The notes beneath the pieces were generated by a model. That model did not search any database and had not been told where the DNA came from. It saw nothing but the letters and a program-made list of their open reading frames with translations. From Fragilaria crotonensis (Eukaryota; Bacillariophyta; Fragilariophyceae; Fragilariales; Fragilariaceae), in contig JAKSYS010000046.1 of the NCBI GenBank assembly GCA_022925895.1, forward strand, positions 101,324 to 165,323: DNA of 64,000 nt, given 5' to 3'. Below are positions 1 through 64,000 of the stretch, piece by piece. Within the stretch, counting starts at the first letter, position 1, and the number at the start of each line of letters is the position of its first letter. The position numbers and the translations under genes are program-made.

Positions 1-1
1 C

Positions 2-460
2 GTGTCCTTTGAACCCATGAATCCCGACCATCATGACACGTCTGCAGTTGTTGCCGCAACAAAGCCGCCATTTGTTGAGCTTCCACCATCCCCTCGTGTC
101 ATCGAACCACCATCAGTGTCCCTCGAACGATTGCGACAACAATCCAAGATAGCGGCGCGTGCAGACGTTGTCGTCGCGGGTGTGGACCAAGGAGAAGACG
201 CACCTTCATTATCATCACCATCATCAGCAGCAACATCATCCATGCCAGGTGTTGAATTTCGGTCAAGAGACAGTCTCAAGAGCGTGTTAAATGGCCTAGT
301 TGTCCCGTCTGTCAACGGAAGGCGACAACAACAATCGAATAGTAATCCAAGCTGGCAAAACGTGCGCTCTAGTTGGCGTGTCCCAACGTCTGCCACACAC
401 GATCCGCCAAGAAGGAGTCTCAACTTTCTTCTGGACGCGTTCGATGATGATATCACATAA
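2..460 (+). CDS. C-terminal part of a Ser-rich protein, 5' end outside window
   Basis: The frame is open from the first bases and stops at TAA 458-460, giving about 152 residues; the gene probably begins before the window. The translation is Pro/Ser-rich early, has an SSPSSAATSS low-complexity stretch, then a basic Arg/Gln/Asn segment and ends LNFLLDAFDDDIT. No domain is recognised. The opposite strand is also open over nearly the same span (31-456), so the coding strand is not certain. I prefer this strand because the frame is open at the window edge and has a compositionally coherent tail. Function unknown. Confidence 0.4.
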   Translation: MSFEPMNPDHHDTSAVVAATKPPFVELPPSPRVIEPPSVSLERLRQQSKIAARADVVVAGVDQGEDAPSLSSPSSAATSSMPGVEFRSRDSLKSVLNGLVVPSVNGRRQQQSNSNPSWQNVRSSWRVPTSATHDPPRRSLNFLLDAFDDDIT

Positions 461-1036
461 CTTGTCGACTATAGTTGATACGCTACCTCGACTTGCATTA
501 TAGCGATGCGAATCAGTCTCGAAATTCGGAATTGTGATTCACAAAAGATGAAACTACGAGCCTAATACGAGTTCTGATTTATACACTGAAACACTCCAAG
601 AGTCGAAAAATCTCCCACTACGGCTTTTGTCCTGTCAACCATCGACCCCATCGTCGGTACCACACATTACGTGCCTCGCGTTCTCGCTTCCGGCGTTCCA
701 GAATCTCTTCGGGTCGCTCAATGCGTTTGGTATTGTCAAAGTCTGTTGTTCGGATTTTATTCAGCTTTTCAATCATGTCCGCATGCTCCTCATCCATGCG
801 GGCCTGTCGATAGGATCTGTTTCATTTTTTGTAGAATTAAGAAGAAGAAAACGATCCGGAAATTTGTTAGAGTGTGACTTAAAAACAATGCATCCGCCAC
901 TCGAAAGCTGAATCATACAACTCAAGACCAACCAGCAGCTTCACAATCAGAACCATTACAACACCACCACCATGTACTAGGTGAAAGTTCTTCCTGGCCC
1001 CAGTACGTTTGTCACTGCTCCTGCAATGGTGATCAC
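461..1036. other. Intergenic stretch, no gene seen
   Basis: Only short ORFs in conflicting frames; no RNA gene or repeat recognised. The minus-strand gene at 1037-1417 may extend into this stretch: its last codons overlap a GTAAGT (minus strand, about 1041-1046) that could be a 5' splice site leading to a further exon here. Confidence 0.4.
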
Positions 1037-1417
1037 TTACTTGCTAACTTTGCCCTTGGATGCGTCATATTCTTTATTCTTGCCTTCAATTGAGTTTTTC
1101 AATACCCAAGCTGCCAAAAGAGAAAATATGACCAGTGGAAGACCAGCATGAAGAAAGAGTTGTCCAGCCGATGGAGTGTCATCCACGGCAGCGTTCTTCT
1201 TGATCTTTTTCAATTTGCCCGGCGATGGTGATGATGATGATGATGATGACACTGATGCAGCAGGAGATGTTGACGCTACTGTTGAAGTTGTATTCGATGA
1301 GAATGGCCTTAGTTGTAGCTGTTGGGAGAACCGAGGAAAGCATAATGGTCTCAGGAAGTATCGTGAGTGCGACACCCCGGCAACGTTACGAGCATGCCGT
1401 GACAACATCCTGGCCAT
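1037..1417 (-). CDS. Small mitochondrial-type single-pass membrane protein, COX16-like (tentative)
   Basis: 126 residues. The N-terminus is rich in Arg/Ser/Leu with few acidic residues (RYFLRPLCFPRF region), as in a mitochondrial presequence. A Ser-rich linker and a basic KLKKIKKN patch follow, then one hydrophobic segment near residues 90-108 starting FLHAGLPLVIFSLLAAW, followed by a charged KNKEYDASKGK tail. COX16, an inner-membrane assembly factor of cytochrome c oxidase, has a similar GLP-hydrophobic-charged layout, and that resemblance is the only basis for the name. A GTAAGT overlaps the final codons, so the displayed stop may be intronic and the true C-terminus may lie in another exon. 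The start is the first ATG before the presequence. Confidence 0.45.
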   Translation of the reverse strand: MARMLSRHARNVAGVSHSRYFLRPLCFPRFSQQLQLRPFSSNTTSTVASTSPAASVSSSSSSSPSPGKLKKIKKNAAVDDTPSAGQLFLHAGLPLVIFSLLAAWVLKNSIEGKNKEYDASKGKVSK

Positions 1418-2006
1418 TCAGCAATTTAGTAATAACAGGAAGGATGGAGAGTGAGAATGAGAATAGTAATAATTCTTTATCAAGTCATATACTGCGAGAC
1501 GAAGGTTTATACTGTCGTCTCGATGATGATCGTGTTTGTGTTATGGTTGTGAAGGCACTCGGTGATGTTTTTTGCATACCGCATCCGCCTCTTGCGCGCA
1601 TGAAAATCATGAACCGTGCGCCAGTATCTTCCAAGCTCCAAGTATCATATGATACAGCATATATGCATACAGCCGTGAAGGCTGAAATGAGTCAGCAGTC
1701 GCACGCTAGCTACCGGTAGGTAACAGGTACAGGTACTAGTACTGTACTAATATACTCGAGTCATCGTGCCAGGTACAAGTACTGTACCTTGTCTGTTCTA
1801 CTACGCTAACGACGCTACCAGTACTAGAAGAGAAGTGACGGTATAGAGTCGACAGTAGACACCTCCGGGACAAGGTTGCAAGCATCATCTCACTACTCGA
1901 TCAAGGTTATACATGCAACCAGGGAACTGCAAAAGGCCATCAATTGCATCCCTTGTTGCAACAGGATGGATCAACAGTGCATGTTAGCAGATCGCCTGGG
2001 CAATAG
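1418..2006. other. Intergenic, GTAC-rich
   Basis: No credible gene. Between about 1718 and 1830 the sequence is crowded with GTAC-centred words (GGTACAGGTAC, AGTACTGTAC, CCAGGTACAAGTACTG at 1769-1784). The last word recurs at 6057-6072 and, with one change, at 10226-10240. Confidence 0.4.
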
Positions 2007-4114
2007 TCACCTTGAAAGGTGGTCAATGCCCCTAGTGGACACACCTCCACCAATGGGACTTCTCCACTCAGTCTCATTCAAAGCACCAACAGGGTCGTGA
2101 GGTTGGATAGCCGACCCAATTCGGTAGGGGAGCAACCCTGAAATGGTATTGTACGAAACGTCCAATCGCGTGAGTCGTTGCATTTCTCCAACGTGAGTTG
2201 GGAGGGTTCCCACCAAGCGATTCATGTTGAGATTCAACACTTCCAATTCTGTCAATTTACCGACTTCAGTCGGAATGGTGCCAGTCAAGGTGTCCGAGCT
2301 CAGTTGAAGAACATTCAGAGATTCCAGAGAACACAATTCGGTGGGGATTGTGCCCTTCAGGTAGGAACCATTCATTTTCAGAACTAGGAGGTTCGATACT
2401 AGTCGACCCAGTCGTTCCGATGGGATGGTACTATTGGAGAAGAGATTGTTCTCCAGATCAAGTACTTGAACGCGTTGCAACGCTCCCAGTTGCTTTGGGA
2501 TGGCATTCGAAAGCTCATTCGAGCCGACCAATAGTACCACCAAATTACCACAGCGCTCAATCTCCGATGGGATTGCGCCCGTCAATGAATTTTTGTCCAG
2601 GTAAAGGTTGACCAAGCTAGACAGCCAGTTCCCCAATGGACATCGGGATGGTACCTTGCAAATTATTGGATGACATGTCCAAGCTCTGAAGCACTGTCAG
2701 TAAGCCAATTTCTGGCGGTAAAATTCCATCAAGCATGTTGCCATGCAGGTCCAGTGCAATGAGCGATGAGAGCATGCCAAGTTCGGAAGGAACTGTGTTG
2801 CCAATTGTTCCCAGCCAGAGACAAGCTCTGAAGGACTGGAAACAAACCAATTTCGGTCAGGAGCATTCCAGCGAGGTTGTTTTGCTCAAGATGCAGCTCG
2901 ATCACATCAGAATTGCTGTTGCACGAGACACCCTGCCAAAAGCAATGCGATTGGTCTGACATCCAAAGATGCGATTTGAACCATGCCGGACCATCTGTGG
3001 CAAGGAATATAATGTAAAGCAAATAGAGGTTCTCCAGCTACCTGGTGGATTCCGTTCCTGTCACTCTCGCCGCCACGCAGATGAGTACCAAGTTCGCAGA
3101 ATCACACGAATCTTTATCCATCTTCATGTCGGTCTTAAGCGTCTGATTGAAGGCTGCCTTCACTTCATTGTAACGGTCATGCGCGCATACAGGAAAATCA
3201 ATGATTTGTCCCTCTATCATGCATTGACGTGAGATTTCATCCACGTTGCAAGGTTCCCGCACGTTGCTTGGAGGACTGGCTGGGTGGACTAAGCATAATG
3301 ACAACAATCCAATAATGAGAGCAACCACGACAACCAGCCCGAGCACAATCCCCACTTTCAACTTCAAACAAGGACCCGTTAGAACATTTTTCCATAGCAG
3401 CCGGCGGGGGTTGTCTTGTTCGGCAACATGTGAGCTCATGTCTGTGGAATACCCAGGAAAGGCGCCTCGACTTCCTGGATCAACGTCATCTCCCTGCTTC
3501 AGTTTGCCAGAGCCTTGCTGGATCTGGTCCACCAAGCCTTGTTGGTAGCCTCCCACCTTGAGCTCAGCTACATCCTGTGAGATGCATTCCCGTACCTGAA
3601 ATATGTTGTAACCGAGAATCACAATAACTGTAGGATGGTCCAGGCGCGGGCTGAGTTGGAATTGACAAGCTCTCTTCATAGCTACTGCTGGGGGCGATAT
3701 TCGATGAGGTTGAAAATTTTCCCACGTTGCATCAGTCAAAGGAATTGACAAGCTAGAGTTATAAAACAGGTGTTCCGCAGCTGCTTTTTGTGGGTCCGCT
3801 TTGGTAGTCTCGAAATTGAAGCAAGCCAAGTTTGGATCAGTGAAAATTGGAGCGGGGGCGGAATGGTGACCCTGCCGCAAACTAGCCCAGCTCTCATCAT
3901 TGACGATAGTACTAGGAGTAGGAGCAGAATTGTGACCCTTCCACCGTAGGTCGCGATGGGAGGCAATCAAATTTTCAATCGGCAGAGAACTGTTCGATGA
4001 GCTGCCACTCCGTGTGCGGCTTCTACTTCTGAACATATGATGGCTTACTCCGAGAAGCCCATCTCTCTTTGACCCGCTTCTGAGCGCTGTTTGAATCGAG
4101 GCAGAGGTTGCCAC
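2007..4114 (-). pseudogene. LRR receptor-like membrane protein gene, interrupted
   Basis: The intact protein would have a long Ser-rich N-terminal region, one membrane segment (about residues 243-272, LKVGIVLGLVVVVALIIGLL), a Cys-containing region, a cap with the typical ATDGPAWF...C.W.GVSC pattern, and at least eight plant-type LRRs (LxxLxLxxNxLxGxIPxxIG). The frame is broken three times. A TAG at 3038-3040 is in frame, with the same frame continuing at once as LENLYLLYIIF. One-base shifts follow near 2800-2815 and near 2630. No GT-AG pair explains these, so they are mutations or sequence errors. LRRs fade after ISGLLPYRIG. LRR proteins of this layout are abundant in pennate diatoms; ligand and role are unknown. 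Confidence 0.75.
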
Positions 4115-4236
4115 AAAAAAAACCTCAAATCTATTTTACGTGCTGCCGCTATGCCCATAACAAAAAAGACATTCGACTCGCACGGGTAGGCACTATACTG
4201 GGGAGTATAGCAGCCACCGAGGCAGAGGTTGCCACA
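4097..4236. mobile_element. Short interspersed element flanked by 19-bp direct repeats
   Basis: CGAGGCAGAGGTTGCCACA occurs at 4097-4115 and again, exactly, at 4218-4236. The 102 bp between begin with an A run and contain the words ATCTATTTTACGTG and ATTCGACTCGCACGG. A related sequence lies at about 18985-19065 in the same order, also after an A run (ATCTATTTTACGTG, then ACTCGACCTGCACGG). A long target duplication next to an A (or T) tract suggests insertion by target-primed reverse transcription, as in SINEs. A pol III B-box is not convincing. Confidence 0.5.
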
Positions 4237-4406
4237 GTATCGGACAGAGACGCTTCACCTTGCACATACTGACTCCAATTGACATGTTCACCCGCGAAGT
4301 CATCAAAAGGCAGGGACACGTCAGGAATCGATGTCAGACTGTCTTCTTATGCCAATCTACTGGATGAGTGCGTTTGATCAGATTCCTGAAGCGATCCATA
4401 GCTCTC

Positions 4407-5191
4407 CTAATGATGCAAGTCGGCGTCAGGTTCACCATCGTCTGTACTCTCCAGTTTCATAAACTTCTTGTGCTTCTCCTTCTTCTTCTTTTTCACTTTT
4501 GCCTTTTTTGGCAGTAAAGAACCCTCAAACGGTTTCTCAGATGCCTGGGTTGATGTCGAGCGGGCGGTTGGAAAGTTGTTTGAAACGCCTCATCAAGTGG
4601 AAATGTTGGTTTAAATGTTTCATCGTCTTTCGGAAAGATAACTCTGAATTCCTCATCCTCAAACTCCTCGCGTTCAGACGGAACTTTGAATCGATCCTGC
4701 AGATGTGTGTCAGCCGCCGCTGTGGGAGGATTGTTGAGAGCGCTGCCGAAATTGGTACCCAATCTCTCCAAGGACTTGGAAGCTATCAGAATGGCGTCTT
4801 TCAGACGAGCCGCCTGCGATTGATGGATGCGGCGTCTCGTAATTTCGCGAGGAGGTGTTGCACTGATCGATGGAATTAGTCCCGTTGCCGCGAAGACTCC
4901 CGTGTCGTCACTTGTTGGGGGAATACTAGTAAAGTCGAAGTTTATTCGGGGTTCTTGTTCAAGGTCCGGTTCTGGCAAGTCCATGGTCATCGCAGTTGCT
5001 GTCACAGTCGCTAATGGGAGTTCAACTTCACCATACATGGCTTGAAAGTCAGATGCGAACTTATTGTTGGTGTTGGTACTGCCGTCGGCGTTGCTCTGTG
5101 TCTTGTCGAACTGCAACTGGTACATGGCATGAGCTTGTTGTTGTTGCAGCGTGAAGGGGTCCAAATCATGACCAGATGAGCCCAGTATCAT
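4407..5191 (-). CDS. Unknown protein with Lys-rich C-terminal tail (one frameshift)
   Basis: From ATG at 5191 the frame runs 232 residues to a stop at 4493. It has a QQQQ run, an acidic middle (PEPDLEQEP), a basic ITRRRIHQSQAARLKD stretch and acidic EREEFEDEEF. In the neighbouring frame, from about 4560, a strongly protein-like tail continues (ASEKPFEGSLLPKK, then KKKKKEKHKKFMKLE) to TAG 4407-4409. A one-base shift near 4550-4565 would therefore join the two and add about 50 residues. The Lys-rich tail resembles a nuclear localisation signal. No domain is recognised. The shift could be a sequence error, since the tail looks conserved rather than decayed. Confidence 0.5.
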
Positions 5192-6207
5192 CCCAATAGT
5201 CTTATTGTCTCAATTTTAAATGCAATAATGTTTTTCCACACTTTGGCAAGAATCTGGTTCCTGCATCTTGTCGGTGGACATTTCGCGCAATGACACCATA
5301 TGACAAAGAGCATAATTTTTCTATCACTCGTTCATTGCTTCTGTTGATTAGGCATTGGGTCTGTTAAACCATATAAAACTACTCAATATCTCTTGAATAT
5401 CGAGGCACTTACACTATTTATGCTAAACGCAACACACAACAACATCCTTGCACAATCATCCACTGACTCAATATATCTATGCAACATGTTGCACATGTAT
5501 TTATGTACCAGATACCAACTGGTGTATCTTCTTGACCGTAATGCGTCTGACAGTGTATTCGTTCGGTAGTACCGGTACTGTATTTGTAGTGCTTGGCGTT
5601 GCCGAACGCTCGACTTCGGTCTGTAAATCCGTCCGTACAGGGATTGACTGACGGACCTTCTTTTGTCGAGATCTATCGTACGAGAGCCCTTCAACATAGG
5701 ATCCGGGTGTGTTCGCTTTCGTATCGTGCAGAGTCAGTGGTGTGGGTGGCGGTCTGCTACTACTAGGTCTACTAGAGGAGTGACCAAGTGACTGATGGTT
5801 GCGACTCGATGTGTACGATTCACGATGGGTTCCGGTATTGGTGTCAGCAATTGAGATTCCTACGTTTTATGTGAATACACATTTTGGATGTGTAATCGAA
5901 GCCTTTTCATCGAGCATCTTCCAGCACATGCAATAAGTAGTATGTCATAGGGTGGCCCACAATTTGAGTGGCGACGCGACACCACGTCAATACTCTGGAG
6001 TTAATTGGAAACTTAGGTGTGTTTTGTGATCGGCTGTATCAAGGTTACTCCTGCTACCAGGTACAAGTACTGCTTTGATCCGCATTACACGCAAACGATT
6101 TGATCATTGATCTGGTCCGCACTTGTACTCTTAACGGGATTGCGAAGCTACCTGTCGGAACTCGGAAGCGAAGCTGAAGCAATACGATATAGTATTACTC
6201 TAGCATC
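5192..6207. other. Intergenic region upstream of the plastid protein gene
   Basis: About 1 kb without a credible gene. It must hold the promoters of the two divergent neighbours (minus gene ending upstream at 5191, plus gene starting at 6208). GTAC-rich words recur (CCAGGTACAAGTACTG at 6057-6072). Confidence 0.35.
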
Positions 6208-9202
6208 ATGAGGCACTTCAACTGCATGATCCTCAGCCAGGTACTGGTGTTCATTGTGCTATGTGGAATCACGAACGTCAAGGCCTTCACGACGACGACA
6301 ACAGACTCAAAAATCAAACAACAACTGTGGCAACTGCACCAACAACAGCGACATCAACGCCTCCCAACTCCGAGTACTTCCCTGTTTCTCAACAAAAACA
6401 GCGGCGATGACGACACCGCCACGAAGGACACGAACGATATCCTCAACATCGCTGACATTCAAGCCGAAGCTGAAGATGCTCTTCAGGCTGCCAACCTGTT
6501 CCTCGACGATCAACAACGTCAACAACAACTCACCTCTACTTCATCATCCGGCAGCGACGATGGCACCATCGACACTGCCATTGGCGGCTTCGCCGCCGGA
6601 GTCGCGTTGGGAGGGATCGTTGCGACACAGATTCCGGATGATGTCGTGCCCACAGCTCTTCCTCCCTTGATCTTGGGGACGCTCTTTGGAGGTGCTTCCT
6701 ACGCCGGCGTCACGTCCTCCACGGCCGAAACGGCCTCCTTGCTCAAACGCACCCTGGGACGAGCCACCCGCGCCATTCGGACGGCGGCGATCAACGCTGC
6801 AACCGCGGCTGTGGCTGCTGTGGTCGAACGAATTCAGGCCATTCCAGGACAAATCACGGGATATGCCAAGTCAAAGGTTGACGAGTCTGTCGAGTACGTA
6901 CAGTCGATTCCAGATCGAGTCACCAAGGCGGCGCAAGAAAAGGTAGAGGAGACGGCAGAGGAAATCGCAAAGATTCCGGGCAAGGCTGTGGCGTATGCCG
7001 AACAGCAAGTGGAGAATTTGGTGGAGGAGGTCAAGGCCACTCCTGGTAGAGTTGTTACGGCCACGACAGAAGCGATCGAAGATGCAGTGGAGAAGACCGA
7101 AAAGGCTATTGAAGATGCAGTGGAGAAGACGAAGGAGGCCATCGAGGAGGCTGTGGATGAAGCGGTTGCCCTTCCGGGGAAGAAAATTGCCGAGCTTCAA
7201 GAGTCCGTCAACAAGCTTGTGGGAGTGGACGAAACGCCCGTCAGACGCGATCCTGTACCACCCAAGGCACCCCCAATCCAAGCCAAGGCGGAGCGTTCAT
7301 TTGCCATTCCAAAGATCGAGCTTCCCAAGCCAGAACCTCCAAAGGTTCAACCACCCAAGACTCCTCCCCCACCACCAAAGGAGGTTGTCCCTGCGTTCAG
7401 TTTGCCGAAGGTAGACTTTCCGAAGGTTGAACTTCCCAAGGCAGATATTCCAAAGTTGGAGATCCCGCAACCTCCCAAGACTCCTCCGCCTCCCAAGCAG
7501 GACAACTTTGTTTTTAGCGAAATGTCCCTCAAGCAGTTTGTCGAAAAGAACAAACCAGTTGCATCGGAAGTTGACAATCGCCGAGCTGACGAAGAGAAGG
7601 AGAAGAAGCAGCGCGCTGCTGCAGCTGCTGCTGCCGAAAAGACTCGCGAGGAACGTGCCGCTAGACAGAAAGAAGAGGCGCAAAAGGCAGCACAAGCGCA
7701 AAAGGAGGCTACCGCCATTTTGCGCGAAAAGCAACGCAAAGAAGAGTCGATCCGAGCTGCTGAGGCAGAGGCTCAACGTCGGAAGCAAGAAGAATTGCGT
7801 GCCGCCAAGGCGGCCGAGGCTGAAGCTCGTCGTCGCGAGCAAGCTGAGGCAAAGAAGGCTGCTGCCATTGCGGCAGCAGAGAAACAGCGCCAGGCGGAGG
7901 CTGCCGCGGAGGAGCGACGCCGTGAACAAGAACGCAGGCAGCAGAGTTCCGCTCCCGACAGACGTCAGCAAGCCGAGGCTAAAAAGGCGGCCGAAGAGGC
8001 TGCGTTGGCTCAGCGTCGTCGACAAGAAGAAGAACGCGCCGCCAAGGCTGCTGAGGCGGAGGCACGTCGTCGCGAGCAGGCCGAGGCAAAGAAAGCGGCG
8101 GAGGTTGCTGCGTTGGCACAACGTCGTCAGCAAGAACAAGAGCGTGCGGCGAAGGCTGCTGAAGCAGAAGCGCGTCGTCGTGAGCAAGCTGAGGCAAAGA
8201 AGGCTGCTGCCATTGCTGCAGCTGAGCGGCAGCGTCAAAAAGAGGCAGAGCGCGAGGCTAAGGCTCAGGAAGCTGCCGAGAAGCGTCGTCAGCAGGAGGA
8301 GGAGCGACAAAGATTTGCCGAGGAACGTAAGGCTGCGAAAGAAGCTGCGGCTCTGGAGAAGCAAAGGTTGGCTGACGAGCGCAAAGCCACTCAACTTGCG
8401 GCAGCTGAGGCCAAACGTCAAGAACAATCTAGGCAAAAGCCCTCGAAGACACTTCCTATTACTAAACCAGCGACGAAGACTCCAGTCCAGATACTGGCAA
8501 GAGCTCCGCGGGGTGTCCCAACCATTCTGGACTGGAAAGTGAGGCGAGACGGTACGTCTGTTTTACTGTGTTGCAGTTTTCTGCGTTCTCTCGGGCTAAC
8601 ACTTATTTCTTTTTGTAGGAGGCATTACCGGCAAGATTTACGGGTCGCCAAACTTTAATGAGGGCGAGCGCATTGAGACGTCTGAGATTGTTTCAGATGC
8701 GATTATGAATGGTGTCATCGTCAAAACTAGCTCTGGGAGTCGTTATTTTTTGAGCGACGATGCGTCTATCAAGCAAGCCAATCGTCAGGCGGCGTTGAAA
8801 GATATGGCGTCGGCCAAACCAGGTGCAACAATCACATTAACTCGGTTGGAGCGCGAACGCCAGGCAAAGGTCGCTCAAGAGGCCTTGGAGCAGGCGAAGC
8901 CAAGGGCCACGATCTCACTCTTTGGCATGTGGTCTGGCGACGATGAGGAGCCAATGCCTATCAAGACACCGACTGTCAAAACGGCAACCGCGACGGCATC
9001 TCCCGTGAGAAAAGCACCTCGAGGTGTTCCAACCATAAATAAGTGGAAGCAAAACAGAGACGGATCCGTCACAGGCTTGATTACGGGATCCCCCAACTTC
9101 TCCGAGAACGAACGAATCACTACCAGCCCAATTGTGTCAGGTGCTGTCAGTCCCGGCAGTGTCGTCAGGACGGGATCTGGGAGCCAATATTTCTTGGGGT
9201 AG
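6208..9202 (+). CDS. Plastid-targeted coiled-coil protein with two C-terminal PRGVPTI-type repeats
   Basis: Two exons (6208-8551, 8619-9202) give 975 residues. The start has a signal peptide (residues about 1-26) with predicted cleavage VKA|FTTTT. Phe at +1 followed by a Thr-rich acid-poor stretch is the diatom bipartite plastid-import signature. Next come two hydrophobic segments (about 120-165, AIGGFAAGVALGGI and PPLILGTLFGGASYAG), then amphipathic repeats of about 35-40 residues, each with IPG/TPG followed by Ala/Glu/Val helices. A Pro-rich hinge (PKIELPKPEPPK type) follows, then about 300 residues of Glu/Ala/Arg/Lys coiled coil built on ARRREQAEAKKAA. The C-terminus has two copies of a module with PRGVPTI..W, GSPNF.E.ERI.TS and GS.YFL; the intron lies inside the first. 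The layout suggests a membrane-attached structural protein of the plastid. That function is inferred. Confidence 0.85.
8552..8618 (+). other. 67-bp spliceosomal intron
   Basis: Begins GTACGT after GAC-G and ends in a pyrimidine tract then GTAG. Removing it joins D-G to G-I-T-G-K-I-Y-G-S-P-N-F, restoring the first C-terminal module so that it matches the second (RDGSVTGLITGSPNF). Without removal the frame stops at 8658. Confidence 0.9.
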
Positions 9203-9287
9203 ATTGTATGTTGATTTAGGATTTTAGAAGCAGCGTCAGACTGATACATTAAATATAACATCCTAGATTCGGAGGAGTAGATTTACA

Positions 9288-9875
9288 CTAATTTTGTATA
9301 CTTTTGATCGGATCCAACAGTGGCTCTTGACAACCTGTAGAACCACAGCTGACGAACACTACAGCATCGTGCTTGATCAACCACTCTCCGTCGGGCAGCC
9401 TGGAAATATCCACTGCAGAAAAGTTGGCAATTCCGACCACGACCAACGACCCATTTTTTGACACAAAGTAGGGAAGCGGTGGATCAATTAGAAGGGTTTG
9501 GAAAAGACGATTTGCAAACTTACATTTGTTGAACGTCTTGTTGCCTCTAGCGCCCTCAGCAGGAGTAAAACAGAAGAACCAATTCAGAGACTCGAGGTCG
9601 TCGACTGTAATGATTGTCCTACCGATCTCCCTGAATAGAAGTCTATACGAAATCTTGTAAGATGCATTGGGGTATCCATGTAGCTGACAGTTGTACCGGG
9701 AAAAATATTTGAAATCTCGGTCGCAGCATTCTTTCCACTGATTCTTTGTTTCGATGAATCTTTTCATATGACTGCAAGTAAGTTCCAATCTACATGTGTC
9801 TTGCGCATCACAGAAGAGCATTGTGTGCTGTAAAACATCGTCAGGGATGGAGAGGAGCTGCATCGACGGGGCCAT
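9288..9875 (-). CDS. F-box-like protein
   Basis: 195 residues from ATG 9875. Residues about 8-45 (LLSIPDDVLQHTMLFCDAQD, then TCRLELTCSHMKRFI) fit the F-box pattern, followed by W...C..DF. F-box proteins usually bind Skp1 in SCF ubiquitin ligases; the target-binding part here is not a recognised domain. A diverged paralog lies at 11692-12091 plus 18269-18415, cut by a Copia element. The match is easy to follow (RYNCxxHGYPNASYKxSYR; DLESLxWxFxFTPAxG; PPLPYFV; GEWLI), so the pair is a local gene duplication and this copy is the intact one. Confidence 0.65.
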   Translation of the reverse strand: MAPSMQLLSIPDDVLQHTMLFCDAQDTCRLELTCSHMKRFIETKNQWKECCDRDFKYFSRYNCQLHGYPNASYKISYRLLFREIGRTIITVDDLESLNWFFCFTPAEGARGNKTFNKCKFANRLFQTLLIDPPLPYFVSKNGSLVVVGIANFSAVDISRLPDGEWLIKHDAVVFVSCGSTGCQEPLLDPIKSIQN

Positions 9876-10075
9876 GCTCAGGAACGTCCGAAGTGGGCCT
9901 CTCGCATATTTTTTTTCAGGAATGTGTTCTTCCGCTTCTCATATTGTGACTTCAGACTTCACTTGAACATGAGTACGTCGCACTCCCTTCATCCCAACCC
10001 TGATGTGTGACCCTTTATACGAGTACTCCATAGAAAAGGTTAGCTCTCGAGGAACTCTTCCTCGAGTACAAGTAC

Positions 10076-10099
10076 AAGTACAAGTACAAGTACCAGTAC
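10076..10099 (+). repeat. GTACAA microsatellite
   Basis: Four tandem GTACAA hexamers (10076-10099) followed by GTACCAGTACC. It lies in the roughly 1-kb gap between the divergent F-box-like gene and the secreted-protein gene. Confidence 0.85.
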
Positions 10100-10202
10100 C
10101 CCATGACTCGTTACAAATCCCTCACGGTAAGTACTACGGTAGGTGCGACTGGTTAGTGCAACAATGGTGGGAAACTGGAGTTGCGGAGAATCCAGTGCAA
10201 CT

Positions 10203-10240
10203 TGTACTTGTACCTGGTATGCATACCAGGTACAAGTACA
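10203..10240. repeat. Perfect 38-bp palindrome
   Basis: The 19 bases at 10203-10221 are the exact reverse complement of 10222-10240, centred on ATGCAT, with no spacer. The arms are built from GTAC and CCAGGTAC words. It could form a cruciform in DNA or a hairpin in RNA. It lies in an intergenic region (9876-10894) in which I see no gene; a degenerate CTCGG/TTCGG-rich patch follows at about 10310-10375. Confidence 0.9.
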
Positions 10241-10894
10241 GAATACATAGACATACAACTCCATATTGTTGGGTATTCTGCCGTCGTAGACGTCACAGGT
10301 CATTGTGTCACCGAGACTCGGCCGTCTCGGCGTCTCGGCTCTCGGCGTTCGGTGTTCGGTGTTCGGCGCTCGGCTTTATTTTGTGATTTTGTGCCATGGG
10401 CTCGTTGCGAAGTGACCTCGGCGAGGTGACTCGGGGAGGTGTGGTGAGGATACATATGTCTGTGCCGTCGTATGTCACAAACGTTGCATCGTCAAGTGCG
10501 ACGGACTTCAGGAGTGCAGGATACAGGATACCACACATACCGCTACTCCATGTGACAATTTTGCACTTCACTCCTTCTCTGCGCGCTCGGTGAAGTGCCT
10601 CGGCGAACTGGGATCTTCTTTGGATTTATTCCCCAAGAACAAGATCAACATCTGCGCTCCGATGTCGACGCTACATATAGGGAAAGCCAGAAGTTACGGA
10701 TGCCTCAGGTTAAGCGATGCTTCGATCTTGGGATTTCCTTCAAGTATGCGATCCGCGATCAAATCACACGATCCCGATCACTAATCTTGGTATCTTCTAC
10801 TCGGAGAAGAAACTCTCGAAATCATCATTCTTTTTCGCACACAAAAATACAACATTCAATATTCACAACCCGTGATAACCACCCACCGTACAAG

Positions 10895-11401
10895 ATGAAC
10901 GCCTTTCTTTTTCTCATTTCCATGATGATCCTTTCGTTGATCCACTTCCCCGTCGCCGACGCCAAGGTTCGTGGTGTTCGAGTTAACACTGATGCCACCG
11001 ATGAATCTCGCCAGCTCAAGAAGAACGGAGGTAAAGACAAGTCGATTTACTACGCTCCCTTTATGCCGCAGGGAGAAGAGAAGGTCTTCACGGTCACAAC
11101 TCCTCTTTACGAGTCCTTTGATTCGGAGACTGGGGAGTTTGACGGCGTGGTTGGTACGTATTTCTTGGTTGTTGTAGTCTACAACTACGACGACAAAGAC
11201 TCGGATGGTTATGTTCCTATCAACGACGCCAAGATTACTCTGGCCTTTGACAATGGAAGTTTCATCATTTCTGACGGAATCTTTGGTTCCGATCCTGCTT
11301 ACACGGATTATGCCATTAGCGGTGGTATCGGCAAGTATGCTGATGCTCGTGGTGTGATGGCCATTGGGGTTGAAAATGGTGCGGTCGCTTTTTCGTTTTA
11401 A
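10895..11401 (+). CDS. Small secreted protein, dirigent/allene-oxide-cyclase-barrel-like
   Basis: 168 residues. The frame is open from 10595, but ATG 10895 is chosen because it opens directly on a signal peptide (FLFLISMMILSLIHFPVADA) and is preceded by A-rich sequence. The mature part has GTYFLVVVVYNYDD, a beta-rich INDAKITLAFDNGSFIISDG segment and ISGGIGKYADARG. The last motif, with the preceding beta strands, resembles the GGTGxYxxARG signature of the dirigent/allene oxide cyclase barrel fold. Proteins of that fold are secreted or organellar and often act in phenolic or oxylipin chemistry; the substrate here is unknown. No intron is needed. Confidence 0.6.
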   Translation: MNAFLFLISMMILSLIHFPVADAKVRGVRVNTDATDESRQLKKNGGKDKSIYYAPFMPQGEEKVFTVTTPLYESFDSETGEFDGVVGTYFLVVVVYNYDDKDSDGYVPINDAKITLAFDNGSFIISDGIFGSDPAYTDYAISGGIGKYADARGVMAIGVENGAVAFSF

Positions 11402-11691
11402 GCACATCTCCTCCTCCTCTAGGTTGACGTGGAAAAACAACATGCAATCTTAAATCAGATAGCGCCCGCTTTATAGATGCGAAGATGCTTCCACGGCCAT
11501 AATATTTGTATGTAGTACACATTTAACATCCAGTTTCTGTCCAGCAAAGGGAACGAGCGCGGTTGAGCTGGGCTGAAGGCCCCTCGAATAATGAATCGGG
11601 GCTCGTTCGGTAAAGAGTAACATGAATTGAAAATCCTGACTCATATGCCTTTTAAACAGCAAGAAATGCAGTCCATGTTGTGCGACGTGCG
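11402..11691. other. Intergenic, 3' flanks
   Basis: Holds the 3' flank of the secreted-protein gene and the 3' flank of the truncated F-box paralog. No gene seen. Confidence 0.4.
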
Positions 11692-12091
11692 TCAGCAGAA
11701 GACGTAGCCCCAGTTATTGAATTCGCCTTTCCGTCCAGGACCGAAGCTCACCATCGCCACATTGTCATTCGTGATCAACCACTCCCCGTTTGATAGTCTC
11801 GACACTGCATGAGGAGGGGAAGTGGGCAATGCGCAACAGTGGAGAGTCATCGTCCACGAAGTAGGGAAGTGGCGGATACTCGTCGAGGATCAAACAGCCG
11901 TCCTCGAACTTGCATTCGACCAGTGTCTCTTTGCCTTTTCCACCCGCAGCTGGTGTGAAATTGAAGTACCAACTCAGAGACTCCAGGTCTTCGGGTGTGA
12001 TTTGCGTCCTTCGAACTTCCGTGAAGATTTGTCGGTACGAAACTTTGTAGGATGCATTGGGATATCCATGCTTTGCACAGTTGTACCGGGG
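11692..12091 (-). pseudogene. 3' part of a second F-box-like gene, separated by a Copia insertion
   Basis: Minus-strand translation from 12086 gives RYNCAKHGYPNASYKVSYR, DLESLSWYFNFTPAAG and PPLPYFVDDD, matching the intact paralog at 9288-9875. After a one-base shift the match resumes with LSNGEWLITNDNVAMVS and ends at TGA 11692-11694. The gene is cut at 12091, where the Copia LTR begins; the rest lies beyond the element at 18269-18415. The five bases 12087-12091 (CGGGG) are the left copy of the target duplication. Confidence 0.8.
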
Positions 12092-12489
12092 TGTGGGAAA
12101 CGGATATCGCCCGGAGGAGATACTCGTTGGACGCTGGAGTGCGAAAGGAAGGAAGTAACTTGGTAGCTCTTTCGTGGACGAAAGTGCTTGTTCTTTTATG
12201 TATATTGTGAGCTACTAATTAATCTAGCTCTATAAAGTTGAAGCCAACCTTGACACTTGTCGTGTTGCGTTTGCAGAAGGCGTTCTTTCGCAAGGGAAGG
12301 TTAGTTAGGTGATGGCGCATCAACAAGTAGATAGTTAGGTGATGTGCCATCACCGCGTTGCGACAAACACTCGAAAGAGAGGAAAGCTCTCTTTCATGAG
12401 AATAAACGCTGGTGCCAGAAGAACGTGGACCGAACGACGGTAGCACAGTCCAGTGCGATGGTGAGCCGGTCCGGTACCAACACACCACA
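12092..12489 (-). repeat. 3' LTR of the Copia element
   Basis: 398 bp, TG...CA on both strands' ends; matched by 17871-18268 with no difference seen by eye. It holds an inner duplicated word (GTTAGTTAGGTGATG and GATAGTTAGGTGATG). Confidence 0.93.
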
Positions 12490-12519
12490 CTCCCCTCCGT
12501 TCAAAGGCACCACCGCGTG

Positions 12520-13059
12520 TCACCAACCGAAGATGGCACGGCGGAACTTTTCAAATGGCTCCTGCGCAAGGGGTTTCGTGTATAAGTCAGCCTGCTGGTC
12601 CAGGGTGGAGATGGGATGGATTGTCACCAACCCTTTTCTCACATGCTCCCGGAAATGATGATATTTCACGTTCAAGTGCTTGGTTCGAGGTCGCATCTTA
12701 GGAACACGAGCCAATTCCAAAGCACCTGAGTTATCCTCAAAAACACGGCAGTGCACTTGAGCGACGGTGGCGATGTTTGGAATGCCCTGAACCGTTGCTT
12801 CCTCCAATAGGTACATCAATGAGGTCACGTCGCGCAGTGCCGTGGACAAGGCAATGTACTCGGCTTCGGTGGTGCTCAGAGCTACCTCAGTTTGCAGCTT
12901 TGACTGCCAAATGATGGGACACCCAGCGTACTTGATCACGTATCCTGTTCGGGACTTGGCGGTTGTGGGATCATCTTCTGCGGTATCCTGGTCCCAATTT
13001 CCACAAAAATCGGCGTCAACGTAACACTCAAACGAATTGTGATTTGGGTCAATGATCAC
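12520..13059 (-). CDS. Copia RNase H segment of pol, out of frame with RT
   Basis: 179 residues with YVDADFCGNW, SRTGYVI, STTEAEYIALS, EDNSGALELA and ADLYTKPL, the standard Copia RNase H order. It follows the RT frame directly but is shifted: the RT frame stops at TGA 13056-13058 after MGTKDRV, while this frame continues VIIDPNHNSF. The break sits in a GGG run (about 13062-13066), so one missing G would explain it. RNase H removes the RNA strand during reverse transcription. With LTRs this young, a homopolymer sequencing error is as likely as a real lesion. Confidence 0.85.
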   Translation of the reverse strand: MIIDPNHNSFECYVDADFCGNWDQDTAEDDPTTAKSRTGYVIKYAGCPIIWQSKLQTEVALSTTEAEYIALSTALRDVTSLMYLLEEATVQGIPNIATVAQVHCRVFEDNSGALELARVPKMRPRTKHLNVKYHHFREHVRKGLVTIHPISTLDQQADLYTKPLAQEPFEKFRRAIFGW

Positions 13060-16000
13060 ACCCTGTCCTTTGTACCCATGAGGTATCGACCGATTCGCTT
13101 GATGGCTTCACCATGGGAGCCTCGCGGGTCCGAACAGAAACGAGCACATTGATGCACTGGGTAAGAGATGTCCCCTCGCGTCGACTTTTCCAGGAAGTTC
13201 AATTTGCCGACGACTGATCGATACAACCATGTCTCCTGAAATGTGTCTCCAGAGATATCTCGCTGCAGGATTTTGGAAGCGAGGGCGGGAGTCTTTTTGG
13301 TCTTGGAATTCTCCTTGAAACCCAAATCGTCAAGAATCTGTTGGATCAAGTGTGGCTGCGTTAGTGTAAAACGTCCATCGACGGTTTGCTGGATTTTCAC
13401 GCCCAAGTAATCATCTAGAGTACCCTCGTCGGTTATGTTGTACTGGGTCGCGCAGGCAGGGTCGCTCTGTAACGACTTGATTAACGCGTCAATTGCGTCG
13501 GCGTCGGGTCCTGCAAAAATTCCATCGTCGACATATAGCAAGAAGACAGTTTTACCGTGGTAGTACACGCAGTGGTCCACCGTGGATTGGATATACCCGC
13601 GTTCGAGGAGTCCGTTATGGATATGTTGGTTCCATACCCTGCCAGCTTGCCTTGTCCCATAGATGTTCTTGATTAGTTTCAAAGCATGTGTCTTTCTGCT
13701 CCCAGCGTGCTCGAAACCGCGTGGAATCTCCATGTACATCTCGCACTCTACGTCTGCCTGAGGGTAGGCGAGGACAAAGTCAATCTGTCGAGTGTGGAAA
13801 TTGTTGAGGACAGACAAGATGAGGTAAAGTCTGATGGATGTCCAATTCACCACTGGGGCATAAGTCTCCCAGAAGTTCACACCTTGGGTTTGTTTTCCAC
13901 CGTGCACAGTAAGGCGTGCCTTCCACTTGTATATCTCTCTCGTGTCGATACGACGTTTGCGTTTCATGGACCATACTGACGGAAGCACTGGCACTCCACC
14001 CGGGATGTCTTTGCGGTCGATGAGTTCCCAATGACCGTTGGTCTCGTGTGCCTGGACTTCTTCAAGCATGGCCGTCTGGAACTTGGGCCAATCAGGTTCG
14101 CGCTGCGCTTCATGTAAGTACATGGTATCGGGATCCGCAGTTGCTGCAAAACTGATCGGATCTGCCATATCTTGCTGGATTTGGTACTCAGCAATATCAT
14201 AGTACGCGTCAAGTACATCGACCTTGTGAGCCGCGAAGGCTGCGTCTTCAATGAGGCGCCTTGGGGCGGTTCCTGTTCGTGCTGACCTTCTGACGGGGTC
14301 TGGCCCTTGACCCTGTTGCTGACCGGCCGGAATTCCCTCAGGAGGGCGAACTGGACGTGCTTGCACTTGAGGTGTCCCAAACTCGCGAGCCTCGTCAAAA
14401 ACGTCGTCGTCGCCATCATCCGAGACTGCGTCGGACGACGCGACTGAGTGCCAGTCGTCTCCTCCCTCAGAGTCTCCCTCAGAGGCGGTGTTGGCATCGT
14501 TTCCTTGCGTTGAAGGTTCTTGGGGAGCTCCCTCAGAAACATTGTCGGATGCCACGGCTCCCTCACGTCTTCCGGCGTGGCGAAGGATGGGAGGAGAGAA
14601 TGTGGAGGACGGGAACCCAAGACGTTGTTGCCATTTTGATGGATAAGGCATTGACAGGACGGGAGTGCCGGGATCCTGATGCGTTACGGTCTCGAAGAAC
14701 TCGTCTGCATGAATGTGGAACTGTGCCGAGACCATGCCTGTCGTGAGTGACAAGACAAGCGAGACAGAACGAGCATGGTTTGGGCTGAGTCCCAGATAGA
14801 TACCACACCTTGCCCTCTCATCCCATTTCGGACCCTTCTTGTCCGATTGCATCCTTTCATTTAGAACGTAGACCGGGCAACCAAATGGGTGCAAGTGATT
14901 TATGTTCGGGAGGACGCGGGACCGACTGAACAAAGCCATTGGAGAGAGTCCGTCGCGGATGGGCGTACAATTGTGCGCCTCGTTTGCCAGGCGGATCGCA
15001 AATGGCCACAAGCATGGTTCGATAGCATCTGGCCAATGATGCTTGGCATGGACAAGCATCGTACGACCACGGTCTTGGAGGTCTCGAATGCGGCGCTCGG
15101 CGATTCCATTCTGGAAATGGGCGTTGACGCCGCAATGAGTGACGCGTTGGCCGAGCTTGCGGGCGTGTGACATGAAGAGGTTCTCTGCGAAGCGGCCGTT
15201 GTCTCCGTGGTAGTGTTGAATCATGACTCCCACGTTGCGTGCGAAGAGCTCGAAGGCCTCTTTCGCGAGTACAGTGTGTGCAGCATCGGTTGAGGGCTGC
15301 ACGTACACGAACGTGAATCTTGTGTGGTGGTCTACAAAGACGGTGACGCTATTGTAGCGTTGCGTTGTGGGAGTTCCCTTCACTTGGGCAACGAGCCCCA
15401 TGGTTGAGCTCTCGAGTTGATCAACCGAGACGCACTGTCCGGGGGAGGTGCTGGGCGCAAGCGATGACACCGGTCCCTTGTCTCTCCACGCACGCTTGCT
15501 TGCCTTCCCAAAGAGGCACGCCGAGCATTTTGGGACTGTGCATTTGGCGAGGCGATGGGGGATGACGTGCGTTCGTGCCATCGCTTGTAGCTGTACGAAA
15601 GGGAGGTGCGCGAGCTTGTGATGGAGCCTGAGCAACTCATGTTGGGGGTTGGCGAGTTCCCCGTCAGAGTAGGTTGTGTACGGGACGGAGTCCATTTGCT
15701 TTGCATTGCCTCCTGGCGGGAGTAGACTGCCAGGGGCGAACTCAAAAGGAAAAGGTTCGTCCCTATACGTGACCTTGTCATCTGGGGTTGCCCATATGCC
15801 ATCGTCGAGCCACGCTTCATCGTCGGAATCGAGGGAGTTGGATGGCCTGAGCTTGGCGGGGAAACAGATTGGATTGTCGGGCAAGGCCAGTGCGGCCATG
15901 CTCAAGAATTTGTCGCTGCGGCGGAAACCAGGGGCTGACCATAAGAAACCAACGCCCGACGAATTGGTTGTCAAAGGTATAGTGCGCTGAGCCTGCTGCT

Positions 16001-16106
16001 GGGCCCAAAACAGGATCATGTGATCGCTGTAAGTGGCCAACCACGTTCCGTTTGGTGACGGATGATGATCATTTACTTCGCGAGCAAGATGCTGGGGTGA
16101 CAGCAA
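13056..16106 (-). CDS. Copia pol: GAG-pre-integrase, integrase core, reverse transcriptase
   Basis: About 1016 residues. LHHKLAHLPF...CTVPKCSACLFGK is the HHCC zinc motif of the integrase N-terminus. The integrase core has VSVDQL, HGDNGRF and IAERRIRDL (D, D, E). A variable acidic linker follows, then RT with DFVLAYPQADVECEMYMEIP and the catalytic LLYVDDGIFAG. There is no own ATG near the start: the frame begins as LLSPQHLA overlapping the gag end by 34 bases and one base back, so it is either reached by -1 frameshifting or joined to gag in a functional copy. It copies the element RNA and inserts the DNA. Confidence 0.93.
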   Translation of the reverse strand: MLSPQHLAREVNDHHPSPNGTWLATYSDHMILFWAQQQAQRTIPLTTNSSGVGFLWSAPGFRRSDKFLSMAALALPDNPICFPAKLRPSNSLDSDDEAWLDDGIWATPDDKVTYRDEPFPFEFAPGSLLPPGGNAKQMDSVPYTTYSDGELANPQHELLRLHHKLAHLPFVQLQAMARTHVIPHRLAKCTVPKCSACLFGKASKRAWRDKGPVSSLAPSTSPGQCVSVDQLESSTMGLVAQVKGTPTTQRYNSVTVFVDHHTRFTFVYVQPSTDAAHTVLAKEAFELFARNVGVMIQHYHGDNGRFAENLFMSHARKLGQRVTHCGVNAHFQNGIAERRIRDLQDRGRTMLVHAKHHWPDAIEPCLWPFAIRLANEAHNCTPIRDGLSPMALFSRSRVLPNINHLHPFGCPVYVLNERMQSDKKGPKWDERARCGIYLGLSPNHARSVSLVLSLTTGMVSAQFHIHADEFFETVTHQDPGTPVLSMPYPSKWQQRLGFPSSTFSPPILRHAGRREGAVASDNVSEGAPQEPSTQGNDANTASEGDSEGGDDWHSVASSDAVSDDGDDDVFDEAREFGTPQVQARPVRPPEGIPAGQQQGQGPDPVRRSARTGTAPRRLIEDAAFAAHKVDVLDAYYDIAEYQIQQDMADPISFAATADPDTMYLHEAQREPDWPKFQTAMLEEVQAHETNGHWELIDRKDIPGGVPVLPSVWSMKRKRRIDTREIYKWKARLTVHGGKQTQGVNFWETYAPVVNWTSIRLYLILSVLNNFHTRQIDFVLAYPQADVECEMYMEIPRGFEHAGSRKTHALKLIKNIYGTRQAGRVWNQHIHNGLLERGYIQSTVDHCVYYHGKTVFLLYVDDGIFAGPDADAIDALIKSLQSDPACATQYNITDEGTLDDYLGVKIQQTVDGRFTLTQPHLIQQILDDLGFKENSKTKKTPALASKILQRDISGDTFQETWLYRSVVGKLNFLEKSTRGDISYPVHQCARFCSDPRGSHGEAIKRIGRYLMGTKDRV

Positions 16107-17740
16107 ACAAAAGGAAGGGCCGGACAGAAAAGGGTGTTAGGGATGTCGATCTCGTGAGCCTTGCCCGTGTCGTCAAGCCAATTCCAGCGAACTGTCCCTT
16201 CCAATTTGATGTCTCCTTTCCCAAGGCCTCTGACTTGCTTGGACACGATGCGAGGTGTGCCGATAAAATGTTTGCGGTTGTTGGTCATACATCGGGAGGC
16301 CCCATTGTCAACCAAGATCTTGAACGAATCAGAGTCGAAGGTTGCCACAAACGCAATGTTCCCGTTGCTTTTAGAACAAGAATCCGCGAAAGTGGTAGCG
16401 GGAATGATGTCGCATACCTCCTTCGGTGGGTCACTTAGCTCGCCCATAGCGGTAGTGTAGGTACCGTAACTCAATAGGGACGGGTAAGATACATAGCCAT
16501 CGTCATCCTCGTCAAGGAGTGCGGCCATTGCGGCAGACATGGTGAGCCGCTGCGTAGATCCCGTGCTGGACCCTGCCGCACTACCTGTCACTGGAGGTGG
16601 AGTGACGGTAGGTGCTCGGGTCACTGGCGCGGTGCCAGGTGCTGGCCCACTGGAGCCCTGCCCAGTACCGGTACCGTCACGTTTCTTCTTGAGGAAACAG
16701 TCTTCAAGTTTGTGTTGTCCCCATTTCTTGTGGGTTTCACAGTATAACCATTCTTTTCCACTCACGGTTTTCGTGTTCTTGCCGTCAACTGGGGGGACGA
16801 GTTTCCATGCTGCCACAGGATGTCCACCTTCCTTCTTCTTGTTTCCTTCGAGGCGGGCCGTGAGAGCAAGAATCTGCTCCTCCTCGGTGGAGGGTTTGTT
16901 GTAGGTTCCCTCTTGAAGGAGGGTTTGGTACGACCGCTGGGCCGCGATCATGAGAGTCTTGAGATCGAGGGCAAGTTCGCCTCGCTCGAACTTCCTCTTG
17001 TGCTCTTTGATGTCTTGGATGAAATCGCGATCCTTACACTGGAGGTAAGCGCGCATGACATGCATGAAGAGGTCCGAGGACTCCTCGCCTCCTTGCTTCA
17101 ATTTCCTCTGGAGGTCCTGGACATGCTTGTTGAAGGTGAGGACGTCATAATCAAGCGCCTTGATTTTGTCTTCCAACTGAGTCATGCGCTCGCGAATGAA
17201 GAAGTTGGTGGACGCATTTTCGACTTCGCAGTCGAGGAGAAGTACTTTGATAAGCATGGGTGCGCTTGGAGTGGTTCCTTGGAGGTAAGAGTATTGAGAG
17301 TCGCGGAGAGCTTGAGCTCCCTTTGACGTCAACGAATTCAAGATGCAGGTCACCATCATGTGGTTGTCCTGTGCCATGCGGTTGGACCTGTCAACGTAGT
17401 TTGTGGTTGCTCTGATAACGTCCTCCAACTTGAGCATGCGGTTGCTTGTGATCAAGTGCTGCTGCACATCGTTGGAATCGGTGATCAGGAGGAGGTTGCC
17501 CCAACCGAATTCGTCGGAGCGCAAGGCTAGCTCGTCGAGCATGATGCGCAAGGTTGCAACCGTGCCGTCGTGTTTCGTAGCGAGCGCAGCGGTGGCGCTC
17601 GCGTAGAGCTTGGCATCCTTGGTGGTGGTGTAATCGTAGAGGTCGGTGACGGCCTTGGATGGATTGAGTGCGAAGACGGTTGCTGGGACTCCGCCGGCGG
17701 GCCTGTGGCTGCCATTGTTGATGGCAAAGTTGAGGGATGC
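16073..17740 (-). CDS. Copia gag and protease
   Basis: The frame is open from 17740 (a TGA lies at 17741-17743) to TAA 16073-16075. The first residues (SKAVTDLYDYTTTKDAKLY, ATLRIMLDELALRSDEFGW) are gag-like but lack an in-frame ATG; an ATG at about 17713 opens a different frame. Gag has helical capsid-like sequence, then CETHKKWGQHKLEDC, a zinc-knuckle-like Cys/His cluster. The protease has FKILVDNGASRCMTN; its active site reads Asp-Asn-Gly rather than Asp-Ser/Thr-Gly. Gag packages the RNA and the protease processes the polyprotein. A duplicated TGAGGGATGCTCA at 17731-17761 lies just upstream and may have removed the original start. Confidence 0.85.
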   Translation of the reverse strand, partial: ASLNFAINNGSHRPAGGVPATVFALNPSKAVTDLYDYTTTKDAKLYASATAALATKHDGTVATLRIMLDELALRSDEFGWGNLLLITDSNDVQQHLITSNRMLKLEDVIRATTNYVDRSNRMAQDNHMMVTCILNSLTSKGAQALRDSQYSYLQGTTPSAPMLIKVLLLDCEVENASTNFFIRERMTQLEDKIKALDYDVLTFNKHVQDLQRKLKQGGEESSDLFMHVMRAYLQCKDRDFIQDIKEHKRKFERGELALDLKTLMIAAQRSYQTLLQEGTYNKPSTEEEQILALTARLEGNKKKEGGHPVAAWKLVPPVDGKNTKTVSGKEWLYCETHKKWGQHKLEDCFLKKKRDGTGTGQGSSGPAPGTAPVTRAPTVTPPPVTGSAAGSSTGSTQRLTMSAAMAALLDEDDDGYVSYPSLLSYGTYTTAMGELSDPPKEVCDIIPATTFADSCSKSNGNIAFVATFDSDSFKILVDNGASRCMTNNRKHFIGTPRIVSKQVRGLGKGDIKLEGTVRWNWLDDTGKAHEIDIPNTLFCPALPFVCCHPSILLAK

Positions 17741-17870
17741 TCAGGTGTGTTGAGGGATGCTCAACTGGGTCGCTTCGAGTGTTGCTCGAGACGAGAGTGT
17801 GTTGGTTGGCAAGTGTTGCGATCGGGACGTTTGACGGAACCGATACAGGACTACTTGCGCAGAGGAAGCG

Positions 17871-18268
17871 TGTGGGAAACGGATATCGCCCGGAGGAGAT
17901 ACTCGTTGGACGCTGGAGTGCGAAAGGAAGGAAGTAACTTGGTAGCTCTTTCGTGGACGAAAGTGCTTGTTCTTTTATGTATATTGTGAGCTACTAATTA
18001 ATCTAGCTCTATAAAGTTGAAGCCAACCTTGACACTTGTCGTGTTGCGTTTGCAGAAGGCGTTCTTTCGCAAGGGAAGGTTAGTTAGGTGATGGCGCATC
18101 AACAAGTAGATAGTTAGGTGATGTGCCATCACCGCGTTGCGACAAACACTCGAAAGAGAGGAAAGCTCTCTTTCATGAGAATAAACGCTGGTGCCAGAAG
18201 AACGTGGACCGAACGACGGTAGCACAGTCCAGTGCGATGGTGAGCCGGTCCGGTACCAACACACCACA
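17871..18268 (-). repeat. 5' LTR of the Copia element
   Basis: 398 bp, same as 12092-12489. It should contain the element's promoter; only about 130 bp separate it from the open gag frame. Confidence 0.93.
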
Positions 18269-18415
18269 CGGGGTAATAACTCAAAATCTCGATCACATAA
18301 TCTCTTCCATTGATTGGTTTTATCAATTATTTTTCGCATGCAGCTGCAAGTACTTTCGGTTTGCACATGTCTTCAGCATCGAAGAAAAGCATTACGATTG
18401 CAAAACATCGTCAGG
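18269..18415 (-). pseudogene. 5' part of the interrupted F-box-like gene
   Basis: After the right CGGGG (18269-18273) the minus strand matches the paralog at about 9706-9845: TNQWKRLCDRDFELL against KNQWKECCDRDFKYF, back to the bases encoding DDVL at about 18405-18415. Beyond 18415 the similarity ends abruptly, so the first few codons and the promoter are missing or replaced. A one-base shift is also present before the Cys-rich part. Joined with 11692-12091 minus one CGGGG it gives the pre-insertion site. Confidence 0.8.
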
Positions 18416-19676
18416 TTATAAGCATTGGAATCTGGAATTCAAAATATATTTTCGTGCATACTGATACTTCGAAATATGTTTTCCAGTACTCTGGACATTG
18501 GACATGTAGTTTCTACTGCAAAATTTGTACCACGGAATCTGGAATTCAAAATAATTGTTCCAGTATTTCTAGACAGATCGAACAAACTGGATATGGCATT
18601 AACGGAGTACTTGTACATAAAATTGTTGTCCGTTCTACACAACGAATCGTACCACGTTATACAATATACATTTCTGGACACAGTGTAAAAAAGTTTTCAT
18701 GTAGATTTCTACTGCAAAATTTGTACCATGTACTTTTCTACCGCAAATGCTACGTCAGTACGTGGATTAAAAAATAACTATAAACGATTACTTTCGTAAA
18801 AACAGTACGACAATATCTGAGTTATTTTAGGTATATATAATAATGCGCACGTATACAGGTGCAGTTCGATAGGTCTACTCCGAGTATAACATACGACAGC
18901 CAATCGCAACATATGGTAGTCTACCGGTACTGCGTGATCTGAGAATGAACAATTTACACGTAACCCGAGTACTGGTACTATGCCAAAAAAAAAACAGAAC
19001 ATCTATTTTACGTGTTGCCGCGGTGCCTATGATTGGAGACACTCGACCTGCACGGTCAGACACAGCCCCCGGAAGGGTGCGGCCAACTTTGTTTTCACTT
19101 GCTAAAACTACGAGTAGACTATATAGAAGAAGAGAGTGGTTAGTGGTTAGGTCTATTCTCATCTGAAAGGTCAGTTCCAGAGTTCATTGGCATTATTGGC
19201 GCGCATGCTGTTGTCGACTGCGGTGAGTCAGCTGCCCTTGCGGCACAGCCACATCTGAATCAGCTCGTTAGTGCGAGTGACGCTACGTCTGGAACCATTA
19301 AAATACCTATAGAGTAGTAGTTCCGGTCAGGTGGACGGTGTTGATTGCTCTGTATTCGAATTGGCTGGGCACGAGCATGCCTGCGCTAAGAAGCTCGCTT
19401 CAAGTACTAGAAGAAAGTATCAATCCCCCTCATCACGTCAAGAACTTGAGATAGCAATTGACGGAGTACGGAGTAAATAAGCTCGCTGTACGAACTTGAG
19501 CTAGTAATTGACGGAGTACGGAGTAAATAAGCTCGCAGTACGAATGAAAGTACATATAACTAAATTCAGAAGTATTCCAGTTCGCAAATCATATTTTGAA
19601 CAAGACACGAACACGCAAACAAAGATGTGTGTTCTGCATTGTACAATGTCGAGTCGCGGGGTCGTAGATCAGGATC
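18416..19676. other. Intergenic with local direct repeats and a dispersed repeat copy
   Basis: No gene seen. GGAATCTGGAATTCAAAATA occurs at 18427-18446 and 18534-18553. TTCTACTGCAAAATTTGTAC occurs at 18511-18530 and 18707-18726, each after CATGTAG. At 18985-19065 lies a relative of the 4097-4236 short element. From about 19238 on, the sequence (CAGCTCGTTAGTGCGAG and onward) matches 50505-50640, the 3' flank of the paralogous secreted-protein gene. Confidence 0.6.
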
Positions 19677-22596
19677 TCAGAGAGTTGGTTTCTCAGTAGG
19701 TCGTCGCCTCGGATTATGTTAAGGCTCTCTCGAAGTGGGTTTCTCAGTAGGTCGTCGCGTCTGATTGAGTGTAGGATCTGTGGCAGTGGGTTTCTCGGTA
19801 GGTCGTCGCGTCGAATCGAGTGTAGGATCTGTGGCAGTGGGTTTCTCGGTAGGTCGTCGCGTCGGATTGAGTGTAGGATCTGTGGCAGTGGGTTTCTCGG
19901 TAGGTCGTCGCGTCGGATTGAGTGTAGGATCTGTGGCAGTGGGTTTCTCGGTAGGTCGTCGCGTCGGATTGAGTGTAGGATCTGTGGCAGTGGGTTTCTC
20001 GGTAGGTCCTGTGGCGTGGGTTTGAGGTAGGACCTGTGGCAGTGGGTTTCGGTAGGTCGTCGCGTCGGATTGAGTGTAGGATCTGTGGCAGTGGGTTTCG
20101 GTAGGTCGTCGCGTCGGATTGAGTGTAGGATCTGTGGCAGTGGGTTTCGGTAGGTCGTCGCGTCGGATTGAGTGTAGGATCTGTGGCAGTGGGTTTCGGT
20201 AGGTCGTCGCGTCGGATTGATTGTAGGATCTGTGGCAGTGGGTTTCTCGGTAGGTCGTCGCGTCGGATTGAGTGTAGGATCTGTGGCAGTGGGCTTCTCG
20301 GTAGGTCGTTGCGTCGGATTGAGTGTAGGATCTGTGGCAGTGGGTTTCAGTAGGTCGTCGCGTCGGATTGAGTGTAGGATCTGTGGCAGTGGGTTTCTCG
20401 GTAGGTCGTTGCGTCGGATTGAGTGTAGGATCTGTGGCAGTGGGTTTCGGTAGGTCGTCGCGTCGAATCGAATGTAGGATCTGTGGCAGTGGGTTTCTCG
20501 GTAGGTCGTCGCGTCGAATCGAGTGTAGGATCTGTGGCAGTGGGTTTCGGTAGGTCGTCGCGTCTGATTGAGTGTAGGATCTGTGGCAGTGGGTTTCGGT
20601 AGGTCGTCGCGTCGGATTGAGTGTAGGATCTGTGGCAGTGGGTTTCAGTAGGTCGTCGCGTCGGATCGAGTGTAGGATCTGTGGCAGTGGGTTTCTCGGT
20701 AGGACCTGTGGCAGTGGGTTTCTCGGTAGGATCTGTGGCAGTGGGTTTCTCGGTAGGACCTGTGGCAGTGGGTTTCTCGGTAGGACTTGTGGCAGTGGGT
20801 TTCTCGGTAGGTCGTTGCGTCGGATTGAGTGTAGGATCTGTGGCAGTGGGTTTCTCGGTAGGTCGTCGCGTCGGATTGAGTGTAGGACCTGTGGCAGTGG
20901 GTTTCTCGGTAGGACCTGTGGCAGTGGGTTTCTCGGTAGGTCGTTGCGTCGGATTGAGTGTAGGATCTGTGGCAGTGGGCTTCTCGGTAGGTCGTCGCGT
21001 CGGATTGAGTGTAGGATCTGTGGCAGTGGGTTTCTCAGTAGGTCGTCGCGTCGGATTGAGTGTAGGATCTGTGGCAGTGGGCTTCTCGGTAGGTCGTCGC
21101 GTCGGATTGAGTGTAGGATCTGTGGCAGTGGGTTTCTCGGTAGGTCGTCGCGTCGGATTGAGTGTAGGATCTGTGGCAGTGGGTTTCTCGGTAGGTCGTT
21201 GCGTCGGATTGAGTGTAGGATCTGTGGCAGTGGGTTTCTCAGTAGGTCGTCGCGTCGGATTGCGTGTAGGATCTGTGGCAGTGGGTTTCTCGGTAGGTCG
21301 TTGCGTCGGATTGAGTGTAGGATCTGTGGCAGTGGGTTTCTCGGTAGGTCGTCGCGTCGAATCGAATGTAGGATCTGTGGCAGTGGGTTTCTCGGTAGGT
21401 CGTCGCGTCGAATCGAGTGTAGGATCTGTGGCAGTGGGTTTCTCGGTAGGTCGTCGCGTCGGATTGAGTGTAGGATCTGTGGCAGTGGGTTTCTCGGTAG
21501 GTCGTTGCGTCGGATTGAGTGTAGGATCTGTGGCAGTGGGTTTCTCGGTAGGTCGTCGCGTCGGATTGAGTGTAGGATCTGTGGCAGTGGGTTTCTCGGT
21601 AGGACCTGTGGCAGTGGGTTTCTCGGTAGGTCGTCGCGTCGGATTGAGTGTAGGATCTGTGGCAGTGGGTTTCTCGGTAGGTCGTCGCGTCGAATCGAGT
21701 GTAGGATCTGTGGCAGTGGGTTTCTCGGTAGGTCGTCGCGTCGGAATGAGTGTAGGATCTGTGGCAGTGGGTTTCTCGGTAGGTCGTCGCGTCGGATTGA
21801 GTGTAGGATCTGTGGCAGTGGGTGTCTCGGTAGGTCGTCGCGTCGGATTGAGTGTAGGACCTGTGGCAGTGGGTTTCTCGGTAGGTCGTCGCGTCGGATT
21901 GAGTGTAGGATCTGTGGCAGTGGGTTTCTCAGTAGGTCGTCGCGTCGAATCGAGTGTAGGATCTGTGGCAGTGGGTTTCTCGGTAGGACCTGTGGCAGTG
22001 GGTTTCTCAGTAGGTCGTCGCGTCGAATCGAGTGTAGGATCTGTGGCAGTGGGTTTCTCGGTAGGACCTGTGGCAGTGGGTTTCTCAGTAGGTCGTCGCG
22101 TCGGATTGAGTGTAGGATCTGTGGCAGTGGGTTTCTCGGTAGGTCGTTGCGTCGGATTGAGTGTAGGATCTGTGGCAGTGGGTTTCTCGGTAGGTCGTCG
22201 CGTCGAATCGAGTGTAGGATCTGTGGCAGTGGGTTTTTCGGTAGGTCGTCGCGTCGAATTGAGTGTAGGATCTGTGGCAGTGGGTTTCTCAGTAGGTCGT
22301 CGCGTCGAATTGAGTGTAGGACTGGCCGCTCTCACAGGAGCACCAGTTGGGGAAGTACCATCGGGCTCACAGGCGCAGGCACCAATGATAGATGGATAGA
22401 TTGCACAGTCTTCTGATGGAAGCTCACCGTTCAGGCCAGCCGTTTGCAAGTCTCCACAAGCGATCGGGTCAAGACCTGGAAATGCGAAGATTGCATCAGG
22501 TGCTGTAACGCTCTTGCCATCTCCGCAAACGGAGCACCCTTGTCCATTCGCAACAACGAAGAATACGGCAAGGAAAAGAGTTCCTCTGAAGGACAT
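19677..22596 (-). CDS. Secreted protein: one six-Cys domain plus a long Pro/Thr repeat tail (frame lost near the 3' end)
   Basis: ATG at 22596. A signal peptide (residues 1-18) precedes one Cys-rich domain with Cys at 21, 24, 47, 64, 74 and 76 (CSVCGDGKSVTAPDAIF, CGDLQTAGLNGE, CACEPD). The rest is a 17-residue repeat of the type PTLNPTRRPTEKPTATD, with shorter 9-residue PTEKPTATG units. The continuous frame gives 749 residues to TGA 20347. Units lacking two bases at about 20040-20650 switch the frame (HCHRSYTQSDATTY). The paralog at 50948-52024 ends KPTL-stop, and the matching end here is EKPTL then TGA 19677-19679, so that is the ancestral stop. Thr/Pro tails of this kind are usually O-glycosylated wall or mucilage proteins; that role is inferred. 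Confidence 0.8.
19690..22320. repeat. 51-bp tandem repeat array (about 50 units)
   Basis: The consensus unit reads on the plus strand as GGTAGGTCGTCGCGTCGGAT, then TGAGTGTAGGATCTGTGGCA, then GTGGGTTTCTC. Short 27-bp units (only the GTAGGACCTGTGGCAGTGGG part plus TTTCTCG) are mixed in. Because 51 is a multiple of 3, other frames stay open as well. About nine units (near 20046, 20095, 20144, 20193, 20343, 20442, 20541, 20590, 20641) lack the CT of TTTCTCGG and are 49 bp, and one linker near 20020 lacks two more bases. Confidence 0.95.
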
Positions 22597-22830
22597 CGTA
22601 ATGTTTCAAAATCAACCTTGGTAATTGTTTCGAGGGAATGTGCTACGGAGAGAAGCATGTCAATTTTGCGAGTTGTTGCCCCAAATCTGGCTGTCCATGA
22701 AAGCAGAGATTCGCAGAGATTCGCAAAGATTCGTGAATTTGTGCAAAGATGAATGAATCCTCGGACCTCGAACTCAACCTCCTGCCGTGAAACGTCAGAG
22801 GTGAAATGTGAAATAGAGTGGAGCGATCCT
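22597..22830 (-). promoter_or_regulatory. Conserved upstream region of the secreted-protein gene
   Basis: The first 220 or so bases upstream of the ATG closely match 52025-52240 upstream of the paralog (shared words TAATGTTTCAAAAT, TTGTTTCGAGGGAATGTG, GCGAGTTGTT, CCCCAAATCTGGCT, GATGAATGAATCCTCGGACC). The 5' UTR and core promoter are probably here. Similarity ends shortly before the outer hAT element. Confidence 0.55.
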
Positions 22831-23076
22831 AATTTCACAAAACACATTTTACATGTGATTCCTGATGGTTGTGTATGTTTAATTGCTGTATTAAACCCGC
22901 GGTATAATACCGCTGTATTATACTCCTACCATCCTTTTTTCCCTTGTATTTTAAATTGTACAATTGAAACACCCATTAGGGTTAAGGGTTTATTGTGACA
23001 CTGACGTTTTGGGTGCGATTGTCTTCAGAAGAAGGCTGTTCCTTGTGAAATTGCATCTTCCCGCAAAGATTCTGCC

Positions 23077-25985
23077 TATCGTTGTGTTTGTTTAATTGCT
23101 GTTTAAAACACCCTGTTTTAAACAGCTGTTTAAAACAACTTTTTTTTTTCAAAAAAACAATTTGTTTAATTGAAATCGTTGTTAGGGTTGAGGGTTATGC
23201 GTCATGACGCTGCGATCTTGATCCTCTACTATATCGTAATCATCTGGTTTGTTGCTTGTTTGCGTGAAATCCATACCAAAAACTACACAACCAAATCTTT
23301 CATCCGTCATCTGTCACATGAGAAACCATACGAAACCATGACGAGACCAAGGGATGCCATATGGGGGAACTTCGGAGATCACTTTCTTCCACTTGCTGCG
23401 GGAGACGACGATGCTGCGAGCCAAAAGACTAAGTATTGCAAGTGCAATGCTTGCAATGAACCAATCATTGCAGCTTGTACCCGGCTCAAAGATCACTGGG
23501 CGAGGTGCAAGAAGCGGCCAAGAGCCATTGGACAACTCGACGCAGGGTTCAAGCCTATTTCAAAGAAGAAGTACAAGTCCTCGTCCTCCTCAACCTCAAG
23601 CATCAGCAACTACCAATCATCATCAACATCTCGTGTGTCCAATATACTTTTGTCACAAGAAGGTGCCTTCTCTCCATCAGCTGGCGGCACTGTTGACACT
23701 AGTAGTCCTATGCAGAGCGAACTCCATGTCATCGTCAAGCTTCTTTTCTGGAGGTCGTCAGCATTTTGATTTTCTTAAGCCAGGAGAATCAGAGAAGCTG
23801 AATGTTTTGTTCGCTCGTGCAATTCATCGAACGGCCACGCCGTATAGCGCATTTGAACATCCAGCATGGAAAGATTTCTTTCGAGCCCTGCGAAGCTCTT
23901 ACCAGATACCTTGTCGCACGGCAATCGGCGGTAGCCTTATGAGGAACGAGTATGTTGAAACAATGAATGAAGTTCTTGTTGCTCTTGGTAAGCATCCATT
24001 GATTTGTTTTACTCTCGATGGTGCAACAAATCTTCAAGGTAAGCAAGTCATAAATATGATGGCTTGCGTGCCTAAGGCATACTTTTTGGAACATTTTACT
24101 ATGGAACTGCGGAGAGAGAGCGCAGCAAATCTACTTGAGAAATTACTGGATTGTAAGCTTCGGTTGTTGTCCTCCATACGAAAGCCGGCTCCGGGTTGTA
24201 CTCTCTCAAGGGATGCAGTTGCTGACATGATTCCTCACGACGAGGGTGATGATGTTGTAAATGTTGGCCTTCACGTTGCTGCCACTGGTGCCACTAACAA
24301 TAATCAGAGAACACTGCCACCTATACTGTGCTCCAGGAATGAGCACTTCATCAACCCCCCGATGTTCACCCTATGCAGTGACTCGCCAAGTGTTATGTCA
24401 AAGCTTCGCCGAGACTGCCTTGAAAGTAACGAGTTTATGTTTGCGTATGGATGTGCACCTCACGCTATCCACAACCTCTGCATGGATCTTGTTAAACACT
24501 TTGCAGGCGTGAAACAAGCATTGAAAGAAGTAGTGTTTATGGTAAAGGCGCTCAAGTCTTCGCATCTCCTTCTTCAGTTATTCGACAAGCTTTGCATTGA
24601 GAAGTACAAGACAACATATGTGCTCATCCTTTTCACGAAGACTCGATGGGGAACAGTCTACTACACAGCTCAACGAGCCACTGCGGTCAAGGCAGCATGC
24701 GCTTCTCTTCCTGGGGAGATCTTAAACTCCGACCTTGACATCGACATGAGCGAAGATCTGAAGCAACTTGTTACAGATCCAGCGTATTGGAAGCGTGTGG
24801 CGTCCATGGAAGCCCTTTTCAAGACCATTGCGTCATGTTTGACGTACCTGGAAGGCGATGAGGCAACATTCTCAGCAGTGTATGCATCGTTCATTGCAAT
24901 CAAATACCATTTGAGAAAGCTTGATGTTAGTGTGAGGGAGGGCTTGCATTTGACTGAAGCCGACATCAATCGTATGATGACGCTGACTCACCACCGTCTC
25001 TCAACAATCTACACAGAAGCTCATGCTCTTGCTTTTGCTACTGATCCTCTTTTTGACGACATGCGAACAAGAATCGCTGACGAGTTAGGTGAAGATTTCT
25101 TACAACTTGGAAAAGGTTCTATCATTTCACAATCGAAGGTTGCTCTCACTCGACTTTCCAAAGGTGATGAGAGCCAACGTCGAAAGATGTTCAGCGAGTT
25201 TGGTACCTATGTCCGAACCTCCAAGGATAACAACGGCGATTTCGAGGACTCAGAAATGAAACCATCTGAACTGTGGACTCTCTGCGATGATTCCGAGTAC
25301 GGTTCGATCAAGCACCTGCTCTGTGCTGTGCATAGAAATCCTGCAGGAGCAAGCGGAGGCGAACGAAACCACAAGGCTGCAAAGTATGTTCATCGTGCAT
25401 TGAGGGTGCGGTTGGGCCAGGCAAACATCGAGAGAGGTACTGCTATCCTCTTCAACGCGAAGCAGCTCAACCGCCAACTGGCTGTGACACGAGATTCAAA
25501 ATTCTGCAAATGGATGGCGCAGCTTGGATGTAATCCTACTCTTGCTGCTGCTGAAGAGGAGATTATATCAGTCCCTGATGAGGGTGATGACATCTTTGGC
25601 TCTGAGGAGGAGAACGGAAACTTCGACGAGGAGTTCAATCAAGTTGACGTGTCTGGCGGAGTTGATAACATTGCTGATTGTGAGCTATTTCCTGTCGAGG
25701 ATTATGAGATTGCTGACGAGCGGCTTGACAACAATGCTCCCGCAGTACCACAAGTTGCTGCTGTCCCTCTTTAATGTTTTTTAAGTTATATGCATTCACT
25801 TTCAATCTTCTTGCATGCGATGCTTGTATTCCTCCGTCTGTGAATCGGTGAATGGGACAAGGAGTCAACAACAGGAGGAGCACTGGGTACGGTACACTGG
25901 TGCTGTTTAAAACAAAGCTGTTTAAAACTGTTTTAAACAATATAAAACAATTTCAAAATCTGAAATTGTTTAAAACACAACGATA
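23077..25985 (+). mobile_element. Inner hAT element nested in its relative (2909 bp)
   Basis: Inverted termini TATCGTTGTGTTT at 23077-23089 and its complement at 25973-25985, flanked by the exact 8-bp duplication ATTCTGCC (23069-23076, 25986-25993). Subterminal GTTTTAAAC/GTTTAAAAC words occur at both ends, where the outer element has GTATAATAC words: the two families share architecture but use different subterminal words. Confidence 0.95.
23338..25774 (+). pseudogene. hAT transposase (BED finger, DUF659 type), inner element, one frameshift
   Basis: ATG 23338 opens a frame with a BED-type zinc finger (CNACNEPIIAACTRL then HWARC) and a basic/Ser-rich linker, ending at 23769. The main frame takes over at about 23720 and runs to TAA 25774. 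It contains FFSGGRQHFDF, RAIHRTATPYSAFEHPAWKD, CFTLDGATNLQGKQ (probable catalytic Asp), CSDSPSVM and the C-terminal NPAGASGGERNHKAAK. An intron does not fit the frames at the switch; a one-base shift does. The protein would be about 810 residues and cuts and pastes the element. Apart from the shift it looks intact, so this copy may be recently active or simply misread at one base. Confidence 0.85.
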
Positions 25986-26041
25986 ATTCTGCCGCGTAGA
26001 TCAATAGGGCACACATATAACTGACTCGATGCGAATCTGAA

Positions 26042-28371
26042 ATGCGAAACAAAAGTGCTATCTGGTCGAAGTTCGGTGCGGTGTACAAGCCTCCTGGCGG
26101 TGTCGATGGCGATGATGGCAACAAATCAAAGTACTGTAAGTGCTCAGCTTGTGAAGAGCCCGTTATTGCAGCTTCTGGTCGTTTGAGGGATCATTGGGAG
26201 AAGTGCAAGAAGCGTCCGCGAGCAATAGGACTACTGGACGCCGGGTTTCAACCATCACGAAAGAAGGCACCAGCGAAGAAGCCCCGACATGACAATGACT
26301 TGTCACCAGAAGGTACTGCATGCTCCTCCTCTGCCAGAAGCACGTGGTCTAACATGACAAAAGCGCAGTTGGGCTTGGGGACCTTCTCTCCATCCGGCGA
26401 CACTGTAGGCGATTCATCCTTCTTCTCCGGTGGTCGCCAACACTTTGATTCTCTCAAGGCGGGTGAAGCACAGAAACTAAACAAGTTGTTCTCACGTGCA
26501 ATACATCGCACTGCTATGCCTTATTCTGCATTCGAGCATCCAGCTTGGAAGCACTTTTTCCGTTCGCTGCGAGGGTGCTATCAGTTGCCAACTCGATCGC
26601 AGATTGGTGGTGAGCTCATGGTACATGAATACACGGAAACTATGAATGAAGTCCTTCTCTCCCTTGCCAAACAACAGCTTATATGCTTCACACTTGATGG
26701 TGCCACAAATTTGCAAGGTAAGCAGATCATCAATATGATGGCATGCATACCAAAGGCCTTCTTTCTGGAACACTTCACAATGGTTCTTCGTCGGGAGAGC
26801 GCTGCAAATCTGCTCGAGAAACTGCTCGATTGTAAGCTACGACTCCTTGGTTCGATTCGTATGCCAGCTCCAGGTTTTTCCCTCTCCCGTGATATTGTTG
26901 TGATTGGTGAGGGTGATGATGTTGTTCCGCATGAGGTCTGCGCGACAAGGAACGAATACTTCCTGAATCCGCCAATGTTCACGTTCTGCAGTGACTCTCC
27001 GAGTGTGATGTTGAAACTACGAAAGGACTGCCTTGAGTTAAAAGAATTTGTCTTTGCGTAGCTACGGTTGTGCTCCGCATTCTATTCACAACCTCTGCAT
27101 GGATCTCATCAAGCATTTTCATGGAGTGACACATGTTCTTAAACAAATCTTGTTCATGGTGAAGTCACTGAAATCGTCGCATCTGTTGCTGCAATTGTTT
27201 GATAAGCTGTGTATGGAGAAATACAAGAAGACATATATCCTCATTCTATTCACGAAGACTCGATGGGGGACAGTGTACTATGCCGCACAACGTGCAAGCC
27301 TTGTCAAGACTGCCTGTGCATCTTTGCCTGGAGAAATAATGAATTCTGATCTCGACATCGACATGACAGACAAGCTGAAGACGCTTGTAACTGATCCAAC
27401 ATATTGGAAGGGTGTTGCAGCCTTCGAAGTTCTATTTCGGACTATCAGTTCTTGTCTGGCCTACCTTGAAGGTGATGAGGCGACGTTCTCAGCTGTGTAC
27501 GCTTGCTTTGTTGCTATCAAGTACCATCTAAAGAAGCTGGATGCGACTGTCAAGGAAAGCCTGAGTCTCAATGATGATGATATTGATAAAATGATAACAC
27601 TTACTCACCATCGCCTCTCAACGATCTATACAGAGGCACATGCACTTGCCTTTGCAACGGATCCGATGTTCACTGAAATGCGTACCAGGATTGCGGCCGA
27701 ATTCGGTGAAGAGTTCCTTCAACTCGGAAAGCCTGCGATCATTCAACAAGCCAAGACTGCTCTCACTCGTCTTGCTTCCGGCAATGATGATCTTCGTCGA
27801 AAGATGTTCAGCGAGTTCGCTACCTACATCACAAGATACAAGGATGGTGACGCTGCTGTTTCAAGTCATGATGAGAAGGGCTTTGATGACTTTGAGGACA
27901 CAATGATGAAGCCTGCGGAACTCTGGACGCTGTGCGATGATGCGGACTATGGCAACATCAAGCATCTTCTCTCGGCACTTCATCGAAATCCAGCTGGAGC
28001 AAGTGGGGGCGAGCGAAATCACAAGTCTGCAAAGCATGTTCACAGTCGCATACGTGCTCGTTTGGGCACTGCAAGGGTTGAATCTGGGACTGCCATTCAT
28101 TTCAACGCCAAGCAGCTCATCCGTCAAATGACTACAACAAGAGACACTCGGTTCTGCAAGTGGCTTCGACATCTCGGTGCCGCATTTCGCTGCTGCTGAA
28201 GATGTGGACACTGATGTTGATGCTGAAGAACAACAAGTAGAGGAGGATGAGATGGAGCACGGCACAGAGAGCAATGATGTTGATGAATTCAATCAGCTCG
28301 ACTTGACCGGAGGCGTCGATGCAATTACTGATGAGGACCTCTTTGTGCAGACGAGGGACGAGGATGAGTAG
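26042..28371 (+). pseudogene. hAT transposase (BED finger, DUF659 type), outer element, two lesions
   Basis: ATG 26042. Same domain order as the inner copy: BED finger (CSACEEPVIAASGRL then HWEKC), FFSGGRQHFDSL, RAIHRTAMPYSAFEHPAWK, CFTLDGATNLQGKQ, CSDSPSVM. Four extra bases (TAGC, 27059-27062) between FVFA and YGCAPH stop the frame at 27061. The rest runs in another frame from 27063 to about 28180. A second shift at LGA/AAFRCC moves it to the acidic tail (EDVDTDVDAEEQQVEEDEME) ending at 28371. The inner copy reads straight through both points, so these are lesions of this copy. Confidence 0.85.
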
Positions 28372-28703
28372 ATGGTGCTAGTAGTGAAAGTGATTGTCTC
28401 TAGTACTACTAATCCTACACCGTAACTTTCATCAGCAAGAAAGCAATAGTAGCAACTCTAGAATCCCGTATGAGTCTCGCCATCATGGTTGGCATAGCAC
28501 GCACGAGATCATAAAGGAAGCAATACTCCGAGTATGACATTATGATGCCTGAAAATTGTACTTTTACTCTACTTGTTCTTTACTCTACTACCTAGTAGAC
28601 TACTTGACACCGTACGGTAGTGCTGTATTATACCATGTGGTATAATACGGTATAATACAGCCCCCCTCTGAATTATTTGTTTAATACACAACGATATTCC
28701 TGA

Positions 28704-29428
28704 CACATGCAATTTTTCCTGTGTATCGATATTTTTTTGTGTTTTGTGTCACGATGTCATCCTAATAACGAATGAAACCTGATACGCATTCTGGGTTGTG
28801 TGTAATGTACTTGTAGGCCGTCCTAATGAACACTGAAATCAAATTGTGCATTCGTCTTCCGACTTAGACATACGACCATCAAGTCAAATGTTTCACCATG
28901 TCATCGTGTCAGTTCATCACCTTGATCCTCATGTATTGACGTGCCGAGAAGTTGAAGAGACGTCGCCGCCTCTGTCCCTTCAAGACGCCGTCCCTTCTCA
29001 TTCGGAATCGTGAACGACGATCATGTCGACGAGCGACATATGGTGCAACGGCATCATCATCGTCGTCGTTGCTTCCCATCAAGATCGTGCCTCCAGCTGG
29101 TTTGGCCTCACCTCCACATCATACTTCCATTCGGTTGCCATGAACAACAAAAAATACCATACACCGATCTATGCTCAAGGTGCCCCCTCATCACGATGTC
29201 ACAAAGACAAGGAATTGGTTTCACTCCGCATGAAGTCCATTTCCTCTTGGCTTCTTCAGTACTGGTTCGAAAAGAAGATGCCTGCTGGTGTTCGTCAAGA
29301 AGAAGATGGGACAATGAATTCTTTGATGTATGAAACGACGAACTTATGCATACTCCTCATCGAGAAAAAATTTAATCTCCTATGTTTTTATTGTAGACAA
29401 ATGGATGTAGCACAACATTTGCAAAAGG
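28704..29428. other. Intergenic, no gene seen
   Basis: A run of overlapping short plus-strand ORFs with no recognisable features. Separates the hAT element from the first 3.3-kb repeat. Confidence 0.35.
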
Positions 29429-32400
29429 ATCTGTCATATGTTTTCTTCTGTAGAATTGAGTAGAGATGCGATGAGCATTTTGCGTGACCTCGCACAAAAT
29501 GTATTCCCGGCATTGGCGGAGGTCAAACAAATTTGTGTCTTTCTTGATTAAAGATGGGTTACACATTTTGGCGCGCACACATGTTATATTTGTGTTTGGT
29601 CAGTTGAGAAATGTGTTTTGTGTTATTAGGATCGCTCCAGTGCTTGTGGATCTCTTGGATGATCTTACTCATCTTCTAATCATACTATGGCAGGTTTCAT
29701 GCTCAACCCTCCTAGCGAATAGTTCGGTATATTTTATACACTCCATACAAAATCCTAGAGTAGAATTCCGCCAAATAATTCTGCAATCTTTCCGCAAATC
29801 GTATCCATAATCATTCATGGTTGATCATTGCACTCCTCAACTCAGAATGCACAAAGCCATTGTCAAAGTCAAGGACACATCTGTGCCCTTTGAAGGCTTT
29901 ACTCACCCTCTCAATATCGGAGTATGACAGGAGCTCCTGCTTTATGTGTGAAGGCATTCTGGCAGCAGGAGATGTTCTGTCGGTGTTGGAAGCTGCATTC
30001 GAATCTTCATGTTCTGCTGCTGCTCGCTTCTGCTGCTCCTGATAAAGGTGGTGGTAAGTACAAATATATGCACGTGCACGTGAAGCAAACTTCTGAATCC
30101 TTTGCTTTGTCAGCACATTCAAAGGGCAGGTGCAGTCTTTACCAGTTGTTTAAAATTGTCGCGTCCTCGCTTCCGAGACAGCGGCATGCGTCGTAATATG
30201 CTTTGAATGTGCCCAGCTGTATTCGATACCTTCGCCAGCAAGCTCAGCGTGAAACTTGGGTGTCAGAAGTACCGTTACTCAAGCTGTGTTCCGAGATACT
30301 GCAGCGCCGTTTCCTCTTCTTTGAAATCTCTGCAGTTGCCAAGTAGGCTGCGAAGTGAGTAATGGAAGTCAACTTCGCCCGTGATTGAATCCTTTGCCCT
30401 TCCAAAGTGTATTTTTCTAACGATGCTCGTTCTATTAGCCCTCGCTCTCCGAGGACTTGCAAGAGACCTTTGGGTTTCCCTCCCATCCAGGTGTGACTTG
30501 TTCCTTGCGATCATGTAACTCAATTTGGTTGTTGCGAGCAAAATCTTGAAGTTCTTTTTGGAATAGCCTCGTTGCTGCTGAAGAGTAACACCTTTAGCAT
30601 GCAATGCTTCAAGAAGCAGCTTTTGGATCTCTCGACAAGTCTGATCTTGCCTGTTGGTCGGTCATGTTGTTGCATGGCTTGTTGCTCTGGAGACAGGTAC
30701 CATGGCCCTTTATCTTTGGCTGCGAACGTCATTGATTGAATGTCCGCAACACGCAGCTCAGGTAAGTGTGGACCAAGATATCCTTCTTCTGCCATAATTG
30801 TCGTGTCTCTCATCAATGGCTGTGCTCCTCCGTAGGATTTTGACATATGCTGCGCGCTGAGGGCTTGATCGCGTTTGCGAGCATGACCTTGACTGTGATC
30901 AAGAGGAAGACCAGATCAAATTCGGGATAGAGGACTTGTAAACAATCCACGACATCTTCCAGTTGGAGACTCATGTAGAAAGAATTCCAGTATCCTTCAT
31001 TGTTGGCCCCAATGAAAAGGTATTTAACAAACGGTGACTCTGTCAATGCCACTTTGTTGATTGTGCCTAGTATTTCCATGGCTGCGTGTGTATCAGTGTA
31101 AGTAGCTCTGCTTTGTTGTCGATGTGTTAATCCTCGCTAACTCATCCTCCGTTAAAGGTCTTCCAAACCCAAACTCTCGCGAGACGAACGCAGATAACAT
31201 ATATCCATCGCCTTCCGACTTCGGAAGAAGGGGACGCTGTCCCTTTGGTCCTATCCAAGTCTTTGCTCCTAGGAGATATTGGGCGAATACCGAATGCAAC
31301 AATCTGTTCTTTTGCATCAGGAAAGTTTCGAGTAATCGCGGCAGTGGTCGCTTCCCACACTGGACGTAGGCATTTGGGTGAAGCATTCGAGCTTCATGTA
31401 GATTATATTCCACTCTGCAATGGTCCTATAGAATGCTGCTTGTTGCATTCCAAGATCATTCAAGGGAACAGGCTTCCTTACAACAATCCTGCCAAGTCCA
31501 TTGGTTCATTTTTTGTAGTGCAAGTTGATATGCCAGACACAAAAATGATGCTCGTTGCTGAATCTCGAAGATTTCAATCTTCGAACAGAAATTATCAGGA
31601 TCTCCGCCCTTCACCACACCACGCCAGCTGTCTTCGCCTTATGAACTGCCTGTAGTGCTGCAATGCGACGTTCAAGCGTCTCCTGAGGACTTTCGTCCAA
31701 AGTCATTGTATCAACGAGAGTAGTACTGTTGCTGCCAACGCCGACGCTGCCTTTGCCAACGCCTCTACAATTGGTCCTCTGCTGCTGAACAACTGACAAG
31801 CCTCTGGACTTGCAGGCCAATACGAGCATGAACTGCTGGCAACCGCTTCTAATCTTTGACGCTTTTTTGGGACTCTTCCTCATCTTCATTGGCATCACCA
31901 TCAGCCCCGACACTTGTTCCAAACACTGTACTAGAATCGACGGTAGCAGGTCGTCCCCTTGTTGAGGGAATTGCAAGAGCACTTGAGGCGATTTTGAGCA
32001 CCCTATCCTTCCAAGCTCCATTCAGTGGCGATGGATACATCACCTGCTTCAACTCTTGAGTTAAAACGTAGTAGTGACGGTGCTGGAAGGTGACTCGGAA
32101 CATGCCAGTAAGGTTTGACCCATCAAACCTCAACATTGCCGATCCGTAACAGCTGGATTTGGCAAACGCTGCATTGAATTGGCGGACACTAAAGATAAGG
32201 CCTTCATCAATGTGTCTTCCACCCAAGTTTCTGCAGGGAGCCAAGAATTCAACAATCTGGGTCCGTACGTGATGTCAGAACGAATCAACATGACAGCCCT
32301 GATAACAACAGCATAAATTCTCGTGTCAGCCATCGAGATAAACAACCCAGCCAACACAGCTCGTTACTTGGGAGTATTTTGAAGGCTTCTGTTTGTGCTG

Positions 32401-32740
32401 GGTAGTTTAAAAAGAGTGCATCTGTTGCAAACAACGGCATGCAATATCATTGTGGAAACCTCGCTTTCAGCACGAGTTTTCTAAACGTGTCGTCACAGGC
32501 GCAATAATTCTTCCATTATGTAGAATCTATACTACGGCCTGCGCCAGGTTTCTCAGTTGCGAAACCTGCCATACCGGTAGTACGAGTGCCCTTGGTTCGC
32601 GAATGCTGTTCCGTATCCAGATTCCATATTGCCGGTTGGACTCCATGTTGGAAATTGCGGGATTCGTAGCTCTCCCGCCACGGCGGCTGTTTGACGCTAC
32701 GGTCTCGAAGTATGGTTACTAATGATAGTACTAGCGGTAG
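29429..32740 (-). repeat. 3.3-kb direct repeat, copy 1, with decayed transposase-like gene
   Basis: Nearly the same sequence as 39043-42374, in the same orientation. It starts at ATCTGTCATATG and ends at ACTAGCGGTAG in both copies, so these are natural ends of the unit. No inverted termini and no target duplication are visible. It carries a minus-strand gene (see 29811-32244). Differences from copy 2 are mostly single-base indels in short homopolymers. Confidence 0.85.
29811..32244 (-). pseudogene. Transposase-like gene, fragmented (copy 1)
   Basis: Read in several frames, minus strand: LGGRHIDEGLIFSVRQFNAA; FVSREFGFGRPLTEDELARI; then SPFVKYLFIGANNEGYWNSF, QLEDVVDCLQVLYPEFDLVF, KSYGGAQPLMRDTTIMAEEG, YLGPHLPELRVADIQSM and a basic C-terminal part (KNFKILLATTKLSYMIA). 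The FDLVFL...D..QGH and MRDT.I...GYLGP pattern recalls DDE-type transposases of repeated diatom ORFs. I cannot name the superfamily from sequence alone. Shifts occur at several homopolymers, and every break in this copy has a longer run in copy 2 or vice versa. Confidence 0.55.
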
Positions 32741-32770
32741 CCGGAAACCTGGGCTTGGATGCGTCGCCTC

Positions 32771-34918
32771 CTAAAGATTGTATAAAATAGATCCAAGTAA
32801 CTCACGTCGCCGATCGGATGGTAAGACCTTTGTCAATAAATCTGCCAAATTTGTCGCCGTGTCTTCCTTATGCACTTCCATGACACCTGCCGCTGCCGCT
32901 TCTCTTACCGCATGATAATTGACCGCATTATGCTTTTTCGTCAGAACGGACTCAGGAACACTGGCATTCTTCACAACACCTTGATTGTCGCAAAAGACTT
33001 GTGCCGGTCCCTCTAAAGGCACTCCAAACATCCTAAGCTTGTACCTCATAGCAATAATCATGTCCCGGGCAGTTCTTAACGCAACGAACTCACTCCCGAA
33101 CGTTGAAGTTTCAACTGTATTCTGTCGTCGACTTAACCATAGGATGGGTGAGTTTTGAACAAATAAAAGAATTCCTGTATGGCTTCGGCGCGTCACAACA
33201 TTTCCAGCATGATTCGCATCCACAAAGGTATAGATATTTACCGGGTGACCGAGCGGTTCTGGCATCTTTGGTGGCAACAGTTCCTCTGCGTCGCTGTAGA
33301 AAGGGGTCCAGTCCGGCTTAGCGGTAGTGATGGTATGAGGTAACGGGTCAGTCGGATCAAAAATAATACTTGATTTCTCATGTTTGCTGAGGTAGGCGAA
33401 TATGTGATATACAGCTTCAAGATGCCCGACACGCGGCAAAGCCAAGTGTTGCGAAAGCAATGCAACTTCTGTATACATATCAATGCGACCCAATTCCACC
33501 GCCCAACGCAGTACCCCAATCAGTTGAGAAAACCTTGCTGCCTCGTCGTCATCGCATTCATCGGACATGTCAACCTCAGGTCTGTATGAAGAGTTAGAGA
33601 ACGGAGACTTCGCTGTGGATTTTAACGCACGACCTTCGTCTTTCAATAGTTGTTTCACGTTTCGAACAGCGTTCTTCACGTAAGTATAAGCAGAAAGGGA
33701 CCAGTATTCACGTCCAGAAGTATCGCCAGGGCGCGTGAGTCGTCGCACGTCAGCGCCCAAGTATCTCGTTGGCGGTCCGATACTATCCGGGTTCAAGTCA
33801 TAGCTCGCTTGTATTCGTTTTAAATGTGTGTCAGTATCGTGTGATATAATCAAGACGTCATCGACATAGACAAGAATATACTCATAGTACTTAAAACCAT
33901 CGGGTTTTGCGTTGGCACGTCGGTAAACATCTGGGTCCGCTACAGTCGGGACAAAACCCATTTCCAATATGGTTGAGTTGAACATTGATCGCCAAGCAGC
34001 ACCACTTGACTTCAAACCGTATAATGCTCTGACAACCTTAATTACCGTTCCCTGCCGTGATCCAAACTCAGGTCCCGCTACAAACCAGATCTTTTCTCTG
34101 CACGGTGCATTGAGGTAGGCGTTCCCGACGTCACAGGCCGTAATATCAAGATCATTCAATGCTGCGATGAGGAATGCAAGTCGAACACTATCCCTGCTAA
34201 CAACACTCGAATAGGTAATACTCGGTGGTGGTTCAGTCATGTGTCCTCCGGCAACAAAACGTGCTTTTCTCGTAAGGTCCATCTTCACGTCGAATATCAT
34301 GTGGCACTTAATCTCCTGAAAACCCACATACTTATCCGGATCATTTCGTACTTGTTCGGGTGTTACCTGATCGTCATATTCAAACGCAACCATAACTTTC
34401 TTCATTTCTTTCTGTATTGCCTGCCACCAAAAATCAGTCCCCGTCTCCTTGTCGATTTGAAGCGCCTCTTGAACCGAATGTGGAAGGCGTATCCCATACT
34501 TGTAATTCGTTTTCCAATACCTACGTTTGACTTTTGCAATAATCCGATTCCGAGTTCTCAAAGTGTTTGAAACCCACCATTTGAAGGCTGGCTCCTCTTG
34601 CAAGCGATTAGCAACGGCATATTCGGCAAGCTGTATTGGATTCGAATCCTTGAGGTGCTTCAACGCAACCCAATCGGATGTACCGTCGCGCCACTGACAT
34701 AATAACTGCCAGCCTTTGGTTGTTGTCTTTGGAATTCTTCGTCCACGCTTGGTAGTCGTATATCCGTTAGTAATGTGAATAGCTGTCTTGTCACGCCTGT
34801 GATCCGTTATCTCTTGGAGGACAGCCTGTCGTCGCCCTCGTCGTCGCACTGGGCAAAAATGTTCTCCGCTATCACGTTGGCAGTGTAGCGATATACTGTA
34901 CCATCTCCAAGTTCGCAA
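32771..34918 (-). CDS. Copia reverse transcriptase and RNase H (second element)
   Basis: Effective sequence starts at about 34830 (QAVLQEITDHRRDKTAIHI). RT has DITACDVGNAYLNAPCREK, ALYGLKSSGAAWR and the catalytic YILVYVDDVLIIS. RNase H has TFVDANHAGN, TSTFGSEFVALRTA and CDNQGVVKN, ending DLLTKVL...LYNL. The frame is shifted by one base from the protease-integrase frame near 34826, in GGCGACGACAGG; a single indel rejoins them. It copies the element RNA into DNA. Confidence 0.9.
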   Translation of the reverse strand: MRTWRWYSISLHCQRDSGEHFCPVRRRGRRQAVLQEITDHRRDKTAIHITNGYTTTKRGRRIPKTTTKGWQLLCQWRDGTSDWVALKHLKDSNPIQLAEYAVANRLQEEPAFKWWVSNTLRTRNRIIAKVKRRYWKTNYKYGIRLPHSVQEALQIDKETGTDFWWQAIQKEMKKVMVAFEYDDQVTPEQVRNDPDKYVGFQEIKCHMIFDVKMDLTRKARFVAGGHMTEPPPSITYSSVVSRDSVRLAFLIAALNDLDITACDVGNAYLNAPCREKIWFVAGPEFGSRQGTVIKVVRALYGLKSSGAAWRSMFNSTILEMGFVPTVADPDVYRRANAKPDGFKYYEYILVYVDDVLIISHDTDTHLKRIQASYDLNPDSIGPPTRYLGADVRRLTRPGDTSGREYWSLSAYTYVKNAVRNVKQLLKDEGRALKSTAKSPFSNSSYRPEVDMSDECDDDEAARFSQLIGVLRWAVELGRIDMYTEVALLSQHLALPRVGHLEAVYHIFAYLSKHEKSSIIFDPTDPLPHTITTAKPDWTPFYSDAEELLPPKMPEPLGHPVNIYTFVDANHAGNVVTRRSHTGILLFVQNSPILWLSRRQNTVETSTFGSEFVALRTARDMIIAMRYKLRMFGVPLEGPAQVFCDNQGVVKNASVPESVLTKKHNAVNYHAVREAAAAGVMEVHKEDTATNLADLLTKVLPSDRRRELLGSILYNL

Positions 34919-36978
34919 TCATATGCTCGAGTATCCATTAAAGGGTTAGGATGTTGCTTACCAATGGGATTACCGTCGTTGTCTCTCGCTCGTTTCACAA
35001 CTTTCGCCGGAACTGTTTCACCATTATCGTTGACAAAGAATTCGGCACCAAGGTACTTATCAAAACTCTCAAATTCGGTGTCATCAGCTTCGAGCTTATC
35101 ATGCTGCAACATGTCCCCGTATTCTGCATCTGGCGGAATAGAATTGGGATCACGAGGGGGTTCGTCCCCGTCATCGTCGTCTTGGAGGTAAAAGGCGTGA
35201 TCGGGTGAGGAAACAGTGAAGTTATCGTCATTAAGACGATCAGCAAGGTTAGAATCAAAAGTTCGAACACGTGCTTGCATCTCGTCAGTCGCCATATCAG
35301 CAACCGTGATGTGCTGGACGGTTGAGCGAGCAATGACCTTGCCAGATTCGGTCAAAATCCAATAAGTCATGTCGCTTCCGACGCGATGGGAAATACCAAG
35401 CCAGTGTCCGATGCATGCCTGCTCATCGGTCATATCCATTTTCCGTTGGTTCCAATACCAAACTCGCTCAAAGAAATCAAAATCGAGCCACTCGGAAATA
35501 TCAACGGTATGTCCAGTAACGCGCTCCAAACCTGGTCGGTGGTCTGCACCACGCGCGAGAAGGGATTGGATTTCTGCAATATAGACCAGTCCATAGTCCC
35601 ACAGTCGAGATGGGATTTGGTTGGAGCGCATACGAGCTTTCCATTTGGTTTTAACTTCGCGGATCTCGGCTTCCGCGCGATGATTCTGAGTGATGCCACG
35701 GCCCTTCTCGGCCATCCGTAATTTGATGTGCATGCGACGAATTAACTTCATTACTTCAGTATTCTTACCGGTTTGCTCGGTTGCGAGGTCACATACGAGC
35801 GTATCAGGGATCCCAACGTCATCGATGAATTCGGTTAATGCAGCCGCAATATTCGCGCTCGCTTTCGTCTCCATAGGGAAAACGCGAGTAAAGGTGCCAT
35901 TGGTGATTAATTGGGCACACGTATGTCCCGCGAGCGATTTAACCTTGGAGAAGAGGGTATCCATATAAAAGGTATCATTCAAGCGACGGCGGTTTAGATT
36001 TAGATGATCCACACGATACCTGCGATTGAGAGGATGCATGGCCTGTCGAATGCCCCGCTGCGTTGTGGCCTTAAGGGTTTTCTGCGCCGTCTCGATTCCG
36101 CATCGAAACCGTTTAGCCACCGTTTCCGCATTGACACGTGAATGTCGGTCCTTTGAGCCGAGAAAAGAAAGGGTCGCGCTATCGGGGTCACGGTGTGCAG
36201 TCGCAATACGTACCGCCCCTACCATTTTGGTGATCATCGTGGCATCATGGAAGACTGACATGTCGGAATCGCAGCAGTGGCAATGCTTACCGTTTGGGCA
36301 TCGAGGAATATTTTCAAGTGCGCATACTTCACGTAGCGTTCTGTGCTCAAGGTCAGTGCTCTCGGCGATGCGCACACCTCGAATATGTACCTCCGCCGGG
36401 TTCCACGGCGAATCCAAAGTCATCTCTACCACACGGCAGTTGTCTAACTCCCACCGTGTGGGCACATGGGATGCGAAGAAAACTGTCGTTCCAACGATCT
36501 CAAAAGGAATCACGAAATCGTCGCCAGTAATCCCAAAGACACGGTCGTAGTCAGTCGGGTCATCAGAGACTGCCAGCCCACCATGTCTCATCTGATTTGG
36601 GTTAATCAAACTCATGTGCATTTTCTTACCGTACCAAAGAACCTGATTAAACCGCAGAATTAAAGTTTCCCCAGTGTGAGAATCTGTATAGGCAGTCGAG
36701 GCATTTACTATTGGGACATCTGTCATGGGCTTGTAGTCGTTGGAATAAGGGGTGACATCACAATACTCGCCAGTGAATTCGTCGATCATAAAGTTTGGTC
36801 CAGCGACACATGTGTCCGCATGTGAGTCGAGTTCACACCTGGCTGAGTCCCCTGGAATAACGTCGTTAGTATAAGTGGAACCAATTGCATGGACAACTCT
36901 ATGTCTGTTTGACGAAACGACAGTCGATACATTACCTGGCCCCAACACCTGTGAATCTTCTGGTGTTGGGGTTTCCAG
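34807..36978 (-). CDS. Copia protease and integrase (second element), directly after the gag UGA
   Basis: The frame is the same as gag and opens immediately after gag's TGA (36979-36981): LETPTPEDSQVLGPGNVSTV. There is no ATG near the start. The protease has CELDSHADTCVAG (Asp-Ser-His-Ala-Asp-Thr, a variant seen in many diatom Copia elements). The zinc region has CPNGKHCHCCDSD. Integrase has TFYMDTLFSK, TLVCDLATEQTG and NHRAEAEIREVKTKW (D, D, E). A chromo-like or acidic linker ends the frame at TAA 34807-34809. The position argues for expression by UGA readthrough (see findings). Confidence 0.9.
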   Translation of the reverse strand: METPTPEDSQVLGPGNVSTVVSSNRHRVVHAIGSTYTNDVIPGDSARCELDSHADTCVAGPNFMIDEFTGEYCDVTPYSNDYKPMTDVPIVNASTAYTDSHTGETLILRFNQVLWYGKKMHMSLINPNQMRHGGLAVSDDPTDYDRVFGITGDDFVIPFEIVGTTVFFASHVPTRWELDNCRVVEMTLDSPWNPAEVHIRGVRIAESTDLEHRTLREVCALENIPRCPNGKHCHCCDSDMSVFHDATMITKMVGAVRIATAHRDPDSATLSFLGSKDRHSRVNAETVAKRFRCGIETAQKTLKATTQRGIRQAMHPLNRRYRVDHLNLNRRRLNDTFYMDTLFSKVKSLAGHTCAQLITNGTFTRVFPMETKASANIAAALTEFIDDVGIPDTLVCDLATEQTGKNTEVMKLIRRMHIKLRMAEKGRGITQNHRAEAEIREVKTKWKARMRSNQIPSRLWDYGLVYIAEIQSLLARGADHRPGLERVTGHTVDISEWLDFDFFERVWYWNQRKMDMTDEQACIGHWLGISHRVGSDMTYWILTESGKVIARSTVQHITVADMATDEMQARVRTFDSNLADRLNDDNFTVSSPDHAFYLQDDDDGDEPPRDPNSIPPDAEYGDMLQHDKLEADDTEFESFDKYLGAEFFVNDNGETVPAKVVKRARDNDGNPIGKQHPNPLMDTRAYDCELGDGTVYRYTANVIAENIFAQCDDEGDDRLSSKR

Positions 36979-38523
36979 TCAGTCGCTTCGTCGTGGACCA
37001 AAACGGCCACCAGATTGACCGCCACGAGTAGAGGTAGAAGCCTGCGAAGCAATTGTGGAGGTGGATGTATCGAACTCAACTATCTCCGTCGTGTTCGTAG
37101 CCGATACGTTTCGAGTGCTGGCTGAAGCGGCATTGGTGGATTGGTTCGAGTCGTTTCGACCTTGTGACCCGCGAGCTCCACGGCCACCACGCCCACCACT
37201 ACGATTGTCGTTTCGGCCTCCATACCGTCCACTGAGGTATTCACGTCGTTGCGTGACGTAAGTATGACCGCCACAAGCCCGAAGTTTTTCCCATTCATCT
37301 GAGGTAAAGTTTCGAGAAATATCAGTCACGTCGACGCCATTCATTATGACCCGCATACGACCACCGTCTCGACCGCCACCACGGCCCCCTCTACCGCCAC
37401 GACCGCGTGCACGACCACGGCCACTGCGGTTGCCAGCACGTGACTCCACTGCACCAATACGACGCTTCTGTCTGTTAGCCTCAACACTTGCAAAGCGAGA
37501 GGAAATGGTGCGGGAGAGGGTCAAGCATGCACCATCGAAGTCAGATAAGAAACTATTTCGTACGATCCCAATTGTCGTCTGCACTTGAATATCATCATTC
37601 TGTATGCCTTTGAGAAGATGGGTCACTTTCTGAGCTTCCCATAAGGCCTGTCCCGCATCCTCAAGCTCCTTGAAGGCTTCGTTGAGACGTGTCAAGTACT
37701 TCTCAAACGAGAAGGAAGCCTCACTCTTCCAAAAGAGTGACTCCAATTTTGCGTTTGCAGCCGCCGCCCTGCGCATATCATGAGCCTCACCAACATAGTG
37801 TTCTCGAAGGAGTAAGTGAGCTGCCCGACCATCTCCATCCTTGACCTTTTCGAACCATGTTGCTCCCTCTGTTTTTGTTACCAAGTCCTTAAATAGGTGA
37901 TAGACCTCGCGATTATCTTCGCGAAACTGCTGCGTTTCGAATGATGTTGCCCACATTGCTCGAGTATACTCATCAGGCGCTTCCGCCGGATCAACATTCG
38001 CCGGTCGGATTACATAACTGAGGGGAACACCTGACTTACCGATTCTCGAATCTAAATAATTCTCCACTTTCTTAATCCAGTTCTTGTAATCTGTTGCGGA
38101 GAAGGCCTCAGGATAATAAAGCTTGGAATCTGAATCCTTCTGGCTGGCCCTGGCAATCATATCTTGAATAAGTTCGGCAATTAAGGCCGGGGTTAGTTCT
38201 CGCACGTCACAGGGAGCACCTTCGCGAACATTCTTGCGAACCCAATGGCACACGGCTTTCAAGTATTTGGTCCTTTTCAGGCCAAACTGAACACGTTGGT
38301 TGGCTGGGTTCCGCTTAGCGTTTCGATCAGCCATCTGGTCGATCTCTCTATCAGTATAATTTGCTAAATCTTCAACCTCATCGATGCCTTCGAAGTCGAT
38401 GAGTCTGGTCTGTGCAGCAATGTCCGTCAAACCACAAACGTGGAAGACGTAACGGATAGCATGGTTCTCAACACCAGGGAACATGGCATTGAAATCGATA
38501 TCACCAACCTGTTCAGGCTCCAT
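36979..38523 (-). CDS. Copia gag (second element)
   Basis: 514 residues from ATG 38523 (MEPEQVGDIDFNAMF); the frame is open to 38565 but has no earlier ATG. It has helical capsid-type sequence (EAFSATDYKNWIKKVENYLD, SFEKYLTRLNEAFKELEDAG, HLLKGIQNDD) and two RGG/GRG-rich nucleic-acid-binding stretches instead of a zinc knuckle. It ends GGRFGPRRSD then TGA followed by C (TGACTG). Gag coats the RNA and forms the particle. Confidence 0.9.
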   Translation of the reverse strand: MEPEQVGDIDFNAMFPGVENHAIRYVFHVCGLTDIAAQTRLIDFEGIDEVEDLANYTDREIDQMADRNAKRNPANQRVQFGLKRTKYLKAVCHWVRKNVREGAPCDVRELTPALIAELIQDMIARASQKDSDSKLYYPEAFSATDYKNWIKKVENYLDSRIGKSGVPLSYVIRPANVDPAEAPDEYTRAMWATSFETQQFREDNREVYHLFKDLVTKTEGATWFEKVKDGDGRAAHLLLREHYVGEAHDMRRAAAANAKLESLFWKSEASFSFEKYLTRLNEAFKELEDAGQALWEAQKVTHLLKGIQNDDIQVQTTIGIVRNSFLSDFDGACLTLSRTISSRFASVEANRQKRRIGAVESRAGNRSGRGRARGRGGRGGRGGGRDGGRMRVIMNGVDVTDISRNFTSDEWEKLRACGGHTYVTQRREYLSGRYGGRNDNRSGGRGGRGARGSQGRNDSNQSTNAASASTRNVSATNTTEIVEFDTSTSTIASQASTSTRGGQSGGRFGPRRSD

Positions 38524-39042
38524 CTTACACGACAAAGGGGTGATAAGGTGAGGTATCAGGAACACTCCATGCTTTTATCTCCACCGACTATCACCACGGT
38601 GGGTGACTTCGACCATGGGCGTCGATGCCGGATGGTGAGTGATCAACTCCCATATCGCATTTCGTCGCCTGTTGACATCAAAGCAGAGCGACATTGTGAT
38701 GTGCAAGACGACCCCATGACGGTGGCCAGCCTTAATCGTCTTCTAGGTGCCACATCACACGCCCGGTCATCACACACGTTCTCTGGCCGGGCGGCAGCTT
38801 TACAGCCGTCTTTCATACTGCTAATTGGGTCTGATAAACTGAATAAATCTGGATGGAACGATATACTTACGATAGTAAAAGGAACAAAGGATGCAACAGA
38901 GGATATAAAACAAGAACACAAAAGTATTGTAAGTGTTAGATTAGATACGTCTGGAGAAATCCGAATCGTATCCTGACTCCGCGTTGACACCTCTTGCGAA
39001 TTGTGGTATAGTAACCAGTACCACAGTAGTTAGTATTAAACA
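38524..39042 (-). other. Leader region of the second Copia element
   Basis: About 520 bp between gag and 3.3-kb copy 2. A plus-strand ORF of 178 codons (38440-38976) runs through it but overlaps gag antisense and has no recognised domain. No tRNA-complementary primer site was seen next to the repeat. Confidence 0.4.
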
Positions 39043-42000
39043 ATCTGTCATATGTTTTCTTCTGTAGAATTGGAGTAGAGATGCGATGAGCATTTTGCGT
39101 GACCTCGCACAAAATGTATTCCCGGCATTGGCGGAGGTCAAACAAATTTGTGTCTTTCTTGATTAAAGATGGGTTACACATTTTTGGCGCGCACACATGT
39201 TATATTTGTGTTTGGTCAGTTGAGAAATGTGTTTTTGTGTTATTAGGATCGCTCCAGTGCTTGTGGATCTCTTGGATGATCTTACTCATCTTCTAATCAT
39301 ACTATGGCAGGTTTCATGCTCAACCCTCCTAGCGAATAGTTCGGTATATTTTATACACTCCATACAAAATCCTAGAGTAGAATTCCGCCAAATAATTCTG
39401 CAATCTTTCCGCAAATCGTATCCATAATCATTCATGGTTGATCATTGCACTCCTCAACTCAGAATGCACAAAGCCATTGTCAAAGTCAAGGACACATCTG
39501 TGCCCTTTGAAGGCTTTACTCACCCTCTCAATATCGGAGTATGACAGGAGCTCCTGCTTTATGTGTGAAGGCATTCTGGCAGCAGGAGATGTTCTGTCGG
39601 TGTTGGAAGCTGCATTCGAATCTTCATGTTCTGCTGCTGCTCGCTTCTGCTGCTCCTGATAAAGGTGGTGGTAAGTACAAATATATGCACGTGCACGTGA
39701 AGCAAACTTCTGAATCCTTTGCTTTGTCAGCACATTCAAAGGGCAGGTGCAGTCTTTTACCAGTTGTTTAAAATTGTCGCGTCCTCGCTTCCGAGACAGT
39801 GGCATGCGTCGGTAATATGCTTTTGAATGTGCCCAGCTGTATTCGATACCTTCGCCAGCAAGCTCAGCGTGAAACTTGGGTGTCAGAAGTACCGTTACTC
39901 CAAGCTGTGTTCCGAGATACTGCAGCGCCGTTTCCTCTTCTTTGAAATCTCTGCAGTTGCCAAGTAGGCTGCGAAGTGAGTAATGAAGTCAACTTCGCCC
40001 GTGATTGAATCCTTTGCCCTTCCAAAGTGTATTTTTCTAACGATGCTCGTTCTATTAGCCCTCGCTCTCCGAGGACTTGCAAGAGACCTTTGGGTTTCCT
40101 CCCATCCAGGTGTGACTTGTTCCTTGCAATCATGTAACTCAATTTGGTTGTTGCGAGCAAAATCTTGAAGTTCTTTTTGGAATAGCCTCGTTGCTGCTGA
40201 AGAGTAACACCTTTAGCATGCAATGCTTCAAGAAGCAGCTTTTGGATCTCTCGACAAGTCTGATCTTGCCTGTTGGTCGGTCATGTTGTTGCATGGCTTG
40301 TTGCTCTGGAGACAGGTACCATGGCCCTTTATCTTTGGCTGCGAACGTCATTGATTGAATGTCCGCAACACGCAGCTCAGGTAAGTGTGGACCAAGATAT
40401 CCTTCTTCTGCCATAATTGTCGTGTCTCTCATCAATGGCTGTGCTCCTCCGTAGGATTTTGACATATGCTGCGCGCTGAGGGCTTGATCGCGTTTGCGAG
40501 CATGACCTTGACTGTGATCGAAGAGGAAGACCAGATCAAATTCGGGATAGAGGACTTGTAAACAATCCACGACATCTTCCAGTTGGAGACTCAAGTAGAA
40601 AGAATTCCAGTATCCTTCATTGTTGGCCCCAATGAAAAGGTATTTAACAAACGGTGACTCTGTCAATGCCACTTTGTTGATTGTGCCTAGTATTTCCATG
40701 GCTGCGTGTGTATCAGTGTAAGTAGCTCTGCTTTGTTGTCGATGTAAGTTAATCCGCTAACTCATCCTCCGTTAAAGGTCTTCCAAACCCAAACTCTCGC
40801 GAGACGAACGCAGATAACATATATCCATCGCCTTCCGACTTCGGAAGAAGGGGACGCTGTCCCTTTGGTCCTATCCAAGTCTTTGCTCCTAGGAGATATT
40901 GGGCGAATACCGAATGCAACAATCTGTTCTTTTGCATCAGGAAAAGTTTCGAGTAATCGCGGCAGTGGTCGCTTCCCACACTGGACGTAGGCATTTGGGT
41001 GGGGGAAGCATTCGAGCTTCATGTAGATTATATTCCACTCTGCAATGGTCCTATAGAATGCTGCTTGTTGCATTCCAAGATCATTCAAGCGGGAACAGGC
41101 TTCCTTACAACAATCCTGCCAAGTCCATTGGTTCATTTTTTGTAGTGCAAGTTGATATGCCAGACACAAAAATGATGCTCGTTGCTGAATCTCGAAGATT
41201 TCAATCTTCGAACAGAAATTATCAGGATCTCCGCCCTTCACCACACCACGCCAGCTGTCTTCGCCCTTATGAACTGCCTGTAGTGCTGCAATGCGACGTT
41301 CAAGCGTCTCCTGAGGACTTTCGTCCAAAGTCATTGTATCAACGAGAGTAGTACTGTTGCTGCCAACGCCGACGCTGCCTTTGCCAACGCCTCTACAACT
41401 TGGTCCTCTGCTGCTGAACAACTGACAAGCCTCTGGACTTGCAGGCCAATACGAGCATGAACTGCTGGCAACCGCTTCTAATCTTTGACGCTTTTTTTGG
41501 GACTCTTCCTCATCTTCATTGGCATCACCATCAGCCCCGACACTTGTTCCAAACACTGTACTAGAATCGACGGTAGCAGGTCGTCCCCTTGTTGAGGGAA
41601 TTGCAAGAGCATTTGAGGCGATTTTGAGCACCCTATCCTTCCAAGCTCCATTCAGTGGCGATGGATACATCACCTGCTTCAACTCTTGAGTTAAAACGTA
41701 GTAGTGACGGTGCTGGAAGGTGACTCGGAACATGCCAGTAAGGTTTGACCCATCAAACCTCAACATTGCCGATCCGTAACAGCTGGATTTGGCAAACGCT
41801 GCATTGAATTGGCGGACACTAAAGATAAGGCCTTCATCAATGTGTCTTCCACCCAAGTTTCTGCAGGGAGCCAAGAATTCAACAATCTGGGTCCGTACGT
41901 GATGTCAGAACGAATCAACATGACAGCCCTGATAACAACAGCATAAATTCTCGTGTCAGCCATCAAGATAAACAACCCAGCCAACACAGCTCGTTACTTG

Positions 42001-42374
42001 GGAGTATTTTGAAGGCTTCTGTTTGTGCTGGGTAGTTTAAAAAGAGTGCATCTGTTGCAAACAACGGCATGCAATATCATTGTGGAAACCTCGCTTTCAG
42101 CACGAGAGTTTTTTCTAAACGTGTCGTCACAGGCGCAATAATTCTTCCATTATGTAGAATCTATACTACGGCCTGCGCCAGGTTTCTCAGTTGCGAAACC
42201 TGCCATACCGGTAGTACGAGTGCCCTTGGTTCGCGAATGCTGTTCCGTATCCAGATTCCATATTGCCGGTTGGACTCCATGTTGGAAATTGCGGGATTCG
42301 TAGCTCTCCCGCCACGGCGGCTGTTTGACGCTACGGTCTCGAAGTATGGTTACTAATGATAGTACTAGCGGTAG
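39043..42374 (-). repeat. 3.3-kb direct repeat, copy 2
   Basis: Same ends and orientation as 29429-32740; 3332 bp against 3312. Coding frames are longer here: a single 370-codon frame covers 40762-41874. Confidence 0.85.
39428..41987 (-). pseudogene. Transposase-like gene (copy 2, better preserved)
   Basis: Frames in order on the minus strand: N-terminal VRTQIVEFLAPCRNLGGRHI and MLRFDGSNLTGMFRVTFQHR to about 41200; Ser/Gly-rich linker; a region with HPNAYVQCGKRPLPRLLE; SREFGFGRPLTEDELAD ending 40749. From 40699, MEILGTINKVALTESPFVKY leads into the GANNEGYW, LFDHSQGHARKRDQ, SKSYGGAQ, MRDTTI core, with C-terminal parts at 39864-40223 and 39428-39805 (ICTYHHLYQEQQKRAAAEHE). Probably one gene of about 800 residues broken by several one-base shifts. 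DDE-type transposase is my best guess from the Asp-centred core; not verified. Confidence 0.55.
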
Positions 42375-42702
42375 ACGGGGGTTGTGACATCCTACTAGGA
42401 GTTACCTACCCTTCGTCTCCTTTGTACAGTAGTTGTGCTTGCTGCTGTACCGTGCGGAGTGGGCGGGCGGGCTTTTAACTGTACACTCGCTTGTGTGGCT
42501 TGCCTACACTGGGTCGAGGGTCCTGACCAAGGGGCACGTTCGTCGACGCGGCGTGCGGGTAGTCCTTGCGTTGTCAAAAAGTTGGACAAAACAATAAGTG
42601 CAAGCGGGTGGAGACTACTCTGTTCAAACTGCCCCCATGTTCTTTTTCCGAGGATTGGGCCCCACATAGCTAGGTAGCAGTACAGATGGTCTTTGCAATC
42701 TG
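42375..42702. other. Intergenic, GC-rich, no gene seen
   Basis: Starts abruptly after copy 2. A minus-strand ORF (42395-42667) has no recognisable feature. Confidence 0.3.
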
Positions 42703-44965
42703 GTGCGTCCTGACTGGTTTTCGACCGAAGAACGAGCTCGACGTGACGCGAACGCGTATGCTTACCGTCACCACGGTACCAAAGAGAATTGGTTTCGTTA
42801 TCTTTACCTAGGTATTGTTTCGAATGCGATAAACTTTGGGCAGCAATGGAGACCGATCCTCTCCAGGTGCACCGTTCGATCTGGTATAACTTTAGGTTCC
42901 ATGTCGATCAAGAGATGGACATTCCTCCGCAGTTAAATGCTTGGGCAATGAACGTTTCAGAGCATATCTCTCTCATTATGACCCCTCTACTCTTCATGAA
43001 ACAGATACTCTAGCATACTCCTGGAAAACCATGCCGTTCATGACGACGACACCCATGGATACCGACGATCAAACGGACTGGATTCCAGTGACGGGACGCA
43101 GACGTTCAAAAAGCCCTCCAAAAACGACAGAAAATGACCCACTACCCATCAACAAGAATCACCAAATTGATACACTAGACGCTCTTCCAGTGTCAACTGA
43201 AGATGACTTCTCTGCTAGTAGTTTGGCGCGATCAGTTTCCAAAAGTTCAACGCAACAGCTTGCAACAAAAAAGAAACGAGGTTCAAAGCTCTCTTGGTCC
43301 CAAGGTTTACCACCTGTCACTACTGTCACCGAAGATATCGAAGAAGAACAAGACGACGATGTGCAGGATGCAAATGACAACCCAAATCCTGATTTGGCCA
43401 TTTTAAAACCTGCGCCCACTTCTATGAAACTTCCTTCCTATCCAAACATCCCCACTAATGACGGTACCCATCGCGTAAATGTCAAATGGACACCACCAGA
43501 GAATACCCACACCTACGAAAGATAAAAAGAAATTGAACGAAGCCATTCATGATATTGTTCAGTCCTTGATCTCCCCGGAGGCTGGCATTTTATACCGGTG
43601 GGAGAGTGATGATCTTTCATTGTCAAAATCTGCCTCAAATATGACTGCAGAAGAACTTCGCAATTTTATCACCCTTGTTATAACAATTGCGCATTCTCAG
43701 TCTCAGATCATTTTTGGGTTAAGGGTCGGATTCATTCTTGCACCGGGTCAGTGGTTGAGGTTAAGTACTACAGGAGGAGTCTTCAAGTCCCAGAATGTGG
43801 AAGTATCGATCTCGAATTCCAAGAGCACAAGCGGCAGAATGGTTACTGCAGGATATATTCTCTTGAAAGCGCCCAACACTACCCAGATTCATCGATACAC
43901 CCAATTTCTGCGTAGCAAGCTTCCGGCTAGTGCCCCCTATTTTGATATCGTGAGGTACAAAAAGTCTCCTATGGACCAGTTGATACCACATCTTCGTGTT
44001 CAATGCGGAGAGAAACATGTGATGCCCTTATGTCATGCGTTGCTCACAGTTCTAACAGGCCATGGAGCGCCCTATTTCTCCCAAGATATGCATTAGGCAC
44101 CATGACAGAAGAAAAATTCGAAGTCATTTTCAAGTACATGAAAGCTGGGCAAGATCATTGAAAGCAATTCCCATGTCGCCGATTATCAACCATCTCGATC
44201 AAGCACGACTCGAATACAACGACGACGGAACCACGACCGCACGGTCCACTCGCGAATGGGCATCGACGATCAGGGCGACCGACAACGTTTCACCAGCATT
44301 ATGTGACGTCGTGAATGGACCACCCGATCACAAAGCTTATTTGCTAGTCCCAAGTCAGTACTTGCAGAAAGTTCAGCACGAGTGGCGGTCCTACAAATCG
44401 CGGTTGTACCCCCCATCATCGAGAAGCACGGTTCCGTGATAAGATCCCTGGTCTCCCGGACGTTATTCATATCCAAGCAGAAATCGCGGCAAATGTGTCC
44501 TTCCTCGATCAGCTATTAATGGCACCAGGGTGGCAACACAACACACAAGAGAAGGCTTCCACCGTCTCACCAGTTCATACAGAAAAGGCAACAGCTCGGA
44601 CACAACGTAATAATAACAGGAGGTCAGACGACAGCTCTGAATGGCCGACACCACGGGAGGCTTCCAACCCGGCGAGACAATATAAAAATGCTTGGCAAGC
44701 CACAAAAAGTCAGTCTGTCACGGACCTCAATAGTGCGGGGGGTGACACATCCATTGGCACAGATGACGAGGATAGGAGTTCGGGGTCTACACATTCATTA
44801 ACGCATGCTTCAAAATGGTCATCGGACACCAAGTTTCTAGAACTCGAGAGGTCAAGGCGCTTGAAGTATCCGGAAAGCAGTCTTCCATGCGGTTATTATC
44901 AATCGAACAACAATTCACCATGTGATCTCCTTCCAAGTATCGAGCGCTCACGCTCGGGGGTGTAG
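42703..44965 (+). pseudogene. Decayed ORF of a repeated diatom protein family
   Basis: A coherent protein can be followed through five frames. A possible start at ATG 43033 leads to Ser/Lys-rich TDWIPVTGRRRSKSPPK, HRVNVKWTPPENTHTYE, then (shift at 43523) DKKKLNEAIHDIVQSL and SPMDQLIPHLRVQCGEKHV. After a shift at about 44070 comes FLPRYALGTMTEEKFEVIF, ending at a TGA after QDH. Next are AIPMSPIINHLDQARLEYND, CDVVNGPPDHKAYLLVP, then REARFRDKIPGLPDVIH and SFLDQLLMAPGWQ. 42703-43013 may hold the end of another broken ORF (RPDWFSTEERARRDANAYAY). I have the impression of similar ORFs in many diatom copies near retroelements; function unknown. No intron explains the breaks. Confidence 0.55.
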
Positions 44966-45473
44966 AAAGGAGAATGGAGGGTCCACGATCGTCCACGAGG
45001 AAGGATACGCACGAGTACCGGAGAACGGTATGGAATTTGGTTGGCAATGGCGTTCTGTGTTCGTAGTATGCGACACGTGAGGGGTTGGGTGAGTTGGACA
45101 ATGTCGTGGAGGTGCTTGTGTAACGATAAACCTTGTACCTCTATACCCTTACGATCGATGACCGGCAAGAGTGCAATTGAAGTAATAAAAGGATTAAAGT
45201 AGAAGTTGTGAGTGGAGTACATGAGAGGTACTCCACTAATTAGACTATCTACATACCTGACTTAGCAACAGGTATGTCGGAGTGCATACGCACCGGGCAG
45301 TACTGTATTACAATACGGTACTAAACAGCACGGTGCTATGCACGTACCATGGACATATTGTAAGTCGTGACAAACATGCAGTGACACACTCCCCCATTGT
45401 ATGCGTCATGAAGATAAAAGCAAAACAATGAGTACACAGGAATGCATTCGGGAAGGACGGCAACAATTGACAT
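44966..45473. other. Non-coding, includes a 10-bp stem hairpin
   Basis: AGTGGAGTAC (45211-45220) and GTACTCCACT (45228-45237) form a perfect stem with a 7-base loop. Since the third Copia reads on the minus strand and ends at 45474, this stretch is where its 3' LTR should lie. Without a 5' LTR to compare, this cannot be shown. Confidence 0.45.
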
Positions 45474-46966
45474 TTAGTCGCGTGTCATCCAAGGCGCACC
45501 ATAGTGACCCATCAAACGACGAACGTGTCGGAAGTGCAGAGTGGTGCCGAGCGCTTTGGTGAGAGCGTCCGCCGGATTGATGATACCCGGGATATGACAA
45601 AGGATGATATCGCCGTTGGCTTTCCATTCTTGGATCGCGAAGTGTTGAATATCAATGTGTCGCGAGCGTGGTGTTGGTCGGCTCGAGTTGATCATCAGAA
45701 TCGCAGCTTGATTGTCTTCATACAAAATCGTCGGCCCGGGTTGTTCGTAATCCAACTCAAGGAGGATGGACCGCAGGTACTTGGCAATCTTGGCGGCTTG
45801 GACGGCTGCGATAAACTCGGCTTCGGTTGAGCTCGTGGAGACAGTGGACTGGACTTTCGACTTGTACGCAATCGGACCACCGCAGAGCATGAACGCGAGA
45901 CCGGTGATCGAGCGTCGTGTGCTGAGATCCGTGGCATGAGCAGCGTCAACATAACCGGCGAGGGAGGTGGGCGATTGCGGCTGAGGGAAGTCGGGCAAAG
46001 ATGTGTTGGACATCAGGACGACGAAGTCTCCAACGGGGAAGGTATCAATCGGAGCAGGGCGCCAATAAATCAGTCCCCAGTCCTTTGTCATGCGCAGGTA
46101 TCGTGCAAGGCGACGCAAAGAATCAAAATGAATCTTGACAGGGTGATCCGAAAAACGAGCAAAGAGCGTGACGGCGAAACCAATGTCGATGCGGGCCACA
46201 ACGTAAACGTAGATCACACACCCGAGAATGCTGCGATAAGAGAATCCGGCATTGGCCTCGTATTCCATGAGTGCGGTAGCGGTTGCGGTGGCAGCATTAT
46301 CATAGTCCAGGAATAGTTGCGGGATCGTCGACATGGCAATGGGTTCGATTGGTCGCTCACTGGATTCGCGGTTGCCTGGCGAGGACCATCCATAGCGTTC
46401 GAGGAATCTGTCGATGTACGATTCGCAGGTCACTTGAATATAGTGGCGGGATTGGATGATGTCGACACCGTTGAACGAGTTGAGGATCCCTTCATCACGT
46501 AGATCAATCTTGTCTTCAGCACAGATGACTGCGACCAATTTTCGAATCGACTCGACGTTACGACATCCAATGGCCAAATCGTCCACCTGTCGGGAGATAA
46601 GCATTTTCCATCCGTCATAGGTGCCGTGATACAAGCTGCATTCGTGCGTGGTCGATTTGAAACCATGTCGATGCAAAACCTTGTTCACGAAACGCTCCCA
46701 CAAGGCGCCGGATTCTGGATGACCTTGTAACGCGTGTTGGACTGGGAGCACATGGTCGCGTGGCACGTTGAAACCGTAGCGGACGAGAAACCAGTCGGCG
46801 TACTGCTGGTCGATGTATACGAACGTCGGCTGGTCGGGAGGTTGCGAGTTGGCATAGGCATTTGTCGCGTCAACCTTGATGCAGATGTATCCCTCGTTCG
46901 CGCACAGGGCTAAGAACATCCGCATGCAGGGTTGCTCGATGCATGAAGGGTATGTGTTCGCGAGCT
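45474..46966 (-). pseudogene. Copia reverse transcriptase and RNase H (third element, truncated)
   Basis: Frame from about 46966, passing LANTYPSCIEQPCMRMFLAL, to 45474. RT: IKVDATNAYANSQPPDQPTF, ALQGHPESGALWE, and a catalytic block MLISRQVDDLAIGC with Gln before Val-Asp-Asp where Tyr is usual. RNase H: SLAGYVDAAHATD, STSSTEAEFIAAV, LYEDNQAAILM and NPADALTKALGT. The two catalytic Asp are kept. A one-base shift at about 46975 separates it from the upstream linker frame. Confidence 0.85.
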
Positions 46967-48067
46967 TTAGGGCCGGGGCGGCGCGAGGGGATCCATCACA
47001 ACAGCTCGTTTTTTCTCGAGTGCCGTCAGCCTTGATGGAGTAATTCCAATGCTGGCGGAGAATAATGGCGCCGGCAGGTGGGTAGACGGCGGGCCATACA
47101 TCTCCTGTTTGGCCATGGAGTCGAGTTGCTTTGCTTCAGCGAAGTGCCAATCTTTCCAGTTCGATAAACGCTGTAGCTTGCGACGCGTAAAACTACCAAG
47201 AGCCTGTTCTTCCGTCCCAAAAGCAGTAGATTCAGGCTGCGCATCATGAGCAGGAGGCAGCTGGTCGTGTGGGAGAGGCTCATGCATCATGATTGCGATA
47301 CGGGGCTCCGGTGCTGCTGCGGTTGGGACAGGGAGAGACGAAGGGGCCGAAGGGGTGGGGCCAAGGAGATCGATGAGACGTAGCTGATCAACGGACAAGT
47401 GAAGCGGGCTGTCGTTCGGGCGAGCGCTGACCGGAATATAGCGGTCAGGCGCGAAAACGATCGTGAACGAAGCGGCGTCTGACGCAGCGACGCCGGTCAA
47501 AGCGAGGACGATCGACTCGCACGAGAAAACGGAGATGCCATCGATGGACACGATGTAGGCCCAATGTACTTGCGACGCACATTGCGGATCCGAGCGGCCG
47601 AGGAGCTGGGGTGACGCCCGAGAGGTAGCCCTGCTTAAGCGAATGTGACACGCGGAGATTTCAAACCGAGTGTCGGGTGGTCGCACTTGATAGCCTGCGT
47701 GATGGAGTCGAGGCGGTGGAACGGGTCGTCGCGAAGGACGTTCAGCGGGGACGACGCCGTCAGGGGACAGGAGATGGAGGGCTTGCACGTTGGGCGGAGC
47801 GTCGGCGAGATCGTTCATACCTTCGTCGAAACGAGCGTGTGTTGCAGTTTTGACGAGTGAACTGGCCAGATCAAAATAGTACAAGATTTTGAGTGAGCGA
47901 GAATAGCCGAGGAACACGCCGAGTCGCGAGTTGGGAACAACACGTCCGTAGAGGAAGCCACCATTACAACGGTTAACAGTCAACTCGGCTGGGTGCAAAA
48001 CTAGGGCCGTTTCTAACTTTGGGTCATCCTCGGTCATAATTCCCTTGGTCGCTATTGTGATCCCCAC
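46967..48067 (-). pseudogene. Copia post-integrase linker (third element), 5' end lost
   Basis: 366 residues. TVNRCNGGFLYGRVVPNSRL, GVFLGYSRSLKILYYFDL and THARFDEGMNDL are the usual sequence after the integrase core. A Pro/Arg-rich linker and FTRRKLQRLSNWKDWHFAEA follow, leading to RT. Gag, protease and the integrase catalytic core are absent: similarity stops near 48067, just before the hairpin at 48111-48199. The element is therefore 5'-truncated. Confidence 0.75.
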
Positions 48068-48110
48068 ACTTCATTGTTGCTGACCTTCACCAACTCATAT
48101 CTTGTGTTCA

Positions 48111-48199
48111 GTTGTGTCTCCCGCGTGCACCGATAGCTCTAAATGTTCATCAAGGGCTCTTTGTATAGTGGAAGTATCGGTGCACGCGGGAGACGCAAC
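48111..48199. repeat. Long hairpin, 24-bp arms
   Basis: GTCTCCCGCGTGCACCGAT (48116-48134) is the exact reverse complement of 48176-48194. Five more pairs outside (48111-48115 with 48195-48199) hold with one G-T mismatch. The loop is 41 bases. It may be a short inverted-repeat element or a structured RNA. Confidence 0.85.
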
Positions 48200-49693
48200 G
48201 GATTGACATTTATCTTGTCTTGAGTGCAGACGGGTTTCAGCGAAAGATTTGATATAGCAGTCCACGGAACATGTTCTACTTATTCACATGAACATGATGT
48301 TTGTACCATTGTTAAACAACTCTCCGGCGCACATGTTGCTATATCATGGTGCCGTTTCAAGATGCTGAGCACAATTAGCTATGCTACAAATGAAGGTGAG
48401 TACGTTTGAAGGCTAGAATTTCTTGTCTAAACGCAGACGCCGTGCTCACATCACATTCCTGTCACTTTTCGACAACTTTTGAGGAAGAAAGAGGCGCCGC
48501 ATCGGCATCTTAGTGTTGGGCATGATTTCGTTTGAAATTCAATTGCTTGCACGCAGGCAGTAGTCAACAACAGGGCGTCAAAAGGGGTCCGAGGTGCCTT
48601 CAGTATTCACAGTGCACGGCCACGCTTGAATTGTGTGCTGTATGGTCTGCCTCTTCAATGTTGCCATTGTGTTTGCCTGGTGGTATGCTGAGTACGGTGA
48701 TCCCAGCAGCACTTGACTTTCCCTGTTGACTTGTGAAGAAAATCACGAGAATGCTGCAGTGTTTTCTCGCTTGTACTTGGAATCTCCGGAGTATATCGCC
48801 AGGACATTTGTTGTGTTTGTTGCCACTACTGCTTTCAGCATTATTTCTGAAATAAACAATTGCTGCTATCTGGGGTGATGATCCATGGCTGCCACATGAC
48901 CATTGACTAAGGCCAAACCAGTACCAATTCAAGCGGAGCTGTTGTATTCCGCTTGCAATGTGCTGCTTCAATCCTGTCGCAAAAATGAAACTCTGCGATG
49001 TATTCGATGTTTTCTTGACACAAAATTCACCACTAGTAGAATTACTCATAAAGAACCTTGAAGATTAATGAACCATCTTTTCTCGTCTCTTTCATACTAC
49101 TAGCGAGCAGGTGTTGCAACGCGTTGCGAACCACATAATGGAAACAATAGAGGGCCTATGAAACTTCTCAATAATCCTTAATGTTGGGCTTGGCAGCACC
49201 GTGATGAGACGATACAAAGTTGACCTTGAGTACAACTTCATCATGGGCATATGATGATCTGTGTTCTTGTGATACACTCATATGCCATGTTGAGACGATC
49301 CAAGCTCCTAAGCTACCACATAACAGCAGCAACAGCTGCATCAACAGTGAAGAATCGCAAAACGAAATTGGCTCATCCAATATATCCATTATATACTAAA
49401 TATTTCTACCATACTACGAGCTACTATGGCTACCCAAAAGACTTTTTTCTGCACCCAGCCATACTCCCGTTGTGCTGCTGGGATGGTGACAGTGACATTC
49501 AGTCCAGCCACTCGTTGGTTGGAGCATGGCATACTATGATATGATACGGGATACGGTGTATCATATGAACCAGCAACATGCGCAAGCGTACAGCGATATA
49601 TGTATGAATGAATTCCGCGAAACCAACGAAAGAATCCCGCTATGGCATACTTGTACCCGTTGTTTCACCAATCGTCGCTGCCGTGTTCATATT
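48200..49693. other. Intergenic, no supported gene
   Basis: A 149-codon minus frame (48600-49049) and a 61-codon plus frame (48224-48409, ending next to a GTGAGT) are the only long ORFs, and neither shows domain-like sequence. 49451-49650 is related to 53940-54085 (shared GTTGTGCTGCTGGGATG, CCAGCCACTCGTTGGTTGGA, GAAAGAATCCCGCTA), part of the ankyrin-gene duplication. Confidence 0.45.
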
Positions 49694-50516
49694 TCATATA
49701 TTACGCCACGTTGCCTCCCATTCGCGACGCTCCAGAAAGCTTGCAATTTCGTGCATTTTGCAACTACGAGCAATGTCAAGAGCAGTCGACCCTGCTTTAT
49801 TCCTTACCGCTAGGTCCACCCTGGTGTCATTCAAAAGCTCACGAACCATGTCGAGCCGACCCTTTAGACTCGCCCGAAGCCGTGAATACCTTGAGCGTTC
49901 ACGTCCACCTTATCATGTCTCAACAACTGGAGAACAACATCCCATCGATCCTCTACACTCGCCAAGTAGAAGACCGTTCGGCCCCTATTGTCTCTGACAT
50001 TAACATTAACATCAACATCCTTGCTTTTCAAGAATTCCCGAATATATCCCAGTGGTCATTTTCGTATGCTTGCATGAGCGGGGTGTGGTGTCGATCATCG
50101 TTGACATTGACATCCAAATCCTGGCGCTTCAACAGCTCGCAAACAATATCCAAATGGCCACGAATGACAGCTACCATGAGTGCGGTGCCATGATTACGAA
50201 CAAAACTGTAAGCACCGCCCTTGTACAAGGCATTAACATCCAAGTCCTTGTATTGCAACAATTCGCGAACAATGTCCAAGCGGCCAAAACGGCATGAATA
50301 GATGAGTGGTTCATCGGCATTCACATTCAAATCGTGGTGTTTCAACAGCTCGCGTACAATACCCAAGTGGCCGCGATGAATAGCTCTATTGAGTGCGGTG
50401 ACACCACGCATTTGTTCATAATCCCGGCAGTAGAATACCCTGTCATTCACATTCATATCCTTGCATTGCGACAACTCACGAACAAAAGCCAATTGTTCAG
50501 CTTGCGGCACAGGCAC
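49694..50516 (-). pseudogene. Ankyrin-repeat gene, copy 1, degraded
   Basis: 50028-50516 encodes about five ankyrin units built on RGHLDIVRELLKHHDLNVNA. The frame has no ATG and starts inside the first repeat (QLAFVRELSQCKDMNV). After WDIFGNS-stop the repeats go on out of frame (RTVFYLASVEDRWDVVLQLL RHDKVDVNAQG, split across the motif). Then 13-16 bases present in copy 2 (around GCGTTACGGCCCTGATG) are missing and the tail is lost. Ankyrin proteins bind other proteins; no other domain is seen. This copy is not functional as written. Confidence 0.75.
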
Positions 50517-50947
50517 AGGTGAATCAGCTCGTTAGTGCGAGAGACGCTACGTCGGGAACCATTGAAATACCTCTAGAGTAGTACTTCCGGTCAAGTGGAC
50601 GGTGTTGATTGCTCTATATTCGAATTCGCCTAGTTCTCTTGTTGCGCCGACTCGTGCATAACTTGGCTGCTATTGTCAACGCTTGCACTAGGCACCAGTA
50701 TGCCTGCACGAATAAGTTCACAAGTACTAGAAGAAAATCGCAATCACCCTCAACACTTCAGGAACTTGAGATAGTAAATGACGCAGTGCGGAATAAATAA
50801 GCTCGCCGGACGAATGAAAGTTGAGATAAGTAAATTCAGAAGTTTTCCAGTTCGCAACTCATGTTTTGAACAAAAAAGGAATACTCACACAAAAGATGTG
50901 TGTTCTGCAGTGTACAATGTCGACTCACGGGGTCATAAATCGGGATC
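50517..50947. other. 3' flank shared with the paralogous secreted-protein locus
   Basis: Matches 19238-19676 in order (CAGCTCGTTAGTGCGAG, GGTGGACGGTGTTGATTG-type words, GTGTGTTCTGCA, TGTACAATGTCGA). This shows that the duplication covers gene, promoter and 3' flank. Confidence 0.7.
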
Positions 50948-52024
50948 TTAGAGAGTGGGCTTGAGAGTAGGTCGTCGCGTCGGCTTGCGTGTAGGACTTC
51001 TGGCGGTTGTATTCTGTGTAGGTCGACGGGTCGGCTTGCGTGTAGGACCTCTGGCAGTGGGTTTCTGAGTAGGTCGTCGCGTCGGCTTGCGTGTAGGACC
51101 TCTGGCAGTGGGTTTCTGAGTAGGTCGTCGCGTCGGCTTGCGTGTAGGAACACTGGCTGTTAGTTTCTGAGTAGGTCGACGGGTAGGCTTGAGAGCAGGA
51201 CTGCTGGCCGTTCGTATAGGAGCACCAGCTGGGGAAGTTCCACTGTCGGGCGCACAAGCGCAGGCACCAATAAAAGCTGGAAGGACTAGACAGCTTTCTA
51301 ATAAAATCTCACCGTTCAGGCCAGCCGTTTGCAATTCTCCACAACCGATGGGGTTAACACCTGGAAATGCGAAGATTGCATCAGGTGCTGTAACGCTCTT
51401 GCCATCTCCGCAAATGGAGCACCCTTGTCCTGGGGTAGTTGGCTTGAGAGCAGGACTGGCCGTTCCCATAGGAGCACGGGTTGGGGAAGTGCCACTGTCG
51501 GGCGCACAAGCGCAGACATCGATGAGAGGTGGAAGGGCTGCACAGCCATCTAATGGTATCTCGCCATTTCGGCCAGCCGTTTGCAATCTTCCACAAGCGA
51601 TCGGGTCAAAACCTGGAAATTCGAAGATTGCATCAGGTGCTGTAACGCTCTTGCCACCTCCGCAAATGGAGCACTGTCCTGGGGTAGTTGGCTTGACTAG
51701 GGTAGTTGGCTTGAGAGTGGGTCGACGGGTCGGCTTGAGAGCAGGACTGGCCGTTCCCATAGGAGCACGGGTTGGGGAAGTGCCACTGTCGGGCGCACAA
51801 GCGCAGGCAGCAATTAAAGCTGGAAGGACTGGACAGTTCTCTAATGAAATCTCGCCATTTCGGCCAGCCGTTTGCAATTCTCCACAACCGATGGGGTCAA
51901 CACCTGGAAATGCGAAGATTGCATCAGGTGCTGTAATGCTCTTGCCATCTCCGCAAATGGAGCACCCTTGTCCATTCGCAACAGCGAAGAATACGGCAAG
52001 GAAAAGGGTTCCTCTACATGACAT
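50948..52024 (-). CDS. Secreted protein with three six-Cys domains and a Pro/Thr tail
   Basis: 358 residues from ATG 52024. A signal peptide (FLAVFFAVANG) precedes three copies of the domain CSICGxGKSxTAPDAIF ... CGxLQTAGxNGE ... C ... CAC, at about residues 20-76, 116-170 and 205-260. They are joined by Pro/Thr linkers (SGTSPTRAPMGTASPALK). The tail has about five 17-residue units of the type RKPTRRPTQKPTARGPT and ends KPTL-stop. It is a paralog of the 19677-22596 gene, which has one such domain but ten times the repeats. The frame is intact. Likely extracellular (wall or mucilage), inferred from signal peptide and Thr/Pro tail. Confidence 0.85.
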   Translation of the reverse strand: MSCRGTLFLAVFFAVANGQGCSICGDGKSITAPDAIFAFPGVDPIGCGELQTAGRNGEISLENCPVLPALIAACACAPDSGTSPTRAPMGTASPALKPTRRPTLKPTTLVKPTTPGQCSICGGGKSVTAPDAIFEFPGFDPIACGRLQTAGRNGEIPLDGCAALPPLIDVCACAPDSGTSPTRAPMGTASPALKPTTPGQGCSICGDGKSVTAPDAIFAFPGVNPIGCGELQTAGLNGEILLESCLVLPAFIGACACAPDSGTSPAGAPIRTASSPALKPTRRPTQKLTASVPTRKPTRRPTQKPTARGPTRKPTRRPTQKPTARGPTRKPTRRPTQNTTARSPTRKPTRRPTLKPTL

Positions 52025-52240
52025 GGTAATGTTTCAAAATGAACCTTGATTATTGTTTCGAGGGAATGTGGTACTGTAGTAAAGAATCAGGTAATGTTTT
52101 GCGAGTTGTTACCCCAAATCTGGCTTTCCGTGAAAGCAGAGATTCGCAAAGATTCGCGAACTTGTGCAAAGATGAATGAATCCTCGGACCTCGAACTCAA
52201 CCTCCTGCCGTGAAAGATCACAGGTGAAATGTGAAATAGT
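52025..52240 (-). promoter_or_regulatory. Upstream region shared with the paralog
   Basis: Matches 22597-22820. The duplication ends at GTGAAATAG (52231-52239), right where the short repeat fragment at 52241 starts. Confidence 0.55.
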
Positions 52241-52356
52241 TCTTGGATCTCTTGGATGATCTAATCATCATCTAATCATACCAGTGCCCATGTCTCGCGA
52301 ATGCTGTTCCGTATCCAGATTCCATATTGCCGGTTGGACTCCATGTTGGAGATTGT
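52241..52356. repeat. Internally deleted derivative of the 3.3-kb repeat
   Basis: 52241-52280 matches 29648-29690 (GGATCTCTTGGATGATC, TCTAATCATA). 52281-52356 then matches 32582-32660 (TCGCGAATGCTGTTCCGTAT, CGGTTGGACTCCATGTTGGA). About 2.9 kb between these are missing, so this is a third, mini copy of the family. Confidence 0.8.
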
Positions 52357-54118
52357 GGAAAGGATCGAACGCCACCGCGCCAGCCTGCGCCAGCCATGCA
52401 TGCTTAGTGTGCGCGTTGCCTTTTGCCGTTGCGTCCTTTGAAAAATGAGCTACATGTACAACGAATACACTCACATTTAAACTGGAGGCACACGAAGAAG
52501 ACGACGGCAGGAACTTGTTGGTGGATCATGTCGACATCAATGAAGTCCAACGTTATATCATACCGTTGGTGCGCAAACGGAGTTCATGGCACCGTATGAC
52601 AGTGACATCCTCTACCGGTATTTGTATTCACCAGTTACTTGTCCTGTTGTTGTAGTAGCGTACAAATACGTCGTAACAGCAACGTCGACAGGGAGTACCA
52701 TGGGAGTAACTCGCGCGCCCTTGGCGAGCGACAATACACATATGGCTATACAGTTGTTTGTTGAATTGGGAACGTTGTCGTACCGGTATGATACCAGGTA
52801 CCGTTACCGTGCGGTACGGTGCGGTCGGTTTGGTGATGCACCTCTATATGTGCATAGAAAAATTCGTTCGAGTAGACCTATGATATATAGTGTGTACTCG
52901 AGTACCTCGTCAATCGTCACTCAAATCTCACCCTCCGACCTGCGAACTGCGACCTGCGAACTGTGACCTGCGATGAAATGCGAGGCACAATCGTATCATA
53001 CATACGCAGAGACTGGGATTCAAGATGCAATATATATAAATGGATACACACAGTTTTGCTGGCATGGCAGCAGGTTTTCCCCATGTCGCTCGTTGTTGTG
53101 TTGTTGTATTCATTCACATCTCAAAACCTTGTACTGTGACGGGACAGCTATCATGGGCTAGTCTCACAGGCTGGTACTATGGTTGAGTGATGCGAGGCTA
53201 CGCTGGTGAACGCAGCAATGTAATCGACTAATTTGCTCGTCTTGAGGTTGTTAAGCATTGAGCATTGAGCATTGAGCATTGAGCATAGCTGCCGTTACAT
53301 GCGTGCAAGGAAACGAGTACAAGCATTACATCGTTCCATTCTCTCTGTGTCCTCTGAGTGGGACGATGCTGAAGGAGTTGGCGGTGAACTCCACACCTCG
53401 AATGAAAGTTGGATGACGAAGCTTTGGTCACTATCCAATATCCAGCGTATAGTGAGGGACGATAAATGGGTACCACAAGCAAGCTCATTAATATCCTTAC
53501 ATAAGGCGTCAGGGCGTCAACTACAGGAGAACGGTCGCATGATGACGAATATTGTTGGTAGTGTCCAGATCAGTGCCCAAGGACAACACACGCTCAATCT
53601 CCGCATGAACACCCTTGAAGGTTGCATTGGACGGGAGCTCTGTTGGGCGACGAGTTACCTGGTACTTGCTAAACTTTTAATGTCCAAGTTGAATTTGGGC
53701 AAGTGAGATACTTGGAGACGAGTTACCTTGTACTTGCTAAACTTTTAATGTCCAAGTTGAATTTGGGCAAGTGAGATACTTGGAGATTCTTGCCATGCCT
53801 TCATCTTAGCAAAGAAGAGTAATAGAACAAACTAAACTAGCTAGACCACCTAACTTATTACGTCCGCTTTGAGATCGTTGTTCAAAGCACAACTTATAAG
53901 CTCGTGTCCATATAAACAGCAACGCACCGGGTCCTTTCTATTTCAAAGCTTTCGTACCCCTGTTGTGCTGCTGGGATGTAAACATCCAGCCACTCGTTGG
54001 TTGGATGATACCAGCAACAGACGCGAGCGTACGGCGAAAAAGTATGAAAAATACCCTCGAAACCAATGAAAGAATCCCGCTACCAGCTTGATCACGGCAA
54101 TTATCGTTGCCGAGATGA
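52357..54118. other. Intergenic with a 68-bp tandem duplication
   Basis: 53651-53718 and 53719-53786 are adjacent 68-bp copies with one base changed (CTGGTAC/CTTGTAC). GCATTGA is repeated at about 53250-53285. A plus ORF (53272-53706) crosses the first copy and has no recognisable domain. GGTACCG-type words crowd 52600-52830. Confidence 0.6.
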
Positions 54119-55213
54119 TTAATTACGCCACGTTGCCTCCCATTCGCGACGCTCCAGAAAGCTTGCAATTTCGTGCATTTTGCAACTACGAGCAATGTCA
54201 AGAGCAGTCGACCCTGCTTTATTCCTTACCGTCAGGTCCACCCTGCTGTCATTCAAAAGCTCACGAACCATGTCGAGCCGACCCCTCAGGCTCGCCCACA
54301 TCAGGGCCGTAACGCCGCGAATACCTTGAGCGTTCACGTCCACCTTATCATGTCTCAACAAGTGCAGAACAACATCCCATCGATCCTCTACACTGGCCAA
54401 GTAGAAGGCCGTTCGGCCCTACTGTCTCTGACATTAGCATCAACATCCTCGCGTTTCAAGACTCCCAAAGAATATCCCAGTGGCATAAGCGGTATGCTTC
54501 CATGAGCGGGGTGCCGTGTCGATCACCCTTGGCATTGACATCTAAATCCTGGCGCTTCAACAATTCGCGAACAATGTTCAAGTTGTCATTGATAACAGCT
54601 CTCACAAGCGGCATGCACCCATAATGCTCGGCATTCACATTCAAATCCTGGCGTTTCAACAGTTCGCGAACAATATCCAAATGGTCACGCATGACAGCTC
54701 CCATGAGCGCTTCCTCGGCATTTACATTCAAATCCTGGCGTTTCAACAATTCGCGAACAATGTCCAAGTGGCCACGATCAATAGCTACCATGAGCGGTTT
54801 CTCTACATTCACTTTCAAATCATGGCGTTTCAACAGTTCGCGAACAATACCCAAGTGGCCGCGATTAATAGCTGCGTTGAGTGCAGTGTCGCCAACCATT
54901 GCTTCATAATGCTCCCCGTAAAATACCCTGACATTCCAATAATCCTTCTACCCTGGCATTCACATTCAAATCCTTGCATTTCAACAAATCAAGAACAAAA
55001 GCCAATTTGTTTGAACGGCAGGCTTCAATGAGCGGGGGGAAGTATCCGAGACATGATCCTGTAGAAGTATAAAAAAAACTCAGTCAAGTCAAGGGCATCC
55101 TCGGCAGAGTAGCTATGCACCTCCTCGCGTATCAGTCTTTCAAGTTGCTGCCGACCCTTGTATTTCATCGCCAAAAGCAGCGTTTGGATTTCAAGATATG
55201 CCGAGCAAAACAA
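54119..55213 (-). pseudogene. Ankyrin-repeat gene, copy 2, with frameshifts
   Basis: The N-terminal part (55025-55213) reads KGRQQLERLIREEVHSYS. A polypyrimidine stretch with TTCTACAG at about 55045-55070 could be a 3' splice site, after which SCLGYFPPLIEACRSNKLAF opens the ankyrin region. Repeats of RGHLDIVRELLKRQDLNVNA follow (54456-54899), then, after two one-base changes, ASVEDRWDVVLHLLRHDKVD, VNAQGIRGVTALMWASLRGR and a C-terminal LDIARSCKMHEIASFLERRE. Stop TAA 54119-54121. A 25-base insertion between two CAGGGTA words (about 54918-54950) breaks the first repeat. Better kept than copy 1, and possibly functional if the breaks are sequence errors. Confidence 0.65.
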
Positions 55214-55710
55214 AGCAAATACTTTTTATGAAAGACTTTGCTTCATGCTTTGACTGGGTCAATTCTTGCCTCGAGATGTGAAGAGAGTCGCGCATCGTGA
55301 CTCACCGTTCAGTGAGTCTCCACTTACGACTCGAACACAAAGCGGAAATTATATGGTTTGCACACATGCGACCGACGGCCGTGAAGTGAAACGAGACGTG
55401 CATTACAGGAACCAATTTACCCTTGTGATGAGCGTGATCCATGCATGAAAAGAGTGGATTGAAGATATGTACTGAGTACTGACTACTCCGTTTACTGTAT
55501 GAGACTCGGAGGTTGGTGACGGCCGGCTGCCGGACAGCCATTCGATCCACAGTATCCGAGATCCGACGATAGAGCTACGGTAGTACCAATACTGGGTCTA
55601 CTCGTTACGGTACATGTCTATTCTGCTCCCACCACAAGCCGTAAGATCACGCATCACGCATCACACATCTGATACATTGTAGTCGACGATACAACAACAC
55701 TTGTAGGCAA
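55214..55710. other. Intergenic, no gene seen
   Basis: Contains the upstream sides of two divergent genes (minus ankyrin gene, plus gene at 55711). Confidence 0.35.
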
Positions 55711-57323
55711 ATGGATTACAACTCTTCACCGATGTCGTCGTCGTCCTTGGATTGGATTCTCCCGCTCTTCACGACAGTTGCAATAGTGGGTGTGACGGCC
55801 ATTCCCTTGTTGCAATCGGACAATGTTTCACGTCAGATTCTTTCTCCGAAACGACTGGCGACGAAACGATTAGCAACGTATAAGTATCGTTGGGAGAAAT
55901 TCACGACCAAGGCGATTCTCAAAACACTCGAAGGGATGGGTGGAGATGATAATTTGGAATTATTAGTGAATGATGACGAAGTTTCGGGATTTCATTTCGC
56001 GTTGTTGTCTTAAAACATCCAAGCCCAAGATATTGTGTATTGGAATTGATGAACAAATCGCCACTCGCGAATTGTGCATTTGGATATGTTTGGATCAGGT
56101 GGTGTATCAAGCATCCTTGTTGAAATTTGGTCGTCTACTGGCGGATGTCATGGAACATACCATGACAACTACAGCTCTTTGTTTCATCGCAGATGCCAGT
56201 GGTGGACTTGGAACCCGTCTTGTGACGAACATTTTGGAAGAATGCAAAAATCTTCATGTGGTAAGTCAACATACCAACTGGTAGTTTCGACTCTAACACA
56301 TGATACATGAACATCACTCACTCATTAATCGTCAGCCCATTGTCCGAGAACCAACATGGTTGGCGCAATTTGCAGTCCTAGTCGATGAGAGTTTGATTCC
56401 AAGAGCAACCCTGGAGCAGTGCCTCTTTGGGTTGATTCGACTGGAGTCTCATTCTTACACAGAAAAGACCGTCTGTGTGACACTTCCAGGTCAAGCCGTG
56501 ACAGCACCCCTCCTACCCATCTTACAACACGTATTTCCCTGCGAACGACATGTCTTCATCTACGACGGATGCGCCAACGTGGTCAGTCGATGTTTGTTTG
56601 GAACGCATGTTGCCAGAAGAAGAGTACCGGCGTAGCTTCCCATCGGCCATTCGTCATACGACACCACTCGATCGGTCCTTGACGAAACAAATCCCACCAT
56701 TGGCCGACGCTCTGCGAGAGTTGCCACTCCAATTTGCAGATGCCACCGAATGTTGGATGACCAGTGTCAATGCCATGCTCAAATTGAAAGAGAATGAAAA
56801 GACGAATCAGTATCTGCCATTCGTGTGTCGACTGTCGTTGCTTCTCACCCAGGGTACACCGGAAGAACGCCATTTGGCTTTAGTGAATTTATTGCAATTC
56901 ATGACTGGATCTCGGAGCCGACCTCTTCCAGATGGTGCCGTTAATGAAGCTGAGGCTGTCGTGTCAAAGTACTATTCCTCGGATCCACCCAAACTTGCCA
57001 TTCATTTACACAGAGCCGTGGAAGATTGTGTGTTTCGTCACAAGTCGATTTTGTTGGGGGACAAGACCTTGATGGATACTGTCTTGCCCAGTAAGGAGTG
57101 GAGTTTGAAGGCTGCCAAAAAGGTTTCTGGTTGCTCGTGTTGTGCTCCGGATGATGATGATGAGGACGACGAGGGTCTGGACAATGGTGAAAACAAAGAT
57201 GCTGCGTCATCAGATCCATTGGTTTCACAAGACCTCAATGACATTAGTACCAGCGTGTCGAAAAAGTCAAACTACGTCGATGGCAAGACCAAGTTCGCGT
57301 TTGATCCTTCCAAGTTTTCCTAG
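55711..57323 (+). CDS. Conserved membrane-anchored protein of unknown function (intron, two frameshifts)
   Basis: ATG 55711 (MDYNSSPMSSSSLDW) precedes one membrane segment (ILPLFTTVAIVGVTAIPLL). A one-base shift at about 56004-56012 leads to KPKILCIGIDEQIATRELCI, DQVVYQASLLKFGRLLADVM and FIADASGGLGTRLV. An intron at 56261-56335 (GTAAGT...GTCAG, phase 0) joins KNLHV to PIVREPTWLAQFAVL. TVCVTLPGQAVTAPLLP and FPCERHVFIYDGC follow. A second shift near 56590 leads to SVDVCLERMLPEEEYRRSF and the long helical rest, a CSCC-acidic stretch, and KTKFAFDPSKFS at the end. The ending and the YDGC motif look like a family I associate with diatoms, sometimes described as hydrolase-like, but no catalytic triad is clear. 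Both shifts look like single-base errors because the protein is otherwise coherent. Confidence 0.65.
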
Positions 57324-57583
57324 AGGACGAATGGATACATTGATGGGAAGTGCAATTCGGAACTGCCAATTTGTTTTTGCCTGTTGTGATTCATTATCTT
57401 GAACTACCTTGGAACAGAGAAGAGTAGTGATACCTGAATTAGTAATTAAATTGCATTACTACACTACTAGTCATACACGTGCGCCGGCGATCCAGCTCAG
57501 TGTATCGCAGCATTAGCACACAGAAATGTACTCTGTTCATATCATAGCCATCGGAATACCTGGGTAGTAGAACGTTTACCACA

Positions 57584-57850
57584 TCACCGACGTTTGCGTT
57601 CTTGAGCATCGCGTTGCGTTACCAGAGGGGTCGCTAGAGTTGTCGTCGCCATCGTTGTGGTGTTGGTGATCGGCTGGTTCAGGAGAAGTACAGCATTGTT
57701 CACTTGGCAAACGACAGTCACGGCCAGTCCAAACGCGGCCGTGTAGGACCAATCATAAAAACACCACAAGATGAGCTTGCCACCGGCATAGGACGAAGCC
57801 AATAGAATGAGAAGGTGCAGGAGACGACGTGAATCTATCGACACGATCAT
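57584..57850 (-). CDS. Small two-pass membrane protein, unknown
   Basis: 88 residues from ATG 57850. Two hydrophobic segments (about 10-30, LLHLLILLASSYAGGKLIL; about 36-57, YTAAFGLAVTVVCQVNNAVLL) are followed by a Thr-rich, basic end (RDAQERKRR). No family recognised. It is supported only by the hydrophobic pattern and the clean start; it could be a chance ORF. Confidence 0.35.
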   Translation of the reverse strand: MIVSIDSRRLLHLLILLASSYAGGKLILWCFYDWSYTAAFGLAVTVVCQVNNAVLLLNQPITNTTTMATTTLATPLVTQRDAQERKRR

Positions 57851-58938
57851 GGCATTTCCAAACTTCGATGAAATACACAGTTTTTGATGGGAGGTGATAA
57901 GGATCTACGGTACTGTAGTTCTGACGGCAAGTACCGTAGAGCTTTCCCTCGACGTACGAACTTTTCAGCAGAAAAAAGAGTGAATTATTAAAAAACGTAT
58001 GCAAAATTGCTGATCCCGAGTCCCGACATACTCTAAACTCTAAACTACTGTACATCCGAATTCGCCATGTGATTCGGATCGAATTACGAATTCGTCGGAT
58101 TGCTACAGTACCGTAACATTCCCGCGAATTTGGATCGAATTCCGGATTCGGGAGTCGGGATTCGGGAGTCGAACACACCCGCAACCCGAAACAATGGATC
58201 GAAAAGCGAATATTTATGTCGACGCTTTCCGCAAATGCTTCAGATCAAACTACGAATTATCGTGTCGGAAATGGATGGCACTGTGAATTCAGATGTGAAA
58301 AATAACAAAATCGGATCGATTCACGAATTCGGACATCGAAAACTTGTACGGATGTCGGCATCATCCTCCGATTCTGATCGAATTACGAATTCGGATGTCG
58401 AAACCTTACGGAACCCGATCAAATTTGAATCATCAGTGAGATCCCATATCCTACTATATTATAAATTAATTGTGTGCGTGTGTGCGTGCGTGCGTCCGTC
58501 TGTTACGGAGTATGACCACTCTGGGGTACTGGATCAAATGAATACTGTCTGAATTTTTTCACTACGGAGCTTCGCCAGGGTTGAGTACTGAAAGTAACAG
58601 TAACCAAGAAGCTTCGCCAGTATTGGTGCTTGGCCCCCCCATGAACGCAAATTTTTTGATTACAAAAGCCATCCCTTACTCAAATAACGTTTTATTAACG
58701 GTGGGTGTTTTGGTTTTTGAAAAATAACGCTTAATTAACGGCGGGTTGCGTCGTGAAGTTGTATTATTGGTGGTCATTGCACAGTACTGTACGCTGGCTG
58801 TACTGTAGTCCCTGTTACGACTCTACATTGTACTCCAGTACCTCATACACTCACTCACTATAAGATGTACTCGAGTACTGTACAGTATGGTACTGTACGC
58901 TGTACTGTAGACTCCAGTACCTCATACACCTACAGTAA
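57851..58938. other. Intergenic with degenerate GAATTCG-rich and GTACTGTAC-rich stretches
   Basis: 58020-58410 repeatedly shows CGAATTACGAATTCGG-like words (GAATTC near 58060, 58088, 58117, 58284, 58323, 58394). ATAACGTTTTATTAACGGTG (58685-58704) and ATAACGCTTAATTAACGGCG (58726-58745) form a near-direct repeat. GTACTGTACGCTG and CTCCAGTACCTCATACAC occur twice between 58785 and 58930. No gene seen. The left end of the Helitron may lie here. Confidence 0.5.
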
Positions 58939-58995
58939 TTGTACCGCTCACATAATTCCTTGCTTCCAATTCTTTCCAATCAGCATATAACCATT

Positions 58996-61697
58996 ATGTC
59001 ACACCCAAGTAAACATTCACTATCAACAAAGCCAGCTGCCATTGCAGCAAGGAAAAGGCGTGCCAAACTTCGCAACCTGTCCCAAGAAGAAGGTGGTGAC
59101 CCTGTAGCTGCCACACAGATGGCCGCCATCACCACCAGGAACCGTGAGCAGAAGAGACAAACACGCCTGGAGCACCTCCAGAGATCTCAAGAAGGTGACC
59201 CTGTTGCTGTCACACAGATGGCCACCATCACCACCAGGAACCGTGAGCAGAAGAGACAAACACGCCTGGAGCGCCTCCAGAGATCTCAAGAAGGTGACCC
59301 TGTTGCTGTCACACAGATGGCTGCCATCACCACTCAGCACCAAGAGAACATGAGACAAACACGCCTGGAGCGCCTCCAGAGATCTCAAGAAGGTGACCCT
59401 GTTGCTGCCACACAGATGGCTGCCATCACCACTCAGCACCAAGAGCAGATGAGACAAACACGCCTGGAGCGCCTCCAGAGATCTCAAGAAGGTGACCCTG
59501 TTGCTGCCACACAGATGGCTGCCATCACCACTCAGCACCAAGAGCACATGAGACAAACACGTCTGGAGCGCCTCCAGAGATCTCAAGAAGGTGACCCTGT
59601 AGCTGCCACACAGATGGCTGCCATCACCACTAGGAACCAAGAGCAGATGAGACAAACACGCCTGGAGCGCCTCCAGAGATCTCAAGAAGGTGACCCTGTT
59701 GCTGCCACACAGATGGCTGCCATCACCACTCAGCACCAAGAGCACATGAGACAAACACGCCAAAGTTGCCAACGCACCAATGGCGCAGCCTATTCATCTG
59801 CTCCTGCTCCAGCACGTCATGTCCTTGGCCCATGCACAGTTGAATGTCAGGGCTGCTCTGCACTGCATTTTCCAAATGAATCAAGGTCTGAAAGGGGCTA
59901 CTTTTCATCTTGCTGTGCCAAGGGCAAGGTATCTCTCCTCCTCTCGATCCCACACCAAATGTGTTGATGGATCTTTTTCATGCACATGAATTGTTCATGC
60001 CACACATCCGTGCCTACAACTCTGCCTTGAGTTTTGCCTCAATAGGCGCTAATGTGGATGATGCTTTGATTGATAGGAGTTGTGGAATTTATACTTTTCG
60101 CATTCATGGCTCAATGTACCACCGGTTAGGATCATTGCTCCCAGAACCTGGACAGCATCCTGCTTTTGCACAACTCTATTTCTATGACACTAACCATGAG
60201 GTGGACAATCGTTTACATCATTTGAATACCTTGGACAGGAATACTTTGGTTTTATTGCAGCAAATGATTCAGAATCAAAACCGGCTGTATGGATTATTCA
60301 AGCAAGCTCTTGATGAGGAAACCTTGGCCAGTAATACTGATGGTAATCATGATGTTGAATTGCCTGGCCACAATGTTGCAATGCATATCCTGGATCAACC
60401 TGAATTGGACAACAGACGGTACAATGCACCAAGTTCCAGTGAGGTAGCTGTGATTCTTCCTGACGAAGGTTCAGGTAACCGTGATATTCGAGTATTGCTT
60501 CGTGCTGGAGCAATTCAGTCAATCTCAGAGCTCCATCCCGACTATTCTCCACTGGCATATGTACTCCTTTTTCCAACAGGCTCCCCAAGAGGCTGGCATC
60601 CTGGCATGATGCAAACTGGTCCAAATGCTACGACTCCACATTTGACAAGATTAACTTGCCTCATGCATGCTGCATTTCGGCTTTTTGTACGACCTGCTGC
60701 TCAGTTCTCCAATCACCTTCACTTTGCAGGGAAGCTGTTTCACCAATACATTGTGGACTGCTATGCCCAAGTGGAACAAGGCCGTCTTAATTTCATCCGT
60801 CTTAATCAACCAAGATTGCGTGCTGAACTTTATCAAGGCATTGCAGATGCTGTTGCTGGTGAGGATGTGACAAACACTCGACAGCTGGGGCGACGAATCA
60901 TTCTGCCTTCATCTCACATTGGAAGTGCAAGAAACATGCACCAGCTTTGCCAGGATGCATTGGCAATTGTGCGCCGAATGGGCAAGCCAGACCTCTTTAT
61001 TACAATGACAACCAATCCGCAGTGGCCAGAAGTTGTTGAAAACCTTCTTCCTGGCCAAACTGTAAATGACAGACCAGATTTGGTGGCACGAGTGTTCCAT
61101 CTCAAATTTACAGAGATGATGTTTGACCTCCAGAAGCGGCAAGTGCTTGGAAGGGTTGTGGCTGCTATCTACACCATCGAATTTCAGAAGCGAGGATTGC
61201 CACATGCACATGTACTGGTCATTTTGGCAGAGAATGACAAACCGCGCACAGAATCTGACATTGACCATATTGTTTCAGCTGAGATCCCAGATGCATTGAT
61301 AGATCCTGAACTTTTTGCAACTGTGAAGAGGTGTATGTTGCATGGGCCCTGTGGCACCAAAGTTTCCCCCAATCGATGGAAAAATTTGAAGTGTTGTAAT
61401 AGTTCTACAAAGCCAGCAGGTGAATGCAAGGACAAGTATCCCCGGCCCTTTCAAGATGAGACAACACTCAATGATGATGGATTCCCTCAATATCATCGAC
61501 GTGATGATGGAAGGACTGTAACTGTTCGAGGAGCTGAGTTGGACAACCGCTGGGTTGTGCCATATAATTGCCATCTTACCAAGAAGTATGATTGTCATAT
61601 CAATGTTGAGGTAATTCAGTGCAGGCCGTCAAGTACCTCTACAAGTATGTATACAAGGGACACGACCGTGCTGCAGTCCAGATGGGGAAGATGTTGA
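58996..61697 (+). pseudogene. Helitron Rep part: repeat N-terminus, zinc region, HUH endonuclease
   Basis: ATG 58996 (MSHPSKHSLSTKPAAIAARK) leads into about seven 33-residue repeats, then CTVECQGCSALHFPNESRSE and CCAKGKV. A one-base shift in CTCCTCCTC (about 59935-59945) leads to PPLDPTPNVLMDLFHAHELF. The Rep domain has GSARNMHQLCQDALAIVRRM, LFITMTTNPQWPEV and FQKRGLPHAHVLVIL; the His-Ala-His at about 61203-61211 is the HUH metal site. After a shift at about 61628 the Tyr block YLYKYVYKG follows. The Rep nicks and joins DNA in rolling-circle transposition. Confidence 0.8.
59085..59765 (+). repeat. 99-bp coding tandem repeat in the Helitron N-terminus
   Basis: About 6.9 units of 33 residues, each of the form RLERLQRSQEGDPVAATQMA followed by AITTQHQEQMRQT, with few changes (NREQK/HQEQM/HQEHM). 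The last unit runs into SCQRTNGAAYSS. It is predicted helical and strongly charged. Confidence 0.93.
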
Positions 61698-63971
61698 TGA
61701 GATCAAGCTCTATCTTGATGGACGTTATGTCTCTGCATCAGAGGCATGCTGGCGCCTCTTCAGCCTTCGTCTACATTCAGAGAAGCCCAATGTGATGCGC
61801 CTAATGTTCCATCTTCCCAATCAGCAATCAGTGGTTTTTGAGGAAAATGAAAATGTTGCTCAAGTGCTTGCAAGAGGACCACCCTGTACACAATTGACTG
61901 CCTGGTTGGACCTCAATCGGCATGATCAGTATGTCGCCAGTTCCTTTATCATGACATCCCACAACACTACACATGGAAAAGTGCTGGTGTCGAGAAGTGC
62001 TGGGTACGACGCTCCAATCACCGGCAGACATTCCCACTGTGTCTCGCCTCTACAGTGCTTCCCCTTCTTCTGGTGAGAGATACTTCCTGCGAAGGATGTT
62101 GACTGTAGTGAAAGGTGCAACAAGCTTTGAAGCTCTGAACCGTTGATGATGTACTTTGTCCAACATTTCAAGATGCCTGTCGTACATTGGGTCTTCTAGA
62201 TGATGATACTGAGTGGCATCGAGCCATGCAGGAAGCCACACAGACACTCTCCCAGCAAGGCTCAGAAGACTTTTGCAATCATCCTCTTCAACTGTGATGT
62301 CTCTGACCCAAGGTCACTCTATGACTCTCACTGGGCTGCCCTGTCAGAAGACTATGCACACCGTCAACCCAGCCTTAGTGAACAACACCTGCAGGACCTC
62401 CTTGTGCGTAAACTTGATGCCCTTCTGGGGATAATGCACAGCCGTTCTGTATTCGAATGGATACCATCCCTCCGCACACTTCTGGTTGAGGAGCATGGGA
62501 GTGCCATGGACAACAATTCAGTCAACCATTTGTTAGAATTGCAGCTGTCATCATCCAACACTGATATTCAACAGCAGCTGGATCGCCTCCCTCTCCTGAA
62601 TCTTGAACAGCGTGCTATTTTTGATGCTGTACTTGCTTCTGTGAACAACAATGCTGGTACTGAAAATCAGAAAAATGTTTATTTTGTTGATGGACCTGCA
62701 GGCTCAGGTAAGACGGAGTTGTTCAGGATGATCCTTGCCAAGGTGCGCAGTGAAGGGAAGGTTGCCCGCAACCCATATCAGGCATTGCTGCCTCAAACTT
62801 TGCCCCTTTGGGCCGTACTCTGCACTATATATCCGGGCTTCCAATTCAATTATATGAAACATCCATGTGCAACCTATCAAAGAGAAGGCAGAAGTTATGA
62901 AGGTTGCAAAGATTTTGATCATTGATGAGATCACAATGCTTAAGGGTGTTGGTCTTGATGTTCTTTCACAGTCTCTTTGTGATTTACTTGAACGTAATGA
63001 TGCTCCATTTGGTGGCTTGGTTGTCATCATGGGTGGTGACTTTCGTCAAGTGCTTCCCATACTACGCCATGCTGGAAGAGCTACCACTGTGCATTCAACT
63101 GTCCTACAATCCAAAGTCTGGCAAACATCATCTGTGAATGTAATGCAACTCTCTGAAAATATGCGATTATGAATGGACTTACAGAACACAAATGCTAACC
63201 CAGAGTTCCAAGAAGTACTTTCCCATTTTGCATCTTTCCTGTTGAGGATCGGCGAGGATATGGGCCTTCCCCAATAAATCTACCATCTTATATATTCCAG
63301 CCTCAGGATACAAACGAACTGGTTGAGCATGTGTTTGATGATTTTTCTTCCAATGAACCAGCCTATTGGTCTGAACGTGCTATTCTATGTCCTAAACAAA
63401 GATGTTCAAAGAATCAATGATATGGTAACCTCAAGGCTACCTCATGATGAACATGTGTTTCTCAGTATTGACAACATCATATCTGAGGAACCTAATGATC
63501 CTGCACATACCCTCTATCCTCCTGAATTCCTGAACTCTTTGGAGCTATCTGGCCTTCCACCACATTGCCTCACTCTGAAAAAGGCATGTTGGTCATGCTG
63601 CTCCGAAACCTATCAAGCACACTCAGCAATGGCACCGCCTCATTGTTCGCCGTATCTCACAGTCTGTCCTCCAGTGTTTGATTCCTACCACTGCAGAAAT
63701 TGTGGACATACCACGGATTGCTCTCCTATCACCTCAAGATGAGCTGCCATTTGTCTTCAAACGACGTCAGTTTCCAGTTCAACCAACATATGCAATGACG
63801 ATCAACAAGAGTCAAGGTCAAACATTGCGAAGAGTTGGCATTTTCTTGCCACAAGGTGTATTTGCACATGGCCAGCTTTACGTTGCTCTCTCAAGAGTTC
63901 GTAACCCACATGATCTTTCATATTTACTGATGGTCATCTTCTGCACAACATTGTTTATAAGGAGGTCCTGA
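61698..63971 (+). pseudogene. Helitron helicase part, fragmented
   Basis: Fragments in three frames: RLMFHLPNQQSVVFEENENV; QFLYHDIPQHYTWK; RYFLRRMLTVVKGATSFEAL; then LPLLNLEQRAIFDAVLAS and FVDGPAGSGKTELF (Walker A, 62692-62718). After a shift, GIAASNFAPLGRTLHYISG, ILIIDEITM (Walker B) and GGDFRQVLPI follow. Motifs near the end are TYAMTINKSQGQTL and QLYVALSRVRNP. This is the SF1 Pif1-like helicase that unwinds the Helitron. At least six shifts or stops lie in 2.3 kb. Confidence 0.8.
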
Positions 63972-64000
63972 TATCAAAACTGTGCCTCAGTATCATCAAC

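Follow-up and report, generated by a model that had tools for sequence, protein, structure and literature searches.

Architecture of the nested locus

The window, i.e. the complete analysed stretch of 64,000 nucleotides, contains at positions 22866 to 28696 two divergent hAT elements, one split by the other in an ordinary nested arrangement. Both are bordered by target-site duplications (TSDs) and carry short palindromic words near their ends, GTATWATAC in the outer and GTTTWAAAC in the inner element. The features of the locus are:

22859..22865, no strand: outer left TSD remnant TTCCTGA, seven of eight bases, the last base missing
22866..28696, + strand: outer hAT element of the GTATWATAC subfamily, interrupted by the inner insertion
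22866..22925, + strand: outer left end, words at offsets 22 (mixed, GTATTAAAC), 36 and 49
23069..23076, no strand: inner left TSD ATTCTGCC
23077..25985, + strand: inner hAT element, GTTTWAAAC subfamily, complete at both ends
23077..23136, + strand: left end of the inner element with TIR TATCGTTGTG; word offsets 24, 38 and 51
23317..23730, + strand: inner transposase, 5' part with a BED-like C-x2-C...H-x3-C finger (by eye), first frame
23738..25771, + strand: remainder of the inner transposase with the catalytic and C-terminal part, an open stretch of 678 codons in a frame that differs from that of the finger
25895..25985, + strand: inner right end, words at 9, 47, 57 and 72 from the tip
25986..25993, no strand: inner right TSD ATTCTGCC
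26042..27061, + strand: first section (part 1) of the outer transposase ORF, 339 aa, comprising a BED-like finger and the first catalytic part
27048..28199, + strand: outer transposase ORF part 2, 383 aa, second frame change near its end
28610..28696, + strand: outer right end, words at 9 (GTATTAAAC), 38, 48 and 63 from the tip
28697..28704, no strand: outer right TSD TTCCTGAC, corrected register

The nested pair described in the initial annotation of this DNA was borne out. The inner element (23077-25985, + strand) measures 2909 bp, exhibits the TIR TATCGTTGTGTTT and is complete at both ends, and its TSD ATTCTGCC is a perfect 8-bp duplication present at 23069-23076 and 25986-25993. Its insertion point is located 211 bp inward from the left end of the outer element. 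In the related element C175, blocks that match the outer left end (bases 7-126) and the outer body are separated by about 156 bp without any insert, and the body block is homologous to the outer element from base 49 of the portion to the right of the inner one. This adjacency is indicative of an outer element that was a single unit before the inner one landed. The GTTTWAAAC-type inner element inserted at this 211-bp position, upstream of the transposase ORF of the GTATWATAC-type outer element. A haplotig (C852, locus L029, 1-1514) departs at the window equivalent of 26680 into DNA that is unmatched in the window. Its interpretation as a second transposition was rejected, because the similarity crosses the element end and extends 2.5 kb into the flank at 99%; the haplotig is thus an allele or a recent duplication.

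The boundaries of the outer element had to be corrected. Complete sibling elements have the tips TATCG, TATGG or TATTG with the matching complement at the other end, which places the outer right end at 28696 and identifies TTCCTGAC as the right TSD. The outer left words are found at 22, 36 and 49, exactly 2 below the family addresses of 24, 38 and 51, and 3 bp have been lost at the left junction, comprising the eighth base of the TSD and bases 1 and 2 of the TIR. A target-site matrix established from 33 other insertions, with the outer element held out, assigns +8.3 to the shifted register, a score that is attained by 0.016% of the window positions on one strand, versus -12.0 for the earlier register. 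Based on these three agreeing lines (sibling tips, word addresses and held-out target matrix) the outer TSD is TTCCTGAC, and the previously proposed register ATTCCTGA was rejected as a one-base mis-register. The length of 2913 bp changes together with the register: subtraction of the inner insertion and of one 8-bp duplication copy leaves 2914 bp. Since the first two left TIR bases are missing, the outer element is probably immobile. A short GTAT-type copy, which is present with an identical flank in two contigs (L048 in C876, L051 in C442), has a left junction seemingly without TSD and TIR bases, much like that of the outer element.

Just to the right of the outer element, a large direct repeat occupies about 29.4-32.7 kb and 39.0-42.4 kb of the window (99-100% identity in matched blocks, about 9.62 kb apart); it represents either a young duplication or the long repeats of a large element. 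On the other side, a minisatellite with about 52 copies of a 51-bp unit (19683-22321) stops roughly 0.5 kb short of the outer element, and a related 51-bp unit reappears at 50965-51217.

Transposases and their relationship to hAT

In the assembly, the reading frame of the inner transposase is interrupted at about 23720-23745, and that of the outer transposase changes twice. The C852 haplotype is open where the window copy first breaks, yet broken elsewhere; an open frame of 801 aa is located in C175. C175 was found by searching the genome (62.1 Mb in 881 contigs); the genome searches scored 40 of 92 candidates in one case and 65 of 106 in another. One of the contigs encodes a form-ID-like Rubisco large chain, which aligns with PDB chains along all of its 490 aa, the best of them from diatoms, so that the host is probably a diatom or a close relative. 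Over 377 aa, the outer and C175 transposases share 82% of their residues; the inner one is 68-71% identical to either. For the finger-plus-linker piece the corresponding values are 65% and 46-51%; outer part 1 including finger and linker is 69% identical to C175 over 361 aa. The difference is small in the first catalytic piece of 213 codons, in which the outer protein is 81% identical to C175 and 78% to the inner one. Nonsynonymous divergence is higher in the finger-plus-linker piece (dN 0.27-0.55) than in the catalytic parts (0.11-0.21). The latter evolved under constraint, with a dN/dS of 0.05-0.07 at a dS of 2.0-2.8 in the three of five comparisons that were computable, the other two being saturated. 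Outgroup rooting of the inner versus the outer/C175 lineage was undecided, with nine sites in the outer/C175 state and 14 in the inner state.

The elements appear to represent a divergent hAT clade, and this assignment, already made in the initial annotation, is supported indirectly by a homologous protein and by the type of the TSDs. When the genome was searched with the inner protein, C843 was recovered at 8.8e-6, and for this protein Pfam reports DUF659 (2.4e-16) and Dimer_Tnp_hAT (2e-15). A family HMM of four sequences matches both C843 pieces (8e-9 and 5e-7; none of 1000 shuffles) and has no match in L099 or L100, which are further hAT proteins encoded in this genome. The transposase core of C843 is colinear with that of the nested pair, including the first D region, TRW and the ERN motif; the GC..H motif also aligns, without significance of its own. 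Identity is only about 19-28%, and C843 scores in Pfam whereas the family of the nested pair does not: no Pfam family was found at E<=1 for four pieces from the window and none at E<=10 for C175. Given the homology to a DUF659/hAT-C transposase, we read this as a limit of sensitivity. The C-x2-C...H-x3-C finger pattern was recognized by eye in the inner, outer and C175 proteins and receives no Pfam score. Sequence searches of the PDB with a single protein and with a profile gave no meaningful match (lowest E 1 and 0.76), Rfam at gathering scores gave 0 matches on the window, and among viral contigs there were five pattern matches and no relatives.

The duplications are those of hAT elements: they comprise 8 bp, exact in 30 of 33 elements and matching at seven of eight bases in three, and follow the pattern nTnnnnAn (T2 in 21/33, A7 in 22/33; pooled binomial 1.4e-11). 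Short TIRs with TATCG, TATGG or TATTG tips and matching inverted ends are present in complete copies. The tips of Ac and hobo are of the CAGGG/TAGGG type, unlike those of the elements investigated here.

Further copies in the genome

Inner-type ends are found in at least 25 short copies of 564-617 bp with distinct flanks (exact TSD in 24, seven of eight bases in one). They average 98% identity to their consensus at a mean pairwise identity of 97% and hence constitute one family, whose words are not independent. In one additional short copy (L059), the flanks do not match. Among the copies examined, GTAT-type elements with both ends and an 8/8 TSD are located in C871, C212, C412, C437 and C748, and those of C408 and C389 have both ends and a 7/8 TSD. 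The 12.2-kb copy in C38 is of the C175 type (7/8) and contains internal long ORFs that are copia-like by eye. C175 itself has words at the left end, and a right end was not found. C175 was obtained by sequence homology, C871 by similarity to the outer left end with its words included, and word pairs led to C212, C412, C437, C748, C408, C389 and C38. That C871 and these word-fetched elements have words at all is therefore partly the result of selection, which applies less to their addresses.

The four GTATWATAC-type elements of C212, C412, C437 and C748 (L069, L070, L071 and L072) measure 4.2-6.8 kb and have perfect 8-bp TSDs. They harbor a tandem array of a roughly 190-bp unit in higher-order pairs of about 376-379 bp, with 3.7-7 pairs per element, so that hAT ends here carry a satellite array.

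Spelling and addresses of the subterminal words

The words are 9-bp palindromes present at both ends of each element of the nest. The proposal that the two members of the nest use different words at both of their own ends was confirmed, with GTTTWAAAC in the inner and GTATWATAC in the outer element, where five of seven words have this spelling and the other two are GTATTAAAC. Counting GTNTWANAC within the terminal 130 bp, we found T3/A7 in 193 of 194 words of the 26 GTTT-type elements and A3/T7 in 37 of 39 words of the seven GTAT-type elements. A3/T7 is also the state of four of five words in C38 and of all three at the left end of C175. The mixed word GTATTAAAC occurs in the outer element, C389 and C38. 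A group of 17 loci of about 1.1 kb (L031-L047) with transposase remnants and the tip TATGGATGTGTTTG exhibits mixed and altered words that resemble an intermediate between the two spellings; the flank is shared in at least four of these loci.

At one end, 20 of the 26 GTTT-type elements have their words exactly 24, 38 and 51 bp from the tip. The same addresses are exact in C175, C871, C437 and C408 and shifted by 2 in the outer element. The other end mainly uses 9, 37-38, 47-48, 57-58 and 72-73, which are incompletely filled in each element, and there are a few extra addresses, e.g. 63 in the outer element. A comparison of the left-type end of the inner element with those of the outer element, C175, C871 and C437 shows identity at 18/18 of the six fixed letters per word in each case. 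Letters 3 and 7 match at 1/6, 0/6, 0/6 and 0/6 positions, and the letters outside the words at 17/23, 10/23, 15/23 and 10/23, respectively. Letters 3 and 7 hence change together between the two spellings, and the other letters are constant. Genome-wide, GTATWATAC yields 66 word pairs per strand versus 0 for the reversed control, and GTTTWAAAC 188 versus 3; the first 100 listed places were inspected singly.

A palindromic target site apparently shared by the elements

Alignment of 33 insertion sites (26 GTTT-type, 7 GTAT-type) yields a palindrome, about TGnGTCnnGACnCA, with the consensus ~TGn[GTCnnGAC]nCA, in which the brackets enclose the duplication. Within the latter, G1 is found in 17/33, C or T at position 3 in 28/33, G6 in 20/33 and C8 in 18/33 sites. 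In the flanks, G at -2 is present in 21/33 and C at +2 in 19/33 (pooled 40/66), T at -3 in 15/33 and A at +3 in 18/33. The palindrome is an extension of the known hAT pattern nTnnnnAn and seems to be common to both subfamilies, as judged by eye from the seven GTAT-type sites. The logo thus documents a target preference, but not the one for ATTC that had been deduced from the likeness of the two TSDs in the nest: a single TSD among the 33 begins with ATTC, and it is the inner element's own. The inner and outer octamers match at 4/8 positions in the earlier and 5/8 in the corrected register, and a similar likeness is found among the 33 TSDs, where 182 of 528 pairs match at four or more positions and 70 of 528 at five or more. 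An ATTC preference was accordingly rejected.

The logo leaves out several copies. No matching flanks or duplication were found for L059 (C481), C62:30245 (with tips) and C151 (with paired words), and a right end was not found in C175 nor, by the scan, in the 17 loci of the 1.1-kb family. Damaged or interrupted copies are those of C114:33746, C178:37544, C180 and C54, and those of C876 and C442 combine a damaged tip with the same flank. C38 (12 kb, 7/8) contains another element, C626 and C173 represent one decayed copy in two contigs (7/8), and C405 is a fragment. Single ends are located in C67, C77, C195, C242, C361, C777, C824, C783, C218 and C23, and C114:40294 and C503 have words but the tip was not found. 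The outer element was held out as test.

Association of words and transposases

In the only three long copies found, the words sort with the transposase, since the outer element and C175 have GTATWATAC and the inner element GTTTWAAAC; the sorting is based on these three and on one decayed 5' fragment (C405). The TIR tips sort otherwise, as TATSGTTGTG is common to the inner and outer elements and C175 has TATGGAATTG. The non-word letters of the outer left end are likewise nearer to the inner element (17/23) than to C175 (11/23), and GTTTWAAAC words are paired with the different tip TATGGATGCG in C218. This single hAT end (L094, about 1486-1603) has its words at 24/38/51; a partner end was not found and the 8-mer of the flank does not recur within 3 kb. 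The expectation that other copies would show words sorting with the type of transposase thus holds for the three long copies but does not extend to the tips. The view of the words as binding sites of two subfamilies agrees with the observed pattern of addresses, purity and letters 3/7, and the binding itself is a prediction.

At positions -6/-5 from the zinc histidine, the finger has Cys-Thr in the inner protein and Ser-Gly in the outer and C175 proteins. The residues at these offsets in Hermes, T65 (through its main chain) and S66, are involved in contacts with the bases according to a study of that element (PMC10368747). The difference at -6/-5 may be regarded as a lead, i.e. a candidate for the protein change that matches the word switch.

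Probable coexistence of two subfamilies with their own words

The most likely explanation, to which we assign a probability of about 0.68, is that two diverged hAT subfamilies of one clade coexist in this genome, each with its own BED-finger words and presumably without cross-mobilization. Their divergence would be ancient. Each transposase is predicted to bind ordered 9-bp palindromic words at fixed distances from each tip via its N-terminal BED-like zinc finger, and the tips would be cut and joined, with an 8-bp stagger, to the palindromic target. The layout would have been kept in both subfamilies, with a joint switch of letters 3 and 7 (GTTTWAAAC versus GTATWATAC). As the layout was retained while the spelling changed, each transposase would mobilize its own set, including the non-autonomous copies, with the spelling setting the specificity. 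A more far-reaching version must be treated as tentative, and we consider it somewhat less probable than its opposite: one hAT clade would have been split into two orthogonal systems by recoding all words through one symmetric substitution per half-site, with layout, target choice and chemistry unchanged; the matching protein change would be a small one at positions -6/-5, where the recognition helix of the BED finger has its tip.

It is unlikely, but deserves attention, that the words bind transposase and a single enzyme, e.g. the one encoded by the 801-aa frame of C175, moves both sets, the spelling being homogenized by recombination or conversion between the ends. Mixed words in the outer element, C389, C38 and the 1.1-kb family would fit such a history, as would the TIR tips shared by the inner and outer elements and the target palindrome that, by eye, both sets seem to use. 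The inner element, the sole long GTTTWAAAC-type copy found, is moreover frame-broken as assembled, and its short relatives are 98% identical to their consensus; an unbroken inner-type allele may, however, be absent from the draft assembly. The near-complete purity of the words within elements, at both ends and across several TIR types, argues against a common enzyme. Even less probable is a role of the words outside transposition, e.g. as a host regulator site, or their origin by AT-rich drift spread by copying. AT-rich palindromes can arise in other ways, but tip-relative addresses are kept across lineages whose synonymous sites are at or near saturation, the reversed controls give few or no word pairs, and BED-bound subterminal repeats have a precedent in Hermes. 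Finally, an assembly chimera of two unrelated copies is very improbable given the perfect TSD and complete ends of the inner element, the insert-free adjacency in C175 and the outer TSD recovered on both far sides, even if the C852 haplotig spans only the outer right part with its flank and so gives no confirmation of the nest.

The nearest known counterpart is Hermes, a hAT element of Musca domestica, as it is described in the same study (PMC10368747). In Hermes, the subterminal repeats are bound by CCHC BED fingers, binding is cooperative at a pair of repeats in a quasi-palindrome, and correct phasing is critical. Common features are 8-bp nTnnnnAn targets, asymmetric ends and subterminal repeats; the putative CCHC BED finger, its predicted binding of the repeats and a dependence on phasing would be the counterparts here. 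Hermes uses the site AAG(T/C), and just two of its repeat pairs form palindromes, whereas most ends of the present elements have two to five full 9-bp palindromes in regular order and in two spellings within one genome, and the target preference extends 3 bp into the flanks. Short non-autonomous copies with hAT ends also exist as hAT MITEs, of which the Drosophila element mar (PMC3517528) is an example; the short copies investigated here have subfamily-specific palindromic words. No such word switch was reported in the literature found by a search of limited coverage.

A joint change of specificity in a transposase and in the many sites of each element is hard to study. Two naturally occurring forms that agree in layout and differ cleanly in spelling, together with the few finger residues singled out, would make such a switch directly testable. 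Annotation of this divergent hAT clade, which the Pfam scans used here missed, may furthermore rely on the extended target palindrome and on the common word addresses as markers.
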